Shown one piece after another: positions 1 to 64,000 of a DNA stretch of 64,000 nucleotides (its first letter is position 1; every line of letters starts with the position of its first letter). Made by a program: the position numbers and the translations under genes. A model generated the notes under the pieces. It saw nothing but the letters and a program-made list of their open reading frames with translations. It ran no database searches and was not told where the DNA came from. The stretch is from Mesorhizobium sp. M3A.F.Ca.ET.080.04.2.1 (GTDB taxonomy: Bacteria; Pseudomonadota; Alphaproteobacteria; Rhizobiales; Rhizobiaceae), in the NCBI RefSeq assembly GCF_003952525.1, contig NZ_CP034451.1, positions 930,001 through 994,000 on the forward strand, read 5' to 3'.

Positions 1-764
1 TTGATGGCGCCGGCGAGATGGCCGGCGATCCCGCGCGCGACGCGGGGATCGAACACGACATCGACCGGGCCGGTCGCCGCCTTGCGGGCGCCGAGGCGGC
101 GCACGGCGCGCTCGCCGGCCTTGCGGCCGATTTCCTCCGGCGCATCGAGATCGGCGAAATGCTGGCGAGAGGAGAATTCATAGTCGCGCTCCATGCCCGT
201 GCCCTCGCCGGCAATCACGCTGGTCGAGCGCGAAAAACGCGAGGCGACATACTGGCCGAGGAAGCCATGCGAAGTGGCCAGCACCAGGCCTCCCAGCCCG
301 CCGCTGGCGCTGCTTCCGGCTGAATTGGTGACCCCCTTCACCGCAAGCGCCGCTGCTTCCGCCGCAAGCGCTGCCTCCTTCAGCTGATCGGCCGATACCT
401 CGGTCGGGTCAAAAAGATCGAGATCGCGCAAATTGCGGGCAAGCAGCGCCGGATCGGCCAGACCTTGAAAGGGATCTTCGGGGGAAACTCTCGCCATGGC
501 GACGGCGCGCTCGGCCAGCGTCTTCGGATCGGAGGCGGCGGTGGCCGATACGCTCGCCACCCGCTGGCCGACGAAGACGCGCAGCGAGACATCCTCGCTT
601 TCCGAGGATTCGGTTCCTTCGACCTTGCCGAGCCTGACCGACACGCCGGCCGAGCGGCCGCGTACTGCAACGGCGTCGGCGGCATCCGCGCCGGCGCGCC
701 TGGCGGCCTCGACGAGCGCCGCGACGCGATCGGTCAGTTTCGCTGCGTCGAGCTTGTCGGTCAT
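1..764 (-). CDS. pmbA: PmbA/TldE-like metalloprotease subunit, 3' end cut by window edge
   Basis: The reading frame runs from an ATG at 764 off the left edge, giving the first 254 residues of a protein usually about 450 long. The N-terminus (MTDKLDAAKLTDRVAALVEA) and the segments SESEDVSLRVFVGQRVASVS and DPFQGLADPALLARNLRDLD match the N-terminal domain of TldD/PmbA proteins. In this family PmbA (TldE) pairs with the zinc-bearing TldD to degrade unfolded or modified peptides in the cytoplasm. TldD itself is not visible here. The gene points out of the window and is separated by 203 bp from the oxidoreductase gene, so it is probably its own unit. Confidence 0.85.
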   Translation of the reverse strand, partial: MTDKLDAAKLTDRVAALVEAARRAGADAADAVAVRGRSAGVSVRLGKVEGTESSESEDVSLRVFVGQRVASVSATAASDPKTLAERAVAMARVSPEDPFQGLADPALLARNLRDLDLFDPTEVSADQLKEAALAAEAAALAVKGVTNSAGSSASGGLGGLVLATSHGFLGQYVASRFSRSTSVIAGEGTGMERDYEFSSRQHFADLDAPEEIGRKAGERAVRRLGARKAATGPVDVVFDPRVARGIAGHLAGAI

Positions 765-967
765 GCTGTTGTTGATCCCTGTTGTTCAAGCGGGCCGTTG
801 GGGCGGAACCCTGCCGCACCATCTATTGTTCCACCATCGCTTGTGCAATGGGCTGCGCGGCAGAGGACGCATTGCGATAGGAGCCATGGCTATCCCCGCC
901 GCGTCGCTCACGCTGCCCGCTGCACACGTTTGAGGGAAATTGGAAGGGACCAGAGGGGCGAGGTTGA

Positions 968-2230
968 TCAGAAGCGGTCTGCGGCAAAAGGCGCCTGGCG
1001 TGCCGCGTTGCCGCGCGCGCTGACAAGATCGGCGACAAGACGCGCCGTGATCGGCGCCAGCGTCAGCCCGAGATGGCCATGCCCGAAGGCGTAGATAACG
1101 GCAGGACTTCGGCGGGACGGACCGATGACCGGACGCGAATCGGGGAGTGAGGGCCTGAAGCCGAGCCATTCGGAGGATGGCCGGCCGAGTTCGGGAAAGA
1201 AGTGCCGTACACCGCGGTCGAGCAGCGCCAACCGACGAGGATTGGGCGGTGCTGCCAGCCCGCCAAGCTCAACAGTGCCGGCTACGCGGAGCCTGCCGGC
1301 CATCGGCGTCATGTAGAAACCGAGATCCACCGGGCATACAGGCCGGTTGAGCAATGGCGCCGCCGTCGGAAATTCCAGATGGTACCCGCGCTCGGTCTCC
1401 AACGGGATCCTGTCGCCGGCTTGCAGGGCAAGTGCCCGCGAGCGGGCGCCCGCCGCAATCACCACTTTTCGCGCCGTGATGGCGAGACTTGGGCCGGTCA
1501 GACGGACGCCTCCCGCATCCGCTACGAGACCGGTGACGCTTGTCCGCACCGGATGCACACCGCGAGCGCCAGCGGCAGCCGCCAGCCGCGCCATCACTCT
1601 CCTGGGATCGCTAATATTGAGCGAATCCGGGAAATAGAGGCCTTGGGTAGCCGCGCCCGCCAAGGCCGGCTCCATCGCCGCGACCTCCGCAGCCGTGAGA
1701 AGTTCCTGATGGACACCCATTTCGGCCCGCAAGGCCCGTCCGTCGGCCGAGGCGGCAAAATCGCTTTCGCGCCGGTAGATATAGAGGCAGCCGTTGCGGC
1801 GCAGCAGATCCTGCAGACCGGCTTCCTGCACCATTTCTCCCCAGGCCGGCAGGGCCTCCGCAAGCAGGCCGGCAAGCGCGATCGCGTTGGCGCGGGTGGC
1901 CGCCGGAAGCGACTGGCGAACAAAGCGGATCAGCCACGGCGCAAGCTGGAATAGCGCAGCCCAGCGCAGCGCAAAGGGGCTGTCGGGATCGAGCAGCAGC
2001 TTCGGAAGCGCGCGCAGAACGGCGGGATTGCCGACCGGCATGCAGGCATATTCGGCGATCGTTCCGGCATTGCCGAAGGAGGCGCCAGAACCCGGTTCGT
2101 TAGGATCGATGAGCAGGACTTCGCGCCCTTCGCCGGCAAGCCGTAGTGCCGTGGCCAGGCCAACGACGCCGGCGCCGACGATCGCGATCTCGACGCTTTT
2201 GGCTGCAGACACCGTTGGATTCGAAATCAT
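968..2230 (-). CDS. FAD-dependent D-amino-acid dehydrogenase-like oxidoreductase (DAO family)
   Basis: A 420-residue flavoprotein of the DAO (PF01266) family. The Rossmann FAD motif GAGVVGLATALRLAGEG sits near residues 18-34, an acidic strand end (LLIDPNEPG) follows, and the C-terminal GHGHLGLTLAPITARLVADL is the second FAD-binding stretch. Length and layout fit DadA-type dehydrogenases, which oxidise D-amino acids or similar amines to keto acids in the cytoplasm or at the membrane. It starts at ATG 2230, three bases after the stop of the upstream MocR-type gene, so the two are cotranscribed. With the divergent importer this suggests uptake and oxidation of one amine or amino acid, but the substrate cannot be read from sequence. 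Confidence 0.85.
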   Translation of the reverse strand: MISNPTVSAAKSVEIAIVGAGVVGLATALRLAGEGREVLLIDPNEPGSGASFGNAGTIAEYACMPVGNPAVLRALPKLLLDPDSPFALRWAALFQLAPWLIRFVRQSLPAATRANAIALAGLLAEALPAWGEMVQEAGLQDLLRRNGCLYIYRRESDFAASADGRALRAEMGVHQELLTAAEVAAMEPALAGAATQGLYFPDSLNISDPRRVMARLAAAAGARGVHPVRTSVTGLVADAGGVRLTGPSLAITARKVVIAAGARSRALALQAGDRIPLETERGYHLEFPTAAPLLNRPVCPVDLGFYMTPMAGRLRVAGTVELGGLAAPPNPRRLALLDRGVRHFFPELGRPSSEWLGFRPSLPDSRPVIGPSRRSPAVIYAFGHGHLGLTLAPITARLVADLVSARGNAARQAPFAADRF

Positions 2231-2233
2231 GGT

Positions 2234-3703
2234 TTAGACGAAGCCGGGCAGTTGTAGATGGCCGGCGGCGAGCAATTCCGCCATGGCGGTCAGCGCCGAG
2301 CGCAGGTCCTCCTGCGAGCGGGCCGCGCCGACGTTGATGCGTACGCCATGCTGCACGGGCTCGCGACCGACGGCGAAGGCGTCTCCCGGCAGCACGGCGA
2401 CGCCGCGCTCCAGGCAGGTGCGGGCAAAGCCGGCGCCGCGCCAGGGCTCCGGCAGGCGCAGCCAGACATGAGTCGAGGTCGGATGGCTCTGGGTATCGAA
2501 GTTGCCGAGGACGTCCCTCACGATGGCCTGACGCTGGCGCAGTTCCTGCTTCTGGATCTCGATGATGCGCGCGGCCGACCCTTCCTCGATCAGCCTCGCG
2601 CCGATCAGCGCGGTCAGCGGGCTGATGCTCCAGCAGTTGATGCGCAGCGCCGCCGCCACCTGACCGGCGATCGGGCGCGGCGCGATGACGAAGCCGAGTC
2701 GCAGGCCTGGTGCCAGGCATTTCGACAGCGCGCCGAGATAGATCGTCAGCTCGGGCTCGAGGCTTGCGAAGGAGGGCGGCGGATCGTCGGCCAGCGGCCG
2801 GTAGACATCGTCCTCGATGATCAGCACGTTGTGGCGCCGCGCCACTGCGGCAAGCTCGCGCCGACGCTCTTCGCTGAGCGTGGTGGTCGTCGGATTGTGC
2901 AGCGTCGGCACCAGGAAGACCGCGCGGGCCCGAAGCTGGGCGCAAGCCGCTTCGAAGGCGTCTGGGCGCATGCCGCCGCGATCCATGGCGACGCCCCTCA
3001 AGTCGAGCCCGTGCACGCGGCACAGCGCGTTTATGCCCTGATAGGTGACCTCGTCAGCAAGCACGACCTCACCCTGCCTGGTGACGGCGCCAAGAACGCA
3101 ATCCAGCCCATGCTGGGCGCCGGCGGCCAGCACGACCCGGCCTGGGTCGCCGTCGCCAGCGACGGATCTGAACCAGTCGGCGATCGCCACGCGGCCCCAG
3201 AGCGGCCCTTCCGGCGGGTGATAATCCTGCAGCGCGGCATAATGCCGGTCCTTGGACAGCCGCGGCAGCAGCGTCGAAACGGCGTCGAGATAGGCCGCGG
3301 TGGGCGGCCGGTTGACGGAAAGGTCGATAATGCCGCTCTGGTCGCTGGGCGCCGATGCGAAACCCGGTCTTTCACCGATATCTCGGGCCGCGACCGTGGT
3401 GCCGCGTCCAGGCCGTGCTTCGAGAAGCCCCTGCTCCTGCAGTGTCGATAGGGCGCGCGTCACGGTCGTGACGTTGATACCCAGGGCGCGCGCGATCTCG
3501 CGCTGCGTCGGCAGCCGATCACCGACGGCCAGCGTACCGGCTGCGATGCGTTCGGCAATCGCGTCGGCAAGACGGCGGTAGACCGGGCTTTCATCCTCGG
3601 CGAGACGGAGATCTTGGAGCATGCGGGATTCAAACGAAGACTGACATCTCATTTGGGCATCTAGCACAGGACAACGCTCCGGACAATAGAATTTGTCCGA
3701 CAT
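2234..3703 (-). CDS. MocR/PdxR-type GntR-aminotransferase transcriptional regulator
   Basis: A 489-residue fusion of an N-terminal GntR winged helix (VYRRLADAIAERIAAG through the helix LPTQREIARALGINVTTVTR) with a class I aminotransferase-like domain; the PLP lysine lies in YLGALSKCLAPGLRLGFV. MocR regulators sense PLP adducts of amino compounds and control adjacent transport or catabolic genes. The gene is divergent from the ABC importer and precedes the FAD oxidase by 3 bp. The start is uncertain. ATG 3703 gives the longest frame, but its first 27 residues (with CPERCPVLDAQMRC) are not typical of the family, and a TATAAT on the minus strand (3721-3716) lies only a few bases upstream. ATG 3622 or 3652 are credible alternatives. 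Confidence 0.85.
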   Translation of the reverse strand: MSDKFYCPERCPVLDAQMRCQSSFESRMLQDLRLAEDESPVYRRLADAIAERIAAGTLAVGDRLPTQREIARALGINVTTVTRALSTLQEQGLLEARPGRGTTVAARDIGERPGFASAPSDQSGIIDLSVNRPPTAAYLDAVSTLLPRLSKDRHYAALQDYHPPEGPLWGRVAIADWFRSVAGDGDPGRVVLAAGAQHGLDCVLGAVTRQGEVVLADEVTYQGINALCRVHGLDLRGVAMDRGGMRPDAFEAACAQLRARAVFLVPTLHNPTTTTLSEERRRELAAVARRHNVLIIEDDVYRPLADDPPPSFASLEPELTIYLGALSKCLAPGLRLGFVIAPRPIAGQVAAALRINCWSISPLTALIGARLIEEGSAARIIEIQKQELRQRQAIVRDVLGNFDTQSHPTSTHVWLRLPEPWRGAGFARTCLERGVAVLPGDAFAVGREPVQHGVRINVGAARSQEDLRSALTAMAELLAAGHLQLPGFV

Positions 3704-3715
3704 GACCTAGGCCAG

Positions 3716-3797
3716 ATTATAACCACACAATCTTGCGAAAACCATCTTGACGCGCAGAGTTGTCTGCATCTATGGTCGATTTCGCGTTAATTGTGTG
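3716..3797. promoter_or_regulatory. Divergent promoter region with candidate MocR operator
   Basis: A perfect 8-bp inverted pair, CACACAAT at 3724-3731 and ATTGTGTG at 3790-3797, flanks the divergent promoters; beyond the core, both arms continue with a matching ATA at the same offset. On the minus strand TATAAT (3721-3716) is a strong -10 for the regulator gene, and the left arm lies just upstream of it, inside the promoter. On the plus strand TTGACG (3747-3752) and TATGGT (3771-3776) are 18 bp apart and could drive the importer; the right arm lies about where its transcript would begin. This fits autorepression plus control of the importer. It is inferred from layout only. Confidence 0.45.
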
Positions 3798-3850
3798 ACC
3801 ATACAAGTTGGTAGCCAGCGACGGCAGTCTGGTTTCCGGGAGGACGAGGC

Positions 3851-3901
3851 ATGGATCGCAAGCTCGAATCGATCAACAGTTTCCAGGATCGCGGACGATG
3901 A
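3851..3901 (+). CDS. Possible 16-residue leader peptide overlapping the ABC ATPase start
   Basis: ATG 3851 is preceded at good spacing by GGGAGGACGA, one of the best ribosome sites nearby, and opens a 16-codon frame (MDRKLESINSFQDRGR) whose TGA overlaps the ATG of the ATPase gene as ATGA. The ATPase start itself has no independent Shine-Dalgarno sequence, so translation of the leader would deliver ribosomes to it by coupling. It could be a true coupling or attenuation peptide, or the remnant of a longer N-terminus. No homologue is recognised. Confidence 0.35.
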   Translation: MDRKLESINSFQDRGR

Positions 3902-5060
3902 TCGCCGGTCAGGCCGCGATCCCAGCCGCCGCGGCTCAAGCGGCTTCCGCCAGCCAGGACTTCGTCGAATTCGCCGAGGTCGAGAAATCCTATGACGGCC
4001 GCACCTTCGCCGTGACGCGCATGAACCTCACCGTGGCACGCGGCGAGTTCCTGACGCTTCTCGGCCCCTCCGGCTCAGGCAAGACCACGACGCTCAACAT
4101 GCTCGCCGGCTTCGAGCGGCCAACGCACGGCACGATCACACTGGAGGGGCAGCCGGTCGACCGCCTGCCACCATACCAACGCAACATCGGGATGGTGTTC
4201 CAGAATTATGCGCTTTTTCCGCACATGACGGTCCAGGAGAATGTCGGCTTCCCGCTCTCCGTCCGCCAGGTGAGCAAGGCTGACATCGCATCACGCGTGG
4301 CGCGGGCGCTAGACATGGTGCGGCTGAGGCAATTCGGCGACGCCGGCCGACACAGCTATCCGGCGGACAGCAGCAGCGGGTGGCGCTTGCCCGCGCCCTG
4401 GTGTTCCAGCCAAGCCTGGTGCTGATGGACGAGCCGCTCGGCGCGCTCGACAAGAAACTGCGCGAACACATGCAGCTCGAGATCAAGCAACTGCATACGA
4501 TGCTGGGCATCACCATCGTCTATGTCACGCACGACCAGAGCGAGGCACTGACGATGTCGGATCGCGTCGCCGTTTTCAACCAAGGCGCGATCGCCCAGTT
4601 GGGCTCGCCTGACGACCTCTACAACACACCGCAAAGCTCGTTCGTGGCGAGCTTCATAGGCGAAAACAACACGCTGGAAGGCATGGTCGAGCGCGTCTCC
4701 GGCGGGCAATGCCGCGTGCGGCTGAACGGCGGCGGCGAGCTTACGGCGCTTGCGATCGGCGTAGCGCAAGGCAGCGCTTGCCACGTCGCGATCCGGCCGG
4801 AGCGGCTCAATCTCACGCCGGCTGCCGCCGGCGCCAACGCGCTGCCGGCCACGGTCGACGGACGTATCTATCTCGGCGACCACCTGCGCCTTGTGGCCAA
4901 GCTCGCCAACGAGCAAGTGCTGATCGTCAAGGTCGGCCCCGAAGCGACGATGGCGAATGGCGAGACCGTGACGGTCTCCTGCGCGCCCAATGATTGCCGC
5001 GCCTTTCCGGCCGATGCGGGAACGGGCGGGGCCATTCCAAAACAGGGGAAAACGACATGA
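3898..5060 (+). pseudogene. PotA-like ABC transporter ATPase broken by a 13-bp deletion at the signature motif
   Basis: The first half (from ATG 3898) has Walker [11 protein letters not shown] and the Q-loop [19 protein letters not shown]. The second half, in another frame from about 4359, has [14 protein letters not shown], Walker [13 protein letters not shown], the H-loop [14 protein letters not shown] and a TOBE-like C-terminus. The frames join at 4357-4370, where relatives read [14 protein letters not shown]. Here A-Q-L-S is missing and the frame shifts. The bases fit deletion of 13 bp between two copies of TCCGGCG. Reading through therefore gives a truncated protein ending at 4425, without signature or Walker B. 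The gene energised the importer encoded just downstream, whose binding-protein start overlaps its TGA as ATGA. Confidence 0.85.
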
Positions 5061-6109
5061 AACATGTGAGAACACATCTGCTCGCGCTTGCGACCGCCAC
5101 GGCGGTCATGACGATCGCCGGTGCCGTCCGCGCGGACGAGCTGTCCATCATGGCAAGCGGCGGCGCCTGGCAGGACGCGCAGCGCAAGGCCTGGTTCGAG
5201 CCGTTCGCCAAGGAGACGGGCGCCAAGATCCTCGAGCAGGAATATCTCGGCGATCTCGGCAAGGTCAAAGCCATGGTGGAGACCGGCAATGTACCGATCG
5301 ACCTCGTGACGGTCGAAACCGCGACCGTGCTGCAAGGCTGCGACGCAGGCATCCTCGAACGGCTCGACTATGCCAAGATCGGGCCGCGCGACAAGTTCAT
5401 CGAAGGCTCGGCGCTCGATTGCGGTGTAGGTCTCGATGCCTACGGCGACATCCTCGCCTATGACCCGACGGTGCTGAACGACGGGCCGACCTCGGTCCTC
5501 GACCTCTTCGACACAACGAAATTCCCCGGCAAGCGCGCCATGCGCAAATTCCCGGCACAGAATCTCGAATGGGCGCTGCTTGCCGACGGCGTCCCGCCCG
5601 CCGACGTCTATAAAGTGCTGGCCACGCCGGAAGGGGTCGACCGCGCCTTCAAGAAGCTTGACACGATCAAAAAGGACATCGTGTGGTGGGATGCCGGCGC
5701 GCAGCCGGCGCAGCTCCTCGCCTCCAAGGAGGTGGTTATGACCACCGCGTGGAACGGCCGCATCCAGAACGCCATCGACAACGACAAGAAGCCGTTCAAG
5801 ATCGTCTGGAACAACCAGATCCTCGAATACGACATGATCGCCATCCCGAAGGGCGCGCGCAATCCGGAACTCGCCTACAAGTATCTGGCTTACATCAGCG
5901 ATCCGAAGAACAACGCCAAGCTCGCCAGCTACATCACCTATGGGCCGGTGCGCACCGACGCGGCGTCCTTCGTGGCGGCGGACGCCCTGCCCAAGCTGCC
6001 CAACGCTCCGGACCATCTGGCGGGCGCGTACCTGGTCGCCGACACCGAGTTCTGGGGCGACTACGGCGAGGATCTCGTCAAGCGCTTCAACGCCTGGCTT
6101 GCCCAGTAG
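5057..6109 (+). CDS. Extracellular solute-binding protein of a polyamine-type ABC importer
   Basis: A 350-residue periplasmic protein with a clear Sec signal ([20 protein letters not shown], cleavage near VRA-DE). The mature start, [20 protein letters not shown], and the segment [16 protein letters not shown] are typical of PotD-like family 1 binding proteins for putrescine, spermidine or related amines. It starts at ATG 5057 with AGGGGA upstream, overlapping the ATPase stop by 4 bp. It would capture the substrate and deliver it to the two permeases downstream. The exact ligand is not evident. The adjacent FAD oxidase and MocR regulator favour an amine or amino acid. Confidence 0.88.
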
Positions 6110-6117
6110 GATCCCAG

Positions 6118-7398
6118 ATGTCGGCGCTCCAGCCCAGCCAACTCGACCGGCCGACGCTGGCCCGCGACCGGTCAGCCGCCGATGCGGACCTGAAATCCGT
6201 GTCGGCGGCGCTCCGCCGCGCCGAATTCGGTGATCGAATGCGCACGCTGCTGCTCGCGGCACCCCTGCTGGTCCTCCTGGCGCTAAGCTTCGGCATTCCG
6301 ATCGTGCTGCTGCTCTCGCGCGCCGTGTACGATCCCACGATCGCCGACGCACTGCCCAAGACCACGCAGGCGTTGAGCGGCTGGAACGGCCAGGGCCTGC
6401 CGGGCGACGATGCTTTCGCCGCCCTGGCCGCGGACCTCAAAGACAACCAGGGCAAGGGCACGGCCTATCAATTGGCCAAGAGCATGAACGCGCGCCTGCC
6501 CGGCGCGCGCAGCCAGGTGCTGAAGACGGTGCGCAAGCTCGAAAACGCTGACGGCCAGGCTGCGCTCGACGCCATGAAATCAGTGCCATTCTGGTCGGCT
6601 CCGTCGACCTGGCCGGCGATCCAGAGCGGCACCCGGAGCTTGACTTCCTTCTACCTTCTCAGCGCGCTCGATCTGCGCTGGAACGCCGATGGCGGCATCG
6701 AACGGGTGCCGCCCGAGCAGGCGATCTTCATTCAGGTGTTTCTGCGCACCTTCTTCGTCGCCGCCGCAGTCACATTGGCAACGCTGGTCCTCGGGTTTCC
6801 GCTCGCCTATCTGATAGCCAACGTGCCGAAAGGGCTGGCCGCCATCCTAATCGTGGCCGTGCTTTTGCCCTTCTGGACGTCGATCCTCGTCCGCACTGCC
6901 GCCTGGACGGTGCTCCTGCAGAAATTCGGCCTGGTCAACGACTTCCTGCTGTTTGTTGGCGTCGCCAGCGACCGGCTTGACCTGATGTACAGCCGTATCG
7001 GGCTCATCATCGCCATGACCCATATCCAGCTGCCGTTCACGCTGCTGCCGATCTACAGCGTCATGCGCACCATCCCGCCCTCGCAGATGAAGGCCGCCTA
7101 TTCGTTGGGCGCCCGACCCTTCACCGCCTTCCGTCGCATCTACATTCCGCAGGTGTTCCCCGGCGTGATGGCAGGTTGCCTGCTGACGTTCATCCTGTGC
7201 CTCGGCTACTATATCACCCCTGCCCTGATCGGCGGCGCGAGCGACCAGCTGATCAGCAACTTCATCGCCAACTACGTCAATGTCGAACTGAATTGGGAGA
7301 TGGCGGCGGCGCTCTCCTTCATCCTGCTCGTCTTCACGCTGGCGCTGTTCGCAATCTTCGCCCGCATCCTCGGCCTCGACCGCCTGAAGCTGGTGTAG
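6118..7398 (+). CDS. ABC importer permease, PotB-like
   Basis: A 426-residue inner-membrane protein. After a cytoplasmic N-terminus comes a first membrane helix (TLLLAAPLLVLLALSFGIPI), then an unusually long periplasmic segment of about 130 residues, then the core of five helices carrying the EAA-type loop (MKAAYSLGARPFTAFRRIYI) that docks on the ATPase. PotB-type permeases are normally nearer 280-310 residues; the excess is the periplasmic insert between helices 1 and 2. The ATG at 6118 lies 8 bp after the binding-protein stop. The gene itself appears intact although its ATPase gene is broken. Confidence 0.87.
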   Translation: MSALQPSQLDRPTLARDRSAADADLKSVSAALRRAEFGDRMRTLLLAAPLLVLLALSFGIPIVLLLSRAVYDPTIADALPKTTQALSGWNGQGLPGDDAFAALAADLKDNQGKGTAYQLAKSMNARLPGARSQVLKTVRKLENADGQAALDAMKSVPFWSAPSTWPAIQSGTRSLTSFYLLSALDLRWNADGGIERVPPEQAIFIQVFLRTFFVAAAVTLATLVLGFPLAYLIANVPKGLAAILIVAVLLPFWTSILVRTAAWTVLLQKFGLVNDFLLFVGVASDRLDLMYSRIGLIIAMTHIQLPFTLLPIYSVMRTIPPSQMKAAYSLGARPFTAFRRIYIPQVFPGVMAGCLLTFILCLGYYITPALIGGASDQLISNFIANYVNVELNWEMAAALSFILLVFTLALFAIFARILGLDRLKLV

Positions 7399-7400
7399 CC

Positions 7401-8222
7401 ATGCTGTTGTCCCCCTACCCCACCACCGGCGAACGCGTCCGCATCGCCCTGCTCTGGCTGTGGTGCGGACTGGTGATCCTGTTCCTGCTGGTGCCGATCC
7501 TGATTCCGGTACCGCTCTCCTTCAATAGCGGTGCCTTCTTCATCTTCCCGCTGGAGGGAATTTCAACGCGCTGGTACGAGGTGGTGCTCGGCACTCAGCG
7601 CTGGCAATCGGCGATCGGCAACAGTCTGATCGTCGCCTTCGGCACAACGCTGATCGCAACCACGCTGGGCACGCTGACGGCCATCGCGCTGTCCGACGAG
7701 AAATTCCCCGGTCGACGCATCATCATGCCGCTGCTTTTGTCGCCGTTGATCGTGCCGGTGGTGATCACGGCCGTCGGCTCGTACCTGTTCTACGCGCGCG
7801 TCGGGCTAGCCAGCACCTATGCCGGCATCATCCTGGCGCACACCGCGTTGGCCAGCCCCTTCGTCGTGGTAACAGTAGGCGCCAGCCTCACCGGTTTCGA
7901 CCGCAACCTAATGCGCGCCGCAGCGATTTCGGGGGCAAGACCGCTGACTGCATTTTTCCGCGTGATGCTGCCGCTGATCCTGCCCGGCGTGCTGTCGGGC
8001 GCGGCCTTCGCTTTCGTCACCTCCTTCGATGAAGTGGTGGTGGTGCAGTTCCTGGCCAGCGCCAGCCAGCGCACCATGCCGCTCGAGATGTTCATTGGAC
8101 TGCGCGAAAAGCTCAGCCCGGCCATCACCGCCGCCGCGACGCTGATGATGGCGCTATCGATCGTACTCCTGGTCGTTGCCAATCTTCTGGCGCGACGCGG
8201 TCGGACAGCCCCGAATAGATGA
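7401..8222 (+). CDS. ABC importer permease, PotC-like
   Basis: A 273-residue inner-membrane permease with the usual six helices; the first is LWCGLVILFLLVPILIPVPL and the last ends in LSIVLLVVANLLARRG. The coupling loop reads LMRAAAISGARPLTAFFRVM. It starts at ATG 7401, two bases after the stop of the preceding permease, and closes the importer operon. With the upstream permease it would form the membrane channel. With the neighbouring ATPase interrupted, transport would need an ATPase from elsewhere in the genome. Confidence 0.87.
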   Translation: MLLSPYPTTGERVRIALLWLWCGLVILFLLVPILIPVPLSFNSGAFFIFPLEGISTRWYEVVLGTQRWQSAIGNSLIVAFGTTLIATTLGTLTAIALSDEKFPGRRIIMPLLLSPLIVPVVITAVGSYLFYARVGLASTYAGIILAHTALASPFVVVTVGASLTGFDRNLMRAAAISGARPLTAFFRVMLPLILPGVLSGAAFAFVTSFDEVVVVQFLASASQRTMPLEMFIGLREKLSPAITAAATLMMALSIVLLVVANLLARRGRTAPNR

Positions 8223-8305
8223 GAGCGCAACGCTATCAGACGGGAATGGTGATGCGCGTCGCGATAAGCGGCTGCGTTCCTTGGAATGGATCGTGCCGGC
8301 GCCCC

Positions 8306-8355
8306 GCTGTCGATCGTGCTTCTGATCGTCGCCACCTTCTGGCACGGCGCGGCCA
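8306..8355 (+). pseudogene. Short diverged duplicate of the PotC-like permease 3' end
   Basis: The bases at 8306-8355 resemble the last coding part of the permease at 8153-8202: about four in five positions agree over some 48 bases with one single-base gap, and a translation there gives LSIVLLIVATFWHGAA against LSIVLLVVANLLARRG. No start, upstream coding region or continuation is present, so this would be only a remnant left by a tandem duplication or by replacement of an older gene end. It lies in the 173-bp gap between the permease and epmA, which otherwise holds nothing recognisable. Confidence 0.35.
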
Positions 8356-8395
8356 AACCGATATGGCGCTTCGGCATAGGCAGAAGCCGGTGCTA

Positions 8396-9442
8396 TCAGA
8401 TGCCCGCCGCCGGCGCCCAGATCACATCTTCAATCCGCGTTGCCCCCGTCGCCAGCATCACCAGCCGATCGAAGCCAAGCGCCGAGCCGCTTGCCTCGGG
8501 CATTACCGCTAGAGCATCGAGAAAATCCTCGTCGAGCGGATAGCGCTCGCCATAGACGCGCTCCTTCTCGTCCATCTCGGCGAGGAAGCGGCGGCGCTGT
8601 TCGGCCGGGTCGGTCAATTCGCCGAAGGCGTTGGCAAGCTCGACGCCGCAGCAATAGAGTTCGAAGCGCTCGGCGACGCGCGGATCGTCGGCACTTGGCC
8701 GGGCAAGTGCGGCCTCCGATACCGGATAGCCGTAGAGGATGGTGGCCCGCCCCTGCCCCAGCGCCGGCTCGACCTTTTCCACCATCACCCGGCTGAACAG
8801 GTCGGCCCAGTTGTCGTCGGGCGCGGTGCGCAGGCCGGCGCGGACCAGCGCTGCGTGCAGCGCGTCGCGGTCGGTGCCGCCGTCGGGGGCGACGGTCGCC
8901 AGCAGATCAATGCCGGTGTGCCGGGCGAAGGCTTCCGCGACGCTCAGCCGTTCCGGCTCGGCGAACGGGTCGGCGATGCGGCCACGAAAGCTGAAGCTTT
9001 TCGCACGGGCCTTTTCCGCGGCGAGCGCCAGGAAGTCGGCGCAGTCGGCCATCAGAGCCTCATAGGTCTCGCCGACGCGATACCATTCCAGCATGGTGAA
9101 TTCGGGGTGGTGCAGCGGCCCACGCTCGCGATTGCGCCAGACCGCGCCCAGGCTGAAGATGCGCGTCTCGCCCGCGGCAAGCAGCTTCTTGCAGGCGAAT
9201 TCCGGCGAGGTGTGGAGATAGAGCGGCTGGCGCGATCCGTCAGGCCCGATCGCCTCGGTGGCGAAGGCTGCAAGATGCGCCTCGTTGCCGGGCGAGGCCT
9301 GCAGCGCAGCCGTCGTCACCTCGATGAAGTCGCGTTCGGCAAACCAGGCTCGCAGCGCCGCGGCGATGGCGTTGCGCGCCATCAGCCTTGGCCGGCGGTC
9401 GGCATGGACATGCGGCGTCCACCAGGGCGAAGCGCCGGTCAT
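8396..9442 (-). CDS. epmA: EF-P lysyltransferase EpmA (truncated class II lysyl-tRNA synthetase paralogue)
   Basis: A 348-residue class II synthetase core without the anticodon-binding domain, as in EpmA/GenX/PoxA. Motif 2 is visible around [20 protein letters not shown], and motif 3 around [12 protein letters not shown]. EpmA attaches beta-lysine to Lys34 of elongation factor P in the cytoplasm. The start at ATG 9442 ([20 protein letters not shown]) matches the family's beginning; the open frame continues 19 codons upstream without family resemblance. The divergent neighbour is efp, its substrate, which strengthens the call. EpmB, the lysine 2,3-aminomutase that makes beta-lysine, is not in the window. 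Confidence 0.93.
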
Positions 9443-9571
9443 GGACAGGAAAATCGCGCAGAAGGCTGGCGGTTCGCCGCAAGATGCGCTAGGGCGCACG
9501 CGATGGCCGCCGTCGCCGATTTACGGCACTCAACGCTTGCAGGCCGAATAACTCGATTAGGATTGAATACC

Positions 9572-10141
9572 GTGGTCAAGGTCATCGCCAGTTCCTTACG
9601 CAAAGGCAACGTCGTCGATAAGGACGGCAAGCTCTATGTCATTCTCTTTGCCGAAAACATCCACCCTGGCAAGGGCACGCCGGTAACGCAGCTCGACATG
9701 CGCCGTATCGGCGACGGCGTGAAGGTCTCGGAGCGCTATCGCACGACCGAGATGGTCGAGCGCGCTTATGTCGAGGAACGCGAGCACACCTTCCTCTATG
9801 CCGACGGCGAAGGCTTCCATTTCATGAACCCGGAGAGCTACGACCAGGTCGTGGCCTCGGAAAGCGTGGTCGGCGACATGGCTCCCTACCTGCAGGAAGG
9901 CATGGCGGTGCAGCTAGCGCAGTTCAACGGCGCGCCGATCTCGCTGGTGCTGCCGCAGCGCGCCACTTTCGAGGTGGTGGAGACCGAGCCGGTCACCAAG
10001 GGCCAGACAGCGTCTTCTTCCTACAAGCCGGCCGTGCTTTCCAACGGCGTGCGCACCGCGGTGCCGCCACACATCTCCGCCGGCACGCGCGTGGTGGTGA
10101 TGACCGCCGACGGCTCCTATGTCGAGCGCGCCAAGGATTAG
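9572..10141 (+). CDS. efp: Elongation factor P
   Basis: A 189-residue EF-P, the usual length, with its three beta-barrel domains. It binds ribosomes stalled at polyproline and promotes peptide bond formation. The modification loop reads [10 protein letters not shown] with the lysine at residue 34, the site modified by EpmA-type enzymes, and epmA lies divergently upstream. The C-terminal domain carries [20 protein letters not shown]. The start is GTG 9572, preceded by AGGA at 9559-9562; this gives [15 protein letters not shown], the normal family N-terminus. The upstream frame extension into the antisense of epmA is not coding. Confidence 0.95.
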
Positions 10142-10167
10142 AGCGGACGCCTGAAAAGTATCGGGCG

Positions 10168-10630
10168 GACTTGTTTGACGCATGTCGTCGTCCCAAAACC
10201 GCTGCGCACTTTTGGGCGACATGCCCTTTTGTCTGATGCATGTCGTTGTCGCAAAACCGCTGCGCACTTTGGGCGACATGCCCTTTTGTTTGACGCATGT
10301 CGTCGTCCCAAAACCGCTGCGCACTTTTGGGCGACATGCCCTTTTGTCTGATGCATGTCGTTGTCGCAAAACCGCTGCGCACTTTGGGCGACATGCCCTT
10401 TTGTTTGATGCATGTCGTTGTCCCAAAACCGCTGCGCACTTTTGGGCGACATGCCCTTTTGTTTGATGCATGTCGTTGTCCCAAAACCGCTGCGCACTTT
10501 TGGGCGACATGCCCTTTTGTTTGATGCATGTCGTTGTCCCAAAACCGCTGCGCACTTTTGGGCGACATGCCCTTTTGTTTGATGCATGTCGTTGTCCCAA
10601 AACCGCTGCGCACTTTTGGGCGACATGCAT
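10168..10630. repeat. Tandem array of eight 57/58-bp hairpin units between efp and bcsK
   Basis: Units begin at CATGTCG positions 10181, 10239, 10296, 10354, 10411, 10469, 10527 and 10585, spaced 57 or 58 bp. In each, CATGTCG pairs with CGACATG and CCCAAAA with TTTTGGG around the loop CCGCTGCGCAC, giving a 14-bp stem with a four-base bulge. In units 2 and 4 the left arm reads TGTCGC and the right arm loses a T, so TGTCGC can pair with GCGACA in a shifted register. Units 1-2 and 3-4 look like a duplicated pair; units 5-8 are nearly identical. The array fills the convergent gap, ending about 7 bp from the bcsK stop, and could end transcription from both sides. Confidence 0.95.
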
Positions 10631-10634
10631 TGGG

Positions 10635-12785
10635 TTACTGCATGTTCGATTGGCGTTCGTTCCTGACGTCGTTGAGGCCCCTCAGCGCGTCATGATTGCC
10701 GGTGGCCGCGGCGGCGCGAAACGCCTGCTCGGCGTCGGCGAAGCGGCGCAGCTTCAGATAGGCATAGCCGCGCAGCACCATCAGGCCGGTGCGCTCGGGC
10801 GCGATGCGCGCGCGCTCGTCGAGGGCCATGATCGTCTCGTTGTAGCGGCCGCGATCGAAAGCGGTGTTGGCCTGGGCCTCGAGCAGCGCCGTCCTGATCT
10901 CGATGCTGCGACCGGCCTCCATCGGCGCCTGCGAGGCGGCAATCGCCGCCCTGTCGATCAGTCCGGCGCGCAGATAGGCAAGGCTCTGGCCATAGGCGGC
11001 GTCGGCCCGCGTCCTGCCGGAGCCGCGCAGCGCGACGTCGAAGGCGGCCGCGGCCTCGATCGGCCTGTTGACCTGCATAAGGCACCAGCCGCGAGACAGC
11101 GCCGTCTGTGGCGACAGCGACGAAGGATCGAGCGTGGTCGAGCAGTTGCGGGGCGCCTGCCGTGCTCTGCCGGGCGTCGCCGCGCGCGGCCTGGCGGCGC
11201 TGTGCTCGCTGACCTCGACCTGGGCGAGCGGGCGGCGCCGCGACGGTTGCTCCTGCCCAGCCTCGTTCGAGGCAGCCGCGGCTTGCCTGGGCTTGCCGAC
11301 GGCGGCTGTCTCGATGCTGCGTTCGCCGACCGTCGGTATGCGCTCTGACCGGCCTATCCAAGCCGACTGGATTTCCCTGACGCCTGCCTTGTCGCCGGTC
11401 TTCCAGCGCGTCAGCGCAAGCCCGTAGGCGGAAGGCTCCTCATCGGGTTTCCACTCAAGCGCCAGCTTGAACCACTGCGCCGCGGTCTGCGGCTGGTTTA
11501 GGGCATCCGCATACCAACCGAACTGCTGCGCCGAGGCCGCGTCCTTGGCGGCGTAAACCGCCTGCACCATGCGCTGCAGCACTTGCGGGGTGAGCGGCGC
11601 CGGCGGCGTCATGGCGAGCAGGTTTGCCACCGCCGCGAGATAGACCTTGCGCGTATCGTCGTCCGTATCGCGCCACCGGAAGAGGATGTCCTCCGCCTCG
11701 GCCGGGCGGTTCTGGTTGATCAGGGCGAGCGCCAGGCCCTGCGACGACTTGGCGGTGTCTTCCTTGTCGCGCGCCTTGCGGAACCACGTCTCGGCCCTCT
11801 GCGGATTGTCACGCTGGACATAGTACCAGCCGAGCAGCAGATCGTCCGAAGCCAGGCCGCCTTCCCGGGCAAGGCCCTCAACCGTTGCGATGTCGGCGGC
11901 GGGAATGACCAGCTTCGGATCGGCATCGGCGTTGGCGAGGCTCTGCCTGGCGATGTCACCGCGCAAGGCGGCGAACTCGCCCTTGCCGTCGGGCGTCTTC
12001 TGCTCCGTCGCCAGCAATTGGTCCAGGTTCTGCCGCGACAGCAGCGGCAGTGCCTTCTGGACGGTGGCGAAGCGCTCCTCGGGCTTCTTGCAGTTGTCCA
12101 GGATGTAGAGATAGGCGTCCTTGGCGCGATCCTCGCGCCGGGTGCGCGCGAACGCCTCCGCGACACGCCACAGCACGTCGACGTCGCCGCATGTCAGGAG
12201 GCTGGAATTAGTCGAGCCGACGCGAATGACGGCATCATACTGCTTCAGGTTGGAGGCGTTGATGAGCTGCTCCCTCGCCTCCGCCAGCGCCAGCCGCTGC
12301 AGAAGGTCGGCCGGGGGCTGCCAGCCGGCCTGCGCCGTCTGCCGGTCCGCGATCGCCTTGCGCAACTCTGCCAGCTTGCCCGCCGAATAGAGCTTCCACA
12401 TCTGGTCGAGTTGCGGATCGCCCTGCCTGCGCACGGCCAGCGGATTTGCCGGCGGCGTCCAGTCCGGATAGAGCGCCTTGAGCCGCGCGATCTCGGCGTT
12501 CAGCCGCTTGGTGTCGCCCTTCGAGGCAAAGTAGCGCAGCGCGCTCTCGTCGATCTTTCGCGAGGATGCCGGCGCCACATCGGCGTCAACCGGCTGGTCG
12601 CCCTGGGCCAGGGTGATGGGCTTTGACAGGCTTTGCTGCGAGGCATCGTCGCGAGGGTTTTGCGCGGCATTCGGAAATGTCCCAGCTTTTGGGAAGGTCG
12701 CCGGGCTCGACAAATAGCCGCCCTGATGAAGCACCATGGCGCCGAGCAGTACCGTTCCGGCAGCTATGAAGATTGCCGGTTTCAT
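10635..12785 (-). CDS. bcsK: Cellulose operon TPR protein BcsK
   Basis: A 716-residue protein with an N-terminal signal anchor (KPAIFIAAGTVLLGAMVLHQ) and then mostly helical tetratricopeptide-type repeats (for example AKDAYLYILDNCKKPEERFA and LGWYYVQRDNPQRAETWFRK), with a basic, Pro/Ala-rich linker near residues 495-555. It lacks the C-terminal beta-barrel of BcsC. In the rhizobial (type III) cellulose operon this position is held by BcsK, a proposed periplasmic scaffold for export. Its ATG at 12785 overlaps the bcsZ stop as ATGA, which fixes the start over a GTG two codons upstream. It is the last gene of the operon. Confidence 0.85.
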   Translation of the reverse strand: MKPAIFIAAGTVLLGAMVLHQGGYLSSPATFPKAGTFPNAAQNPRDDASQQSLSKPITLAQGDQPVDADVAPASSRKIDESALRYFASKGDTKRLNAEIARLKALYPDWTPPANPLAVRRQGDPQLDQMWKLYSAGKLAELRKAIADRQTAQAGWQPPADLLQRLALAEAREQLINASNLKQYDAVIRVGSTNSSLLTCGDVDVLWRVAEAFARTRREDRAKDAYLYILDNCKKPEERFATVQKALPLLSRQNLDQLLATEQKTPDGKGEFAALRGDIARQSLANADADPKLVIPAADIATVEGLAREGGLASDDLLLGWYYVQRDNPQRAETWFRKARDKEDTAKSSQGLALALINQNRPAEAEDILFRWRDTDDDTRKVYLAAVANLLAMTPPAPLTPQVLQRMVQAVYAAKDAASAQQFGWYADALNQPQTAAQWFKLALEWKPDEEPSAYGLALTRWKTGDKAGVREIQSAWIGRSERIPTVGERSIETAAVGKPRQAAAASNEAGQEQPSRRRPLAQVEVSEHSAARPRAATPGRARQAPRNCSTTLDPSSLSPQTALSRGWCLMQVNRPIEAAAAFDVALRGSGRTRADAAYGQSLAYLRAGLIDRAAIAASQAPMEAGRSIEIRTALLEAQANTAFDRGRYNETIMALDERARIAPERTGLMVLRGYAYLKLRRFADAEQAFRAAAATGNHDALRGLNDVRNERQSNMQ

Positions 12786-13840
12786 AGGCACTCCGGATGA
12801 TGGCGGCGCGCATAGGCGAGCGCGAGCAGCTGGAGTGTCGAAGGATAGTAGTCGGTCGGCTGGAACGCCTTGAGATCGCCGGCCAGCGGCTTGCTCTCGA
12901 TAACGCAGGAGACGAGCGCCGGAATGATGCGGTAGCCGCTGTCGGCCAGCAACTGCCGCGTCTGTCCGGTCGCGATGTCGACGATGCGAACACGGCCTTG
13001 ATCGTCAGGCATCTGCGACAGGAACGGGGCAAGCAGGTCGCGGTCATGGATGCCGGCGCGCAGCAGGTAAAGCGGAATGCGAAGCGCGTTGTAGCTGAAC
13101 TCCTGCGGGAAGCCGTCGGCGACGGCCGGCTGCGCTTTCAACGAAACCCAATCAGGCGGCAGCTCCGAAGGTCCGATTTTCATCGAACTGGCCAGCAGGG
13201 TCCTGCCGTTGGCGGCAAGTTCGTTCCAGGGTCCGTCGGGGGCAAGCTCGGCCATCACCGGAAGCGCCTCGAAGACCCAGTAGGACGGATTGACGACCGG
13301 GCCGTCGGGACGGTCGCCGGCGGCAAAGCCGGAATTGCCGGGCTTGAGCAGAACGAGGTCGCCCACCTTCTCCAGGCTGCCGGCGGCGAGCGCCATCGCC
13401 ATGCCGGTCGCGGCCTGGGTAAGGTCGGGACGGTGCCATGCCTCGCCAGCCAACGCCAGGCCATAAGCGATCAGCAGATCGCCGTCGGAAGCGTTGTTCG
13501 TGTCGCTGATATGCGGCTTCGCGGCGGGGTCCCATTTCCAGGCCGCCAGGCCGTCGTCACGCACCATCATCTCCGTGCGCGTGAACGCCCAGATGCGGTC
13601 GAAATCGCCCCGGTTGCCGGCAAGGTAAGACAAAAGCAGCCCGTAACCCTGACCTTCGCTGTGACTTATCCCGCCATTGGCGTTGTCGACGATTCGACCG
13701 GCGGGGTCGAGGAACTTGTCCTTGTAGAGCGACCACTCCTGCGAGGTGATCGCTGCGGCCGCGAGGCTTGCCCGGGCTGGTGCGAGCAGCGAGGCGGCCA
13801 AGGCAAAGGCTACGAGAAAGGCCTGCACGGGACTGCTCAC
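12782..13840 (-). CDS. bcsZ: Periplasmic GH8 endoglucanase of the cellulose operon, BcsZ, with Asn at the putative base position
   Basis: A 352-residue secreted glycoside hydrolase family 8 protein (signal near VSSPVQAFLVAFALAASLLA). The catalytic acid region ISHSEGQGYGLLL places Glu at residue 62, and ASDGDLLIAYGL is the conserved Asp loop. In BcsZ and other GH8 enzymes the base is the Asp of a Y-D-A-x-R motif. Here the segment reads FSYNALRIPLYLL, with Asn251 (codon 13090-13088, AAC). BcsZ trims or edits nascent beta-1,4-glucan in the periplasm. The GTG start at 13840 overlaps the bcsB stop as GTGA, and its own stop overlaps bcsK. Whether it hydrolyses cellulose is in doubt. Confidence 0.9.
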   Translation of the reverse strand: MSSPVQAFLVAFALAASLLAPARASLAAAAITSQEWSLYKDKFLDPAGRIVDNANGGISHSEGQGYGLLLSYLAGNRGDFDRIWAFTRTEMMVRDDGLAAWKWDPAAKPHISDTNNASDGDLLIAYGLALAGEAWHRPDLTQAATGMAMALAAGSLEKVGDLVLLKPGNSGFAAGDRPDGPVVNPSYWVFEALPVMAELAPDGPWNELAANGRTLLASSMKIGPSELPPDWVSLKAQPAVADGFPQEFSYNALRIPLYLLRAGIHDRDLLAPFLSQMPDDQGRVRIVDIATGQTRQLLADSGYRIIPALVSCVIESKPLAGDLKAFQPTDYYPSTLQLLALAYARRHHPECL

Positions 13841-16185
13841 TTGCGGCGCCCCAGCGACGCAAGCAATCCTGCCGTTGCCAGCCCGAGCACGATCGACAAC
13901 ACCGTCAGCACCGCGGCGTAGGACAGCGCATTGGCCGACAGCCAGTTGGCGACGATCAGGCGGTAGTTGGATAGCGAAAAGGGCTGCGTCTCGACGAAAC
14001 TGAAGCGCGTGACGGGCAGCGTCGCAACCTTGTCGTCGCCGGAATCGACCGTTGTGAGATGGCCGCCCATCTGGCGCCAACTGCGTTGCTGGGTCAGCGT
14101 GCGCACGCCTTCGCGAAGCGCGCTGGCCGTCGGCGCGGTGATCACGGTCCAGGTGCCGCCGACGGTCGGGCTGGTTTCCTGCGCGACGAGCAGGCTGGCG
14201 CTGCCCTGCGGCGTGTATTCGGCCGGCCTGCCCGGGAAAATGCGGAAGGAATCCATGGAGATGTTGAAGGTCCTGCCCATCCAGTCCTCGAGCGAACTGA
14301 TCTGACCCCGCCAACCGCTGCCACGCAGCTTCTGGCGCCACTCGTCGAAAGTCGTTTCGGTGTTCGGCTTGATCGAGGCGACCACCAGTCCCCAGGTCGA
14401 GGAACTGTTGCCGGATACGCCGACCTGGGCTAGCACGGCCGGCGGAACTTGCGACAGCGGGCTGATGAAGACAGCGTTGCGATCGGACACGGCTGCCGCG
14501 GCGGTCGATGAATCCACACCGATCAGGCGGCCGGCGGCCACCGACATGCGTGCCATGAGCGTCACTCCGGCCGAGACCGTCTCGGGCTGGGCGCGGTCCA
14601 TGATAAGAGGCAGCGCATAATCGGTTCTGCTGTAGGGCGCACCGGTGCCGCTGATCGCGGCAAGATCCGGAATCCGGGCGATCCGGGCGAAGTCGGGCAT
14701 GACGAGCTCGGACGTGTCGAAGACGGCAAAGCGCTGAGCGCCCTGAGCAGTGGCGCCCGGGGCGCAGATGGCGTCTGCCTCGGTCAACAACACCGCCTCG
14801 ATCGCAATAGTGTTCTCGCCCGGCCGGAAGTGGCGCATCGTCACCTTGATCGGCAGGTGACGCAGGATCTCGCCGCCCGCGGTGGTGATCGGCACGGTGG
14901 CGGCGATGTTGTCGTTGACATAGACGTCGATATGGCTGCCCGGCAGCACCTCCGCCGAATAGGCGGCGTCGAGCAGGATGGTGGCCTGGCCATAGGCGCC
15001 GGCATAAAAATCTGAGGGCACACCGACAGCGAGATCGGTGCGGATCCGGCGACCCGAAAATTCCTGGGTGTTCACGCCGAGATCGGAGAATTTGAGCGTG
15101 CTGGCGCCGAGCAGCATCGGCACGTCGGGCGTGCGCCAGCTTCGCGTGCCGAGGCTGGTGCGCAGGCTGCCGACCGGGCGATCCACCTGCTTGGCGAGGT
15201 CGTCGATCGCCGTGTCGACGGCCTGCCAGTTCGGACCGCTGACGACCAGGGTCGAAGGGCCGAGCTTCGGGTCGTCGACCATTGTTGCAACCGGTCCCGC
15301 CTCCGCTCCCTCGGGCAGCCTCGCCACCAGCTTGGCGATATCGGCGGCGGGGCCGAGAACGACGTTGGCCACGCCGGGGCCGGAGGCAGGCGAACCGGTC
15401 TCGCTGACCTCGAAGGACTGGTTCGGCATGTTGGCCATCAACGCCAGCGCCTCGCCGAGCCGCACCGTCGGCGCCGTTGAGACAGCCTGGGCCATGGATG
15501 GCACAATCAGGTTGAAGGTCGTGGCTCCGTTTTCATCGACGCCGACGGCGCGCAGATCCTCGACCCGTTTCCAGTGTCCTGCTTCCGCGCCCTCGAAGGA
15601 GAAGAAGCTGCGCGCGAGATCGATCTGGGTCCACAACTCATAGGTCGACTGGATGGTGCAGTCGGTGCGATGCCGCTGCACCGCCGAAATCACGATATCG
15701 TTCAACCCGGCATGCAAAACCTTCGGCGGAACGGTGGCGACAATGTCGGCGGCATCGTCCGAGGCGGCGATCGGCTCGTCGACGACCTTGGTGCCGTTAA
15801 TCGACACGGTCATGCGCGAAGCCTCCGGGGCGACGACGACCGCATTCTGATAGCCGAGATGGAGCTCGCTTGCTGCGTCGGCCTGCTCGGGCGTCAGGAA
15901 GACCGACCAGGAGCGTTGCGCATATTCGCCGGAAAGCACGAGTTCGCTGAACGGTATGAAGTGGCGTTTGGCGGGTTGAATGGCGGCCTGCTGTATCCCG
16001 GGCTCGGCCGTGCCCCTATTACCCGCGGCAGATGACGGCGTGGTCCCCGGCAGGACAGTCTGGGCTCCAGGTGCGGGCGGCTGCGAAGGCGGCGCGGCCG
16101 GTCGCTCCTCGGACATGTCGAACGGGGTCTGTGCGGCCGTTGGCCACGTCGCCAGCAGAAGCAGAAGCAGCCAGACGCTTCTCAT
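13837..16185 (-). CDS. bcsB: Cellulose synthase periplasmic subunit BcsB
   Basis: A 782-residue protein with a signal peptide (MRSVWLLLLLLATWPTAAQT), a proline-rich linker, two alternating carbohydrate-binding and flavodoxin-like modules, and a C-terminal membrane anchor (NALSYAAVLTVLSIVLGLAT) followed by GRRK. The anchor packs against BcsA and is required for synthase activity in this family, while the periplasmic part guides the glucan. The segment HRTDCTIQSTYELWTQIDL is a typical BcsB stretch. ATG 16185 overlaps the bcsA stop as ATGA, and its stop overlaps the bcsZ GTG, so the genes are translationally coupled. Confidence 0.93.
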   Translation of the reverse strand: MRSVWLLLLLLATWPTAAQTPFDMSEERPAAPPSQPPAPGAQTVLPGTTPSSAAGNRGTAEPGIQQAAIQPAKRHFIPFSELVLSGEYAQRSWSVFLTPEQADAASELHLGYQNAVVVAPEASRMTVSINGTKVVDEPIAASDDAADIVATVPPKVLHAGLNDIVISAVQRHRTDCTIQSTYELWTQIDLARSFFSFEGAEAGHWKRVEDLRAVGVDENGATTFNLIVPSMAQAVSTAPTVRLGEALALMANMPNQSFEVSETGSPASGPGVANVVLGPAADIAKLVARLPEGAEAGPVATMVDDPKLGPSTLVVSGPNWQAVDTAIDDLAKQVDRPVGSLRTSLGTRSWRTPDVPMLLGASTLKFSDLGVNTQEFSGRRIRTDLAVGVPSDFYAGAYGQATILLDAAYSAEVLPGSHIDVYVNDNIAATVPITTAGGEILRHLPIKVTMRHFRPGENTIAIEAVLLTEADAICAPGATAQGAQRFAVFDTSELVMPDFARIARIPDLAAISGTGAPYSRTDYALPLIMDRAQPETVSAGVTLMARMSVAAGRLIGVDSSTAAAAVSDRNAVFISPLSQVPPAVLAQVGVSGNSSSTWGLVVASIKPNTETTFDEWRQKLRGSGWRGQISSLEDWMGRTFNISMDSFRIFPGRPAEYTPQGSASLLVAQETSPTVGGTWTVITAPTASALREGVRTLTQQRSWRQMGGHLTTVDSGDDKVATLPVTRFSFVETQPFSLSNYRLIVANWLSANALSYAAVLTVLSIVLGLATAGLLASLGRRK

Positions 16186-18377
16186 GGCCGCTTCTCCGCG
16201 AGCTGTCCAACCTGCGCGCTCCTGGTTCTGCCCCGCAGATCGCGCCAGAAATAGACCAGGCCGCGATAGGTCTGGAAAATCGCGAGGCGCAGGAACCAGC
16301 CCGTGCCGCGCAGCAGGCCCGGATTGCCGCGCCGCGAAAGCTGGAACTGCTCCCACTGCTTGGAATTGGCGAAGATCAGGTCGGCGACCAGCCGGTGGTG
16401 CACGGCCTCGCTCGGCTGGTAGAGGCAGCCGACCGCGATGCCGTCGGAGGTGCGCTCGAAGTTGCGGATGGCGACCGGCAGCACCGCCTCGGTGCCGTCG
16501 GCGAACAGCTTGAAACGGATACCGGCCCTGGCATCCTTGGCAAGATCCTCGAGCTCGGCGTCCAGCACGGTGAGGCGCGCGCCGAAGGCCGAGACGTTCT
16601 CGATCGTGCCCTTGTACCATTTGCCGTCGATCTCGAAATCGGCGCGACGGCTAACCTTGACGCGCCTGGTGGCGGCACGCTCACCCCGTTCGGAGACGAC
16701 ACCCAGCGCACAGCCCGCCATGATGAGGTTGAGCAGGTTCCAGCCGCCGACGACCAGTGTCACGTCCGCCTTGTAAGGCTCGGTGTAGACCTTGTAGGCC
16801 GTCATGGCGACGCCGACCAGGAGCACGCCGAAGATGACGAAGAAGGGCTTGCCGATCTCCGACAGACGGCTGGTCGCGATCGACTCGTCCTTGGCCGTCA
16901 CCTTGAAGGTCGGCTTGCGCGGATTGAGGATCACCGAAACGATGGCCGGCAAAAGATGCACGGTCTGCACATATTCGTAGAGCTCTGAGATCCACGGCCA
17001 GCGGAAGGCGCCGTAGAGATAATTCTGCATCATCAGGTTCACGATCATGTAGCTCAGCGTATAGGCCATGAACTCGCCGCCGGAGGCGGTGAATATCTGC
17101 AGGTCGAAGAACAGGTAGAAGAGCGGCGCGACCAGGAAGATGGCGCGCGGGAACGGGAACAGCCAGAACAGCGTCGAGGACATGTAGCAGAGGCGCTGCG
17201 GGATCGAGAGGCCGCGCTTCAACGGCGGGAAACGGAAGCGCAGGATCTGCATCATGCCTTGCGCCCAGCGGCTGCGCTGGCCGATGAAGCTGGCGAAGGT
17301 GGCGGGTTGCAGGCCGGCGATCAGCGGCTTGTCGACATAGACGCTGTGCCAGCCGCGCGCGTGCAATTCAACCGCGGTCTCGCAGTCCTCGGTGATGCTG
17401 ACGCCGCTGAAGCCGTTGGTCTCGACAAGCGCCGAGCGCCGCAGCACCGCGGCCGAGCCGCAGAAGAAGGACGCGTTCCATTTGTCGAGGCCGCGCTGGA
17501 TGATGCCGTAGAACATCTCGTTCTCCGAGGGCATCTTCTCGAAGGTCTTCAGATTGCGCTCGACAGGATCGGGGTTAAGGAAGAAATGCGGCGTCTGCAC
17601 CAGGAACAGGCGCGGATCCTCATCGAAATAGCCGACGGTCTTTTTCAGGAAATCGCGCGCCGGCGCATGGTCGGCGTCGAAGACCGCGACCAACTCGCCG
17701 GTCGACGTGGCGAGCCCGTTGTTGAGATTGCCGGCCTTGGCATGCTCGTTGCGGTCGCGCGTCAGATAGTTGACCCCGAGATCGGCGGCGAGCTTCTGCA
17801 ACCGGGCGTGACGACGCTCGGCATTGGTGGCGTCGACGATGCGGTCGGAGTTGCGCTTCTGCAGCGTGCCGCCGTCGTCGAGCAGCCAGACGGTGAACCT
17901 GTCCGGCGGATAGTCCATGCCTCTCGCCGCGGCCATGGTGTTGGCGAGCAGATCGGGATCTTCGTTGTAGGTCGGGATGAAGACATCGACGGTCGGCAGC
18001 CGGTCATTGGAGTTGGCACGCGACGGGCGCGAAGGCAGCGGCAGCGCGACGACGAAGAGGCTGAGCGCCAGCATCATGACGCTGTAGAGTTCGGCCAAAT
18101 AGAGCAGCACGCCGGGGATGAAGTTTTCCAGCTGATTGACCGGCGGCAGCGTGCTGGTCGTGCGCCAATAGACGTAACGCATGACGATGGCGGTACCGAA
18201 AGCCAGCGCGATCAGCCGCCAGATGCCGTCAGGACGCACCAGCTTGAGGATCATCATGGCGAGGAGCACGCTCATCGAGGCGACGAGCTGCGTTTCCAGG
18301 CTGATCGGCAGCGACACCATGGTGATGACGCAGACCGAAGCCATTGCCCATTGCAAGACGATCAGGAACTTCCGCAT
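16182..18377 (-). CDS. bcsA: Cellulose synthase catalytic subunit BcsA (UDP-glucose, c-di-GMP dependent)
   Basis: A 731-residue inner-membrane GT2 glycosyltransferase that polymerises UDP-glucose into cellulose and extrudes it. Visible motifs in order: LLDDGG, the DxD in AVFDADHAPARDF, TED in SGVSITEDCETAVE, and QRSRWAQG, the signature of processive synthases. After the last membrane helices the PilZ domain carries RRVKVSRRADF and ENVSAFGARL, the RxxxR and NxSxxG elements that bind c-di-GMP, so output should depend on that messenger. The start at ATG 18377 has AGAGG upstream. It follows bcsN by 143 bp on the same strand and overlaps bcsB. Confidence 0.95.
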   Translation of the reverse strand: MRKFLIVLQWAMASVCVITMVSLPISLETQLVASMSVLLAMMILKLVRPDGIWRLIALAFGTAIVMRYVYWRTTSTLPPVNQLENFIPGVLLYLAELYSVMMLALSLFVVALPLPSRPSRANSNDRLPTVDVFIPTYNEDPDLLANTMAAARGMDYPPDRFTVWLLDDGGTLQKRNSDRIVDATNAERRHARLQKLAADLGVNYLTRDRNEHAKAGNLNNGLATSTGELVAVFDADHAPARDFLKKTVGYFDEDPRLFLVQTPHFFLNPDPVERNLKTFEKMPSENEMFYGIIQRGLDKWNASFFCGSAAVLRRSALVETNGFSGVSITEDCETAVELHARGWHSVYVDKPLIAGLQPATFASFIGQRSRWAQGMMQILRFRFPPLKRGLSIPQRLCYMSSTLFWLFPFPRAIFLVAPLFYLFFDLQIFTASGGEFMAYTLSYMIVNLMMQNYLYGAFRWPWISELYEYVQTVHLLPAIVSVILNPRKPTFKVTAKDESIATSRLSEIGKPFFVIFGVLLVGVAMTAYKVYTEPYKADVTLVVGGWNLLNLIMAGCALGVVSERGERAATRRVKVSRRADFEIDGKWYKGTIENVSAFGARLTVLDAELEDLAKDARAGIRFKLFADGTEAVLPVAIRNFERTSDGIAVGCLYQPSEAVHHRLVADLIFANSKQWEQFQLSRRGNPGLLRGTGWFLRLAIFQTYRGLVYFWRDLRGRTRSAQVGQLAEKRP

Positions 18378-18520
18378 CCAAGTGCCTCTGCAATCGGCTT
18401 CGGCCGGTCGGGCCACCGCTTGGCAATCGCTTACGGCAAGGTAGCCCCTCGCCTGCCGCTGCCTATTCCGGTTTCGCGCTACAACCACACCGCCTGATTC
18501 CAGTTGTGCCGCGATGATGG

Positions 18521-19552
18521 TTAACGAGAGGTGTCTTCCTTGCCCTGGACACAGGCCGAATCCGTCTTTGCACAAGGCGGCGGTGGAACGATCGTCGCGG
18601 GGGCACCGTCAGAGGCGGCGGGAACCGGTGGCACGGAGTTCGGCGTTTGCGTCTGGGCCGTCTGTCCTCCCGGCGGCGCCGGCACCGTCGGGCCGACCGG
18701 CGGTGGCTGCTCCGGCGTCGGCGGTGCCTGCTCAGCCGCGATGTGCTGGCGCGCAAGCCGGCGCGCCGGCTGAGCCGGAGCCGGCGGAGTGGTCACAGTG
18801 CCGAACTGAGCGGCGCCGAGCGGATAGATCGGATGACCGGACTTGCCGATCGCCGCGTCCGGACCAGGCGCGCCGCCATAAGGGTTCCAGTTGCGTGTCC
18901 TGAACGCCGAGGAAATCGTATAGCCATACAGGGCTTCCAGCAGCTGCTGCTCGGACGCATCCTGGTCGCAAAGCCGCAGCCGCACCTGGACAGAGCCCTT
19001 GTTGCCGATCAGGGTCTGGGTGGAACCGGTGGAGGTGATGCGCTGCCAGCCATAGAGGCAGGTGTCGCCGGAGGCGCCGCGACCGACGGCATAGCCGAAC
19101 GGGCCATACTTGTTCTGCACGAAGAAAGGCGAGCGCTGCATGCGGATGCCGGGCAGCAATTGCCGCATCTCGGAGCCGATATCGCCGATCGGCAGATAAC
19201 CGTCGCGCAGCCTGCCCTCTCCAGCCATCGAGGCATCGACCGGGCCGAAAATCTGCACCCGAAGCATATTCTGGCCGGGCGTGCGCGCCGAGGTCGCGAG
19301 CAGTATGTCCTGCTCGGTGGCATTGGCGAAGCGCCGCTCGAGCACGGCGGTGACGGCTGGTCCGCCCGGAGACGGATAGGCGAAGGCGGTTTCTGCAGGC
19401 ACCATGAGTGTGCCGGAAGAGTTGGCCAGCGGCGGCGGATTGGCGCAGCTTGCAACGAGACCGGCGGAAATCAGACCTGCAGCCCGCAGAACGGCGCTCG
19501 GCGTTCTACGGGGTCGGGCAGCATAGATTTGGCGGGAACGGGCTAAGTCCAT
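18521..19552 (-). CDS. bcsN: Cellulose biosynthesis lipoprotein BcsN
   Basis: A 343-residue lipoprotein: the N-terminal region ends in the lipobox LVASC with Ala-Asn after the cysteine. The body matches BcsN, a protein known only from the type III cellulose operons of rhizobia and relatives (for example VLERRFANATEQDILLATSA and SSAFRTRNWNPYGGAPGPDA). The last 90 residues are Pro/Ala/Gln-rich and probably disordered, ending with a cysteine pair (PCAKTDSAC). It precedes bcsA and opens the operon; its biochemical role is unknown. The AUG at 19552 lacks a strong ribosome site, but no better start precedes the lipobox. Confidence 0.85.
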   Translation of the reverse strand: MDLARSRQIYAARPRRTPSAVLRAAGLISAGLVASCANPPPLANSSGTLMVPAETAFAYPSPGGPAVTAVLERRFANATEQDILLATSARTPGQNMLRVQIFGPVDASMAGEGRLRDGYLPIGDIGSEMRQLLPGIRMQRSPFFVQNKYGPFGYAVGRGASGDTCLYGWQRITSTGSTQTLIGNKGSVQVRLRLCDQDASEQQLLEALYGYTISSAFRTRNWNPYGGAPGPDAAIGKSGHPIYPLGAAQFGTVTTPPAPAQPARRLARQHIAAEQAPPTPEQPPPVGPTVPAPPGGQTAQTQTPNSVPPVPAASDGAPATIVPPPPCAKTDSACVQGKEDTSR

Positions 19553-19673
19553 CTGCGCGAAGCTAAGAGATTCGCCCGGATTGACGAAGGGTTAATGCAA
19601 CCCCAGGCCGTATCCCGCTCAACAAAAAGCCGGCCGAGTCAGAAGCGCCACACTCGACGGTCGACGACGCCCG

Positions 19674-20339
19674 TCAGGCGGCCGTCTCGACCGGCAGGCC
19701 GGCGGCCTTCCATTCCGGCATGCCCTCTTCCAGCCGCCGCGCCGCAAATCCGAGAGAGCGCAATGTCGATACCGCCTCGAAGGACATGACGCACCATGGA
19801 CCACGGCAGTAGGCGACGATCTCCCGGTCCATCGCGACCCCGGCGGACCAGGCCTTGACCTCCCCGAGCGGGACATTGATCGCGCCGGACACATGGCCAA
19901 GCGCGAACTCGTCCGGCGGGCGGACATCGATCAGCGTCACCAATCCGTCGCGCATGAGCGCCTGTAGTTCGTCCCGGCCTACTGGTCGCATCTCGTCTCG
20001 CGCGTGAAAATAGCCGCGCGCGATGCGGTCGACTTCTGCAAGGTGACGCTCGGCTATCGCGCGGAGCGAGGCGGAAGCCGACAGCACGCTGTCGTCGCTA
20101 AGCGAATAATGCACGAACTTGCCGTCGCGCTCAGCCGTGACGATACCGGCGCGGCGAAGCGCCTGAAGATGCTGGGAGATGTTGGCGATCGGTTGTCCCA
20201 GCTTGGCCGCCAGCGCCTCGACGCTGCGCGCGCCTTGCGCCAGATGCTCGATCATCTCCAGGCGCAGCGGGTGTCCAAGCGCCTTGGCGACTATCGCGAA
20301 CTGCTCGTAGAGCGCCTGCTTCGGATTGCGGATTGACAT
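19674..20339 (-). CDS. ArsR-family repressor fused to a rhodanese domain (BigR/SqrR-like sulfur-stress regulator)
   Basis: A 221-residue fusion. Residues 1-100 form an ArsR winged helix (HPLRLEMIEHLAQGARSVEA and the recognition helix QPIANISQHLQALRRAGIV). Residues 120-215 are a rhodanese domain with the catalytic loop AYCRGPWCVMS. The HTH part has no cysteine, so any persulfide signal would have to come through the rhodanese cysteines, unlike BigR and SqrR, which sense through cysteines in the HTH fold. The gene is divergent from a persulfide-dioxygenase-like enzyme and an MFS permease, with a perfect inverted repeat between them. Repression relieved by sulfane sulfur is the likely mode. Confidence 0.87.
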   Translation of the reverse strand: MSIRNPKQALYEQFAIVAKALGHPLRLEMIEHLAQGARSVEALAAKLGQPIANISQHLQALRRAGIVTAERDGKFVHYSLSDDSVLSASASLRAIAERHLAEVDRIARGYFHARDEMRPVGRDELQALMRDGLVTLIDVRPPDEFALGHVSGAINVPLGEVKAWSAGVAMDREIVAYCRGPWCVMSFEAVSTLRSLGFAARRLEEGMPEWKAAGLPVETAA

Positions 20340-20357
20340 TGGCCTTTCAGCGACGCA

Positions 20358-20387
20358 CCGTCATTCAATAGAGTTGTTGAATGACGG
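20358..20387. promoter_or_regulatory. Perfect 11-bp inverted repeat, candidate ArsR-rhodanese operator
   Basis: CCGTCATTCAA at 20358-20368 and TTGAATGACGG at 20377-20387 are perfect complements around the spacer TAGAGTTG. The element lies 18 bp upstream of the regulator start and about 50 bp upstream of the metallo-hydrolase start, where a dimeric ArsR repressor would block both promoters. Its ATTCAA/TTGAAT core resembles the AT-rich palindromes bound by BigR-like repressors. Confidence 0.75.
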
Positions 20388-20438
20388 TTTCGACCGGCTG
20401 TCAAGACTATGCGGCAGCTCCTTGTGGGAGGAAGATCA

Positions 20439-21170
20439 ATGATCCTCAGGCAGTTCCTGCATCGAGAGCCGGTTGCCGCCTCCTACCTGTTCGGCTGCGG
20501 CGGCAACGCGTCCGCGGCTGTCGTCGATCCGGTCGGCGACATTGCGCCCTATATGGAGGCAGCGCGCGCGACCGGCATGCGCATCCTGTATGTCATCGAC
20601 ACCCATATCCACGCCGACCACATCTCGGCCGGGCGGGCGCTCGCCGAAGCGAGCGGCGCTGACTATGTCCTGTTCGAAGACGCCGAGGCCGACTTCCCGT
20701 TCCGGCGCGTGAAGGACGGCGAGGTGCTGGAGCTCGGCAATGTGACGGCGACCGTGATCCACACGCCCGGCCATACGCCAGAGCATCTCAGCCTGCTCGT
20801 CACCGACCATACCCGTTCGACCGAGCCGTGGTTCGTGCTCACCGGACACACGCTGATGGTCGGCGACCTCGGCCGAACCGAGCTTGCTTCGAGCGCCGAA
20901 GACGGCGCCCGCGCGCTCTTCGCCAGCGCGCAACGCCTGAAGCAATTGCCCGATCACATCGAGGTGCTGCCGGGCGCCTATTCCGGCTCGGTCTGCGGCC
21001 GCTCGCTGAGCGGCAAGCCGACATCGACGATCGGCTTCGAGCGGCGCTTCAACAAGGCCTTTCGCATCGAGGACGAGGAGCAGTTCGTCGCCGCCATGAC
21101 CGCCGACATCCCGCCTCCGCCCCCGGAAGCCGCCCGCAACCGGGCCGCCAACGCCGGAGCGACGTCTTGA
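20439..21170 (+). CDS. ETHE1-like metallo-beta-lactamase-fold hydrolase, probable persulfide dioxygenase
   Basis: A 243-residue cytoplasmic enzyme with the metal motif THIHADH, then HTPGHTPEHLS and VGDLGRTEL. These supply the two His and one Asp that hold iron in ETHE1-type persulfide dioxygenases, which convert glutathione persulfide to sulfite. The distal P-G-H-G element reads LPGAYSGSVCGRS here, without the His, consistent with a mononuclear rather than a dinuclear site. ATG 20439 is preceded by GGGAGGAAG at proper spacing; the frame's earlier ATG at 20409 is not. It is the first gene after the ArsR operator and overlaps the MFS gene. Confidence 0.83.
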   Translation: MILRQFLHREPVAASYLFGCGGNASAAVVDPVGDIAPYMEAARATGMRILYVIDTHIHADHISAGRALAEASGADYVLFEDAEADFPFRRVKDGEVLELGNVTATVIHTPGHTPEHLSLLVTDHTRSTEPWFVLTGHTLMVGDLGRTELASSAEDGARALFASAQRLKQLPDHIEVLPGAYSGSVCGRSLSGKPTSTIGFERRFNKAFRIEDEEQFVAAMTADIPPPPPEAARNRAANAGATS

Positions 21171-22423
21171 GCGCATCCGCGCCGGCCGTCGCGCTCGGCC
21201 TCAAGGCCAACTGGAAACAATTTGCGCTGCTTGTGCTGATCAACGCCTTCGTCGGCGGCATGGTCGGCATCGAGCGGACCGTGGTGCCGCTGATCGGTGC
21301 GGAGGAGTTCGGCGTCGCCTCGACGACGCTCGTCGTCTCCTTCATCGTCAGCTTCGGCGTGGTCAAGGCCTGCGCCAATCTCGTTTCCGGACAGCTTGCG
21401 GACCTATGGGGGCGCAAGCGCGTGCTGATCCTCGGCTGGCTTTTCGGCCTGCCGGTGCCCTTCATCATCATCGCGGCACCGAACTGGGGCTGGATCGTCG
21501 CCGCCAACGCGCTGCTCGGCATCAACCAGGGACTTGCCTGGTCGATGACGGTGATCATGAAGGTCGACCTCGTCGGACCGAAATCGCGCGGCCTTGCCGT
21601 CGGCCTGAACGAGTTCGCCGGTTATCTCGCCGTCGGCATCACCGCCTTCCTGACCGGCTACCTGGCGAGCCGCTACGGGCTGCGTCCGGTGCCGATCTAT
21701 CTCGGCGTCGGCTATGCGATCGTGGGTGCCGCGCTATCGATCCTTTTGGTACGCGACACGCGCGAGCATGTGCGGCTGGAACTGGCCAACCATGCCAAAC
21801 AGGCTTCGCCGCTCGGCTTTCGCGAGATCTTCATGCTGACCTCCTTCGGCGACCGCAATCTTTTCGCCGCCTCGCAGGCGGGCCTCGTCAACAATCTGAA
21901 CGACGGCATGAGCTGGGGCCTCTTTCCGCTCTTCTTCGCCGCCAACGGGCTCGGCGTCGAGCGGATCGGCATCCTGAAGGCCGTCTACCCGGCCGTTTGG
22001 GGCGTGTTCCAGGTCGCGACCGGGCCGCTGAGCGATCGGTGGGGGCGCAAGGGCCTGATCGTCGCCGGCATGTGGGTGCAGGCGGCGGGACTTTTCCTCA
22101 CTGCCGCAACCACTGCCTTCGGCTGGTGGCTGTGGGCCAGCCTGCTGCTCGGCCTCGGCACGGCGATGGTCTATCCGAGCCTGATCGCGGCGGTGTCGGA
22201 CGCTTCGCACCCGTCCTGGCGGGCGCGCTCGCTCAGCGTCTACCGCTTCTGGCGCGACCTCGGCTACGCGGCGGGCGCGCTGTCGGCAGGGCTGATCGCC
22301 GATTTCTTCGGCTTCGTGGCCGCGATCTCAGCGGTCGCGGCGCTGACCTTCCTGTCGGGAGCGATCGTGGCGGTGTTGATGCGGGAGGCAACCGCATCAA
22401 CGCCGGCGCGAAGCGACGGCTAG
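21167..22423 (+). CDS. Major facilitator superfamily permease
   Basis: A 418-residue, 12-helix inner-membrane transporter. The loop ADLWGRKRVLILGWLFGLPV and its repeat in the second half, LSDRWGRKGLIVAGMW, are the MFS A-motifs. The likely start is TTG 21167, which overlaps the stop of the preceding gene as TTGA and has GGAG eight bases upstream; the next ATG (21260) would cut into the first helix. Coupling to the persulfide-dioxygenase-like gene suggests a role in exporting a sulfur compound or its product, which is inference. Substrate unknown. Confidence 0.85.
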   Translation: MSASAPAVALGLKANWKQFALLVLINAFVGGMVGIERTVVPLIGAEEFGVASTTLVVSFIVSFGVVKACANLVSGQLADLWGRKRVLILGWLFGLPVPFIIIAAPNWGWIVAANALLGINQGLAWSMTVIMKVDLVGPKSRGLAVGLNEFAGYLAVGITAFLTGYLASRYGLRPVPIYLGVGYAIVGAALSILLVRDTREHVRLELANHAKQASPLGFREIFMLTSFGDRNLFAASQAGLVNNLNDGMSWGLFPLFFAANGLGVERIGILKAVYPAVWGVFQVATGPLSDRWGRKGLIVAGMWVQAAGLFLTAATTAFGWWLWASLLLGLGTAMVYPSLIAAVSDASHPSWRARSLSVYRFWRDLGYAAGALSAGLIADFFGFVAAISAVAALTFLSGAIVAVLMREATASTPARSDG

Positions 22424-22536
22424 TGGCGAAAGCCTAACGGCCAGCAAGGCCATGGCCAGTCTTGCTTAAAACTCTGGTTCTTGCGGGGCATTTAAGGTAT
22501 CCTTCGCAACCCGGTAAGCCTTGGGGAGGCTGCCAA

Positions 22537-23433
22537 ATGCGCGGGTTCTTGCTTTTCATTCCGCTCCTGCTTGTACATTTCCCGATTGAAGCACGCGCTG
22601 CCGCCATTCACGACGCCGCGAAGAAAGGCGATGTCGCTGCGATCACGGCAGCGCTCGATGCAGGTGCCGGCATAGATGAGAGCGATGGAAACGCGACGGC
22701 GCTCTATTTTGCGGTCCGGACCAGCCATATCGAAGCGGCGAAACTGCTCATTGAACGTGGTGCGGACGTCAACGCCCAGTCGACTTGGGGTCCCGCGCTG
22801 ATGGCAGCCGTGGGAAAGGGCAAGAAGATCGAACTGCTAAAGCTGTTGCTGCAGCGAAAGGCAGATCCAAATATTCCCGGCCGCAGTGGCCAATCCGCCC
22901 TTCATGTCGCCGTCACTATCGATTGTTTCGACTGCGTGAAGGCACTGGTCGAGGCCGGCGCGGACGTGAATGCGAAGACAAACGATGGCAAGACACCGCT
23001 CCATCTGGCAAAAATCAAGGGACACCGTGAAGTGGCCGACTATCTCATGTCGCACGGCGTCGTCTTGTCGACACCGGACCCTATCTCGATGAAGCTGGCT
23101 TCTGCCGATGTCGAGAAAGGCCGAACCTATTTCACCCACGTGTGTAATGGTTGCCACAACGCCGAGCCACAGGGAGGGACCAAAACGGGACCGAATTTGT
23201 GGGACGTCGTCGGCCGCGACAAGGCGTCTGTGGCGAATATGCGTTACTCTGAGGCCTTGCTGAGCTGGGAGGGCGTATGGTCGTATGAGGACCTGAACGG
23301 ATATCTCTTCGCGCCCATGCTCACCAGGCCGGGCGTCTACATGGAGGTTCCCGGTGTCCCGGACGAGGCCGAACGAGTCGACCTGATCGCCTACTTGCGC
23401 ACCCTCAGTGACAAGCCGGTCCCGCTACCCTGA
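22537..23433 (+). CDS. Secreted ankyrin-repeat protein fused to a c-type cytochrome domain
   Basis: A 298-residue protein with a signal peptide (MRGFLLFIPLLLVHFPIEAR), four or five ankyrin repeats over residues 22-178 (for example AAKLLIERGADVNAQ and KTPLHLAKIKGHREVADYL), and a C-terminal monohaem cytochrome c with CNGCH at 203-207. Cytochrome c maturation occurs in the periplasm, so the ankyrin part should also lie there. Ankyrin repeats mediate protein contacts, so a redox partner docked by them is plausible. ATG 22537 has GGGGAGG at 22523-22529; the earlier in-frame ATG at 22462 has none and spoils the signal peptide. It stands alone. Confidence 0.87.
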   Translation: MRGFLLFIPLLLVHFPIEARAAAIHDAAKKGDVAAITAALDAGAGIDESDGNATALYFAVRTSHIEAAKLLIERGADVNAQSTWGPALMAAVGKGKKIELLKLLLQRKADPNIPGRSGQSALHVAVTIDCFDCVKALVEAGADVNAKTNDGKTPLHLAKIKGHREVADYLMSHGVVLSTPDPISMKLASADVEKGRTYFTHVCNGCHNAEPQGGTKTGPNLWDVVGRDKASVANMRYSEALLSWEGVWSYEDLNGYLFAPMLTRPGVYMEVPGVPDEAERVDLIAYLRTLSDKPVPLP

Positions 23434-23634
23434 ACCCGATCGTCTGTTCCGCAACTATTGCGCAGCCTGCGCCGACTGCACGCAACGGCCGTTCCGCACT
23501 TGCCGGAATTCCCCTTCGACAAGCGTCAGATTTCCACCACCAGCAGTGCCATGTTTACGATATCCGAAGCTTCATGCTGCTAGAAATGGGCCTATCCGAT
23601 AGTATGGCGCAGTGTTTCCTTCTCGAGTTCGTTG

Positions 23635-24714
23635 ATGAACAGTCCGATGCGCATGCCGTGGGTGGACACGGCAAAAGGTCTTTCGATCATCCTGGTGGTG
23701 ATGATGTATTCGGCCTACAACACCGGTGAATACACCAATGGTGTGGGCTTCCTGCATTATGTCATCGGCTTTGCGACGCCTTTCCGCATGCCGGAATTCT
23801 TCCTGATTTCGGGACTGTTCCTGTCGCAGGTGATCGACCGGCCGTGGCGGCGCTATGTCGATCGGCGCGTCGTCCATTACCTCTATTTCTATGTGTTGTG
23901 GGCGATCATCTCGATCGGGCTGAAGATCGGCATCTACAGCCGCGATGTCGACGGCATGCTGCACGACCTCGCCATGGCCGTCGTCCAGCCCTATGGCGTG
24001 TTGTGGTTCATCTACATGCTGGCGGTGTTCGGCATCGTCATTCGCGTGCTGCGCGAGCTTCGCGTGCCGCACTGGGCCGTCATCCCGACCGCCGCCGCGC
24101 TGCAGATGTGGGCACCGCACCCGGATAGCTATGCGCTCGAGCAGTTCGCGGCCTATTTCGTCTTCTTCTATCTCGGCTTCGTGATGGCGCCGCTGGTGTT
24201 CCGGCTTGTCGCGCGGACACAGGACCGTCCCGCCCTGACCGTCGCGGGGCTGCTCGCCTGGGCGATCGTCAACGGCCTGCTCGTCTATTCGCCAGGCTAT
24301 GCCGTCGAGCCGGTCGGCATGCAGATGGGCCTTGCGGCCTGGCCGCCGCTGCACCTCGTGCTCGCCGTCACCGGAGCGCTGGCGCTCTGCGTCGCCGGCG
24401 GCTTCCTGTCGAAATTCGCCTCCATGGAATGGCTGCGCTGGCTCGGCGAGCATTCGCTGGTCGTCTATGTCGCCTTCACCATCCCGATGTCGCTGTTCCG
24501 GGGTGCTGCCTTGGCAAGCGGCCTGTTGACCGACACCGGCATGCTCAGCCTGGCGGTGCTGCTGGTCTCGATCAGCCCGGTCGTGCTCTATTTGATCGTC
24601 AAGTGGACGGGCTTCGGCATGTTCCTGTTCGAGCGGCCGGCCTGGGCGCATATCGACAGGACAATGGCTGCCAAGGCTTCCGGCGCCGCGTTGCCGGCCC
24701 GTGAAACGGCCTGA
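23635..24714 (+). CDS. Acyltransferase 3 family membrane protein
   Basis: A 359-residue inner-membrane protein with about ten helices. The first conserved stretch is MPWVDTAKGLSIILVVMMYS, and a motif rich in aromatic residues follows (FRMPEFFLISGLFLSQ). It belongs to the acyltransferase 3 (PF01757) group, which modifies sugars and exported polymers with acetyl, succinyl or similar groups. The usual His of the R-x-H motif is not obvious in the first helix, so activity is not certain. ATG 23635 follows a TTG one codon upstream. It ends 15 bp before the convergent beta-propeller gene and has no operon partner. Confidence 0.8.
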   Translation: MNSPMRMPWVDTAKGLSIILVVMMYSAYNTGEYTNGVGFLHYVIGFATPFRMPEFFLISGLFLSQVIDRPWRRYVDRRVVHYLYFYVLWAIISIGLKIGIYSRDVDGMLHDLAMAVVQPYGVLWFIYMLAVFGIVIRVLRELRVPHWAVIPTAAALQMWAPHPDSYALEQFAAYFVFFYLGFVMAPLVFRLVARTQDRPALTVAGLLAWAIVNGLLVYSPGYAVEPVGMQMGLAAWPPLHLVLAVTGALALCVAGGFLSKFASMEWLRWLGEHSLVVYVAFTIPMSLFRGAALASGLLTDTGMLSLAVLLVSISPVVLYLIVKWTGFGMFLFERPAWAHIDRTMAAKASGAALPARETA

Positions 24715-24729
24715 ACCGCCCGTTGCGCG

Positions 24730-25377
24730 CTACTCGGCAGCTTCGTATCCCGGACGGCGCACGGCCCTGACCTTGCCGCTGTTGCCGCCGCCGCAGAAGA
24801 AGCAGCCGGCGCCGTCGGACTCCAGCCCGGAGACGCCGGTTCCGGCCGGCATCTCCAGCATCTGCAGCACTTCGCCGGTCTGCGGATCGATGCGGCGGAT
24901 ATCGCTCTCATCGCCTTCCCAGGTGCCGTGCCAGAGCTCGCCGTCGACCCAGGTGACGCCGGTGACGACGCGCTTGGATTCGATGGTGCGGATCACCTTG
25001 CCGGTTTCGGGATCGATCTGGTGGATCTTGCGCGCCCGGTACTCGCCGACCCAGAGCGACCCCTCGGCCCAGGTAAGCCCTGAATCGCCGCCATTGCCGG
25101 GAGCCGGAATGGTGGCGACGACCTTTCCGGTCGCCGGTTCGATCTTCTGAATGCGGTCCTCGGCAATCTGGTAGAGATGCTTGCCGTCGAAGGCGGTGCC
25201 GGCATCGGCGGCGACGTCGATCGAGCGTTGCGTCGCGCCCGTTCCGGGATCGAGCGCATTGAGCTTGTCGCCCGAGGCAAACCACACCTTCTCGCCGTCG
25301 AAGGTCACGCCGGCCACCTTGGCAACACCTGGAAAAGGACCGTATTCACGCAGGATCTCGGCAGCCACTCGTTTCAT
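24730..25377 (-). CDS. Beta-propeller protein, glutamine cyclotransferase-like
   Basis: A 215-residue protein made of repeated blades of the form LxxxDPxTGxxxRxI (DPGTGATQRSID, EPATGKVVATIP, DPETGKVIRTIE, DPQTGEVLQMLE). Blade order resembles the Vgb/glutamine cyclotransferase propellers, but no signal peptide is present, so it would be cytoplasmic. A cysteine pair near the C-terminus (GAGCFFCGGGNSG) may bind a metal or form a disulfide. Enzymatic role unknown. It starts at ATG 25377 with the DUF899-linked HTH gene 36 bp upstream on the same strand, so the two may be one transcript. Confidence 0.72.
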   Translation of the reverse strand: MKRVAAEILREYGPFPGVAKVAGVTFDGEKVWFASGDKLNALDPGTGATQRSIDVAADAGTAFDGKHLYQIAEDRIQKIEPATGKVVATIPAPGNGGDSGLTWAEGSLWVGEYRARKIHQIDPETGKVIRTIESKRVVTGVTWVDGELWHGTWEGDESDIRRIDPQTGEVLQMLEMPAGTGVSGLESDGAGCFFCGGGNSGKVRAVRRPGYEAAE

Positions 25378-25413
25378 TGTCTTCCTCTTCGATCTGAACG
25401 ATGTGCCGCTACC

Positions 25414-26634
25414 CTAGTCGCTCGGCAGCGGACCGGGGAGTAACAAGACAGTCGGGAATCCGGTTATGGGCGGCATCATCCAGCGGCGCGCCCGGCCGCG
25501 GCCGACCGCCTGAACCTTGTTGCGCGTCGACAGCTCTTCCAGCGCCCGCTGCACGGTGCGGGCGCTGGCGCCAAGCGCGATCGCCAGCGCCGAACTAGAC
25601 CAGGACTCGCCGTCGGCCAGGAAAGCGAGCACCGCGCCATGCTCTTCCTCGACCGGGGGCGCCAGCACGACGACCTCGCCGGCGTTCAGCGGCGTCAGCG
25701 CAAAGCCGGCAGCAGTCGCGTTGATTTCGGCCAATGCGCCGAGTTCGGCGCGCAGCCGGCCCATCTCGACCCTGAGCCGCGCGCGATGTGATTCATCGGC
25801 ATCCCTTGCCCGGAAAGCACGCCGGAGCAGCGTTTCGCGCGATGCGTCCGCCGGCCATGCTTCGGCAAGCGTGCGCGCCAGGGCAAACAGCACCGGCCGC
25901 GTCGCCAGCGGGACCACCGCGCCGGCCTGCCGCACCACATTGCGGCAGGCATCCACGACCAGCGCGCCCGAGCCCAGCAACGCCTCGACTTCATCGAGCA
26001 GCAGCGACTTCTCCCGACCCTTGGAGATCAGCCGCGCCACGCGCGCATTCAGCACCTGCGAGGCGGCTTGGACCTCGGCCTTCAGCGCCGGGATGTTCGC
26101 CTCATAGGCGGCGAGCGTGGCCCGTCCGAGCGCAGCGCGCGCCGCTTTCGTCCTCAGACGCCGAACCGCGATGCCTGCGGCCGCGAGTTCGTGCGCCACG
26201 CGCGCGACCGGCGGCAGCGGCGCCGGATCGAAGCCGGCCAGCACACGCTCGGCCTCGTCGAGGCGGCCGATCAGGATGAGGCGGCGCGCCTCGAGACTTC
26301 CCGCATAGGCAGCGTTTACCCGGTCGCCGTGTGCGGCAAGCGTCCGGCGTGCGGATCCGAGGGCCTTCTCCGGCCAGCCGAGGTCACGCGAGACCAGAGC
26401 AATCTCGGCCTCGGCGACGACGCAGCGGGCGCGCGCCACCTGCTCCTTCGGACTGAAGGCGCGCGCCGCGTTCTTCAGCAGCGTCTTTGCCTTGCACAAG
26501 TCGCCGAGCTGCGCCATCGCGATACCGCGCAGTGCCAGCGCCGGCGCGTCCTCGCGCAGGGCAACCCGCTTCAAGGCGCCCAGCGGATCGCCCGCGGCAA
26601 GCGCACGGCCGGCGGCATTGATCAGGGAGTCCAT
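25414..26634 (-). CDS. Helix-rich regulator with C-terminal HTH, divergent from DUF899 gene
   Basis: A 406-residue protein, mainly alpha-helical repeats in the first 300 residues, with a C-terminal winged-helix segment (SWSSSALAIALGASARTVQR, then LEELSTRNKVQAVGRGRARR). ATG 26634 (MDSLINAAGRALAAGDPLGA) is chosen because the upstream frame extension has Arg-rich non-family sequence. It is probably cytoplasmic and DNA-binding, facing the DUF899 gene across a 113-bp gap, so it likely controls that gene. The effector is unknown; no sensing domain is recognised. Confidence 0.75.
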   Translation of the reverse strand: MDSLINAAGRALAAGDPLGALKRVALREDAPALALRGIAMAQLGDLCKAKTLLKNAARAFSPKEQVARARCVVAEAEIALVSRDLGWPEKALGSARRTLAAHGDRVNAAYAGSLEARRLILIGRLDEAERVLAGFDPAPLPPVARVAHELAAAGIAVRRLRTKAARAALGRATLAAYEANIPALKAEVQAASQVLNARVARLISKGREKSLLLDEVEALLGSGALVVDACRNVVRQAGAVVPLATRPVLFALARTLAEAWPADASRETLLRRAFRARDADESHRARLRVEMGRLRAELGALAEINATAAGFALTPLNAGEVVVLAPPVEEEHGAVLAFLADGESWSSSALAIALGASARTVQRALEELSTRNKVQAVGRGRARRWMMPPITGFPTVLLLPGPLPSD

Positions 26635-26747
26635 CTCAGGCTCATCGAGAAAAATCCCGCCACACTTGTAACTCTCACCGTGGGCCCGCCGCGCCCTATG
26701 TCTGCCTTCGTCACCTTCAACCAAACCGAAAGAACGGGACAAGAGCA

Positions 26748-27497
26748 ATGACCCAGCAGATGAAGACACCCCCAATCGTTTCGCAGCAAGCCTGGGAAGG
26801 CGCACACGAGGAGATGCTGGTGAAGGAGAAAGCCCTCACCCGCGCCCGCGACGCGCTCGCCGCCGAACGCCGCCGCATGCCGTGGATGGCGGTCGAGAAG
26901 GACTATGTGTTCGAAGGGCCGAACGGCAAGGCGAGCCTGCTCGATTTGTTCGAGGGCCGCCGCCAGCTCGTCGTCTACCGCGCCTTCTTCGAGCCAGGCG
27001 TCTATGGCTGGCCGGAGCATGCCTGCCGCGGCTGCTCGCTCGGCGCCGACATGGTCGGCAACCTTGCCCATCTCAACGCCCGCGACACCACGCTTGCCTA
27101 TGCCTCGCGCGCGCCGCAGGCCGACATCGCCCGGCTGAAGAAGCGGATGGGCTGGGAGATGCCCTGGTACACCATCACCGACAGCTGGGACAAGGATTTC
27201 GGCGTCGACGAGTGGCACGGCCACAACGTCTTCATCCATGACGGCAATCGCATCTTCCGCACCTATTTCGTCAACAATCGCGGCGACGAGGCTTTTGGCA
27301 CGGTGTGGAGCTATCTCGACGTCACCCCGCTCGGCCGCCAGGAGGTGTGGGAGGATTCGCCCGAGGGCTATCCGCAGACACAGACCTACAAGTGGTGGAA
27401 CTGGCACGACAACTACGAGGAAGGTGCGGCGCCCGACCAGAGATGGGTCGAGGTCTCGGATGCCGGCGAAGCGGCGTTCCGCAACAAGAGCGCCTGA
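26748..27497 (+). CDS. DUF899 thioredoxin-like protein
   Basis: A 249-residue protein of the DUF899 family (thioredoxin fold). The characteristic stretch is VVYRAFFEPGVYGWPEHACR, followed by GCSLGADMVGNLAHL; the cysteines C-R-G-C sit where the redox motif would be. DNA upstream has no signal peptide, so it acts in the cytoplasm. Function is not established. It faces the HTH regulator, and it is followed by a strong hairpin terminator. The start ATG 26748 sits behind AACGGGACAAGAGCA. Confidence 0.85.
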   Translation: MTQQMKTPPIVSQQAWEGAHEEMLVKEKALTRARDALAAERRRMPWMAVEKDYVFEGPNGKASLLDLFEGRRQLVVYRAFFEPGVYGWPEHACRGCSLGADMVGNLAHLNARDTTLAYASRAPQADIARLKKRMGWEMPWYTITDSWDKDFGVDEWHGHNVFIHDGNRIFRTYFVNNRGDEAFGTVWSYLDVTPLGRQEVWEDSPEGYPQTQTYKWWNWHDNYEEGAAPDQRWVEVSDAGEAAFRNKSA

Positions 27498-27508
27498 ACG
27501 TGAAGCGA

Positions 27509-27537
27509 CACTGGCGGTGCGAGCTGCGCCGCCAGTG
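27509..27537 (+). terminator. Hairpin terminator after DUF899 gene
   Basis: CACTGGCGG (27509-27517) pairs with CCGCCAGTG (27529-27537); adding a G-U and two G-C pairs extends the stem to 12 bp around the loop GAGCT. A short T-rich stretch (ATTTCTT) follows. The 12-bp stem lies 11 bp after the DUF899 stop, so it should end that transcript. Confidence 0.7.
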
Positions 27538-27589
27538 CCGATTTCTTGCCAAATGCCTCGAAAGTCCGACGATTTGGAAGATCAAGACG

Positions 27590-27844
27590 ATGAGCGTCGA
27601 TCACCCTGACCTCGCCCCTCGCCCGGCATGTCGTGGCGGCTTCGGTGCCGCCGACTGGCTTTGCCTCGCGGCAGCGCCCACTTTCGCGATCATGGCGCTG
27701 CTGACGGCCGCCTACGATGGTCAGGACATGACGTGCATGTCCGGTCCCGGAGCCTCCATGCTCAGCGGCATGGTACCGATGTATCTCTTGATGGCTGCCT
27801 TCCATCTTGCGCCATGGCTGCGGCTGGTCGCCAAGCGGGTGTAG
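27590..27844 (+). CDS. Small membrane protein
   Basis: An 84-residue protein with two membrane helices (AADWLCLAAAPTFAIMALLT and SMLSGMVPMYLLMAAFHLAP) separated by a short polar loop with Cys. The second half ends LRLVAKRV. Start ATG 27590 has GGAAG upstream. It resembles small hypothetical membrane proteins of rhizobia, but no function can be given. The earlier frame extension is not coding. Confidence 0.5.
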   Translation: MSVDHPDLAPRPACRGGFGAADWLCLAAAPTFAIMALLTAAYDGQDMTCMSGPGASMLSGMVPMYLLMAAFHLAPWLRLVAKRV

Positions 27845-28026
27845 GCGCCGCAATCATCAAAACGCTCGCCCCGGCACGCATTCGGGGCTGCGCGCGTCGT
27901 TCATGGACCATCAGCGGCCTGCTGGCGCGCTCATCCTCTCCCGGTGTGAGCGGCGTCGCCAGCAATCCGCCTGGGACAATGCTCTCGGAAAGCGCTACAG
28001 TTCGGGCCGGTATCAGAGAGTCAGTC

Positions 28027-29016
28027 ATGAAGTCCGCGAACGGAACTGCCGAAACCACTCGACTGAAGATCGGTTTCGTCCTTGCCCGCTCCTTCACACT
28101 TTCAGCCTTCGCGCTGTTCGTCGACACGCTCCGGCTGGCCAGCGACGAGGCGGACAGGTCCGGCAGGATCTTCGCCGATTGGCAGGTCCTGGCGAGCACC
28201 CGGCACCTGATCACCTCGAGCTGCGGCGTGCAGGTCGCGCCGACGTCGGATCTGGTGGACCCCAAGCTGTTCGACTATGTCGTGGTGGTGGGGGGACTCT
28301 TGAACAACGAGTTTCCGGTCGACGACGAGACGGTCCGCTATCTGAAGAAAGCGGCCGCAAGCAAGGTTCCGCTGATCGGTGTCTGTACCGGAACCTTCAT
28401 CCTGGCAGACGCCGGCCTGATGAAGTACCACCGGACCTGCGTCAGCTGGCTGCATTACCAGGCGTTTCGCCAGCGTTTCCCGGATCACGAGGTCAGGGCG
28501 GACCGCATCTTCAACCTCGACCGCACGAGGGGATCGTGCGCCGGCGGCAGCAGCGCGGCCGACATGGCGGCGTCGATCGTCAGGCGCCACATCAGTGAAC
28601 GCGCCGAGCGGAATGCCCTCGAAGTGCTGCAGATCGACAAGGCGCGCTCGGCCTTGCACATCCAGCCGCGCCGGCCGCTGGCGATCGAATGCAACGATCC
28701 GCGCCTCCAGGCGGCGCTGATCTCGATGGAGAGCCATCTCGAAAACACGCTGTCGATTTCCCAGATCGCGGCATCGGTCGGATTATCGCGGCGGCAGCTG
28801 GAGCGCCTGTTCATGGAGCAGGCAAAGAGCTCGCCTGCCGTCATCTACAAGAGAGTGCGTCTCGAGCGGGCAAAGCAACTGCTGCTCGAAACCAGCGTCC
28901 CGATGGTCGAGATCGCCATCGAGGTCGGCTTCGAGAACGCCTCGCACTTCTCCAGAGCCTTTCGCGAGACATTCGGCGTGCCGCCGAGCAAAGTCAGGTC
29001 GGCCGTTCCAAATTGA
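28027..29016 (+). CDS. GlxA-type AraC-family transcriptional regulator
   Basis: A 329-residue regulator with an N-terminal DJ-1/PfpI domain (nucleophile-elbow-like GVCTGTFILADAGL) and a C-terminal AraC DNA-binding domain with two helix-turn-helix motifs (ISQIAASVGLSRRQLERLFM and MVEIAIEVGFENASHFSRAF). GlxA-type proteins control amino-acid or betaine catabolism in several alphaproteobacteria. ATG 28027 is taken because the sequence begins MKSANGTAETTRLKIGFVLA. It stands alone and no target operon is adjacent apart from the cardiolipin synthase downstream. Confidence 0.85.
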   Translation: MKSANGTAETTRLKIGFVLARSFTLSAFALFVDTLRLASDEADRSGRIFADWQVLASTRHLITSSCGVQVAPTSDLVDPKLFDYVVVVGGLLNNEFPVDDETVRYLKKAAASKVPLIGVCTGTFILADAGLMKYHRTCVSWLHYQAFRQRFPDHEVRADRIFNLDRTRGSCAGGSSAADMAASIVRRHISERAERNALEVLQIDKARSALHIQPRRPLAIECNDPRLQAALISMESHLENTLSISQIAASVGLSRRQLERLFMEQAKSSPAVIYKRVRLERAKQLLLETSVPMVEIAIEVGFENASHFSRAFRETFGVPPSKVRSAVPN

Positions 29017-29131
29017 CCAGGTGCCCGGCCGGCCTGCAGCGCGATCGTATGCGGATAGAGGGTGGGCGATACACGAGACTGCTTGATCGGACGCATTGCC
29101 TTCCGTTTCCGCTCGCTCAATAGTCGAAGCG

Positions 29132-30592
29132 ATGTTCGAGGCGATTGCGAGTCACTGGTCCCAGCTCATCCTGATCCTCTCGCTGGGGATGGCGGCGGTC
29201 GGCATCGTCCATGCCATCATGACGAAGGAAGACGTGCGCGCGGCCACCGGCTGGGTGGGCGTGATGCTCCTGTCTCCGTTCCTCGGAGCGATCATCTACG
29301 CCATCGCCGGCATCAACCGCATCCGCCGCGCGACGATCAGCGCCATGCGTCCGTCGGTCGGCGGGACGAGCGGGCCCGAGCATGACCGCGACGTGGCGCT
29401 GGAAAGGCTGGTCGGCGCGCAATATGGCCAGCGCTTCGCCGGGCTGAAGATATTGGGAGACAGGGTCGCGCGGCGTCCGCTGACCTCGGGCAACACGATC
29501 GCCGTGCTCGAAACCGGCGACGAAGCTTACATGGCGATGTGCCGGGCGATCGACGGGGCGCAAAGAAGCGTCCTTCTCGAGACCTACATCTTCGACAATG
29601 ACGCGGTCGGGCAGATGTTCGTGCAATCGCTGGCCGCCGCAGTCAAACGCGGCGTCACCGTGCGCGTGCTGATCGATGCCGTCGGCGTGCGCTATTCCGT
29701 GCCCAGCATCTTCAAACAGCTGCACGAGGCCAACGTCACGACCGACCTCTTCAACGGCAACCTGCTGATGGGGCTGAGGCTCCCCTATGCCAATCTCAGG
29801 ACCCACAGGAAGATCCTGGTCGTCGACGGCATGGTGGCGTTCACGGGAGGCATGAACATCCGCAAGGGGTTCTCGGCCGAATTCGCCGGCTCCGACAGCT
29901 CCAGGGACACGCATTTCGAGGTGACCGGGCCGATCGTAGGAGAGCTGTTCGCGGTCGCCGCGGAGGACTGGCGCTTCGCCGGCAACGAGGCCCTGACGGG
30001 AGAAATCTGGCAGGTCGAAAGAGCTTCGCCGCCGCCTGGCCAACCGATGCTTGTGCGGGCGGTGGCGACCGGCCCGGATGCTTCGAACGAAACCAACCAC
30101 AAACTGATGATGGGGGCGTTCTCGGTCGCGCGCAAATCGATCCGCATCATGTCGCCCTATTTCCTGCCGGATCGCGAGCTGATCAGCGCGCTGACGACGG
30201 CCGGCCGACGTGGCGTCGAGATCGACATCGTCGTGCCGGCGGTGAACAACCTCTTCCTGGTCGACCACGCCATGACGGCCCAGTTCGACCAGGTGCTGAA
30301 GCACTATTGCCGGGTCTGGCGCCACGAAGGCCCGTTCGACCATTCGAAATTGATGGCGATCGACGGCGTCTGGGCCTATGTCGGCTCGTCCAATCTAGAT
30401 GCCCGCTCGCTGAGGCTGAATTTCGAGATCGACATGGAGGTGTTGGATGCCAATTTTGCTGCCGCCATCGACGCCCGCATCGGCGCGGCGATGGCTTCGG
30501 CGCAACCGGTGACACTGCAGACATTAAGGGCCCGGCCGTTCATCATCCGCGTCTTCGACCGGTTGCTGTGGCTGGGATCGCCCTATCTTTAG
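29132..30592 (+). CDS. Cardiolipin synthase (phospholipase D family)
   Basis: A 486-residue membrane enzyme. Two N-terminal helices (WSQLILILSLGMAAVGIVHA and VGVMLLSPFLGAIIYAIAG) are followed by two PLD domains with HKD motifs: HRKILVVDG with GGMN, and HSKLMAIDG with GSSNLD. It condenses phosphatidylglycerol units into cardiolipin at the inner membrane. The start is ATG 29132; the usual length is about 480 residues. A 36-bp gap separates it from the EEP gene, so they form an operon, which is a common pair in alphaproteobacteria. Confidence 0.88.
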   Translation: MFEAIASHWSQLILILSLGMAAVGIVHAIMTKEDVRAATGWVGVMLLSPFLGAIIYAIAGINRIRRATISAMRPSVGGTSGPEHDRDVALERLVGAQYGQRFAGLKILGDRVARRPLTSGNTIAVLETGDEAYMAMCRAIDGAQRSVLLETYIFDNDAVGQMFVQSLAAAVKRGVTVRVLIDAVGVRYSVPSIFKQLHEANVTTDLFNGNLLMGLRLPYANLRTHRKILVVDGMVAFTGGMNIRKGFSAEFAGSDSSRDTHFEVTGPIVGELFAVAAEDWRFAGNEALTGEIWQVERASPPPGQPMLVRAVATGPDASNETNHKLMMGAFSVARKSIRIMSPYFLPDRELISALTTAGRRGVEIDIVVPAVNNLFLVDHAMTAQFDQVLKHYCRVWRHEGPFDHSKLMAIDGVWAYVGSSNLDARSLRLNFEIDMEVLDANFAAAIDARIGAAMASAQPVTLQTLRARPFIIRVFDRLLWLGSPYL

Positions 30593-30628
30593 CAGGGCCT
30601 ACGTTCAGGGAAGACGAGCAGCAGACCC

Positions 30629-31429
30629 ATGAAGAAGAACGGACGCAGCCTCCCGGAGACAGTGCTGTTGACGATCCGCCGCAGAAAGGCGCGGAAGGCG
30701 ATTTCGACGCCGCGCCAGCGGATAGACGACGCCGGGATGGTGGTCGCTTCCTACAACGTCCACAAATGCATCGGCACCGACCGGCAATTCGATCCCGAAC
30801 GGACAGCCCGCGTCATCCGCGAGATCAGCCCCGACGTGATCGCGCTGCAGGAGGCCGACAGCCGCTTCGGCGACCGGACCGGGCTGCTCGACCTCAACCG
30901 GCTGGAAATGGAAACCGGGCTGGTGCCGGTGCCGGTCACGGGAAACGGCAAGGCGCATGGCTGGCGCGGCAATGTGCTTCTGTTCAAGCGCGGCACCGTG
31001 CGCGACGTCCATCAGATCAAGCTGCCGGGCCTGGAGCCGCGCGGGGCGCTGGTTGCCGAGATCGATCTCGACGAGAACCGGTCGCTGCGCGTGATCGCGG
31101 CGCATCTCGGCCTGCTGCGCCGCTCGCGCTCGGAACAGGCGCGCGTAGTGCTCGACATCATGAGCAGCGCGGATGAAAGGCCGACGCTGCTGCTCGGCGA
31201 CCTCAACGAGTGGCGGCTCGGCAACCGCTCGGCGCTCAACACGCTGCACTCGACTTTCGACCCCACGCCGCCGGCGGTGCCCACCTTTCCGTCAGGCCTG
31301 CCGGTGCTGGCGCTGGACCGGATCATGGGCAACCGGAACGGCATGGTTTCGGCAGTGGAAGCACACGACACGCCGCTGTCGCGCGTGGCCTCCGATCATT
31401 TGCCACTGACGGCCTTCGTGCATCTCTAG
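30629..31429 (+). CDS. Endonuclease/exonuclease/phosphatase-family hydrolase
   Basis: A 266-residue EEP-fold protein: the N-terminal metal-binding motif SYNVHKCIG, then ISPDVIALQEADS with the catalytic Glu, LLLGDLNEW with Asp and Asn, and the terminal SDHLPLTAFVHL with the final Asp-His. The fold cleaves phosphodiesters in lipids or nucleic acids. Placement directly after a cardiolipin synthase suggests a membrane-lipid substrate, which is inference. It has no signal peptide and a basic start (TIRRRKARKAI). Confidence 0.83.
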   Translation: MKKNGRSLPETVLLTIRRRKARKAISTPRQRIDDAGMVVASYNVHKCIGTDRQFDPERTARVIREISPDVIALQEADSRFGDRTGLLDLNRLEMETGLVPVPVTGNGKAHGWRGNVLLFKRGTVRDVHQIKLPGLEPRGALVAEIDLDENRSLRVIAAHLGLLRRSRSEQARVVLDIMSSADERPTLLLGDLNEWRLGNRSALNTLHSTFDPTPPAVPTFPSGLPVLALDRIMGNRNGMVSAVEAHDTPLSRVASDHLPLTAFVHL

Positions 31430-31462
31430 CATTGGCTGGTCGTCAGCACAGAGTGGGCGCCG

Positions 31463-33424
31463 TCAGCCCTCACCTTCCCTCAACCAGACCAGCATCTCGC
31501 CGGGATCACGATTGTCCCAGGCGAAATAGGGGACCGCCTTGAGCTGCATCTCCTGCGTCACCGGCGGCTCGGGGCGGTAGAGATCCCTGCCCCAGTTCTC
31601 CGCCTCGGCCCGCTCGCCGACCACCGAGAGGGTGACGATGCCGCCAAGCAGGTTCGGCTCCTTGTGCGCCTCGAGCACGGCCGTGCGCGGCAGGGCGATG
31701 CGATTCAGCCCGCTGCCATTGTCGGTCTCCTCGACGCAATAGATTAGCGGCCCGCGCGCGAGCGCCACGCGGCCGATGTCCTGGCGCACATGCGGGTTGG
31801 CGAAGAGGCGCGCCATCGACATTTCGAGGTCGAGCTCGACGCGGTCGCCCTGGCGCCACTCGCGCCGGATCGCGGCGTAGCCCTCGACCGTTGCCGTCTC
31901 GAGATCGACCATCTTGCCGTTCACCCGCAGTGCGGCCCTGCGACACCAGGCGGGTATGCGCAGGTGAAGCGTGAACGCCACCGGCGCCTCGGCCTCGACC
32001 GCGATCGCGACCGCGCCGTCCCAGGGATAGTTGCTGGTCTGGACGAGGCTGACCGGCCGGCCGGCGATCTCGAAACGGGCGGTCGAGTCGCCGTAGAGAT
32101 GGACGGCCAGCGCATCGTCGGCGAGGCCGTAGAAATAGCTGCCGATCGAAGCCACCATGCGACCGATATTGGGCGGACAGCACGGGCAGCGGTGCCATTT
32201 CCAGCGATGGTGGCCGCCCCGGCTCTCCAGCGGATTCTCGTAGAAGAACAGCGAGCCGTCGAGCGAGAGGCCCGAGATCGAGCCGTTGTAGAGCGACCGC
32301 TCCATCATGTCGGCATAGCGGGCGTTGGGACCCATGCCGAGCATGCGGCTGGCCCAGAACACCAGGCCGACCGAGGCGCAAGTCTCGGCATAGGCGGTGT
32401 CGTTGGGCAGGTCGTAGTCGTTGGTGAAGCCCTCATTGTCGGCCGATGGACCGAGGCCGCCAGTCACGTAGAGGCTCTTCGTCGTGAGATCGTCCCAAAG
32501 CCGCTCGAGCGCCACCTTGAGTGTGTCGTCGCCATATTCGGTCGCGATGTCGGCCATGCCGGAATAGAGATACATCGCCCGCACGGCGTGGCCGACGACC
32601 TTGTCCTGCTCGCGCACCGGCTTGTGCGACTGGTTGTATTCGTAGGTCTTGAAGTGGAAATCCTTGGGATCGGCGCCGCGCGCCACCGCCTCCTCGTCGA
32701 AATAATGCGGCTGCTGGCCGCGCTGGTCGATGAAGTATTTCGCCAGCTCCATGTATTTCCGGTTGCCGGTGACGCGAGCGAGCCTGACCAGCGCCAGCTC
32801 GATCTCCTCATGGCCGCAATAGCCCTTTCTCTTGCCCGGCTCTGGACCGAAGGTGTCGGCGATGTGGTCGGCATAGCGGCTCATGATGTCGAGCAGCTTG
32901 CGTTTTCCCGTCGCCTGGTAATAGGCGACCGCGCCCTCGATCAGATGGCCGGCGCAATAGAGCTCGTGGCAGTCGCGCAGGTTGGTCCAGCGCAGGCCGG
33001 GCTGGATGCGCTGGTACCAGCTGGAGAGATAGCCGTCCGCCTGCTGCAGCTTGCCATACATGTCGATGACGGCGTCGATCTTCGCTTCCAGATCGGGATT
33101 GCGGCGCCGGTAGAGCGAATAGGCGGCAGTCTCGATGGTCTTGCCCCAGTCGGAATCCCAGAACATCTGCGTGGTGACGGTGCGCGAGGTGAAGCCGTCG
33201 CTGACATGGAAGGGGATGACGACGCCCGGCGACGGCCGGTCGGGATCGATCTGCTCCAGCATGCGCGCCTCGACGCAGCGGTCGTAGAGGATGCCGGCGG
33301 TCTTGGCGGCAACCGCGTCGACGCGGTCGCCCCAGAAGCCGCGGACATCGACCTGCGGCACCGGCAGCGGCCGGAAGGCGAGCTTCGGCTTGGCAGGTGC
33401 GGCGGCGGTTTGCGATGCGGTCAT
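31463..33424 (-). CDS. GH127 beta-L-arabinofuranosidase-like protein
   Basis: A 653-residue alpha/alpha-barrel glycosidase of the DUF1680/GH127 family, near the usual 650-residue length. Family zinc-site residues are visible: AYAETCASVG supplies Glu and Cys, and HRCPCCPPNIGRM supplies the Cys pair, one of which is the nucleophile in characterised members. These enzymes release L-arabinofuranose from beta-linked arabinosides, such as those on plant hydroxyproline-rich glycoproteins. No signal peptide, so it acts inside the cell on imported disaccharides. ATG 33424 has GGAG eight bases upstream. It ends the LacI-controlled importer operon, 28 bp after the last permease. Confidence 0.88.
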   Translation of the reverse strand: MTASQTAAAPAKPKLAFRPLPVPQVDVRGFWGDRVDAVAAKTAGILYDRCVEARMLEQIDPDRPSPGVVIPFHVSDGFTSRTVTTQMFWDSDWGKTIETAAYSLYRRRNPDLEAKIDAVIDMYGKLQQADGYLSSWYQRIQPGLRWTNLRDCHELYCAGHLIEGAVAYYQATGKRKLLDIMSRYADHIADTFGPEPGKRKGYCGHEEIELALVRLARVTGNRKYMELAKYFIDQRGQQPHYFDEEAVARGADPKDFHFKTYEYNQSHKPVREQDKVVGHAVRAMYLYSGMADIATEYGDDTLKVALERLWDDLTTKSLYVTGGLGPSADNEGFTNDYDLPNDTAYAETCASVGLVFWASRMLGMGPNARYADMMERSLYNGSISGLSLDGSLFFYENPLESRGGHHRWKWHRCPCCPPNIGRMVASIGSYFYGLADDALAVHLYGDSTARFEIAGRPVSLVQTSNYPWDGAVAIAVEAEAPVAFTLHLRIPAWCRRAALRVNGKMVDLETATVEGYAAIRREWRQGDRVELDLEMSMARLFANPHVRQDIGRVALARGPLIYCVEETDNGSGLNRIALPRTAVLEAHKEPNLLGGIVTLSVVGERAEAENWGRDLYRPEPPVTQEMQLKAVPYFAWDNRDPGEMLVWLREGEG

Positions 33425-33452
33425 GAATGTCACTCCATTCGAATGCGGCGGA

Positions 33453-34310
33453 TTATTTGACGGCCCCGGCCATGAGGCCGCGGATGTAGAAGCGCTGCAG
33501 CGCCAGGAACAGGATCAGGCAGGGCACCATCATCACGGTGACGCCGGCCTGCACGGCGCCCCAGTCGATGGCGCCGAAGCGGCCGGACTGCAGTGCGGTC
33601 ATCATCACCGGCAGCGTGAATTTGGACTGGTCGGTCATCAGCACGAGCGCGGCCAGGAACTCGTTCCAGGCGCCGAGGAAGGCAAACAGCGCGATGGTGA
33701 CGACGCCCGGCCAGACCAGCGGCAGCATCACCTTGACCAGCATGGTGACGTTGTTGGCGCCGTCCATGCGCGCGGCCTCCTCGATCTCGCGGGGCACCGC
33801 GTCGAAGGCGTTGCGCATCATGAAGATCGAGAACGGCAGCTGCAGCGTGACGTAGACGCAGACCAGGCCGGTCAGCGTGTTGTGCAGGCCGAGCCTGGTC
33901 AGCACCAGGAAGATCGGCGTCAGGATCGACTGGAACGGAATCATGATCGTCGACAGGATGAGGACGAAGAAGAAGTCCCGGAAGGGGAAGCGGAAGCGCG
34001 AGAAGCCGTAGCCGGCAAGCACGCTGACCAGCACCGAGAGCAGCACCGTCATCACGGACACGTAGATGCTGTTCTGCGCCGAGGCCCAGAGCCCGTCGCC
34101 GAAGCTGTTCAGCGTCTGGTAATTCTCGATCGAGAAGCCGGTCGTCGGCCAGGGCGGCAGCGGCGGCTGGCGCGCCTCCTGCGCCGGCTTGAAGGTCGAC
34201 AGCACCGTCCACACGATCGGCGCCAGGAACAGCACCGAGGCGATGATGCCGGTGGAATGCCTGCCGAAGCTGAAGGCCGCCTTGCGGCTGCGGGACATCG
34301 CCTCGGCCAT
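33453..34310 (-). CDS. ABC sugar permease, MalG type
   Basis: A 285-residue inner-membrane permease with six helices; the first is IIASVLFLAPIVWTVLSTFK. The coupling loop reads EIEEAARMDGANNVTMLVKV, and the C-terminus LQRFYIRGLMAGAVK is typical of carbohydrate permeases of CUT1 importers. The ATG at 34310 overlaps the preceding permease stop by one base (TGATG). Partner of the permease at 34310-35236. Its ATPase is not in the operon and must be a shared MsmK/UgpC-type protein. Confidence 0.88.
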   Translation of the reverse strand: MAEAMSRSRKAAFSFGRHSTGIIASVLFLAPIVWTVLSTFKPAQEARQPPLPPWPTTGFSIENYQTLNSFGDGLWASAQNSIYVSVMTVLLSVLVSVLAGYGFSRFRFPFRDFFFVLILSTIMIPFQSILTPIFLVLTRLGLHNTLTGLVCVYVTLQLPFSIFMMRNAFDAVPREIEEAARMDGANNVTMLVKVMLPLVWPGVVTIALFAFLGAWNEFLAALVLMTDQSKFTLPVMMTALQSGRFGAIDWGAVQAGVTVMMVPCLILFLALQRFYIRGLMAGAVK

Positions 34311-35236
34311 CAGTCGAGCCCCTCGGGCTTGCGCAGCAGCCAGAGCTGGATGAGGCTGAGCGCCACCAGGATCAAGAGCAGCACCATGGACAGTGCCGCG
34401 CCGTAGCCAAGCTTGAACGAGACGAAGGACTGGTTGAAGATCCAGTAGACGGCCGTCAGCGTCTGGTTGCGCGGGCCGCCGCGCAGGATGATGTAGAACT
34501 GGTCGAAGGCGAGGATCGAGCCGGCGACCGACAGGATCAGCGCCAGCGCCAGCGTGCGGCGCATCAGCGGCAAGGTGATGGCCCTGAACCTGGCAAAGGG
34601 GCCGGCGCCATCGATGACGGCGGCTTCTTGCAAATCCTGCGGGATCGACTGCAGGCCGGTCATCAGGATGATCATGGTGAAGCCGGCGACCTTCCAGACC
34701 ACCATGGCGATGATCGACCAGAAGGCCGGCTGGAAGGTGGCGAGCAGATTGACCTTCTTCTCGGTCAGGCCGAGATCGAGGGCCGCCGGGCTGAACAGGC
34801 CGGAATCGACGTTGAGCAGCCAGGACCAGAGCAGGCTGGCCGAGGCGAAGCCCACCACCGCCGGCATGAAGAAGGCGGTGCGGTAGAGATTGGTGAGCGG
34901 ACGCGGCCGCTCGATGAAGATTGCGAGCGGAAAGGCGACGGCGAAGATCGCGATGGTGACGATCACCGTATAGTAGAAGGTGAATTTGAGCGCGTTCCAG
35001 AAGCGGTTGTCGCGCAGGATGGCGACGTAATTGTCGAAGCCGATAAAGGCATGCTCGCCCATCAGCGGCCAGTTGTTGAGCGACATCCAGGCGGTCATGC
35101 CGAGCGGGATGACGAAGAAGACGGTGACTAGGGCGACGGCAGGCAGGACATAGAGCAAGCCCACCCATTGCCGGCGGCTGACGCCAACCAGTTTGCGGGC
35201 GCGGGCGGAAGAGGCTGTTGCTGCGATGGACGTCAT
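34310..35236 (-). CDS. ABC sugar permease, MalF type
   Basis: A 308-residue CUT1-type permease with six membrane helices (first: LLYVLPAVALVTVFFVIPLG) and the EAA loop DLQEAAVIDGAGPFARFRAI. Together with the MalG-type partner it forms the channel for the sugar delivered by the binding protein. The ATG at 35236 is separated from the binding-protein gene by 180 bp containing an intergenic hairpin repeat, which may lower readthrough from upstream. Same strand and unit as the GH127 gene. Confidence 0.88.
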   Translation of the reverse strand: MTSIAATASSARARKLVGVSRRQWVGLLYVLPAVALVTVFFVIPLGMTAWMSLNNWPLMGEHAFIGFDNYVAILRDNRFWNALKFTFYYTVIVTIAIFAVAFPLAIFIERPRPLTNLYRTAFFMPAVVGFASASLLWSWLLNVDSGLFSPAALDLGLTEKKVNLLATFQPAFWSIIAMVVWKVAGFTMIILMTGLQSIPQDLQEAAVIDGAGPFARFRAITLPLMRRTLALALILSVAGSILAFDQFYIILRGGPRNQTLTAVYWIFNQSFVSFKLGYGAALSMVLLLILVALSLIQLWLLRKPEGLD

Positions 35237-35263
35237 GAATGCTTCTTCCGATAGGGCGCGGCG

Positions 35264-35407
35264 TCCCCCTCCTCCTTGAGGCGAGGGTCCGGCCGAAGGC
35301 CGGGGGTGGGGTCCTCTATGACGTGCGCCGACGGGGAGAGAGCGTCGGCGTACTTCGCGGGCGACCCCACCCGGACCTGCGGTCCGACCTCCCCCGAGGG
35401 GGAGGTT
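35264..35407. repeat. Intergenic GC-rich nested inverted-repeat element
   Basis: The 180-bp gap between binding-protein and permease genes contains paired arms: GGGTGGGGTC (35304-35313) with GACCCCACCC (35363-35372), and flanking C-rich and G-rich stretches (CCTCCCCC and GGGGGAGG at the right end). The design is like other mesorhizobial intergenic palindromes, here placed inside an operon where it could end part of the transcripts or protect the binding-protein mRNA end, so that binding protein outnumbers permease. Confidence 0.75.
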
Positions 35408-35416
35408 TGCCGCACT

Positions 35417-36664
35417 TTACTTCTGCGGCGCCTGGTCGATGATCGACTGCATGGTCTCCTGGGCATTGGCGATGGCGCCGTCGACATCGTCGCCGAAGAA
35501 CACCTCGTTGATCATCTGCGTCCACGGCCCGTTGGCGGAGTTGATCAGGTCGTTGAAGACCACCGAATAGGGAGTCTTGCCCTTGGCCATCGCCTCGGCC
35601 GCCACCTGGTAGCGCGGATCGAGATCCTTCAGCGCTTCCTTGGCGATGTCGCCGCGCACCGGCAGGCTACCATATTTCGCCAGGATGGTCTGGCCCTCCA
35701 GCGAATAAGCGAAGTCCAGAAACTCCTTCACCACCTCGATCTTCTTGGTGCCCTTGGTGACGACGAAATTGTCGCCGCCGGCGAAGGACGACCAGCCGCC
35801 ATCCTTGCCCGGCAGGAAGGTGATGCCGTAGTCGATGTCGGGATACTGGGTGTTGAGCGCGCCGATGGCGAAGGCGCCGGAGGGCGAGAGACCGATCTTG
35901 CCGGTCGCGAACGCGGCAAAGAAATCGTGGCCGACATCTGTCTCCGCGCCTGCAGGCACCAGGCCCTTCTTGACCATCGAGCGGTAGAGGTCGATGGCGC
36001 CGCGCAGTTGCGGGCTGTCGAGCGTGGCCTTGGAGCCGTCCTCGGACAGGATGTCGCCGCCCGAGGCCCAGATCAGCGGCGTGAAGGTGAAGATGTTGCA
36101 GCCGCCGCAATTGCCGGAGAAGTAGAAGCCCTTGATGTCGCCGCCGAGCGCGTTGACCTTCTCGGCGTCGGCCTCGATCTCGGCCCAGTTGGTCGGGCCC
36201 TTCTCAGGATCGAGCCCGGCCTGCTTGAACAGCTTCTTGTTCCAGATCAGCACCGAGGAATCGGCCGAGAACGGCAGCCCATAGATGCGGCCCTTATAGG
36301 TGCCGGTCTTCACATGCGCCGGCGACAGGCTGGAAAAATAGGGCAAGGACTTGGCCCAATCGGTGATGTCCTCGAGCTGGCCGGCGGCGGCGAAGGACGG
36401 CGTGTAGATCAGGTCGAGCGAGAGCGCGTCGGGGGCGGTTCCGCCGGCGGCCGCCGCGCCATATTTCGGGATGATCTCGGCATTGGGAATGATGTCGAGC
36501 TTGATCTGGTCCTTGTGCGCCTTGTTGAAGGCGTCGACGATGCGCGGCATGAAGTTCGAGCCGTCGGCGCGCACCCAGATGTTGGCGGTTTCGGCCGACG
36601 CCGCCTGCAGGCCGCAGCCGATCACCGCCGCGGCGATCGCCAGCTTCGCGATCATGCTGTTCAT
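35417..36664 (-). CDS. Extracellular solute-binding protein, sugar type
   Basis: A 415-residue family 1 binding protein with a signal peptide (MNSMIAKLAIAAAVIGCGLQ, cleavage near ASA-ETAN). The mature part begins NIWVRADGSNFMPRIVDAFN and contains IYGLPFSADSSVLIWNKKLF, a region that shapes the sugar pocket in this family. Sequence suits a disaccharide. ATG 36664 has AGGAGGAAT just upstream; an in-frame ATG 15 bases earlier (36679) with its own GGAGGAG is an alternative. It is the second gene after the LacI regulator and would deliver arabinosides to the GH127 system. Confidence 0.87.
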   Translation of the reverse strand: MNSMIAKLAIAAAVIGCGLQAASAETANIWVRADGSNFMPRIVDAFNKAHKDQIKLDIIPNAEIIPKYGAAAAGGTAPDALSLDLIYTPSFAAAGQLEDITDWAKSLPYFSSLSPAHVKTGTYKGRIYGLPFSADSSVLIWNKKLFKQAGLDPEKGPTNWAEIEADAEKVNALGGDIKGFYFSGNCGGCNIFTFTPLIWASGGDILSEDGSKATLDSPQLRGAIDLYRSMVKKGLVPAGAETDVGHDFFAAFATGKIGLSPSGAFAIGALNTQYPDIDYGITFLPGKDGGWSSFAGGDNFVVTKGTKKIEVVKEFLDFAYSLEGQTILAKYGSLPVRGDIAKEALKDLDPRYQVAAEAMAKGKTPYSVVFNDLINSANGPWTQMINEVFFGDDVDGAIANAQETMQSIIDQAPQK

Positions 36665-36747
36665 GGTATTCCTCCTCATGGTTCTCCTCCCTGTTCGGCC
36701 ATGCTGCCCGCGGGTTCGGGCAGAGCTCGGCCATTTGCTTCGTTGCC

Positions 36748-37794
36748 TCAGCCGCCCGCTGGGCGGCCGCATGACTGACGCACCACCAGCCGGCACGGCA
36801 GTTTCCTGATGCCCGGCGCGGCCGGCTGGCCGTCGACGAGCGAAAGCAGGGCAAGCCCGGCCTCGCGGCCCAGTGCTGCCAGATTCATATCGACCGAGGT
36901 GAGCGGCGGCCGCGTCGCCTCGGCCACGATCTCCCAATTGTCGAAGCCGATGATGCCGACATCGTCGGGCACACGGATGCCGCGCTCGCGTAGCGCATCG
37001 ATGACGCCGCGGGCGATCTGGTCGTTGCCGCAGAAGATTGCGTCCGGCTTCTCGCCCCTGCCCGCGAACAGCTTTGCCACCGCCTCGTGGCCCCAGGCCT
37101 CCGACCAGGCACCGAGCAGCGGCTCGCCGACGACCAGATTGTTCTCCTGAAGCACGTCCCGGTAAGCCTGGGCGCGCACGGGCACCACCGCGAAGCTCTC
37201 CGGGCCGCTGACATGGGCGATGCGGCGCCGTCCGAGCCGCACAAAGTGCTCGACGGCCAGCCGCGCGCCGCCGGCATCGTCGGAGACGAGGCCGATCGCG
37301 CCGGGATCGGGCTGGGTGAAGGCGTAGACGACCGGAACGCGCAGATGGGAAAGGTCGACCGGCAGATGGCGGTCCACGCGTTTTCCCGTGGCGATGATGC
37401 CGTCGACGCGCTTGTCGAGCATGGCCTCGACATGCAACTGGCCGAGCCGCTGGTCGTCCTCGACATTGCACAGGAAGACCGACACGCCATTGTCGACCAG
37501 CGCATCCGAAACGCCGGCCATCAGCGGCAGGGAGAAGCGGCCATAGGTATCGTTGGTGAGCAGGCCGACGGTGAAGGAGCGGCGCCGCAGCAGGCTCTGC
37601 GCCAGGCTGTTCGGGCGAAAGCCCAGACGCCGCGCCGTCTCGCGGATGCGCTCGCGCGTCTCGACCGTCATGCGCCCCTGCCCGTTCAGCGCCTTGGACG
37701 CCGTGGCGACGCTGACACCGGCGGCAGCCGCCACCTCGCGCAGGGTGACCGGCGGCTTGGCAAAGACAGGCGCTTGCTCGGCGTCGGACGACAT
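36748..37794 (-). CDS. LacI-family transcriptional regulator
   Basis: A 348-residue repressor with an N-terminal HTH (TLREVAAAAGVSVATASKAL) plus hinge helix (FRPNSLAQSLLRR), and a periplasmic-binding-protein-type sensor domain ending VVRQSCGRP. It probably binds a sugar related to the arabinosides handled by the operon. Two palindromes with the GAAAA-GG-TTTTC pattern lie upstream at 37818-37830 and 37887-37898, so it likely represses itself and the genes behind it. The binding-protein gene begins 83 bp downstream. Confidence 0.9.
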   Translation of the reverse strand: MSSDAEQAPVFAKPPVTLREVAAAAGVSVATASKALNGQGRMTVETRERIRETARRLGFRPNSLAQSLLRRRSFTVGLLTNDTYGRFSLPLMAGVSDALVDNGVSVFLCNVEDDQRLGQLHVEAMLDKRVDGIIATGKRVDRHLPVDLSHLRVPVVYAFTQPDPGAIGLVSDDAGGARLAVEHFVRLGRRRIAHVSGPESFAVVPVRAQAYRDVLQENNLVVGEPLLGAWSEAWGHEAVAKLFAGRGEKPDAIFCGNDQIARGVIDALRERGIRVPDDVGIIGFDNWEIVAEATRPPLTSVDMNLAALGREAGLALLSLVDGQPAAPGIRKLPCRLVVRQSCGRPAGG

Positions 37795-37816
37795 TTTTCG
37801 AGGCGCATCCCAAGTT

Positions 37817-37832
37817 GGAAAAAGGTTTTCTC
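37817..37832. promoter_or_regulatory. Candidate LacI operator, proximal
   Basis: GGAAAAAGGTTTTCTC; the core GAAAAAGGTTTTC (37818-37830) has matching GAAAA/TTTTC arms with an odd centre. It lies 23 bp upstream of the lacI-type start and nearly matches the distal copy at 37885-37900; centres are 68 bp apart, about six and a half helical turns, which would allow looping. Confidence 0.6.
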
Positions 37833-37884
37833 TTATCGCCCTGCGCGAAGACGACGGGTGAGGTCAGCTAGCGTGGAGCGGTTT

Positions 37885-37900
37885 GGGAAAAGGTTTTCTC
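37885..37900. promoter_or_regulatory. Candidate LacI operator, distal
   Basis: GGGAAAAGGTTTTCTC; the core GAAAAGGTTTTC (37887-37898) has perfect GAAAA/TTTTC arms, the classic LacI-family operator shape. It shares 15 of 16 bases with the proximal copy after one base shift. Both sit between the regulator and the adjacent polysaccharide-lyase-like gene. Confidence 0.6.
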
Positions 37901-38004
37901 AAAAGAGAGATTAGGGGAAAGTGGCGGGGTTGGCAAGGGGGATGGCGGCTCAGGGAAGAGCCTTCGGAATGATCTTGTCCTGCGATGCGGAGTTTCTGTG
38001 AAGG

Positions 38005-39612
38005 CTACTGTCCTGCGACCTTCAGTTCGCCGGTGGCAACCTTGCCGACAAAACTGCGCATCACGTCGAACGTCAGTAGGTTCACGCTGCCATCTGCAAC
38101 CATGCCTACCGCCACGTCCGAAAAATGATCGGCGACAAAGCGCGCAACCGCAGCTTCCTTCTTTGGTAGCGCCGCGATCAGGCATGAAGCGTTGCCGACG
38201 ATCCATGTGTCCCCGGACTTGGCAAACCTGAAGGCGACGTGGTCGGTGCCGTCGGGATATTTTATAGTGCCCAGGGCGCAAGAAGCGACCTTGCGGGCTG
38301 ATTTCGTAGGAGCGTTCAGGAACATCTCAAGTGTACCGATGTCCCCAGGGACAGCGGAATGAACTACGACAGCCAGGGAGAAATTCGGCGTTCCGCCGGA
38401 TTTGTCGATCTTGATGTCTAGATCCGTGACATAGGTCGAGTCGTTGCCTCCCATTTGCGCCTGCCCCTCATACGCATGTACCTTGAACACGGGCATCAGT
38501 AGACCGGACGGTGACGCAACATCCTTCGGCACGTTCGAGACGGACCCCACTTCCAGTGGCGGCTCGATGAATCTTCCCTTGGGCAAAGCAGCGGTTGCAG
38601 GGTCCGAGTAGAGCGCGAGGAAGGACCTCACAGTCGCGACGCTTAAATCCCGAGGTGCGGCGCCCGCCGGCAACGTGCGGCAACTCAGCGCCATTTCGCG
38701 GGTGCGCTCGTTGGGACGCCCGTCCGGCTTGCCGACATCACAGCCCAAAGCATTGAGAGTCACCTGCAGCGATTTGAGCGCGAGGGCGTCGCCTTGAGTA
38801 TAGAGACCGTCGCGAGTTTCAGCCCGGCTCACCGCCGCGAAGTACAGCGACGCGCCTCTGACCCGAGCGACCGATTGGGTGCAACAAAGGTAGATGCCGA
38901 ACTTCGCGTAATTTGTGCGCTCGAATCCGGGAGTGAAGGTAGGTCCACGCCACTCCGTGACAAGTTTACCATCGAGGTATACCTTAACCTGGCCGGAGCT
39001 GTCCTTCGCCCATTTGATGAACAGTTCGAAGCGGCTCCACTTTCCAATGAGATTCTTGAAATCAGTTACTTTTAGGCGCGGACCTGGCGTGCAGCTGTAA
39101 TTTCCGAGCGCGCTACTGAATGCAATGTAGAGGGAGTCGTCTTTTCCAGCGAAATTTGCGAGTGACACGTGCTGGCATTGTTTGTTGTGAAAATAGAATA
39201 ATTGCATGTAACCGTCAGCTTGTTTTACGCCATACGGGAAGTCCTCTGGCAAGTAGAGAGCGAATCCATACCAACTCTGTTTCGGTTGCCCATTGCCGTT
39301 TTTTTTGGTCGCAAAGACGTTTTCACGAATTTGCGACCGTACCGACTGCTCATCGCAGTCGTTGGCTGGAGCATGCGGCTCATACCGGCGTGGATTGCAA
39401 TAACCTGAGGGAATCCGAAATGAATACACCTTGGGGGTCGGTGCCTCGCCGGTCGGGTCTTCGATGATCGCAACGGAGTTGGGAGCACTCAACTCATCAA
39501 TTACGAAAGGATCGAAACCGGTTTCTTCGGCGGCCTCCACCGGGCCCCTGGCACAAAACAAAACCGCAGCCACAAGCAAGGCTGCAATAACGTTGAAACG
39601 CGGGTGGAGCAT
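38005..39612 (-). CDS. Secreted heparin-lyase-I-type polysaccharide lyase with peptidoglycan-binding-like module
   Basis: A 535-residue secreted protein with signal peptide (MLHPRFNVIAALLVAAVLFC). Residues 30-265 form a jelly-roll typical of the polysaccharide lyase family PF14099 (QSWYGFALYLPEDFPYG and GKWSRFELFIKWAKDSSGQV). Residues 286-305 (LNALGCDVGKPDGRPNERTR) form a peptidoglycan-binding-type repeat. The C-terminal 230 residues have no recognised fold. The gene starts at ATG 39612 behind GAGGAGG. Probably acts on an acidic extracellular or cell-wall polysaccharide. Base composition is less GC-rich than flanking genes, suggesting acquisition. A similar module occurs in the divergent caspase protein. 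Confidence 0.75.
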   Translation of the reverse strand: MLHPRFNVIAALLVAAVLFCARGPVEAAEETGFDPFVIDELSAPNSVAIIEDPTGEAPTPKVYSFRIPSGYCNPRRYEPHAPANDCDEQSVRSQIRENVFATKKNGNGQPKQSWYGFALYLPEDFPYGVKQADGYMQLFYFHNKQCQHVSLANFAGKDDSLYIAFSSALGNYSCTPGPRLKVTDFKNLIGKWSRFELFIKWAKDSSGQVKVYLDGKLVTEWRGPTFTPGFERTNYAKFGIYLCCTQSVARVRGASLYFAAVSRAETRDGLYTQGDALALKSLQVTLNALGCDVGKPDGRPNERTREMALSCRTLPAGAAPRDLSVATVRSFLALYSDPATAALPKGRFIEPPLEVGSVSNVPKDVASPSGLLMPVFKVHAYEGQAQMGGNDSTYVTDLDIKIDKSGGTPNFSLAVVVHSAVPGDIGTLEMFLNAPTKSARKVASCALGTIKYPDGTDHVAFRFAKSGDTWIVGNASCLIAALPKKEAAVARFVADHFSDVAVGMVADGSVNLLTFDVMRSFVGKVATGELKVAGQ

Positions 39613-39862
39613 CGCACCCTCCTCTGGATTTTCCAGCGCGTCCGGACTTCATCATTCAACTAGATATCGGCCGATGATGCCTGTCTCTCGCCTGATACTG
39701 TGCTCTTGCGCGGAATTCGACAAGCTCGGACCAGTGGATCGACAGACCATCAGCACTCAATGCCTTGCTTGCGTGATGCCCGGCGATGCGAGTCTGAGAA
39801 CGGCACCGCTGTACCGTCGGCCAGCCGCTCCGTCATTCGCGGCGCGGCTCCTACCTGATCAT

Positions 39863-40648
39863 CTAGCGTTGTTTCGTCACAAGTTGACGCACAAAGGCCA
39901 ACGCTTGCCGTTTGCAACCGCTGCTCACCATCCATCCAAGAACTTCCAGCGGATTTTCGAGAACAGCGTTCTCCGGAAACATCTTAATTTCGATCAACGC
40001 CGATGTCTTGTTGGTCTCGACGACAATCGATTTTACCTCGGCCGGAATTGGATCCGGAAGAGAGAAAGTGAGCCTGTCGGCGTTCCAGACCAAGCCGTTC
40101 AATGGCTCTCCATGTCCGACGCGAACCGACAACACCGCGCTGTCGCCGACCGCCTGGCGCGTCAAAACCACCTCGCCATTGCGGATGCAGCCAGGAGCAG
40201 ATTCTTCGATGGAAATCGCCCAGGGATCGTCAAGTCCCCTCGGTTGGGAATGGTTGGGGATGGCGCGTGCGCTACCGATGGACTCGCTTCTTTTGCGCTC
40301 ATTCGTCAAAAGGCCGGCTATCAGGGCCAGGCTTGAAGGTCCTGCCTGCCCGTCGGCGGCCCGCTCTGAACCGTCAGGCACCAACCGGTCCTCGGTGACC
40401 ACGAAGGCTCCAGGACCGGAAATGGGGTTCACGCTGCCGTCCTCGCCGAGCAAGGTGACGACTGTACCGGCTGGCACATTGATGACGTCACTTGGCATGA
40501 AGAGCTTGCCTGGCGGCAGTTCATCCACGGCCGGCTCAGCTGACAGGACCACATATTGACTGCCTGCCACCGCGCGTTGCGCCGTCACAACAACGGCCGC
40601 GGCGAGGGCCAGAAAGGCGAACTGCGAGATCGCACGCCTGAGGCTCAT
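39863..40648 (-). CDS. FecR-like periplasmic protein
   Basis: A 261-residue protein with a signal peptide (MSLRRAISQFAFLALAAAVV, cleavage near AVA-GS) and a short FecR-type domain (VPAGTVVTLLGEDGSVNPIS) in which a beta-strand motif with a turn Gly-Pro-Gly (ISGPGAF) is visible. FecR domains commonly sit in periplasmic sensors. It starts at ATG 40648, 13 bp behind the cyclase stop, so it is cotranscribed with it and may present a periplasmic signal to the CHASE2 domain. The C-terminal half (ALIEIKMFPENAVLENPLEV) has no match. Confidence 0.7.
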   Translation of the reverse strand: MSLRRAISQFAFLALAAAVVVTAQRAVAGSQYVVLSAEPAVDELPPGKLFMPSDVINVPAGTVVTLLGEDGSVNPISGPGAFVVTEDRLVPDGSERAADGQAGPSSLALIAGLLTNERKRSESIGSARAIPNHSQPRGLDDPWAISIEESAPGCIRNGEVVLTRQAVGDSAVLSVRVGHGEPLNGLVWNADRLTFSLPDPIPAEVKSIVVETNKTSALIEIKMFPENAVLENPLEVLGWMVSSGCKRQALAFVRQLVTKQR

Positions 40649-40661
40649 GGCAAGGATGGCC

Positions 40662-42734
40662 CTATTTGTCGGCGAGATGAATGTCTGCTTGAAAGCGTCC
40701 GCTTGCAAGACGACTGTGGTGAAAGGCTATCAATGCATCTTCGGGATAGCTTTTGACCAGCAGCTCAAATGCCCCTGTCGCGAGCTTATCGTCGGTGGCG
40801 AGCAGGGCGTATGCCTTTGCATAAGCCTCGCACAGCATCGTGTTCTCTGGCGTGGGGCTCATTGCCTCGAAAGCCTCGATACCTTGGCTCTTGCCCTTTA
40901 GGTGCAGAACTCCCGCAGGGCGCAACAAAAAGCGTGTCGCTTGTTTCGCCACTTCCGCGCTTATGCAATTTTTCGTGCCGATGTACTTGTTTGCGCCCTC
41001 CAGCCGGGCTGCGGTGTTTACCGTGTCTCCAATAGCTGTGTAGTTGAAGAACCGATTTCCCCCGAAGTTGCCGACGATTGCCGGCCCGCCGTGAATACCT
41101 ATGCGGGTGGCGCCGAATGAATGGCCTCGTCCTGCGGATCTTTCTCGCAGCCGCTGAGCCAGGTCCTGCACAGCCAGTGCCAGGGACACTGCCCGCTCCG
41201 CCTGGTCATTTTGCGCCGCTGGAGCTCCGAAGAAGCCGACCACCGCATCTCCGATGACCTTGTCGATGGTTGCACCATGCTCGATGAACAACTCGCAGAG
41301 CCCGTCCAGATATTCATTCAATAGGTCTGCCAGCACCTCTGGCGCAAGTTTTTCGCTGAGTGACGTAAATCCCTCGACATCCGTGAATACACAGGTGATC
41401 TCACGCCGTTCGCCACCGAGATGCAGGGCAGCGGGCTGCTCGACGACCGCTGCAACGACCGCCGGACTGACATATTTCGAGAACGCGTCTTGAATGAAGT
41501 GGCGAGCTTTCGCGTCCCGTCTCCAAGCCAGGAAGCCAACGAATGCCGACAGACCGAGCACAAGCAATGCAGGTGCGACCATCGGAAACAGGATTGCGAA
41601 CTTCGCGAAGACCCAGGCTTGGCCGATCCACACCAGCAGCACCGCTCCGGCGACCGCGATTGGTTTGAAGACCACCGGATTCGGCCGCGAAACGATCCAC
41701 AAGCAGAACAGCCCGACAAGAAGCATTGGCGCGTACCCCGCTGCAGCCCGGGGGATCGTTATTCTGTTCCCGGACAACATTCCGGCCAACGCGTGGGCGT
41801 GGATTGCGACGCCAGGGAGAACACCGATCTTTGCGCCGCTCAACAACGCAAACGGTGTCGGATGATGGTCTATTTGCTGCAGGTCCATGCCGATAAGAAC
41901 ATATTTCCCCTTGAACCAGCTGAGTGGCGCCAGCCTGACGGCCTGTGCCGGATAGGTTGGAAAGTTGAAGGGCAAGCTGTTCGCGGTGCGGTAGTAGACC
42001 ATTTCCTCCGGCCAGCGGCCGCGACCAATGCCGGTCGCTGCCGCGATCGCAGCAGCAAAGCTTGGCGTCCAACCTCCTTCCGTTTCCCGACCTGAAAAAG
42101 CTCCACGAACCACGCCGTCGAGATTGTCATGCGATAATGCGGCAAGGCCCCGCTTTGCCGACGGAGCGAACGCGTCGAGATAGTCGGACTGCCTCCGGGT
42201 GAGACCATCAATGCGCGACGCCGAGGCGATCACCACAGGCACACTGGCGTTTTCAATGACCGTTTCGAGCCGGGCGTCCTTTTGCGGCTCTGTCGCCTGG
42301 TCGAATAACAGGTCGATACCGATGACAAGAGGGTGGGCCGACTCGATCCGGGCCACGATGTCGGCCAAGAAGCCGCGGTCCAGTGGTGAGCGATATGGAA
42401 AATTCGCCAGGGTCTGTTCTGTTATCGAGACCACAACGATGTTGGATGGGGGCTGGGTGAACGGCGAGATCGACACCGTCATCACGTCGCGCACTATATT
42501 CTCCAACGGCGGTGACACGAGAGCAGTCGAGACGCCCAGCAGAACCAGATAGGCGAATGATGCGGCGATGCCACCTCGGTGCAGGCTGACGACTCGGCCA
42601 AGTGTTCGCACGCCCAATAGACCCCAAGCCAGTGGAAGCGTTGCTCGCCGCCAGCATACCCGTTCGGGTGTATCAAGCAAATTGTCGCCCGTTAGTATGG
42701 AAATCCCGGCCCGCGCCGAAACGGCAGTCGCCAA
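40662..42734 (-). CDS. CHASE2-domain adenylate cyclase
   Basis: A 690-residue membrane protein: a short cytoplasmic N-terminus, one membrane helix (GIAASFAYLVLLGVSTALVS), a periplasmic CHASE2 sensor domain (about residues 85-325), three helices (about 325-400), then a class III cyclase domain. Both metal aspartates are present (FTDVEGFT and GDAVVGFFG), the lysine is in IDKVIGDA, the Asp that selects adenine is in IGDTVNTAARLEG, and the transition-state Asn and Arg follow. Substrate ATP is therefore predicted. The start is a TTG (42734) with GGAG upstream at seven bases. It precedes the FecR-like gene. Confidence 0.87.
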   Translation of the reverse strand: MATAVSARAGISILTGDNLLDTPERVCWRRATLPLAWGLLGVRTLGRVVSLHRGGIAASFAYLVLLGVSTALVSPPLENIVRDVMTVSISPFTQPPSNIVVVSITEQTLANFPYRSPLDRGFLADIVARIESAHPLVIGIDLLFDQATEPQKDARLETVIENASVPVVIASASRIDGLTRRQSDYLDAFAPSAKRGLAALSHDNLDGVVRGAFSGRETEGGWTPSFAAAIAAATGIGRGRWPEEMVYYRTANSLPFNFPTYPAQAVRLAPLSWFKGKYVLIGMDLQQIDHHPTPFALLSGAKIGVLPGVAIHAHALAGMLSGNRITIPRAAAGYAPMLLVGLFCLWIVSRPNPVVFKPIAVAGAVLLVWIGQAWVFAKFAILFPMVAPALLVLGLSAFVGFLAWRRDAKARHFIQDAFSKYVSPAVVAAVVEQPAALHLGGERREITCVFTDVEGFTSLSEKLAPEVLADLLNEYLDGLCELFIEHGATIDKVIGDAVVGFFGAPAAQNDQAERAVSLALAVQDLAQRLRERSAGRGHSFGATRIGIHGGPAIVGNFGGNRFFNYTAIGDTVNTAARLEGANKYIGTKNCISAEVAKQATRFLLRPAGVLHLKGKSQGIEAFEAMSPTPENTMLCEAYAKAYALLATDDKLATGAFELLVKSYPEDALIAFHHSRLASGRFQADIHLADK

Positions 42735-42809
42735 GAACCATCTCCGGGATCGCAGGCCGTTCGTCCGCAGCCCGGGGGCATAGCTCTTTTCGACTGTATT
42801 AGCCTCTGC

Positions 42810-42827
42810 TACAATTCCTCGGGGGAG
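42810..42827 (+). promoter_or_regulatory. Candidate caspase gene -10 box and ribosome site
   Basis: TACAAT (42810-42815) is a good -10 and TTTTCG, 17 bp upstream (42787-42792), a weak -35. GGGGGAG (42821-42827) is a strong Shine-Dalgarno 11 bp before ATG 42839. The 104-bp gap is shared with the divergent cyclase gene, so both genes may be controlled from one region. Confidence 0.4.
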
Positions 42828-42838
42828 CCGTTTCTGCC

Positions 42839-44485
42839 ATGCGCAGCGCTTTCATTCTCTTGGCTTTATTGTTTGTCGCTGTTTCGGGTCAGGCAGCAGC
42901 CGAGAAACGCGTGGCGCTGGTTATTGGCAATTCGGCCTATCAGCATACCGTCCAACTCGCCAACCCGAAGAACGATTCGTCCGACATGAATGCCAAGCTT
43001 GAAACCCTTGGCTTCGAGGTCGTCAGCGGCCAGGACCTCGATCTCGCGGGAATGCGTCGCACGGTGCGTGAGTTCTTGGAAAAGCTCGACGGTGCCGATA
43101 TGGCGCTGTTTTTCTATGCCGGGCACGGCCTGCAGGTGAATGGCAGCAATTACATGGTGCCGGTCGATGCCGAGTTGTCCGGCTACAATGACCTCGATTT
43201 CGAGACACTTCCGATGGACCTCGTGCTTTCAGCGATGGAGCGCAGCACCAAGGTCAACCTCATCTTCCTGGACGCCTGCCGGGACAATCCGTTCGCCGAG
43301 AAGCTTTCCCGCTCGATGGGGACGCGCTCCGGTTCCGTGAGTCGGGGGCTAGCCAGGCTCGGCAGCGGAGTCGGCTCGCTCATAGCGTTCGCAACGCAAC
43401 CGGGTAATGTCGCTGTCGACGGAGCAGGACGGAATTCACCATTCACCACTGCGCTGGTTGCTCACCTCGGCACGCCGGGGCAGGACATCATGCGGGACCT
43501 CGTCGAGGTGCGCCGCGATGTCCTGGCTGCGACGCAGGGCAAGCAAGTGCCGTGGGAGAACTCTTCGCTCACCGGCGAGGTTGTGTTGAGGCCCCTCGCA
43601 ACGGAACCGAAGGTAGCTACCGTCACTCCACAGTCGACGTCGCCGGACAATGCAGTCGAACTTGCATATTGGGCGACTATCAAGGACTCGACTGACAAGA
43701 GCTTTTTCGAGGCGTATTTGCAGCAGTTTCCGGGCGGCGCTTTTGCACCGCTTGCGAGGTTGAAGATCGACGCGATCGACAAGCGCATCGAAATGGAACG
43801 GCAGGTGGCGCACCTGCCGGAGACGGAGCGCGCCGCTAAGGCAACCGACGACGCCAAGGGGACAGAAGTCGCAAGCCTTGAGCACTCCGAGCCGCTGGCG
43901 CAGCCATCGGCAGCTGCCACAGACCCCAGCAGACTTGCGCGCGCCACGCAAACGGAACTCTTCCGCATAGGATGCCTTGAAGGCCAGGCTGACGGAAAAT
44001 GGGGGGCTGGCAGCCGCAAAGCGCTTCGGGACTATGCTGATCGGCAAGGGGTCAAGCTTGCATCGTTGGAACCGACAGCGGAACTTCTGGCACGACTAAG
44101 GGCAGTCAGAGCTCGCATCTGCCGGCTTACTTGTGAAGACGGAACGAGGGTGCAGGACGATCATTGTGTGCCTCAGACGAGCGGGCTAAGCGCCTTTAAT
44201 GGCACTTGGAAATTGGTCAGACGAGCCATAACGGACTGTGGCGATTGGCGAGAACTCTCAACATCGGTCGTCATAAGTGACGGTAAGATATCGTCTAGCA
44301 GCGGCTTTACTGGAAGTATTTCCAGCAGCGGCGCTGTCAATATAAGACACACCTTTGTTTATAAGGGAAGAACAGGCGGGAACACCCTGACTGGCGTCAT
44401 AAAGGGTGACAACGGAACCGGCAAATTTAAAGGGACCGGCGTTGGCACCGGGTGTTCAGGAAAAATTATCATGGAGAGAATGTAG
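42839..44485 (+). CDS. Secreted caspase-family (p20) protease with peptidoglycan-binding-like module
   Basis: A 548-residue exported protein with signal peptide (MRSAFILLALLFVAVSGQAA). The caspase p20 fold covers residues 24-240, with the dyad His96 in FFYAGHGLQV and Cys147 in IFLDACRDNPF. Residues 374-393 (LFRIGCLEGQADGKWGAGSR) form a peptidoglycan-binding-type repeat. The last 110 residues, Ser/Gly-rich with cysteine pairs, may be a beta-sandwich. Bacterial caspase homologues (orthocaspases) usually cleave after Arg or Lys. It is divergent from the CHASE2 cyclase and shares the module with the polysaccharide lyase. The 3' end is AT-richer than flanks. Confidence 0.85.
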   Translation: MRSAFILLALLFVAVSGQAAAEKRVALVIGNSAYQHTVQLANPKNDSSDMNAKLETLGFEVVSGQDLDLAGMRRTVREFLEKLDGADMALFFYAGHGLQVNGSNYMVPVDAELSGYNDLDFETLPMDLVLSAMERSTKVNLIFLDACRDNPFAEKLSRSMGTRSGSVSRGLARLGSGVGSLIAFATQPGNVAVDGAGRNSPFTTALVAHLGTPGQDIMRDLVEVRRDVLAATQGKQVPWENSSLTGEVVLRPLATEPKVATVTPQSTSPDNAVELAYWATIKDSTDKSFFEAYLQQFPGGAFAPLARLKIDAIDKRIEMERQVAHLPETERAAKATDDAKGTEVASLEHSEPLAQPSAAATDPSRLARATQTELFRIGCLEGQADGKWGAGSRKALRDYADRQGVKLASLEPTAELLARLRAVRARICRLTCEDGTRVQDDHCVPQTSGLSAFNGTWKLVRRAITDCGDWRELSTSVVISDGKISSSSGFTGSISSSGAVNIRHTFVYKGRTGGNTLTGVIKGDNGTGKFKGTGVGTGCSGKIIMERM

Positions 44486-44559
44486 AACCGCGGAGTCCTC
44501 CGTCGTCCGCACCTATGTTGAAAGGCCTTTGCCGTCGGCCAGCAGTGACAGAATCTCCG

Positions 44560-45207
44560 CTATAGCCTCCTGAAAAACCCGGACAGAATGTTCGGGCCCA
44601 CCTCACCGCGTCGCAGCCTGATGCCGTCCTCGAATGAGTTCAGCGTCACGCAGTCGAAGCCGTTGTGGGCGAGCAGTGCCACCAGCGACTCGCGATCGAA
44701 GTGGTGCAGGTGCTCGTTGGGAAGACGCATGCGCCAGGTTTTGAACCAGGCGTCGCCGTCGGCGCCGAGCTCGCGCCAGCGGCAATAGGGGACGGCGACG
44801 GCAAGGTTCCGGGTCTGAAGCCGGCCGAGGAAACTTAGATCCGGGATGTGCTCGAGCACGTCGAACATGGCGACGAGATCCCACGAGCTGGCCAGCGCTT
44901 CATTCCAATCGACGAAGCGGACACCCTTGGGCAGCGGAAACTCGGCGATGTCGCAGCCGGCGCAATCGGCGACCCCGGTTATCTTCGCGGCTTCGATGAA
45001 TGTGCCTGTGCCATATCCAATCTCCAGCACCGAGCGCGGAATCTCGCCGGTTACCCCCAGCACCCAGCCAAGCCGCTGATAGCCGAGCTTGATGGTCCGG
45101 TCGCTCAGGTCCTCGTAATAGGAGATATATTGCTTGTCGTACTTGATCGGCGTGAAGTCGATCTGGTGGATCACGCCAAACCGGTCCACCTCGTAGTTGT
45201 CCAACAT
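44560..45207 (-). CDS. Class I SAM-dependent methyltransferase
   Basis: A 215-residue Rossmann-fold methyltransferase. Motif I, SVLEIGYGTGTFIEAAK, binds S-adenosylmethionine; the post-motif acidic residue is in CDIAEFPL, and AMFDVLEHIPD is motif IV. Similar to sugar- or O-antigen-linked methyltransferases of the UbiG type (EHLHHFDRESLVALLAHNGF). Substrate unknown. It starts at ATG 45207 with no operon partner; convergent with the caspase gene. Confidence 0.8.
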   Translation of the reverse strand: MLDNYEVDRFGVIHQIDFTPIKYDKQYISYYEDLSDRTIKLGYQRLGWVLGVTGEIPRSVLEIGYGTGTFIEAAKITGVADCAGCDIAEFPLPKGVRFVDWNEALASSWDLVAMFDVLEHIPDLSFLGRLQTRNLAVAVPYCRWRELGADGDAWFKTWRMRLPNEHLHHFDRESLVALLAHNGFDCVTLNSFEDGIRLRRGEVGPNILSGFFRRL

Positions 45208-45622
45208 TGGCCCGCTGCCCTCCAGATTGCGAAATCCTTACATGGCGGAGCTGAACGCAGCGTAACCGGCCGGACCGGCGCGCCGCTAGCATCGAGCAAG
45301 CTCACTCGCTGGCGAAGAGCATCCCGCGCCGCGCATTCTTCATGAACACACTCGCTCTCCAGCCATCATGCAAATTGCATATGGCGCTCCCCCTCTCCGT
45401 CTCGGCTTCGCCGAGCCACCGTTCCGGGGCGAACCAGGCTGCGACGTCAGCGATTGGCGTTGGTCGCCCCCATGAAAGGCATGAAAGGGGGAGAAGTGGC
45501 CGCGTAGTGGTCGGAGAGGGGTGGGGTGGCCTGCCATATACGATTGCCCTCATCCAGCCGCGCAGCGGGCCGGCACGAAGGAACGAGATGGCGCTGCTGG
45601 GGGTTGATGGCGAGGTGAACCC
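45208..45622. other. 415-bp intergenic region with a palindromic element
   Basis: Divergent gap between methyltransferase and MscS genes. It holds an inverted repeat CCCCTCTCCG (45390-45399) and CGGAGAGGGG (45512-45521), plus the perfect hairpin CTCGGC-TTC-GCCGAG near 45402-45416. These resemble other GC-rich mesorhizobial intergenic palindromes in this window. No further gene is seen; short frames here are shadows. Confidence 0.7.
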
Positions 45623-46702
45623 ATGGAACCGCGCGACAAAGAACAGGAGAACCTTTCCCGGCTCGAACGGGCCGCACAGCAGACTGCCGATCCGAAAACC
45701 ATTCAGCGGAAGGCGAAGAAGCCCGACGAAAAATTCCGCTTCAGCCTGCGCAAGCAAGACCTCTGGTGGACGGCTGGTTTCGCTGCCGGCGCCCTGCTGC
45801 TCTTTGCCCTCCAACTCCTCATCAATTGGCACCTGGACTGGTTTGACCCGCCTCTGCGCGTTCGCGTGCTGAATTACGTCTGGGGCGGCCTTGTCATCTT
45901 CGGCATGCTGACCGTGGCGAATGTCGTCGAGGTGTTTCTCATCGGCCGCATTCCCAATCGCGTCTCGCGTTTCAACCTGAAGCGCATCTTTCGACTGATC
46001 GTCGTCGTCGCTATCGTCTTCGTCGCCATTTCGGTTCTGTTCGTGAACTGGTACGCGGCCGTCGTTTCGCTCGGCCTGATTTCGCTGATCCTCGGCTTCG
46101 CGCTGCAGATGCCGATCTCCAGTTTCATCGCCTGGATCTATATCCTGGCCAGGGCGCCTTATCGCGTCGGCGACCGCATCCGCATCGGCGATGCCCATGG
46201 CGATGTCATCGATGTCAGCTATCTCGACACGACGTTATGGGAATTCGGCGGCGAGCATCTTTGGACCGATCATCCGAGCGGGCGGGTCATCAAATTCCCG
46301 AACTCCACCGTGTTTGACACGCCGGTCTTCAACTATTCCTGGCCGCTGTTTCCCTATGTCTGGAACGAAATCAAGTTTCAGCTCGCCTATGAGAGCGACC
46401 TGGAATTCGTGGCTGCAACCATGAGAGAGGTCGTCGACGAGCAGATCGGCGACATCATGAGCCAGAAGGTGAAGGTCTATAAGCACATCCTGTCGAAAAC
46501 GCCGGTGGACGAGCTCGAAGTGAAGGAGCATCCGGTGGTTCATTTTCGCGTCAGTGAGAACACCTGGCTCGAGGCCATCGTGCGCTACCTCGTGCCGCCG
46601 AAGGAGGCCGGGCGGACCAAAACCCGGCTGATCAAGGAAATGCTGGCGCGGATGAATGCAAAACCCGATCGCGTGCTGTTTCCGAAGAGCAATCTGAGGT
46701 GA
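45623..46702 (+). CDS. MscS-family mechanosensitive ion channel
   Basis: A 359-residue inner-membrane channel: three or four membrane helices (FAAGALLLFALQLLINWHLD, VWGGLVIFGMLTVANVVEVF, IVVVAIVFVAISVLFVNWYA), then the pore helix GLISLILGFALQMPISSFIA with Gly/Ala packing, and the beta domain with RVGDRIRIGDAHGDVIDV, as in MscS. It gates open under membrane tension. The tail is about 120 residues longer than minimal MscS. The start at ATG 45623 has GAGGTGA upstream. Lone gene. Confidence 0.87.
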   Translation: MEPRDKEQENLSRLERAAQQTADPKTIQRKAKKPDEKFRFSLRKQDLWWTAGFAAGALLLFALQLLINWHLDWFDPPLRVRVLNYVWGGLVIFGMLTVANVVEVFLIGRIPNRVSRFNLKRIFRLIVVVAIVFVAISVLFVNWYAAVVSLGLISLILGFALQMPISSFIAWIYILARAPYRVGDRIRIGDAHGDVIDVSYLDTTLWEFGGEHLWTDHPSGRVIKFPNSTVFDTPVFNYSWPLFPYVWNEIKFQLAYESDLEFVAATMREVVDEQIGDIMSQKVKVYKHILSKTPVDELEVKEHPVVHFRVSENTWLEAIVRYLVPPKEAGRTKTRLIKEMLARMNAKPDRVLFPKSNLR

Positions 46703-46797
46703 TCTTCCTTCCTGACGTCACACCGGCAACGAGGCAACGCTGGAGGCAGAAGCTAGCTCGCACATATGCGTCATGGAGTTGCGGAAGGCACGCAAGG

Positions 46798-47859
46798 TCA
46801 GGCGAGGCCAGTCTCCAAGATGCCGAATGGAGAGCGGGTGGGGATAATTTTCGGTTCCCTCAGGCCACTTTCGCGGAACAGGCGGCTGAACTCTTCGGGC
46901 GTACGCTCCCTGGCTCCCGGAAACAGCGTCATCATATGCATGTCGCTGAGGAAATTCATCGGCAGGCTGCATCCCGCCGTGGTTTCGAGAAGGCGTTCAA
47001 TCACGAGCAACCGCGCTTCCGGCTTCATCGCTGCACGGCAATTCGCCAGCAGTCTGAGACAACTCTCGTCGTTCCAGTCGTGGAGGATCTGGGCCAGGGT
47101 GTAGATATCTCCGCCCTTGGGTACGCTTGCGAAGAAATCGATGGCCATGACTTCGCAGCGGCCAGCCTGATGCCCAAGAGCCTTGCTGGCTGCAGCCACC
47201 ACTCCCGCCTGGTCGGCGAGAATGCCTCGCACGTCGGTGTGGGCATCCAAGATGGCGCGCAACAGGCCGCCATTGCCGCCGCCGATGTCGACGACGACGC
47301 CGGCACCGGAGAAATCGTAGGCTGCCGCCACCGCAGCATGTCGATCATCGGGGCTGTGCTGCATGAATTCGTCGAAAACCGCGCTCTGCTCGGGATTGGC
47401 TTTGAGATACTCGAAATTCGGCATGCCGAACGTGGCCTCGAAGGCAGGCCCGCCGGTCATGATCGCATGATGGAAATTGCCCCATGCGGCCCAGGTGCTC
47501 GGCAGCCCCCAGTAGAGCGCTGCGTAGTGGAGGGTCGGCGATGCGTCGCTTCTCAGGCAGGCCGATTTCTGTGTCTGGCTCACCATGCCCGCGTCGTCGA
47601 CGGCAAAGATCCCGAAGGCCGCGAGAGCCCGGCACAGACGCAGCAACATCTCGGGCCGGGCGCCGCTGTCCGCCGCCAGGTCGGAAACGGTTCGGCCCGA
47701 ATCCCCGACCCGATCGGCCAGGCGCAGCTTTGCCGCGACAAACACCATCTGCGAGACCTGGAAGCCCCTCATTTGGAGCGCAACTTCCGCAAATGGCTCA
47801 GCGACCATCTCAACCCCCGATCGATCCTTGAGCATAGCCGGTTTGACCCGACCCGTCAT
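46798..47859 (-). CDS. O-methyltransferase, family 2 (hydroxyindole/phenolic type)
   Basis: A 353-residue SAM-dependent methyltransferase with an N-terminal dimerisation domain (VSQMVFVAAKLRLADRVGDS) and a C-terminal Rossmann domain with VVVDIGGGNGGLLRAI and the stretch YTLAQILHDWND, in which His is the usual catalytic base. This is the architecture of the PF00891 group, which methylates phenolic hydroxyls in secondary metabolites. Substrate unknown. It starts at ATG 47859, though ATG 47808 (MVAEPFAEVALQMRGF) is also possible. Confidence 0.8.
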   Translation of the reverse strand: MTGRVKPAMLKDRSGVEMVAEPFAEVALQMRGFQVSQMVFVAAKLRLADRVGDSGRTVSDLAADSGARPEMLLRLCRALAAFGIFAVDDAGMVSQTQKSACLRSDASPTLHYAALYWGLPSTWAAWGNFHHAIMTGGPAFEATFGMPNFEYLKANPEQSAVFDEFMQHSPDDRHAAVAAAYDFSGAGVVVDIGGGNGGLLRAILDAHTDVRGILADQAGVVAAASKALGHQAGRCEVMAIDFFASVPKGGDIYTLAQILHDWNDESCLRLLANCRAAMKPEARLLVIERLLETTAGCSLPMNFLSDMHMMTLFPGARERTPEEFSRLFRESGLREPKIIPTRSPFGILETGLA

Positions 47860-48108
47860 TACCGACGGAGGACCAGGACCTGATCCGCGGTGCGGTCAGA
47901 GCCACAAAATTTTTCGCCTGGTTGGAAACCGATCAGACGAAATCTCATCAAACCATGGCGACGCCTGCCGTCAGATGGTGGGCGATGCCGACAACGCCTC
48001 GAACTCACCAACCGGAGCGGCCAAGCGATCATGTGATTGCCCAAAACGTCGCCCGGGTTCAGTCTGTCGAGCGCAGGTTCTGACATCAATGGCGCAAGGG
48101 AGAAGAAG

Positions 48109-49644
48109 ATGGCTCACGACCATTCCAAATCGAGCGGACCGGATTTGGCCCAGGGCATTGCGCTATCGGATCTTCCCGACGGCGGAAAGCTTGTCGGTCA
48201 CTGTGGCGACGAACAGGTGCTGTTGGTGCGCCGCGGGGCAGAGATCTTCGCAGTCGGAGCGACGTGCACGCATTACGGCGGGCCGCTGGTCGACGGCCTT
48301 CTCGTGGAGGATACCGTGCGGTGCCCGTGGCATCACGCATGCTTCGATTTGCGCACGGGCGAAGCTTTGCGCGCGCCTGCCTTCAATCGACTGGCCTGCT
48401 GGTCGGTAGAGCAGCGTGGCGAGCGGATAGTCGTCGGCGAGAAGCGCAAACGGGCGGCTGAAAAGCCTGCCGGCGCAGGCGCTGGCCAGTCGGCCGGCAA
48501 GATCGTCGTCGTCGGCGGCGGCGCGGCTGGTTTCGCAGCCGCCGAAAGACTGCGTCGCGAAGGCCATCGGGACAGCATCGTCATGCTCAGCGAGGACGAG
48601 GCGCCGCCGGTCGATCGTCCCAACCTCTCCAAGGACTACCTCGCCGGCAAAGCGCCGTCGGAGTGGATTCCGCTGCGTGGGGCAGGCTTCTACGCAAAGA
48701 ACGACATCGATCTGCGTCTGAAAACCAACGCCGCCGACATCGATGTCCGCTCCCACCAGGTCGTGCTCGCAAACGGAGACCGGATTGCCTACGACCGGCT
48801 GCTGCTTGCAATGGGAGCCGAACCGGTCCGCCTCACCATCCCCGGCGCAGATCAGCCACACGTGCACACACTGCGTTCGTTAGCAGACTGCGGCGCAATC
48901 ATCGAGCGAGCCAAGACTGCTCGCAGCGCCATCGTGCTGGGCGCCAGTTTCATCGGCCTGGAAGTTGCCGCGTCCTTGCGCGCGCGGGACATCGAAGTTC
49001 ACGTCGTCGCGCCCGAAGAACGCCCGATGGAGCGGGTCCTCGGGCCGCAAATGGGCGACTTCATCCGCAACCTCCACGAGCGGAATGGCGTCGTGTTTCA
49101 TCTCAAGGAGACCGCGAGCGCGATCGACGGCCGGACCATACAACTGAGCAGTGGTCTTGCGCTGAGCGCGGATTTCGTTGTCGCCGGCATCGGCGTGCGG
49201 CCGCGGCTCGGATTGGCCGAAAAGGCCGGTCTCAGCCTCGACCGCGGGATCGTGGTGGACGCCTTTCTGGAAACGAGCGCGCCCGGCATCTTCGCGGCCG
49301 GCGACATTGCGCGGTGGCCCGATCCCCACAGTGGCGAAAACATCAGGGTCGAGCACTGGGTGGTCGCAGAAAGGCAAGGGCAGACCGCAGCGCTGAACAT
49401 GCTCGGGCATCGGGAGAAGTACACCGCAGTCCCGTTCTTCTGGAGCCAGCATTATGACGTGCCGATCAACTACGTCGGACATGCGGAGCGATGGGACGAG
49501 ATAGCGGTCGAAGGCGACATTGCCGCCAAGGATTGCCTGCTGCGGTTCAAGCGCGAGGGACGCACGCTGGCAGTCGCCTCGATTTTCCGCGACATCGAAA
49601 GCCTGAAGGCCGAAATGGAGATGGAGCGGCAGACGGCAAGCTGA
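48109..49644 (+). CDS. Rieske ferredoxin fused to ferredoxin-type NAD(P)H reductase
   Basis: A 511-residue fusion. Residues 15-110 form a Rieske domain with CTHYGGPL and CPWHHACF, which hold a [2Fe-2S] cluster. The rest is an FAD-dependent reductase of the AIF/ferredoxin-reductase type: KIVVVGGGAAGFAAAERLRR binds FAD, SAIVLGASFIGLEVAASLRA binds NAD(P)H, and GIFAAGDIARWPD is the second FAD site. Such single-chain proteins pass electrons from NAD(P)H to oxygenases or thiols. The ATG at 48109 has GGGAGAAGAAG upstream. Lone gene; no oxygenase partner in the window. Confidence 0.88.
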   Translation: MAHDHSKSSGPDLAQGIALSDLPDGGKLVGHCGDEQVLLVRRGAEIFAVGATCTHYGGPLVDGLLVEDTVRCPWHHACFDLRTGEALRAPAFNRLACWSVEQRGERIVVGEKRKRAAEKPAGAGAGQSAGKIVVVGGGAAGFAAAERLRREGHRDSIVMLSEDEAPPVDRPNLSKDYLAGKAPSEWIPLRGAGFYAKNDIDLRLKTNAADIDVRSHQVVLANGDRIAYDRLLLAMGAEPVRLTIPGADQPHVHTLRSLADCGAIIERAKTARSAIVLGASFIGLEVAASLRARDIEVHVVAPEERPMERVLGPQMGDFIRNLHERNGVVFHLKETASAIDGRTIQLSSGLALSADFVVAGIGVRPRLGLAEKAGLSLDRGIVVDAFLETSAPGIFAAGDIARWPDPHSGENIRVEHWVVAERQGQTAALNMLGHREKYTAVPFFWSQHYDVPINYVGHAERWDEIAVEGDIAAKDCLLRFKREGRTLAVASIFRDIESLKAEMEMERQTAS

Positions 49645-49743
49645 AACGGCGGATGTCGGAACTGGTTGCAGCACCTCGGCGCGCATCAGGCCGGCCCCCT
49701 GCCCGGGCTTGCGGCGGCGCTTGAGAGGCGATGAGGGCGGCCG

Positions 49744-51084
49744 CTATTTCTGCCGGAACGCCGTGTGCAGCGACGCCGTCAGCGGACCGAGAATGTAATC
49801 CAGTGCGGTGCGCTCCTCGGTGACGATCATCACCGAGGCCGGCATGCCGGGGTAGAGCTGGATCTGCGGCGCGGCGGCGAGTTCGTCGGCGTCCACCGCG
49901 ACATCGGCCACATAGTAGGGAAAGCCGGTCTTGGCGTCGGTGACGCGGTCGGCCGAGATATGAGTGACCTGGCCGTGAATGACTGGCGTCGTGCGCTGCT
50001 TGTAGGAGGTGAAGCGGATCTCGGCGGTCATGTCGGCGCGCAGGCTGGAGATATCCTCCACGCGCACCTGGGCCTGGACGATCAGCGAATTCCTGGTCGG
50101 CACGATGTCGAGGATCGTCTGGCCGGGGGCGACGATGGCGCCGGTGGAGAAGACGGTGAGGTCCATCACCTGGCCGTCATAGGGCGCGCGCACCTCGGCG
50201 CGGTTCATCATGGCCTGTGCGGCAAACATCTTCGGCACCAGGTCGGCAAGGTTCGCCTGCGTCTCGATCAGCATGGCTGACAGCTTTGCCCGGCGCTCGT
50301 TGGTGAGCTGCGCGATCTGGCTCTCGAGCTCGGCCTTGCTCTGGCGGTTGCCCGCGATCTCGCCGAGCGCCTGGTCGATCAGGCCCTGCAGGTCGGAGGC
50401 CGACCGGTCGAGCTCCAGGATGCGTGGCTTCGTCGTCAGCCCGGCTTTCAGCAGCTTGTTAAGCCCGGCCTTCTCGTCCACGGTGGATTTCAGCTGCGCG
50501 CGGAAGGACTCGACGCGCGCCTGCTTGCCCTCGATCTGCTCCTCGAGCTCGGCGATCCGCTTCTGCAGGATCTGCCTGGCGCCGGCCATCTGCGCCCGCT
50601 GGCTCTCGAGGTCGGCGATCTGGCTCGCCATCGCGTCCTGCAGATAGGCCTGATGCTCGGCGGTGATGTCCTTCGGAAAGGCGACCGCCTCGCTGCCGTC
50701 GAGCTCGGCCCGGATGCGAGAATCGGTGGCGCGCAGCAGCGCGTATTGCTGCGAATAGAGATTGAACTCCGCGCGGGCGCGGGTGTCGTCGAGCAGGACC
50801 AGCACGTCGCCCGACTTGACGACATCGCCGTCCTTGACCCGGATCTGCTTCACCGTGCCGCCATCGAAATGCTGGACGCTCTTGCGGTTGCCCTCGACCT
50901 TGACCACCGCGTCGGCCAGCACCGCGCCGTTGAGCGGCGCGACCGCCGCCCAGCCGCCGAACACGCCGAAGAACGCGGCAATGATGAGCACGCCGACCCA
51001 GACCGGTCCACGGATCGAATCCGGGTTGGCGCCGGCTTTGTCGCCAACGGAGAGGCTGTGGTAGGTGGCGGCGACGTCGGTCAT
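49744..51084 (-). CDS. Type I secretion membrane fusion protein, HlyD/PrtE family
   Basis: A 446-residue adaptor with one membrane helix (VWVGVLIIAAFFGVFGGWAA), a periplasmic lipoyl-type domain (VKQIRVKDGDVVKSGDVLVL), a long coiled-coil (residues 155-300, QKRIAELEEQIEGKQARVES) and a C-terminal beta domain. It links the ATPase and TolC across the periplasm. ATG 51084 overlaps the ATPase stop as ATGA. With the ATPase it forms the T1SS adjacent to the VCBS/RTX protein, its likely cargo. A TolC gene is not in the window. Confidence 0.9.
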   Translation of the reverse strand: MTDVAATYHSLSVGDKAGANPDSIRGPVWVGVLIIAAFFGVFGGWAAVAPLNGAVLADAVVKVEGNRKSVQHFDGGTVKQIRVKDGDVVKSGDVLVLLDDTRARAEFNLYSQQYALLRATDSRIRAELDGSEAVAFPKDITAEHQAYLQDAMASQIADLESQRAQMAGARQILQKRIAELEEQIEGKQARVESFRAQLKSTVDEKAGLNKLLKAGLTTKPRILELDRSASDLQGLIDQALGEIAGNRQSKAELESQIAQLTNERRAKLSAMLIETQANLADLVPKMFAAQAMMNRAEVRAPYDGQVMDLTVFSTGAIVAPGQTILDIVPTRNSLIVQAQVRVEDISSLRADMTAEIRFTSYKQRTTPVIHGQVTHISADRVTDAKTGFPYYVADVAVDADELAAAPQIQLYPGMPASVMIVTEERTALDYILGPLTASLHTAFRQK

Positions 51085-52832
51085 TGGGTGGCCACCGCCA
51101 TCGGCGCCGCGCGCTGGTTGAGCAGCGCCACGATCTCGTTCTTCATGCCGAAGGCCTCGACGCCGCCGTCCCTCAAGAGCAGGATCTTGTCGACATTGGC
51201 AAGCGTGGAAGGCCGGTGCGAGACGATGATCACCGTGCTGCCGCGACGCTTGAGCTCCAGCGCGCATTCGGCGAGCGCGCGGTCGCCATCGGCGTCGAGA
51301 TTGGAGCTCGGCTCATCGAGCACGATGAGGTTCGGAGTGCCGAACACCGCGCGGGCAAGCGCGATGCGCTGGCGGTAGCCGCCCGACAGCACCGCCCCGC
51401 CCTCGCCGATCTGCGTTTCATAGCCTTGCGGCAGCCGGATGATCATCTCATGCACGCCGGCGAGCCGGGCGGCCTCGATCACGTCGCGATCGACATCGGT
51501 CTTGAAGCGGCCGATGTTGGCGGCCACCGTGTCGGAAAACAGCTCGATGTCCTGCGGCAGATAGCCGATATGGTCGCCGAGCGCCTCCCGGCCCCATTGC
51601 GTCAGATCGGCGCCGTCCAGCCGCACCGTGCCGCGGCTCGGCTGCATGATGCCGGCGAGATGGCGGGCGAGCGTCGACTTGCCGGCGCCGGACGGCCCGA
51701 CGATGCCGAGCGCCTCGCCGGCCTCCAGCCGGAACGAGACATCGCGCAGCAGCACCTTCTGCAGGCTGGGGATGGCGAAGCTGAGCTGCTCGACGGCGAT
51801 CTTGCCGGTGGGCTTCGGCAGGTTGAACGCACGTTCGCCCTGAGCGCTGCCGTCCAGGAGCTTCTCGACCCGGCCGAGCGCGGCACGGGCAAGGATCAGG
51901 CTGCGCCAGAGGCCGACGATCTGCTCGATGGGCTGCAGCCCCCTGCCCAGCAACAGGCTCGCCGCGAACATCGAGCCGCCGGTGATCTGCCGCTCGATGA
52001 CCAGATAGGCGCCGAGGCCGAGGATCAGCGACTGCATGGCGAGGCGCAGAAAGCGGATCATCCCGGACATCAGCGCCGCCCGGTCGCTGGCCTGCCCCTG
52101 TCGCCGCAGCGCCTGGCCGCGATCGCGCCCCCAGCGGCGCACCAGCCCGTCGATCATGCCCATGGCGCGGACGACTTCCGCGTTCCTGAGGCTCATTTCG
52201 GTGAAATTGTAGCTGGCCGTGGCAAGGTCATTGGCCTGCTTGAGCGGCGCCCGCACCATGTATTCGTTGAGCACCGCCATGGCGATCAACAGCAGCGAGG
52301 AGCCGAGCGCGAAGAAGCCGAGCCACGGGTGCAGCAGGAAGATGATGCCGATATAGATCGGCGACCACGGCAGATCGAACAGCGCATGGATGCCGCTGCC
52401 GGTGATCACTTGCCGGAACGTATCGAAATCGCGGATCGGCTGGCTTTGCGAGGCCCCTTGCGACGGGGTCTCGACGGAAGCCGCCAGGATCTTGGCCGAC
52501 AGCAGCCGGTCGAGCCGGGCGCTGGCACGCGTCAGGATCGCGGCGCGCACAAGGTCGAGCCCGGCGAGCGCCAGGAAGGCCGCAAGCAGCACCAGGGTCA
52601 GCATCACCAGCGTCGTCTCGCTGCCGCTGGTGACCACCCGGTCATAGATCTGCAGCATGTAGAGCGGCGATGCGAGATAAAGCAGGTTGATCGCCAGGCT
52701 GAATACCGCCGCAAAGAGGAAATAGCGGCGGCATGCGAGAAGCGCTTGCCTGACGATCCTGGATTTGTTGTCGAGACCCAAAACACCCAGCGGCAGAACC
52801 GCCCCCTGTCCAAACTGCATGCCCAGAACCAA
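51081..52832 (-). CDS. Type I secretion ATP-binding/permease, PrtD/RsaD type
   Basis: A 583-residue exporter half: membrane domain with six helices in the first 320 residues (LFAAVFSLAINLLYLASPLY), then an ATPase domain with Walker A GPSGAGKSTLA, the signature LSGGYRQRIALARA and Walker B LIVLDEPSSNLD. PrtD-type ATPases export RTX proteins without N-terminal C39 processing domains; none is seen here. TTG 52832 has GGGAG five bases upstream and is preferred over the ATG at 52820. It lies 124 bp downstream of the VCBS gene on the same strand, beyond a hairpin terminator. Confidence 0.9.
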   Translation of the reverse strand: MVLGMQFGQGAVLPLGVLGLDNKSRIVRQALLACRRYFLFAAVFSLAINLLYLASPLYMLQIYDRVVTSGSETTLVMLTLVLLAAFLALAGLDLVRAAILTRASARLDRLLSAKILAASVETPSQGASQSQPIRDFDTFRQVITGSGIHALFDLPWSPIYIGIIFLLHPWLGFFALGSSLLLIAMAVLNEYMVRAPLKQANDLATASYNFTEMSLRNAEVVRAMGMIDGLVRRWGRDRGQALRRQGQASDRAALMSGMIRFLRLAMQSLILGLGAYLVIERQITGGSMFAASLLLGRGLQPIEQIVGLWRSLILARAALGRVEKLLDGSAQGERAFNLPKPTGKIAVEQLSFAIPSLQKVLLRDVSFRLEAGEALGIVGPSGAGKSTLARHLAGIMQPSRGTVRLDGADLTQWGREALGDHIGYLPQDIELFSDTVAANIGRFKTDVDRDVIEAARLAGVHEMIIRLPQGYETQIGEGGAVLSGGYRQRIALARAVFGTPNLIVLDEPSSNLDADGDRALAECALELKRRGSTVIIVSHRPSTLANVDKILLLRDGGVEAFGMKNEIVALLNQRAAPMAVATQ

Positions 52833-52920
52833 TACTACTCCCGATCTTCCACCCGGCCACGCGATCCACTCGTAAACCTGCCGTAAACCTTAATTCGTAA
52901 CCCTCGCCCGGCGGGAAACG

Positions 52921-52950
52921 AGGTGAGCCGTGCGTGGCCGCGGCTCACCT
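52921..52950 (-). terminator. Hairpin terminator after the VCBS gene
   Basis: AGGTGAGCCG (52921-52930) pairs perfectly with CGGCTCACCT (52941-52950) around a 10-base loop, six bases past the VCBS stop codon. The following minus-strand bases (CGTTTC) are only weakly T-rich. The T1SS ATPase gene lies just beyond, so some readthrough or a separate promoter is needed for it. Confidence 0.7.
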
Positions 52951-52956
52951 TGTTCG

Positions 52957-55900
52957 TTACAGCACGAAGTCGCTGGCGGTCAGGCCAAGCCCGGTGCCGG
53001 TCAGCGTGATCTGGAAATCGGCCGTTGCATTGCCATTGACATCGACACGCACAATCGTGTTGCCGCCGACTTCCGACCAGGTGATGCTGTTGGCGACGGT
53101 GGCCGCGTTGAACCCGCCGAACAGGAAAGCCTGGTCTCCGCCGCTCACCGTATTGGCATCGATCGACGAGAGGTCGATCTTGTCGACGCCGTGCACGAAG
53201 TCGGTGATGGTGTCGTTTGCGACACTTACCGGTGAGTCTGAGATGGCCGATCCGTAGTAGAAGGTATCGGCTCCCAAACCGCCGGTGAGCGTATCGGCTC
53301 CAACACCGCCGACGAGCCTGTCATTGCCATCACCGCCATTCAGCGTGTCGTTGCCATCCTGTCCGAACAGCGTGTCATTGCCGGCCATGCCGAGAATGAT
53401 GTCGGCCCCGCCGTTGCCATAGAGGACATCGTCGCCCCCGTTGGCTCCGTTGAGGCCATCGCTCGAATTGCCATTGCTTCCGGTGATGACCTGGAACGTC
53501 TCGCTGTATTGATACGTTGGCCCCGCGGGGTCGCCGACCTGAGTTGCCTGCACTGTGATTGAGTAAGCTTTGCTGGGTGACAAGCCGGACAGGCTTGAGC
53601 TGAGTGTGTTGCCCGAGATTGAGAAAAGCCCAGGGTCCGACTGCGAAGTGATGCTGTAGACGAAGCTGCCGCCCGGATCTGGATCGGTGGCGCTCAGCGT
53701 TCCCGTGAACTGGAAGGAACTGAAGCTGACGTCAGCGGTCGTGGTGCTCGGCGTCAATTGGATATCCGTCGGCGCAAAACGCGGCGGGCCGTCATCCGTC
53801 CCAAGGATATCGATGGCTATCGAGGTGTGGGTTCCGTCGGCGCTGACCACGTCGAAGTTTTCCGTATAATGCTGGCCGGCGATGAACTCGTCATGCGCCG
53901 AGGACGCGGTGTAAGTCCAGGCGCCGGCTGCGTTGATGGCGAAGGTGCCGTAGAGGCCGGCGGTCGCAGCCTGAACGACGAATGTCGCCGAACTGTCCAC
54001 ATCCGAGATGGTGAGCGTGCCCGACGTCGAGATGTCGGCGGCCGCGTTGCCTTCTGTCAGGTTGACCGACGCGGACGATAGCACCGCCGCATCGTTGGCG
54101 CCGTTGATGGTGATGTCGATGACCTGTTGCGTGCCGTCGACAGTGGTGACCGTCACCAACTCGTGCAGCGTGGTGTTCGCTCCGGTGCTGTTCAGCGCCT
54201 GAACGGTGGCGTTGTTGTCGTCGAGCGTGTAGCTCCAGGTGCCGTTGGCATCGATCGAGAAGGTGCCATAGCTCTTGGCGACGGCGACTTGCGTGTTGAA
54301 GGTCGCCGCATTGTCGACATCGCTCGCGTTGAGATCGCCGGAGGCAGTGGCGTCGCCGGGCGTGCCGTTGGCGACGCCGCTCTTTTCGGTGACCGAGGTG
54401 TCTTGCACCCCGTTGACGGTGATCACCGCCGCGTCGTTGGCGCCGTTGATGGTGATATCGATGACCTGTTGCGTGCCGTCGACAGTGGTGACCGTCACCA
54501 GCTCATACAGCGTGGTGTTCGCTCCGCTGCTGTTCAGCGCCTGAACGGTGGCATTGTTGTCGTCGAGCGTGTAGCTCCAGGTGCCGTTGGCATCGATCGA
54601 GAAGGTGCCGTAGCTCTTGGCGACGGCGACCTGTGCGGTGAAGGTCGCCGCATTGTCGACATCGGTCGCATTAAGATCGCCGGAAGCAGTGGCGTCGCCT
54701 GGCGTGCCGTTGGCGACGCCGCTCTTTTCCGTAACGGACGTGTCTTGGGCGCCGTTGAGCGTTATCACCGCGGCGTCGTTGGTGCCGAGGATGTTGATCG
54801 TCACCGTGGTCGGGGTGCCGTCGGCGCTGACCACATTGAAGGTGTCGGTGTAGGTGGTGCCGGCGACGAACTCGTCATGCGCCGAGGACGCCGTGTAGGT
54901 CCAGGCGCCATCGGCATCGATGGCGAAGGTGCCGTAGAGGCCGGCGGTGCCGGCCTGGGCGACGAAGTGCGGATCACTGTCGACGTCCGAGATGGTCAGC
55001 GTGCCCGAGGTCGAGATGTCGGCGGCCGCGTTGGTCTCGGTCAGGTTCTTCACGTCGGACGACAGCACCGCGGCGTCGTTGGTGCCGAGGATGTTGATCG
55101 TCACCGTGGTCGGGGTGCCGTCGGCGCTGACCACATTGAAGGTGTCGGTGTAGGTGGTGCCGGCGACGAACTCGTCATGCGCCGAGGACGCCGTGTAGGT
55201 CCAGGCGCCATCGGCATCGATGGCGAAGGTGCCGTAGAGGCCGGCGGTGCCGGCCTGGGCGACGAAGTGCGGATCACTGTCGACGTCCGAGATGGTCAGC
55301 GTGCCCGAGGTCGAGATGTCGGCGGCCGCATTGGTCTCGGTCAGGTTCTTCACGTCGGACGACAGCACCGCGGCATCGTTGGTGCCGAGGATGTTGATCG
55401 TCACCGTGGTCGGGGTGCCGTCGGCGCTGACCACATTGAAGGTGTCGGTGTAGGTGGTGCCGGCGACGAACTCGTCATGCGCCGAGGACGCCGTGTAGGT
55501 CCAGGCGCCATCGGCATCGATGGCGAAGGTGCCGTAGAGGCCGGCGGTGCCGGCCTGGGCGACGAAGTGCGGATCACTGTCGACGTCCGAGATGGTCAGC
55601 GTGCCCGAGGTCGAGATGTCGGCGGCCGCATTGGTCTCGGTCAGGTTCTTCACGTCGGACGACAGCACCGCGGCATCGTTGGTGCCGAGGATGTTGATCG
55701 TCACCGTGGTCGGGGTGCCGTCGGCGCTGACCACATTGAAGGTGTCGGTGTAGGTGGTGCCGGCGACGAACTCGTCATGCGCCGAGGACGCCGTGTAGGT
55801 CCAGGCGCCATCGGCATCGATGGCGAAGGTGCCGTAGAGGCCGGCGGTGCCGGCCTGGGCGACGAAGTGCGCATCACTGTCGACGTCCGAGATGGTCAGC

Positions 55901-58900
55901 GTGCCCGAGGTCGAGATGTCGGCGGCCGCATTGGTCTCGGTCAGGTTCTTCACGTCGGACGACAGCACCGCGGCATCGTTGGTGCCGAGGATGTTGATCG
56001 TCACCGTGGTCGGGGTGCCGTCGGCGCTGACCACATTGAAGGTGTCGGTGTAGGTGGTGCCGGCGACGAACTCGTCATGCGCCGAGGACGCCGTGTAGGT
56101 CCAGGCGCCATCGGCATCGATGGCGAAGGTGCCGTAGAGGCCGGCGGTGCCGGCCTGGGCGACGAAGTGCGGATCACTGTCGACGTCCGAGATGGTCAGC
56201 GTGCCCGAGGTCGAGATGTCGGCGGCCGCATTGGTCTCGGTCAGGTTCTTCACGTCGGACGACAGCACCGCGGCGTCGTTGGTGCCGAGGATGTTGATCG
56301 TCACCGTGGTCGGGGTGCCGTCGGCGCTGACCACATTGAAGGTGTCGGTGTAGGTGGTGCCGGCGACGAACTCGTCATGCGCCGAGGACGCCGTTAGGTC
56401 CAGGCGCCATCGGCATCGATGGCGAAGGTGCCGTAGAGGCCGGCGGTGCCGGCCTGGGCGACGAAGTGCGGATCACTGTCGACGTCCGAGATGGTCAGCG
56501 TGCCCGAGGTCGAGATGTCGGCGGCCGCGTTGGTCTCGGTCAGGTTCTTCACGTCGGACGACAGCACCGCGGCATCGTTGGTGCCGAGGATGTTGATCGT
56601 CACCGTGGTCGGGGTGCCGTCGGCGCTGACCACATTGAAGGTGTCGGTGTAGGTGGTGCCGGCGACGAACTCGTCATGCGCCGAGGACGCCGTGTAGGTC
56701 CAGGCGCCATCGGCATCGATGGCGAAGGTGCCGTAGAGGCCGGCGGTGCCGGCCTGGGCGACGAAGTGCGGATCACTGTCGACGTCCGAGATGGTCAGCG
56801 TGCCCGAGGTCGAGATGTCGGCGGCCGCGTTGGTCTCGGTCAGGTTCTTCACGTCGGACGACAGCACCGCGGCGTCGTTGGTGCCGAGGATGTTGATCGT
56901 CACCGTGGTCGGAGTGCCGTCGGCGCTGACCACATTGAAGGTGTCGGTGTAGGTGGTGCCGGCGACGAACTCGTCATGCGCCGAGGACGCCGTGTAGGTC
57001 CAGGCGCCATCGGCATCGATGGCGAAGGTGCCGTAGAGGCCGGCGGTGCCGGCCTGGGCGACGAAGTGCGGATCACTGTCGACGTCCGAGATGGTCAGCG
57101 TGCCCGAGGTCGAGATGTCGGCGGCCGCGTTGGTCTCGGTCAGGTTCTTCACGTCGGACGACAGCACCGCGGCGTCGTTGGTGCCGAGGATGTTGATCGT
57201 CACCGTGGTCGGGGTGCCGTCGGCGCTGACCACATTGAAGGTGTCGGTGTAGGTGGTGCCGGCGACGAACTCGTCATGCGCCGAGGACGCCGTGCAGGTC
57301 CAGGCGCCATCGGCATCGATGGCGAAGGTGCCGTAGAGGCCGGCGGTGCCGGCCTGGGCGACGAAGTGCGGATCACTGTCGACGTCCGAGATGGTCAGCG
57401 TGCCCGAGGTCGAGATGTCGGCGGCCGCGTTGGTCTCGGTCAGGTTCTTCACGTCGGACGACAGCACCGCGGCATCGTTGGTGCCGAGGATGTTGATCGT
57501 CACCGTGGTCGGGGTGCCGTCGGCGCTGACCACATTGAAGGTGTCGGTGTAGGTGGTGCCGGCGACGAACTCGTCATGCGCCGAGGACGCCGTATAGGTC
57601 CAGGCGCCATCGGCATCGATGGCGAAGGTGCCGTAGAGGCCGGCGGTGCCGGCCTGGGCGACGAAGTGCGCATCACTGTCGACGTCCGAGATGGTCAGCG
57701 TGCCCGAGGTCGAGATGTCGGCGGCCGCATTGGTCTCGGTCAGGTTCTTCACGTCGGACGACAGCACCGCGGCGTCGTTGGTGCCGAGGATGTTGATCGT
57801 CACCGTGGTCGGGGTGCCGTCGGCGCTGACCACATTGAAGGTGTCGGTGTAGGTGGTGCCGGCGACGAACTCGTCATGCGCCGAGGACGCCGTGTAGGTC
57901 CAGGCGCCATCGGCATCGATGGCGAAGGTGCCGTAGAGGCCGGCGGTGCCGGCCTGGGCGACGAAGTGCGGATCACTGTCGACGTCCGAGATGGTCAGCG
58001 TGCCCGAGGTCGAGATGTCGGCGGCCGCGTTGCCTTCCGTGAGATTGCGCACGTCGTGTGAAACGACGGCAGCATCGTTCGTCCCAGTAATGTTGACCAC
58101 GATGTTGTAGGTGGCCGTGCCATCGGCCGACTTCACCTGCAGCATATCGGTTACTTGCTGGCCTTGCGTCAGCGGGTCGGCCAGCGTCTGATTGAGGGCG
58201 TATGTCCACGCTCCGGATGTCGCGTCGAAGGTGAAGGTACCGTAGGTGCCTTGAAGACTGGGCGGCGTCTGGAAATGGTTCTCATTGAGATCGACGTCCG
58301 AAATAATGAGCTGTCCGTGCGCGCTGGGGTCGCCGGGCGTGCCGTTGGCGACGCCGCCCGCTTCCACTACGGTGTTGTCGACGGCGGCGGCGGCTGTGAT
58401 CGTCGCGCCATCATTTTTACCCTGGATGTTGACCGAAACGCTTGCCCAGCTCAGCGTTCCATTGCCGAGCTTGATGGCATAGGTGAAGGTCTCGTTGATG
58501 TTGTCACCAGCGCCTAGCGCCTGCAGGCTGGTGAAACCATGCGATAGCAGATATTGGCTGAGGTCCATCTCGACCTTGCCATTGTTGATGCGGATAGAAA
58601 CCCCGCCGCCGATGCTTTCCCAGTTGGAGATGCCGGTTGCCTGGACGTCCTGGGTGGTCAGGTCGATCGGCGCGTATTGCTTGGTGGCCGTTGAGGCGGA
58701 AATTCCGTCATCGACCGAAAAGAGGGTCTTCGCATTGCCCCCAAGATCGTTCGCCATCACGTCGAGCAGGATGATGGACTGGGCGGCGTTGACGATGACG
58801 ACATTGTCTTCAGTGTAATTGAAGACATCACCCTGCGCCTGCGGTGTGTTGGAGAATGACGTCGTGGTGCCGCCCGCGCCGGAAATTGTCGTAGTAGCCA

Positions 58901-58901
58901 T
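52957..58901 (-). pseudogene. Giant VCBS-repeat/RTX surface protein, interrupted by a one-base deletion
   Basis: A T1SS-type surface protein whose intact form would be about 1,980 residues. The N-terminal 200 residues are unique, then VCBS-type repeats of 100 residues (FAIDADGAWTYTASSAHDEF, TINILGTNDAAVLSSDVKNL), two variants near 54060-54770, and a C-terminal RTX block (GGDDVLYGNGGADIILGMAG, then GNDTLNGGDGNDRLVGG) and export signal. At 56391-56397 one repeat reads CCGTTAGG where the others read CCGTGTAGG; the missing G creates TAA, ending the N-terminal piece (835 residues, 56394-58901). The rest continues in another frame to 52957. ATG 58901 has AAGGGG upstream. Either a true loss or a sequencing/assembly slip in the repeats. 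Confidence 0.85.
54781..58079 (-). repeat. Eleven tandem near-identical 300-bp VCBS units
   Basis: Units start at 54781, 55081, 55381, 55681, 55981, 56281, 56580, 56880, 57180, 57480 and 57780. Each is 300 bp (100 residues) except the sixth, 299 bp, which carries the frameshift. Differences are single bases: for example GGATCACTG versus GCATCACTG (units 4 and 10, Pro to Ala), and TAG versus CAG, which changes one Tyr to Cys at 57293. Such identity, including at silent positions, points to recent amplification or gene conversion. Assembly of copy number from short reads would be unreliable. Confidence 0.95.
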
Positions 58902-59490
58902 CTCATTCACCCCTTTGGCGGACGCTCAGCGCCGCTCAATGCCGTCGAACCGACGACGCACCACCCCATGCCGAACGATTCGGCGCCCAGTCTCGCGGGG
59001 AGAGGAAAATGATCAGAATGCCATGGGACCAAGCGCAACCGAAGTGAATGGCCGGCGAACGGCCACCCCACAATGGCGGTTCACAGACGACGGCGGCTCA
59101 TGGTCATGGCTGCGACGGCATTGAATGCCGCCCTGCGTTTTCCCTGCCCCTGTAGCGCCGTGACTCGTTGTTGCCGATCGAGAGCTTGTTCACGCTACCC
59201 CATATATTAGGATATTATTAACCTACCCTCAGCTGCGTCAACCGCCAATTCGATGAAGAGTTAACGACAAAAGGCGTACTTGCACGCGATTGTGGATAAA
59301 CTTGATCAGCTGGATGGCTGTGCACGATGAAGATGCTTGCCAATTGGAGGCTGGCGCCAGGCAAAACGAATCGGGCGGAATTGCGCGCCCAAGCGCGTGG
59401 CGCTGAAACAGCTTCAGGCGAGGCGCTTTAAATCTTCGTCTCGTCCGTGCCGTTCTTACAAAACCGCTGCGCCGATTTGGGCGCCGTGTA
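58902..59490. other. 589-bp intergenic region upstream of the VCBS gene
   Basis: No gene is seen. It holds an AT-rich stretch near 59200-59225 with the candidate VCBS promoter, a long leader of about 300 bases to ATG 58901, and near 59459-59472 the sequence CAAAACCGCTGCGC, identical to part of the 58-bp hairpin unit at 10.2 kb, followed by a degenerate right arm (GATTTGGGCG). The latter lies next to the patatin stop and may be a decayed single copy of that element. Confidence 0.6.
59212..59241 (-). promoter_or_regulatory. Candidate promoter for the VCBS gene
   Basis: On the minus strand TTGACG (59241-59236) and TAATAT (59217-59212) are 18 bp apart, good matches to the sigma-70 boxes, in the only AT-rich stretch upstream of the gene. 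Transcription would start near 59205, leaving a leader of about 300 bases that could hold control elements. Confidence 0.45.
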
Positions 59491-60345
59491 TCAGACGACC
59501 TTCTTGCCGCGCTTGCCGTCGCGCTCGGCAAGCGCCTTCTCGACGGCGCGTTTCAGTTCATCCTTGATCTCGACGGTGTCGGCCATCAGCGTCTCGATCT
59601 TCATGAAATCGAGGACCCTGTATTTCGAGACGGCGGGGCGAATCAGGATGTCGGGCCGGTGCTGTCTCAGCTTGTTGGCGATGATCGACTGCATCATCAG
59701 CTGCGTGGCGCCATACATCAGGTCGACGGTGGTCGGGTGCTTGCGCTCGGCATCGCTCGGCGCCCCGACCACGTCGATAGCGATGATGATGTCGGCGTCC
59801 TTCTCGACGAGGTCGAAGGGCACGGGGTTGTAGATGCCCCCGTCGATCAGCAGGCGGCCGTCGCGCGTCACCGGGCGGAACACCGCCGGGATGGCGGCGG
59901 AAGCCGCCAGCGCCGACTGCAGGTCGCCCTCGGCGAAGACGGCGAGCTTGTGGCCGAAATAGTCGGTCGCCGTCACCTTGAGTGGGATCCTCAGCTCTTC
60001 GAAGCTAGCCGGGATGGCTTCGGGCAGGAAGGCCTTCAGGATGCGCTCGACGTTGAACTGGCCGACACGGATGCCGCCCTGCATGGCTTCCGCGATGGTG
60101 CCCGGGCGCGAGCGCCACATGCGCGCCGCCACCTCGGCACGGCTGCCGAGGATCGAGCGGGCATGATCGTGGATCTGAGCGCCCGTCATGCCGGCGGCCA
60201 TGCCGGCGCCCATGATAGCCCCGATCGAGGAGCCGGCGATCGCCACCGGCCTTATGCCGAGCTCGTCCAGCGCCTCGATGGCATGGATATGCGCAAGCCC
60301 CCGCGCTCCGCCGCCGCCGAAGGCAACCCCGAAGGTCGGACTCAT
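59491..60345 (-). CDS. Patatin-like phospholipase
   Basis: A 284-residue serine lipase of the RssA type: oxyanion loop GVAFGGGGARGLAHI, nucleophile elbow GSSIGAIMGAGM, and the catalytic Asp in LLIDGGIYNPVP. It hydrolyses acyl chains from phospholipids, in the cytoplasm (no signal peptide). The ATG at 60345 overlaps the stop of the M16 peptidase gene as ATGA. It is last of an rsmD, M16, M16, patatin unit. Confidence 0.88.
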   Translation of the reverse strand: MSPTFGVAFGGGGARGLAHIHAIEALDELGIRPVAIAGSSIGAIMGAGMAAGMTGAQIHDHARSILGSRAEVAARMWRSRPGTIAEAMQGGIRVGQFNVERILKAFLPEAIPASFEELRIPLKVTATDYFGHKLAVFAEGDLQSALAASAAIPAVFRPVTRDGRLLIDGGIYNPVPFDLVEKDADIIIAIDVVGAPSDAERKHPTTVDLMYGATQLMMQSIIANKLRQHRPDILIRPAVSKYRVLDFMKIETLMADTVEIKDELKRAVEKALAERDGKRGKKVV

Positions 60346-61721
60346 CCCTTGCCGCCTCCGGCTGTCTTCACCAGCGACGGGCCGATCACCATCACCGCCG
60401 GTTCGGCCGAGAGAAGCTTCCTGGCCACCGCCTTGACGTCGGCGAGCGTCACCGCATTGATCAGTGCCGCGCGGCGCTTGATGTAGTCGATGCCGAGATC
60501 GTCGAGCTGCAGTTCGACCAGCGTCGCGGCAATGGAGCTGGACGAATCCAGATTGTTGATGGCGTAGGCGCCGATCATGTATTTTTTGGTCGCCGCGAGC
60601 TCTTCCTCCGTCGGTCCGTCCTGCGCCATGTCCTTCACCACCTGGCGCACGATCGAAAGCGTCTCGGCGGCGCGATCGGAGCGCGTCGCGGTGGTCACCA
60701 GCAGCGCATGGGAATGTTCGTGGTCGACCAGATCGGAGCTGACGCTATAGGCAAGACCGCGCTTCTCGCGCACCTCCTCGAAAAGGCGCGAGGTGAAGGT
60801 CGAGCCGCCGAGAATCTCGTTCATCAGCACCGCGGCGTAAAAGTCGGGCGAGCTGCGCTTGACGCCAGGCCAGGCCAGCTGCAGCGAGGTCTGCGGCAGG
60901 TCGTAATTCACCTCCAACTGCTGTCCGAGCCTGGGCGTGACGTCGGCCACCGGGGCCAGCGCCTGTGCCTGCGGCAGGTCGCCGAAAACGTCGTCCAGCT
61001 TGCCACTCAGCGTCGCGGCGTCGATGTCGCCGACCACCGCCATATGCAGTCCGCCGCGGGCGAAACTCGCCTTGTGGAACGACTTGATATCCGCAGGGGT
61101 GATGGTGGCCAGGCTCTTCTTGGTGCCCTCGTCGGGCCGCGCATAAGGATGCTCGCCATAGATGGCGCGCAGCCAGCCCTGCTGCGCAACCGTGTTGGGG
61201 TCGCGCTCATTGGCCAGGATGCCGGAGAGGATCTGGCTGCGAATGCGATCGATCGGCGCCTGGTCGAAGCGAGGGCTGTTGACAGCCAGCTTCAGCAGCT
61301 CGAACGCCTCGTTCTCCTCCTCCGACAGCATGCGCATCGAGCCATAGGTGCCGTCGCGCGCCGCCGTGAAGCTCATCTCGGCGCCGGCGTCGTCGAGCTT
61401 CTGCTGGAAGGCCTCGCTGTCGAGGTCGCCGGCGCCTTCGTCGAACAGGCCGCTCATCAGATTGACCAGCCCTTCCTTGCCGGCGGGATCCTCAGCGGTG
61501 CCGCCGTCAAAGACGAAGCGGATGGCAATCAAGGGGATCGAATGATCTTCCACCAGCCAGGCGGTGACGCCCTTCTTCGACTTGACCTCCTGGATGTTCA
61601 TCTCGGCGTGTGCGCCCAGCGCCGGCAGCAGCAGGAAGAACAGGGCGAAGCAGAGTGTGGCAAAGATGCGCCCGATGGCATCAAAGGAAGACCGACTTCC
61701 GACGGTGGCGCTGCCCCTCAT
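60342..61721 (-). CDS. M16-family peptidase-like protein, non-catalytic type
   Basis: A 459-residue M16-fold protein with a signal peptide (GRIFATLCFALFFLLLPALG, cleavage near AHA-EMN). The usual HxxEH zinc motif is missing: the corresponding stretch reads NLMSGLFDEGAGDL. It resembles the regulatory partner of a two-protein M16B peptidase, such as PqqF or mitochondrial MPP, whose active subunit is the next gene upstream. The start is uncertain: an ATG at 61889 would read through a repeat as an extended N-terminus; ATG 61721 (MRGSATVGSRSS) gives a normal signal peptide and is preferred. Confidence 0.82.
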   Translation of the reverse strand: MRGSATVGSRSSFDAIGRIFATLCFALFFLLLPALGAHAEMNIQEVKSKKGVTAWLVEDHSIPLIAIRFVFDGGTAEDPAGKEGLVNLMSGLFDEGAGDLDSEAFQQKLDDAGAEMSFTAARDGTYGSMRMLSEEENEAFELLKLAVNSPRFDQAPIDRIRSQILSGILANERDPNTVAQQGWLRAIYGEHPYARPDEGTKKSLATITPADIKSFHKASFARGGLHMAVVGDIDAATLSGKLDDVFGDLPQAQALAPVADVTPRLGQQLEVNYDLPQTSLQLAWPGVKRSSPDFYAAVLMNEILGGSTFTSRLFEEVREKRGLAYSVSSDLVDHEHSHALLVTTATRSDRAAETLSIVRQVVKDMAQDGPTEEELAATKKYMIGAYAINNLDSSSSIAATLVELQLDDLGIDYIKRRAALINAVTLADVKAVARKLLSAEPAVMVIGPSLVKTAGGGKG

Positions 61722-61832
61722 CCGCCTACCGGCACCTTCTCCCCGTGAAGGACGGGGAGAAGGGACAAGCTCCGGCGCTGGCGTCCCCCTCTCCCCGTTC
61801 TTGCGGGGAGAGGGCAAGGGTGAGGGGCGGCG
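61710..61832. repeat. Nested hairpin repeat between the two M16 genes
   Basis: Outer arms GCCCCTCA (61713-61720) and TGAGGGGC (61821-61828) enclose two hairpins: CCTTCTCCCCGT/ACGGGGAGAAGG (61735-61746 and 61752-61763) and CCCTCTCCCCG/CGGGGAGAGGG (61787-61797 and 61804-61814). This is the cruciform-like design of rhizobial intergenic elements. It is open in the reading frame of the M16 gene downstream and overlaps its start region. Confidence 0.85.
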
Positions 61833-61888
61833 CCAATCTTCGGGCAATTGTTCCGTTTCGCACATGCGCATCAGGACGGTGCTCATCA

Positions 61889-63250
61889 TCAATTCCCCGC
61901 CTGCTGCTGCGGCAAGAGATAACCGGTGGTCGAATGGTCGAGCACCAGATAGCGTGCGGCCGCCGCCTTCACCTGATCGGCCGTCACCTTGCGGATGCGC
62001 TCGGGCCACTCCTCGACGTCCTTGACATTGCCGCCGGTGGCGAGCGTCGAGCCATACATGTTGGCCATGTCCTCCTGTTTGTCGCGGGCAAAGATCATCG
62101 AGCGGACATAGCGGGTCTTGGCCCGCTCCAGTTCGTCCTCGCTGACGCCGTCCTTGACGATGCGGCCGATCTCCGTATCCACGGCAGCCTCGATATCGCT
62201 GAGCCTGGCGTCACCGCGCGGCGCGCCATAGACGGTGAAGTTGGTGGCGTCGAGCATGGTGCCCTGAAAGAAGGCGCCGGCCTCGGCGGCGATGCCCTGC
62301 TTGACCACCAATTGCTGGTAGAGGCGGCTGCGGTTGTCGCCGCCCAGGATCTCGGCCAGCAGGTCGAGCGCCTCGGCCTCGCCGGGCTTGGCTGTATGAT
62401 AGGACGGCACCACCCATTGGGTGGAAAAGCTCGGCACCGAGACGCGCGCATCGGTCAGCGTCACGGTGCGCTTGGTGTTCTGCTCAGGCTCGACCGGGCG
62501 GATGCGGGGTCGCAGGTCCGGACCGCGCGCCACCTTGCCATAGGTCCGCTCGGCCATTGCCTTCACCGCGTCCGGATCGACGTCGCCGGCCACCACCAGC
62601 ACGGCATTGTTCGGCCGGTAGTAGGTGTCGTAAAATGCCTTGCCATCCTCGCGGTTGAGCTGTTCCATCTCATGCATCCAGCCGATCACCGGGATGCGAT
62701 AGGGTTGGTTCTGCCACAGCGTGGCGTCGACCTCCTCGTCGAGCACCGCCTGCGGATTGCTGTCGATGCGCGAACGGCGCTCCTCCAGGATGACGTCGCG
62801 CTCGGTCTTGATGACGTCGTCGGTGAGGATGAGGTTGCGCATGCGGTCGGCCTCGAACCCCATCATCTGCTCGAGCGCCGAAGGCGGCACCGTCTCGTGG
62901 AAGGCGGTGTAGTCATAAGAGGTGAAGGCGTTGTTCGAGCCGCCGATCTCGGACACGGCGCGGTCGAACTCGCCAGCGGCGTGATTGCTCGTCGCCTTGA
63001 ACATCAGATGCTCGAAGAAATGCGCGATACCGGATTTGCCGGGCGGCTCGTCGGCGCTGCCGATCTTGTACCAGACCATATGGGTGACGATCGGGGCGCG
63101 GTGGTCAGGAATGACGACCACTTCCATGCCGTTGTCGAGCAGGAAATCCTTGACCGCGGCCTCGTTCCCGGCGGCGATCGCCGGAACTGTCGCGAGCGCC
63201 AGAGCGCCGGTGAGAAGGGCCGCGCGCAGCCGTCTGGTGCCTGATTTCAT
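61889..63250 (-). CDS. M16-family zinc peptidase, catalytic type
   Basis: A 453-residue pitrilysin-fold peptidase with signal peptide ([20 protein letters not shown], cleavage near AIA-AG). The inverted zinc motif HFFEH (in [16 protein letters not shown]) and the distal Glu in [12 protein letters not shown] region mark it as active. It probably works in the periplasm as a pair with the adjacent non-catalytic M16 gene. ATG 63250 follows the only position before the signal sequence. A hairpin repeat separates it from rsmD. Confidence 0.9.
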
Positions 63251-63335
63251 CAAATGCTCCGATTTCGGTGCGCGACGATAGAAAAGGTTGGATGGGAGAC
63301 AAAGTGAATTGTTCGTCATTTTCGAGGCGCTGGCC

Positions 63336-63378
63336 TTACCTTCCCCCTCGTGGGGCCCTTGTGGGAGAAGGGGAAGCC
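63336..63378. repeat. Intergenic palindromic repeat between rsmD and M16 gene
   Basis: CTTCCCC (63340-63346) pairs with GGGGAAG (63370-63376) around a GC-rich inner stretch with TGGGGCCC. It abuts the rsmD stop and may act as its terminator. Same general type as the other GC-rich elements in this window. Confidence 0.55.
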
Positions 63379-63933
63379 TCACCTAACCTCGACAAACCGG
63401 ATGACCGTGTCGCCATAGCCGCGCTCGTCCACCACGGAAAAGCCTGGCCCCGGCTCGAACGGCGCCGAGGCCGCCTCCTCGATGACGCAGAGCGCGCCGG
63501 GAGAAAGCCAGCCTCCGGCCTCGGCCGAGCGCAAGGCGCGCTCGCCAAGCCCCTTGCCATAGGGCGGATCGGCAAACACCAGGCCGAAGGACGAAAGCGT
63601 GCCGGCCTCGCCCAGTTGGGTGGCGTCGCGACGGAAGATCTTGGTGCGGCCGGTAAGGCCAAACGCCTCGACATTGTCGCGGATCAGGCCGCGCCCTTCC
63701 GCCGATTCCTCGATGAAGACGCAGTAGGAAGCGCCGCGCGACAGCGCCTCGAGCCCGAGCGCGCCGGTGCCGGCGAAGAGATCGAGCACGCGGCCGCCTT
63801 GGAGCTTTTCGGCGTAGCGATGCGCCAGCACGTTGAACACCGCCTCGCGCGTGCGGTCGGTGGTTGGGCGAATTGCATTCGAACGGGGCGTCGCCAGCGG
63901 ACGCCCGCGAAACTCACCGCCGACGATCCGCAT
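63379..63933 (-). CDS. rsmD: 16S rRNA (guanine966-N2)-methyltransferase RsmD
   Basis: A 184-residue methyltransferase with N-terminal [16 protein letters not shown], the SAM motif [20 protein letters not shown], and the catalytic motif FADPPYGKG. It methylates G966 of 16S rRNA during ribosome assembly. ATG 63933 gives the normal family start; it lies inside the last 20 bases of the preceding reading frame, an overlap typical of a coupled gene pair. Confidence 0.93.
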
Positions 63934-64000
63934 TGCCACCCCTCGGACCCTTGGGGCCGCCACGCGGCCGATCCCCGCTGCCTTCGGGACGCTCGCCGCG
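63914..64000 (-). CDS. C-terminal Gly/Arg-rich tail, probably of an RluB-type pseudouridine synthase (5' cut by window edge)
   Basis: A frame open from the right edge ends at TGA (63916-63914) and reads RGERPEGSGDRPRGGPKGPR before ending in NADRRR. A basic Gly/Arg/Pro tail on a gene that overlaps rsmD by 20 bp is what rhizobial large-subunit pseudouridine synthase genes look like, but the catalytic domain is outside the window, so the identity is inferred. Confidence 0.5.
   Translation of the reverse strand, partial: RGERPEGSGDRPRGGPKGPRGGNADRRR

Follow-up and report, generated by a model that had tools for sequence, protein, structure and literature searches.

Pairs of CHASE2 receptors and FecR proteins are already known. 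In the titles and abstracts searched, we found no description of a protease linked to such a pair nor, among the matches listed, of a set comprising a caspase, a CHASE2 cyclase and a FecR protein. A close arrangement is found in Campylobacterota, where a CHASE2 cyclase gene lies beside one for an envelope protein with a FecR domain, although the clusters as described there also hold a phosphodiesterase and a TPR protein (PMC9239204); neither caspases nor CHAT domains occur in the text of that paper, and the Mesorhizobium partner reported here, unlike the Campylobacterota FecR protein, has no match to PF04773. MtxA of magnetotactic bacteria is described with a CHASE2 adenylate cyclase as its neighbour (PMC4439547). 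The BiofilmReg operon likewise joins a FecR-type periplasmic protein (LysM-FecR) to a CHASE2 receptor, but that receptor is a histidine kinase with a two-component output rather than cAMP, and the passages describing the operon do not mention a caspase (PMC5192318). Rhizobial CHASE2 cyclases are represented by CyaD1, CyaD2 and CyaK of S. meliloti, where a plant protein is described as raising cAMP and SMc02177, a target of Clr, carries a FecR domain; in contrast to our locus, that pathway is described with NsrA, an outer-membrane protein, and with Clr as partners, and the word caspase appears in neither main text (PMC13001267, PMC5498481). Prokaryotic orthocaspases and metacaspases resemble our caspase in having a p20 domain with a His-Cys dyad, and accounts of them report domains that may bind peptidoglycan as well as possible signal peptides (PMC3501461, PMC6426788). 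The metacaspase operon survey contains no occurrence of cyclase or FecR, and the cyanobacterial caspase-CHASE2 fusion that it mentions differs in architecture from our genes (PMC3501461).

Here we describe a locus in which genes for an exported caspase, a CHASE2 cyclase and a FecR-like protein are neighbours. The conservation of this trio suggests that, at the bacterial surface, cAMP signalling is coupled to a caspase.

Gene content of the locus

The window is a 64,000-nt stretch of Mesorhizobium sp. M3A.F.Ca.ET.080.04.2.1 (GCF_003952525.1, NZ_CP034451.1, positions 930,001-994,000). All four open reading frames that a preliminary description had placed within 38005..44485 were present and correctly positioned (Table 1). 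The FecR-like start given in the table is the most likely because relatives share the same protein length, and the cyclase start because the frame upstream is unconserved between loci. The region does have a lower GC content, as proposed (0.53-0.62 over 38-45 kb, versus mostly 0.63-0.69 elsewhere in the window), and this low-GC stretch continues to about 47 kb. GC3 of the four genes is 0.64-0.67; the nearest called genes, encoding LacI-like, methyltransferase and MscS-like proteins, have values of 0.87, 0.82 and 0.78, respectively.

Table 1. Features of the Mesorhizobium locus, in window coordinates.
Feature	Position	Strand	Remarks
Accessory polysaccharide lyase, long form	38005..39612	-	PF14099; 250 bp downstream of FecR-like gene
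Block of ~4.7 kb common to the window and 8 other Mesorhizobium loci	39838..44526	.	83-87% identity to window in aligned pieces
Putative periplasmic FecR/MtxA-like protein	39863..40648	-	261 aa from ATG 40648; original ORF 39863-40708
CHASE2 adenylate cyclase	40662..42611	-	649 aa, GTG start at 42611 most likely; longest ORF reaches 42734
Candidate cyclase promoter	42653..42680	-	TTGCTT-16-TATGCT; read by eye; segment well conserved in 9 loci
Candidate caspase promoter	42787..42815	+	TTTTCG-17-TACAAT; read by eye; segment well conserved in 9 loci
Exported C14 caspase	42839..44485	+	548 aa; PF00656, His96/Cys147, signal-peptide-like N-terminus

The cyclase matches CHASE2 (PF05226, E 3e-31) and Guanylate_cyc (PF00211, E 2e-18) above both Pfam cut-offs. 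Its predicted topology comprises one transmembrane segment, a periplasmic CHASE2 domain, three further transmembrane segments and a class III catalytic domain, with hydropathy placing the membrane segments at residues 13-31 and 289-350 of the 649-residue form. Class III cyclases use two metal-binding Asp residues, an adenine-selecting Lys/Thr pair and transition-state Asn and Arg. All six residues (D, D, K, T, N and R) are present, supporting the earlier prediction that the product is cAMP. Among 67 cyclases, including that of the window, the metal and transition-state residues were kept in every sequence with letters at those positions (D 66/66, D 67, N 67 and R 67), with K in 61 and T in 62. 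The same genome has a second CHASE2 cyclase, whose gene adjoins a genuine FecR gene (PF04773); the 16 kb examined there held no match to the caspase profile.

The caspase carries a Peptidase_C14 domain (PF00656, E 6e-45), and alignment confirmed that the catalytic His96 and Cys147 are intact. From the N-terminus, the protein has a signal-peptide-like segment, the p20 domain with this dyad, a PG_binding_1-like segment (residues 356-417) and a C-terminal domain without an assigned family; the MALT1 paracaspase aligns with residues 17-149. The dyad was kept in 37/37 complete neighbour caspases aligned. The genome encodes six caspases, one of them at this locus. As a family, caspases mostly sit away from the cyclase/FecR-like pair, and one full-length relative (G019, 58% identity) comes from a genome without a FecR-like match, representing a caspase relative without the pair.

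Starting 13 nt past the cyclase stop, the FecR-like gene encodes a protein with a putative N-terminal beta domain, a linker with a near-invariant GxxR, a putative Ig-like domain and putative C-terminal helices. The label 'FecR-like' is apt in spirit, as this is a CHASE2 partner whose gene, like that of MtxA, lies beside a CHASE2 receptor gene, but the PF04773 model does not recognise it. The window protein matched no Pfam family; PF04773 was found in 0/46 relatives and 0/36 N-terminal domains at E<=1, and in 0/5 distant relatives at E<=0.1, and a profile comparison with the genome's own true FecR gave no match. The plasmid collection, screened for carriage of the gene, yielded no FecR-like match. 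The GxxR Arg was a tempting cleavage site because orthocaspases are reported to cleave after positively charged residues (PMC6426788); we rejected it as caspase-specific, as it is conserved in 39/40 proteins with letters at that position without a caspase and in 38/38 with one.

Hydrophobic N-termini, scored with a simple heuristic, support the predicted export of the FecR-like protein and of the two proposed effectors, the caspase and the lyase. The 'shared module' of the preliminary description is probably the PG_binding_1-like segment, which is clear in the caspase (E 6e-18 to the PF01471 segment of a relative, in a database of 10) and weak in the lyase (E 1e-4, same small database), where the direct lyase-caspase alignment score was equalled by 35/1000 shuffles. 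Pfam itself reported PF01471 in neither protein.

A sigma-70 consensus scan returned nothing in the caspase-cyclase intergenic region and reported neither of the candidate promoters in Table 1. No cAMP-Clr site was present in this shared region at <=1 mismatch; the Clr-type motif used had 3 matches in the window at that threshold versus 7.3 expected.

Conservation of the gene neighbourhood

The preliminary description had linked all four genes by proximity, and the linkage is supported for three of them, the caspase, the cyclase and the FecR-like gene. Close orthologues of each were found in 6/61 Mesorhizobium genomes, the identical six in every case (identity >=83% for the cyclase and >=85% for the caspase), with one caspase orthologue (G025) interrupted by one stop. 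The block in Table 1 mostly occupies differing surroundings: the flanking genes of the window are absent from the stretch fetched at 7/8 other loci, leaving WSM3859 (L023) as the only one to share them. IS66-like and recombinase-like genes, recognised by eye, lie near some block copies (L025, L051). In Mesorhizobium and in G075 the caspase gene is transcribed divergently, so joint transcription is not forced.

The pairing of the FecR-like gene with CHASE2 extends well beyond the genus. A CHASE2 or cyclase gene lay <=6 kb from the FecR-like gene at 11/13 family-level, 21/23 order-level and 29/36 class-level loci, three of the order-level loci (L162, L163, L165) having a CHASE2 match and no cyclase match. 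A caspase or CHAT gene lay within the same distance at 6/13, 15/23 and 19/36 loci, respectively, leaving 32/72 (7/13, 8/23 and 17/36; several on short contigs) with neither, which indicates that the cyclase/FecR-like pair can work without a protease. (Counts exclude L074, a 3.6-kb contig with cyclase and FecR-like genes, from the family level, and G955, G733 (two rows), G966, G856:C365 and the second G746 row from the class level.) The alternative that each gene is usually found alone thus had a mixed outcome, failing for the FecR-like gene, which keeps its CHASE2 or cyclase neighbour, and holding for caspases as a family, with the lyase no fixed member.

In the order-level sample, a caspase lay <=6 kb from 14/24 FecR-like loci versus 0.204 expected (Poisson-binomial P 1.7e-24, a value that ignores relatedness and, the genomes being related, overstates independence). 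The 24 include L166 as a miss; its FecR-like match fell below the profile threshold and it is absent from the 23 above. Eight of the 14 caspase-linked genomes had a single PF00656 match genome-wide; in these tallies six per genome means at least six, and places are those among the matches listed.

Outside Mesorhizobium, caspase, cyclase and FecR-like genes followed one another in that order on one strand at 20 loci; a further locus (L083), the 21st, has only a caspase fragment. In 16 such arrays that were measured, 27-126 nt separated the caspase stop from the start of the CHASE2 profile. The 16 array-type cyclases formed one group in the tree (97/99), as did their caspases (98/93), mostly with the same sub-groups, and the Mesorhizobium-type and class-level caspases were placed outside the array-type group, suggesting repeated origin or renewal of the partnership. 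The caspase tree omits L083 and L023 (caspase interrupted by a stop, in no tree), the cyclase tree omits the truncated or split L084, L188, L170 and L195, and the caspase paralogue L003 from the window's own genome is absent from the caspase profile, alignment and tree. A CHAT protein was a neighbour at 11 loci, at one together with a C14 caspase, and its His and Cys were intact in 11/11. At L085 and L160 the caspase gene adjoins the FecR-like gene with no CHASE2 cyclase match, an arrangement that suggests a direct link between protease and adaptor.

Proposed mechanism and alternatives

Three genes stay together across genera, families and arrangements, and the same neighbourhood is occupied by different caspase lineages and by a second caspase-fold family, CHAT. 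We see an even chance that they form a surface-signalling module in which an adaptor couples a periplasmic caspase-fold protease to a cAMP sensor of the CHASE2 type. The CHASE2 receptor would sit in the inner membrane and make cAMP in the cytoplasm, with the FecR/MtxA-like protein as its periplasmic adaptor; the exported protease would act in the same compartment, coupled to this pair, and may cut, or be held by, the adaptor or the CHASE2 domain. A signal from the envelope or the plant surface could then change cAMP and, with it, the expression of genes controlled by a cAMP receptor, and the lyase may remodel acidic exopolysaccharide, either as an output or as a source of the signal.

More tentatively, and with the balance somewhat against it, this could be a general class in Alphaproteobacteria, in which an exported C14 or CHAT protein cuts, or is sequestered by, the FecR/MtxA-like adaptor of a CHASE2 cyclase. 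Limited periplasmic proteolysis would set cytoplasmic cAMP, giving caspases a job other than death, for which two caspase-fold families would have been recruited independently.

Discussion of bacterial caspases usually treats them as enzymes of cell death, and a partner is known for few of them. An exported caspase with a conserved partner pair would provide a small testable system, comprising a protease, its candidate substrate and cAMP as an output that can be measured. Rhizobial CHASE2 cyclases are described as linked to the control of root infection, so periplasmic tuning of such receptors becomes directly testable.

Alternatively, the cyclase and the FecR-like protein may be the working unit, as with MtxA or in the Campylobacterota clusters. 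The caspase would then be a regulated output, or a common neighbour with no action on the pair, with cAMP controlling the caspase and lyase genes through a CRP/Clr-type regulator. Pairs without a caspase are common, published accounts of CHASE2 and FecR-type pairs describe them with no mention of a caspase, the second CHASE2 cyclase of this genome and its true FecR provide another such case, and the S. meliloti CHASE2 cyclases are described as acting via Clr. We nevertheless consider this reading unlikely, if a real contender: in the arrays the caspase gene leads, lying upstream of the cyclase gene and on its strand, and so looks like a component; the Clr motif is unmatched in the Mesorhizobium intergenic region; and at L085 and L160 caspase and FecR-like genes remain neighbours with no CHASE2 cyclase match.

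It is very improbable that the genes are a passenger block of a variable Mesorhizobium region, together only through moving as one piece. Low GC and GC3, presence in 6/61 genomes, varying flanks and the mobile-element-like genes near L025 and L051 would all fit such a block; however, the same three protein families are encoded side by side in further bacterial families and orders, where gene order and caspase lineage differ, for which hitchhiking in a single genus is insufficient, and the order- and class-level loci weaken this explanation.

Slightly less probable still is a cell-death or antiphage module in which a cyclic nucleotide from the cyclase triggers a killing caspase in Pycsar- or CBASS-like fashion. 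PycC models of PADLOC hit the cyclase domain (best E 3e-25), and one caspase model gives a weak match (E 3e-8). However, the PycC match spans only the catalytic domain, which is common to class III cyclases, and the cyclase is a membrane receptor of the CHASE2 type with the adenylate-cyclase K/T pair. The export-type N-terminus probably puts the caspase in a different compartment from the nucleotide, and other kinds of defence model matched none of the four proteins. Pycsar joins a PycC cyclase to a nucleotide-sensing effector in the cytoplasm; in the scan of the four proteins, none of the remaining three matched a Pycsar effector model.

An accessory lyase

The fourth gene had been presented as part of a candidate signalling and lysis module. 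We found no support for a lysis role, and the lyase proved not to be a fixed member: at 9 Mesorhizobium loci, the long form is present in 2, 5 carry a short form that differs greatly from it and 2 have neither, and a strong match to the window-type lyase was found in 2/61 Mesorhizobium genomes. No lyase match was found in the non-Mesorhizobium loci scanned. The lyase is thus accessory, and within the scanned set it occurs at Mesorhizobium loci alone. The window enzyme belongs to PF14099 (E 2e-19, 70.6 bits, cut-off 29.9), and two relatives bear the name 'heparin lyase I family'. At 4 other loci, the short lyases scanned fell below this cut-off (21.7-23.9 bits), but many of their relatives carry PF14099.

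A caspase, cyclase and FecR-like block in Mesorhizobium

ORF calling bore out the positions that the preliminary description gave for the four genes, which lie in a host genome of a single 6.17-Mb contig. A Pfam scan of their proteins returned PF14099 for the lyase, CHASE2 and class III cyclase for the cyclase and Peptidase_C14 for the caspase, and assigned no family to the FecR-like protein. GC3 was 0.64–0.67 across the four genes and 0.87, 0.82 and 0.78 in the closest called neighbours on the two sides.

Locations of the genes and stretches discussed (Lxxx, fetched locus stretches; G000, own genome)
Feature	Location	Strand	Remark
Lyase	window 38005-39612	-	
FecR-like gene	window 39863-40648	-	starts at ATG 40648, 13 nt past the cyclase stop
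CHASE2 cyclase	window 40662-42611	-	start moved to a likely GTG 42611, from the nine-locus intergenic comparison
Caspase	window 42839-44485	+	
Repetitive ORFs	window 49744-58910		
WSM3859 (L023) caspase	G025:C15:58942-60587		
Caspase paralogue (L005, L018)	G000:C1:1833784-1834446		
L017, with caspase pair	G000:C1:2012001-2032000		
Second CHASE2 cyclase and FecR gene	L020 5448-8750 (G000:C1, about 1.33 Mb)		convergent
MBG-repeat protein gene	L173 11695-16770		
cNMP-binding protein gene	L173 5574-6074		

The FecR-like gene was present in 6 of 61 Mesorhizobium genomes, and close orthologues of the cyclase and caspase occurred in the same six, the caspase copy of G025 holding an internal stop. More distant caspases are frequent in the genus, 48 of the 61 genomes giving one match or more at E<=1e-60; G019 carries a full-length relative (58% identity) without the cyclase/FecR-like pair. 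The nearest carriers of the locus among named relatives are also Mesorhizobium, and once loci from the named collection were added, nine distinct loci were available. All nine share one divergent layout of caspase, cyclase and FecR-like genes in a block of about 4.7 kb, with 82–96% identity over aligned pieces. In their cyclase–caspase intergenic region, conserved edges, in which promoter-like hexamers were spotted by eye, flank a poorly conserved middle. The window's flanking genes recurred only at L023 and were not found in the stretches fetched for the other Mesorhizobium loci, indicating that the block was inserted or displaced in different surroundings.

At L023, the caspase is broken by a stop near residue 418–421; no stop interrupts the matches to the cyclase and FecR-like genes. 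By eye, the lyase-free blocks of L025 and L051 lie near IS66-like and recombinase-like genes, respectively. A GH10 glycosidase adjoins the L051 caspase. Further along the window, a pair of very long repetitive ORFs (called at 838 and 1125 aa) stands beside genes that look transporter-like by eye, together probably encoding a secreted adhesin and the machinery that exports it.

The lyase is an accessory

The preliminary description had proposed a secreted signalling/lysis module of four families. Caspase, cyclase and FecR-like genes were indeed kept together, at the 9 Mesorhizobium loci and in 20 arrays elsewhere, but the lyase proved accessory. Its long form was found in two of the six block-carrying genomes, with a weak match (E 4e-4) in G036, outside these six. 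Where the long lyase is missing, five loci (L021, L022, L024, L046 and L047) carry a shorter gene of ~270 aa directly downstream of the FecR-like gene. This short form matched PF14099 below the curated cut-off (E 4e-5 to 2e-4, four loci scanned), shares ~24% identity with the window lyase across 165 residues and reached only 26% probability in a profile comparison with it; many of its relatives carry PF14099, and two bear the name polysaccharide lyase or heparin lyase I. Among the 61 genomes it was confined to three block carriers, G011, G018 and G046, so that, with the long form in two, five of six block genomes have a PF14099-type lyase there; strong matches to either form occurred in 0 of the 55 others (Fisher P 1e-6; counting the weak match in G036 raises it to 6e-6). 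Two of the nine Mesorhizobium loci, L025 and L051, had no lyase in the fetched stretch, and none of 74 non-Mesorhizobium stretches scanned gave a match at E<=0.01. The lyase therefore recurs in Mesorhizobium as an accessory outside the core, apparently acquired twice.

Linkage beyond the genus

Profile searches, counting the own genome each time, found the FecR-like family in 13 of 297 family-level, 27 of 397 order-level and 38 of 385 class-level genomes. All six frames of the fetched flanks were scanned with FecR-like, CHASE2, cyclase and C14 profiles; CHAT, a family ascribed to the caspase fold, was added later. CHASE2/cyclase matches lay within 6 kb at 11 of 13 family-level loci, 21 of 23 order-level loci (three being CHASE2 without a cyclase match) and 29 of 36 class-level loci; C14 matches at 6 (L083 a fragment), 14 and 10, and CHAT at 1 order-level and 10 class-level loci. 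L195 carries both C14 and CHAT, and the CHAT match falls in a short frame in L195 and L199. A caspase or CHAT accompanied the FecR-like gene at 6/13, 15/23 and 19/36 loci, 40 of 72 in total.

Chance proximity was assessed in 24 non-Mesorhizobium order-level genomes from genome size and PF00656 count (no more than six counted per genome): 0.204 caspases were expected in the fetched stretches and 14 were seen within 6 kb (P 1.7e-24, ignoring relatedness, several genomes being of one family, f41). In trees, the 16 array-type caspases formed one group (98/93), as did their cyclases (97/99), with mostly matching sub-groups. The caspases of L085 and G019, beside which no CHASE2 cyclase match was found, joined the Mesorhizobium caspases (96/91), and class-level caspases fell at several further spots. 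These placements stand against simple inheritance of one accidental neighbourhood; exact numbers of origins are uncertain because some branches are long.

Gene arrangements

The array type, with caspase, cyclase and FecR-like genes in that order on one strand, occurred at 20 loci (L078-L080, L143-L155, L188, L190, L191 and L197). In the 16 measured, the CHASE2 profile match begins 27–126 nt past the caspase stop, and 26–111 nt separate the cyclase stop from the FecR-like match, except in L146, where the latter gap is 798 nt. The L145 array is followed by genes for a hybrid histidine kinase and an EAL-domain response regulator. The layout of the Mesorhizobium loci also occurs in G075 (L077), in strongly diverged sequences (caspase 37%, cyclase 52%). 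At L160 and L085 the caspase adjoins the FecR-like gene, with no CHASE2 cyclase match in the stretches scanned; upstream at L160 is a class III cyclase of TPR type. L073, L074, L075 and L076 have cyclase–FecR-like pairs without a caspase match; a DUF898 gene adjoins the FecR-like gene in L074-L076, and in L075 and L076 an M48 metalloprotease is possibly another protease in the caspase's role.

A gene for a TPR-CHAT protein comes before the FecR-like gene at L173, L174, L179 and L187, and the CHASE2 cyclase follows the latter. Over the CHAT proteins of all loci, the His and Cys were present in 11 of 11. The L173 locus is flanked by a gene for a 1692-aa MBG-repeat protein and, next after the cyclase, one for a cNMP-binding protein; the two may belong to this system as a secreted adhesin and a cAMP receptor, respectively.

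Related genes in the host genome

CHASE2+FecR-type pairs are already described in PMC9239204, PMC4439547 and PMC5192318; among the matches listed from the open-licence literature, no link of such pairs to caspase-fold proteases was found. The host genome holds another CHASE2+FecR pair, in L020, where the FecR gene is a true one (PF04773, E 1e-10). The caspase paralogue of L005 and L018 has lost the dyad, with Arg/Ala instead, and is a pseudo-orthocaspase. In L017, two caspases adjoin IcmF, PP2C and Ser/Thr kinase genes, surroundings resembling a type VI secretion cluster, and many Mesorhizobium genomes hold comparable pairs of caspases within a few kb of each other.
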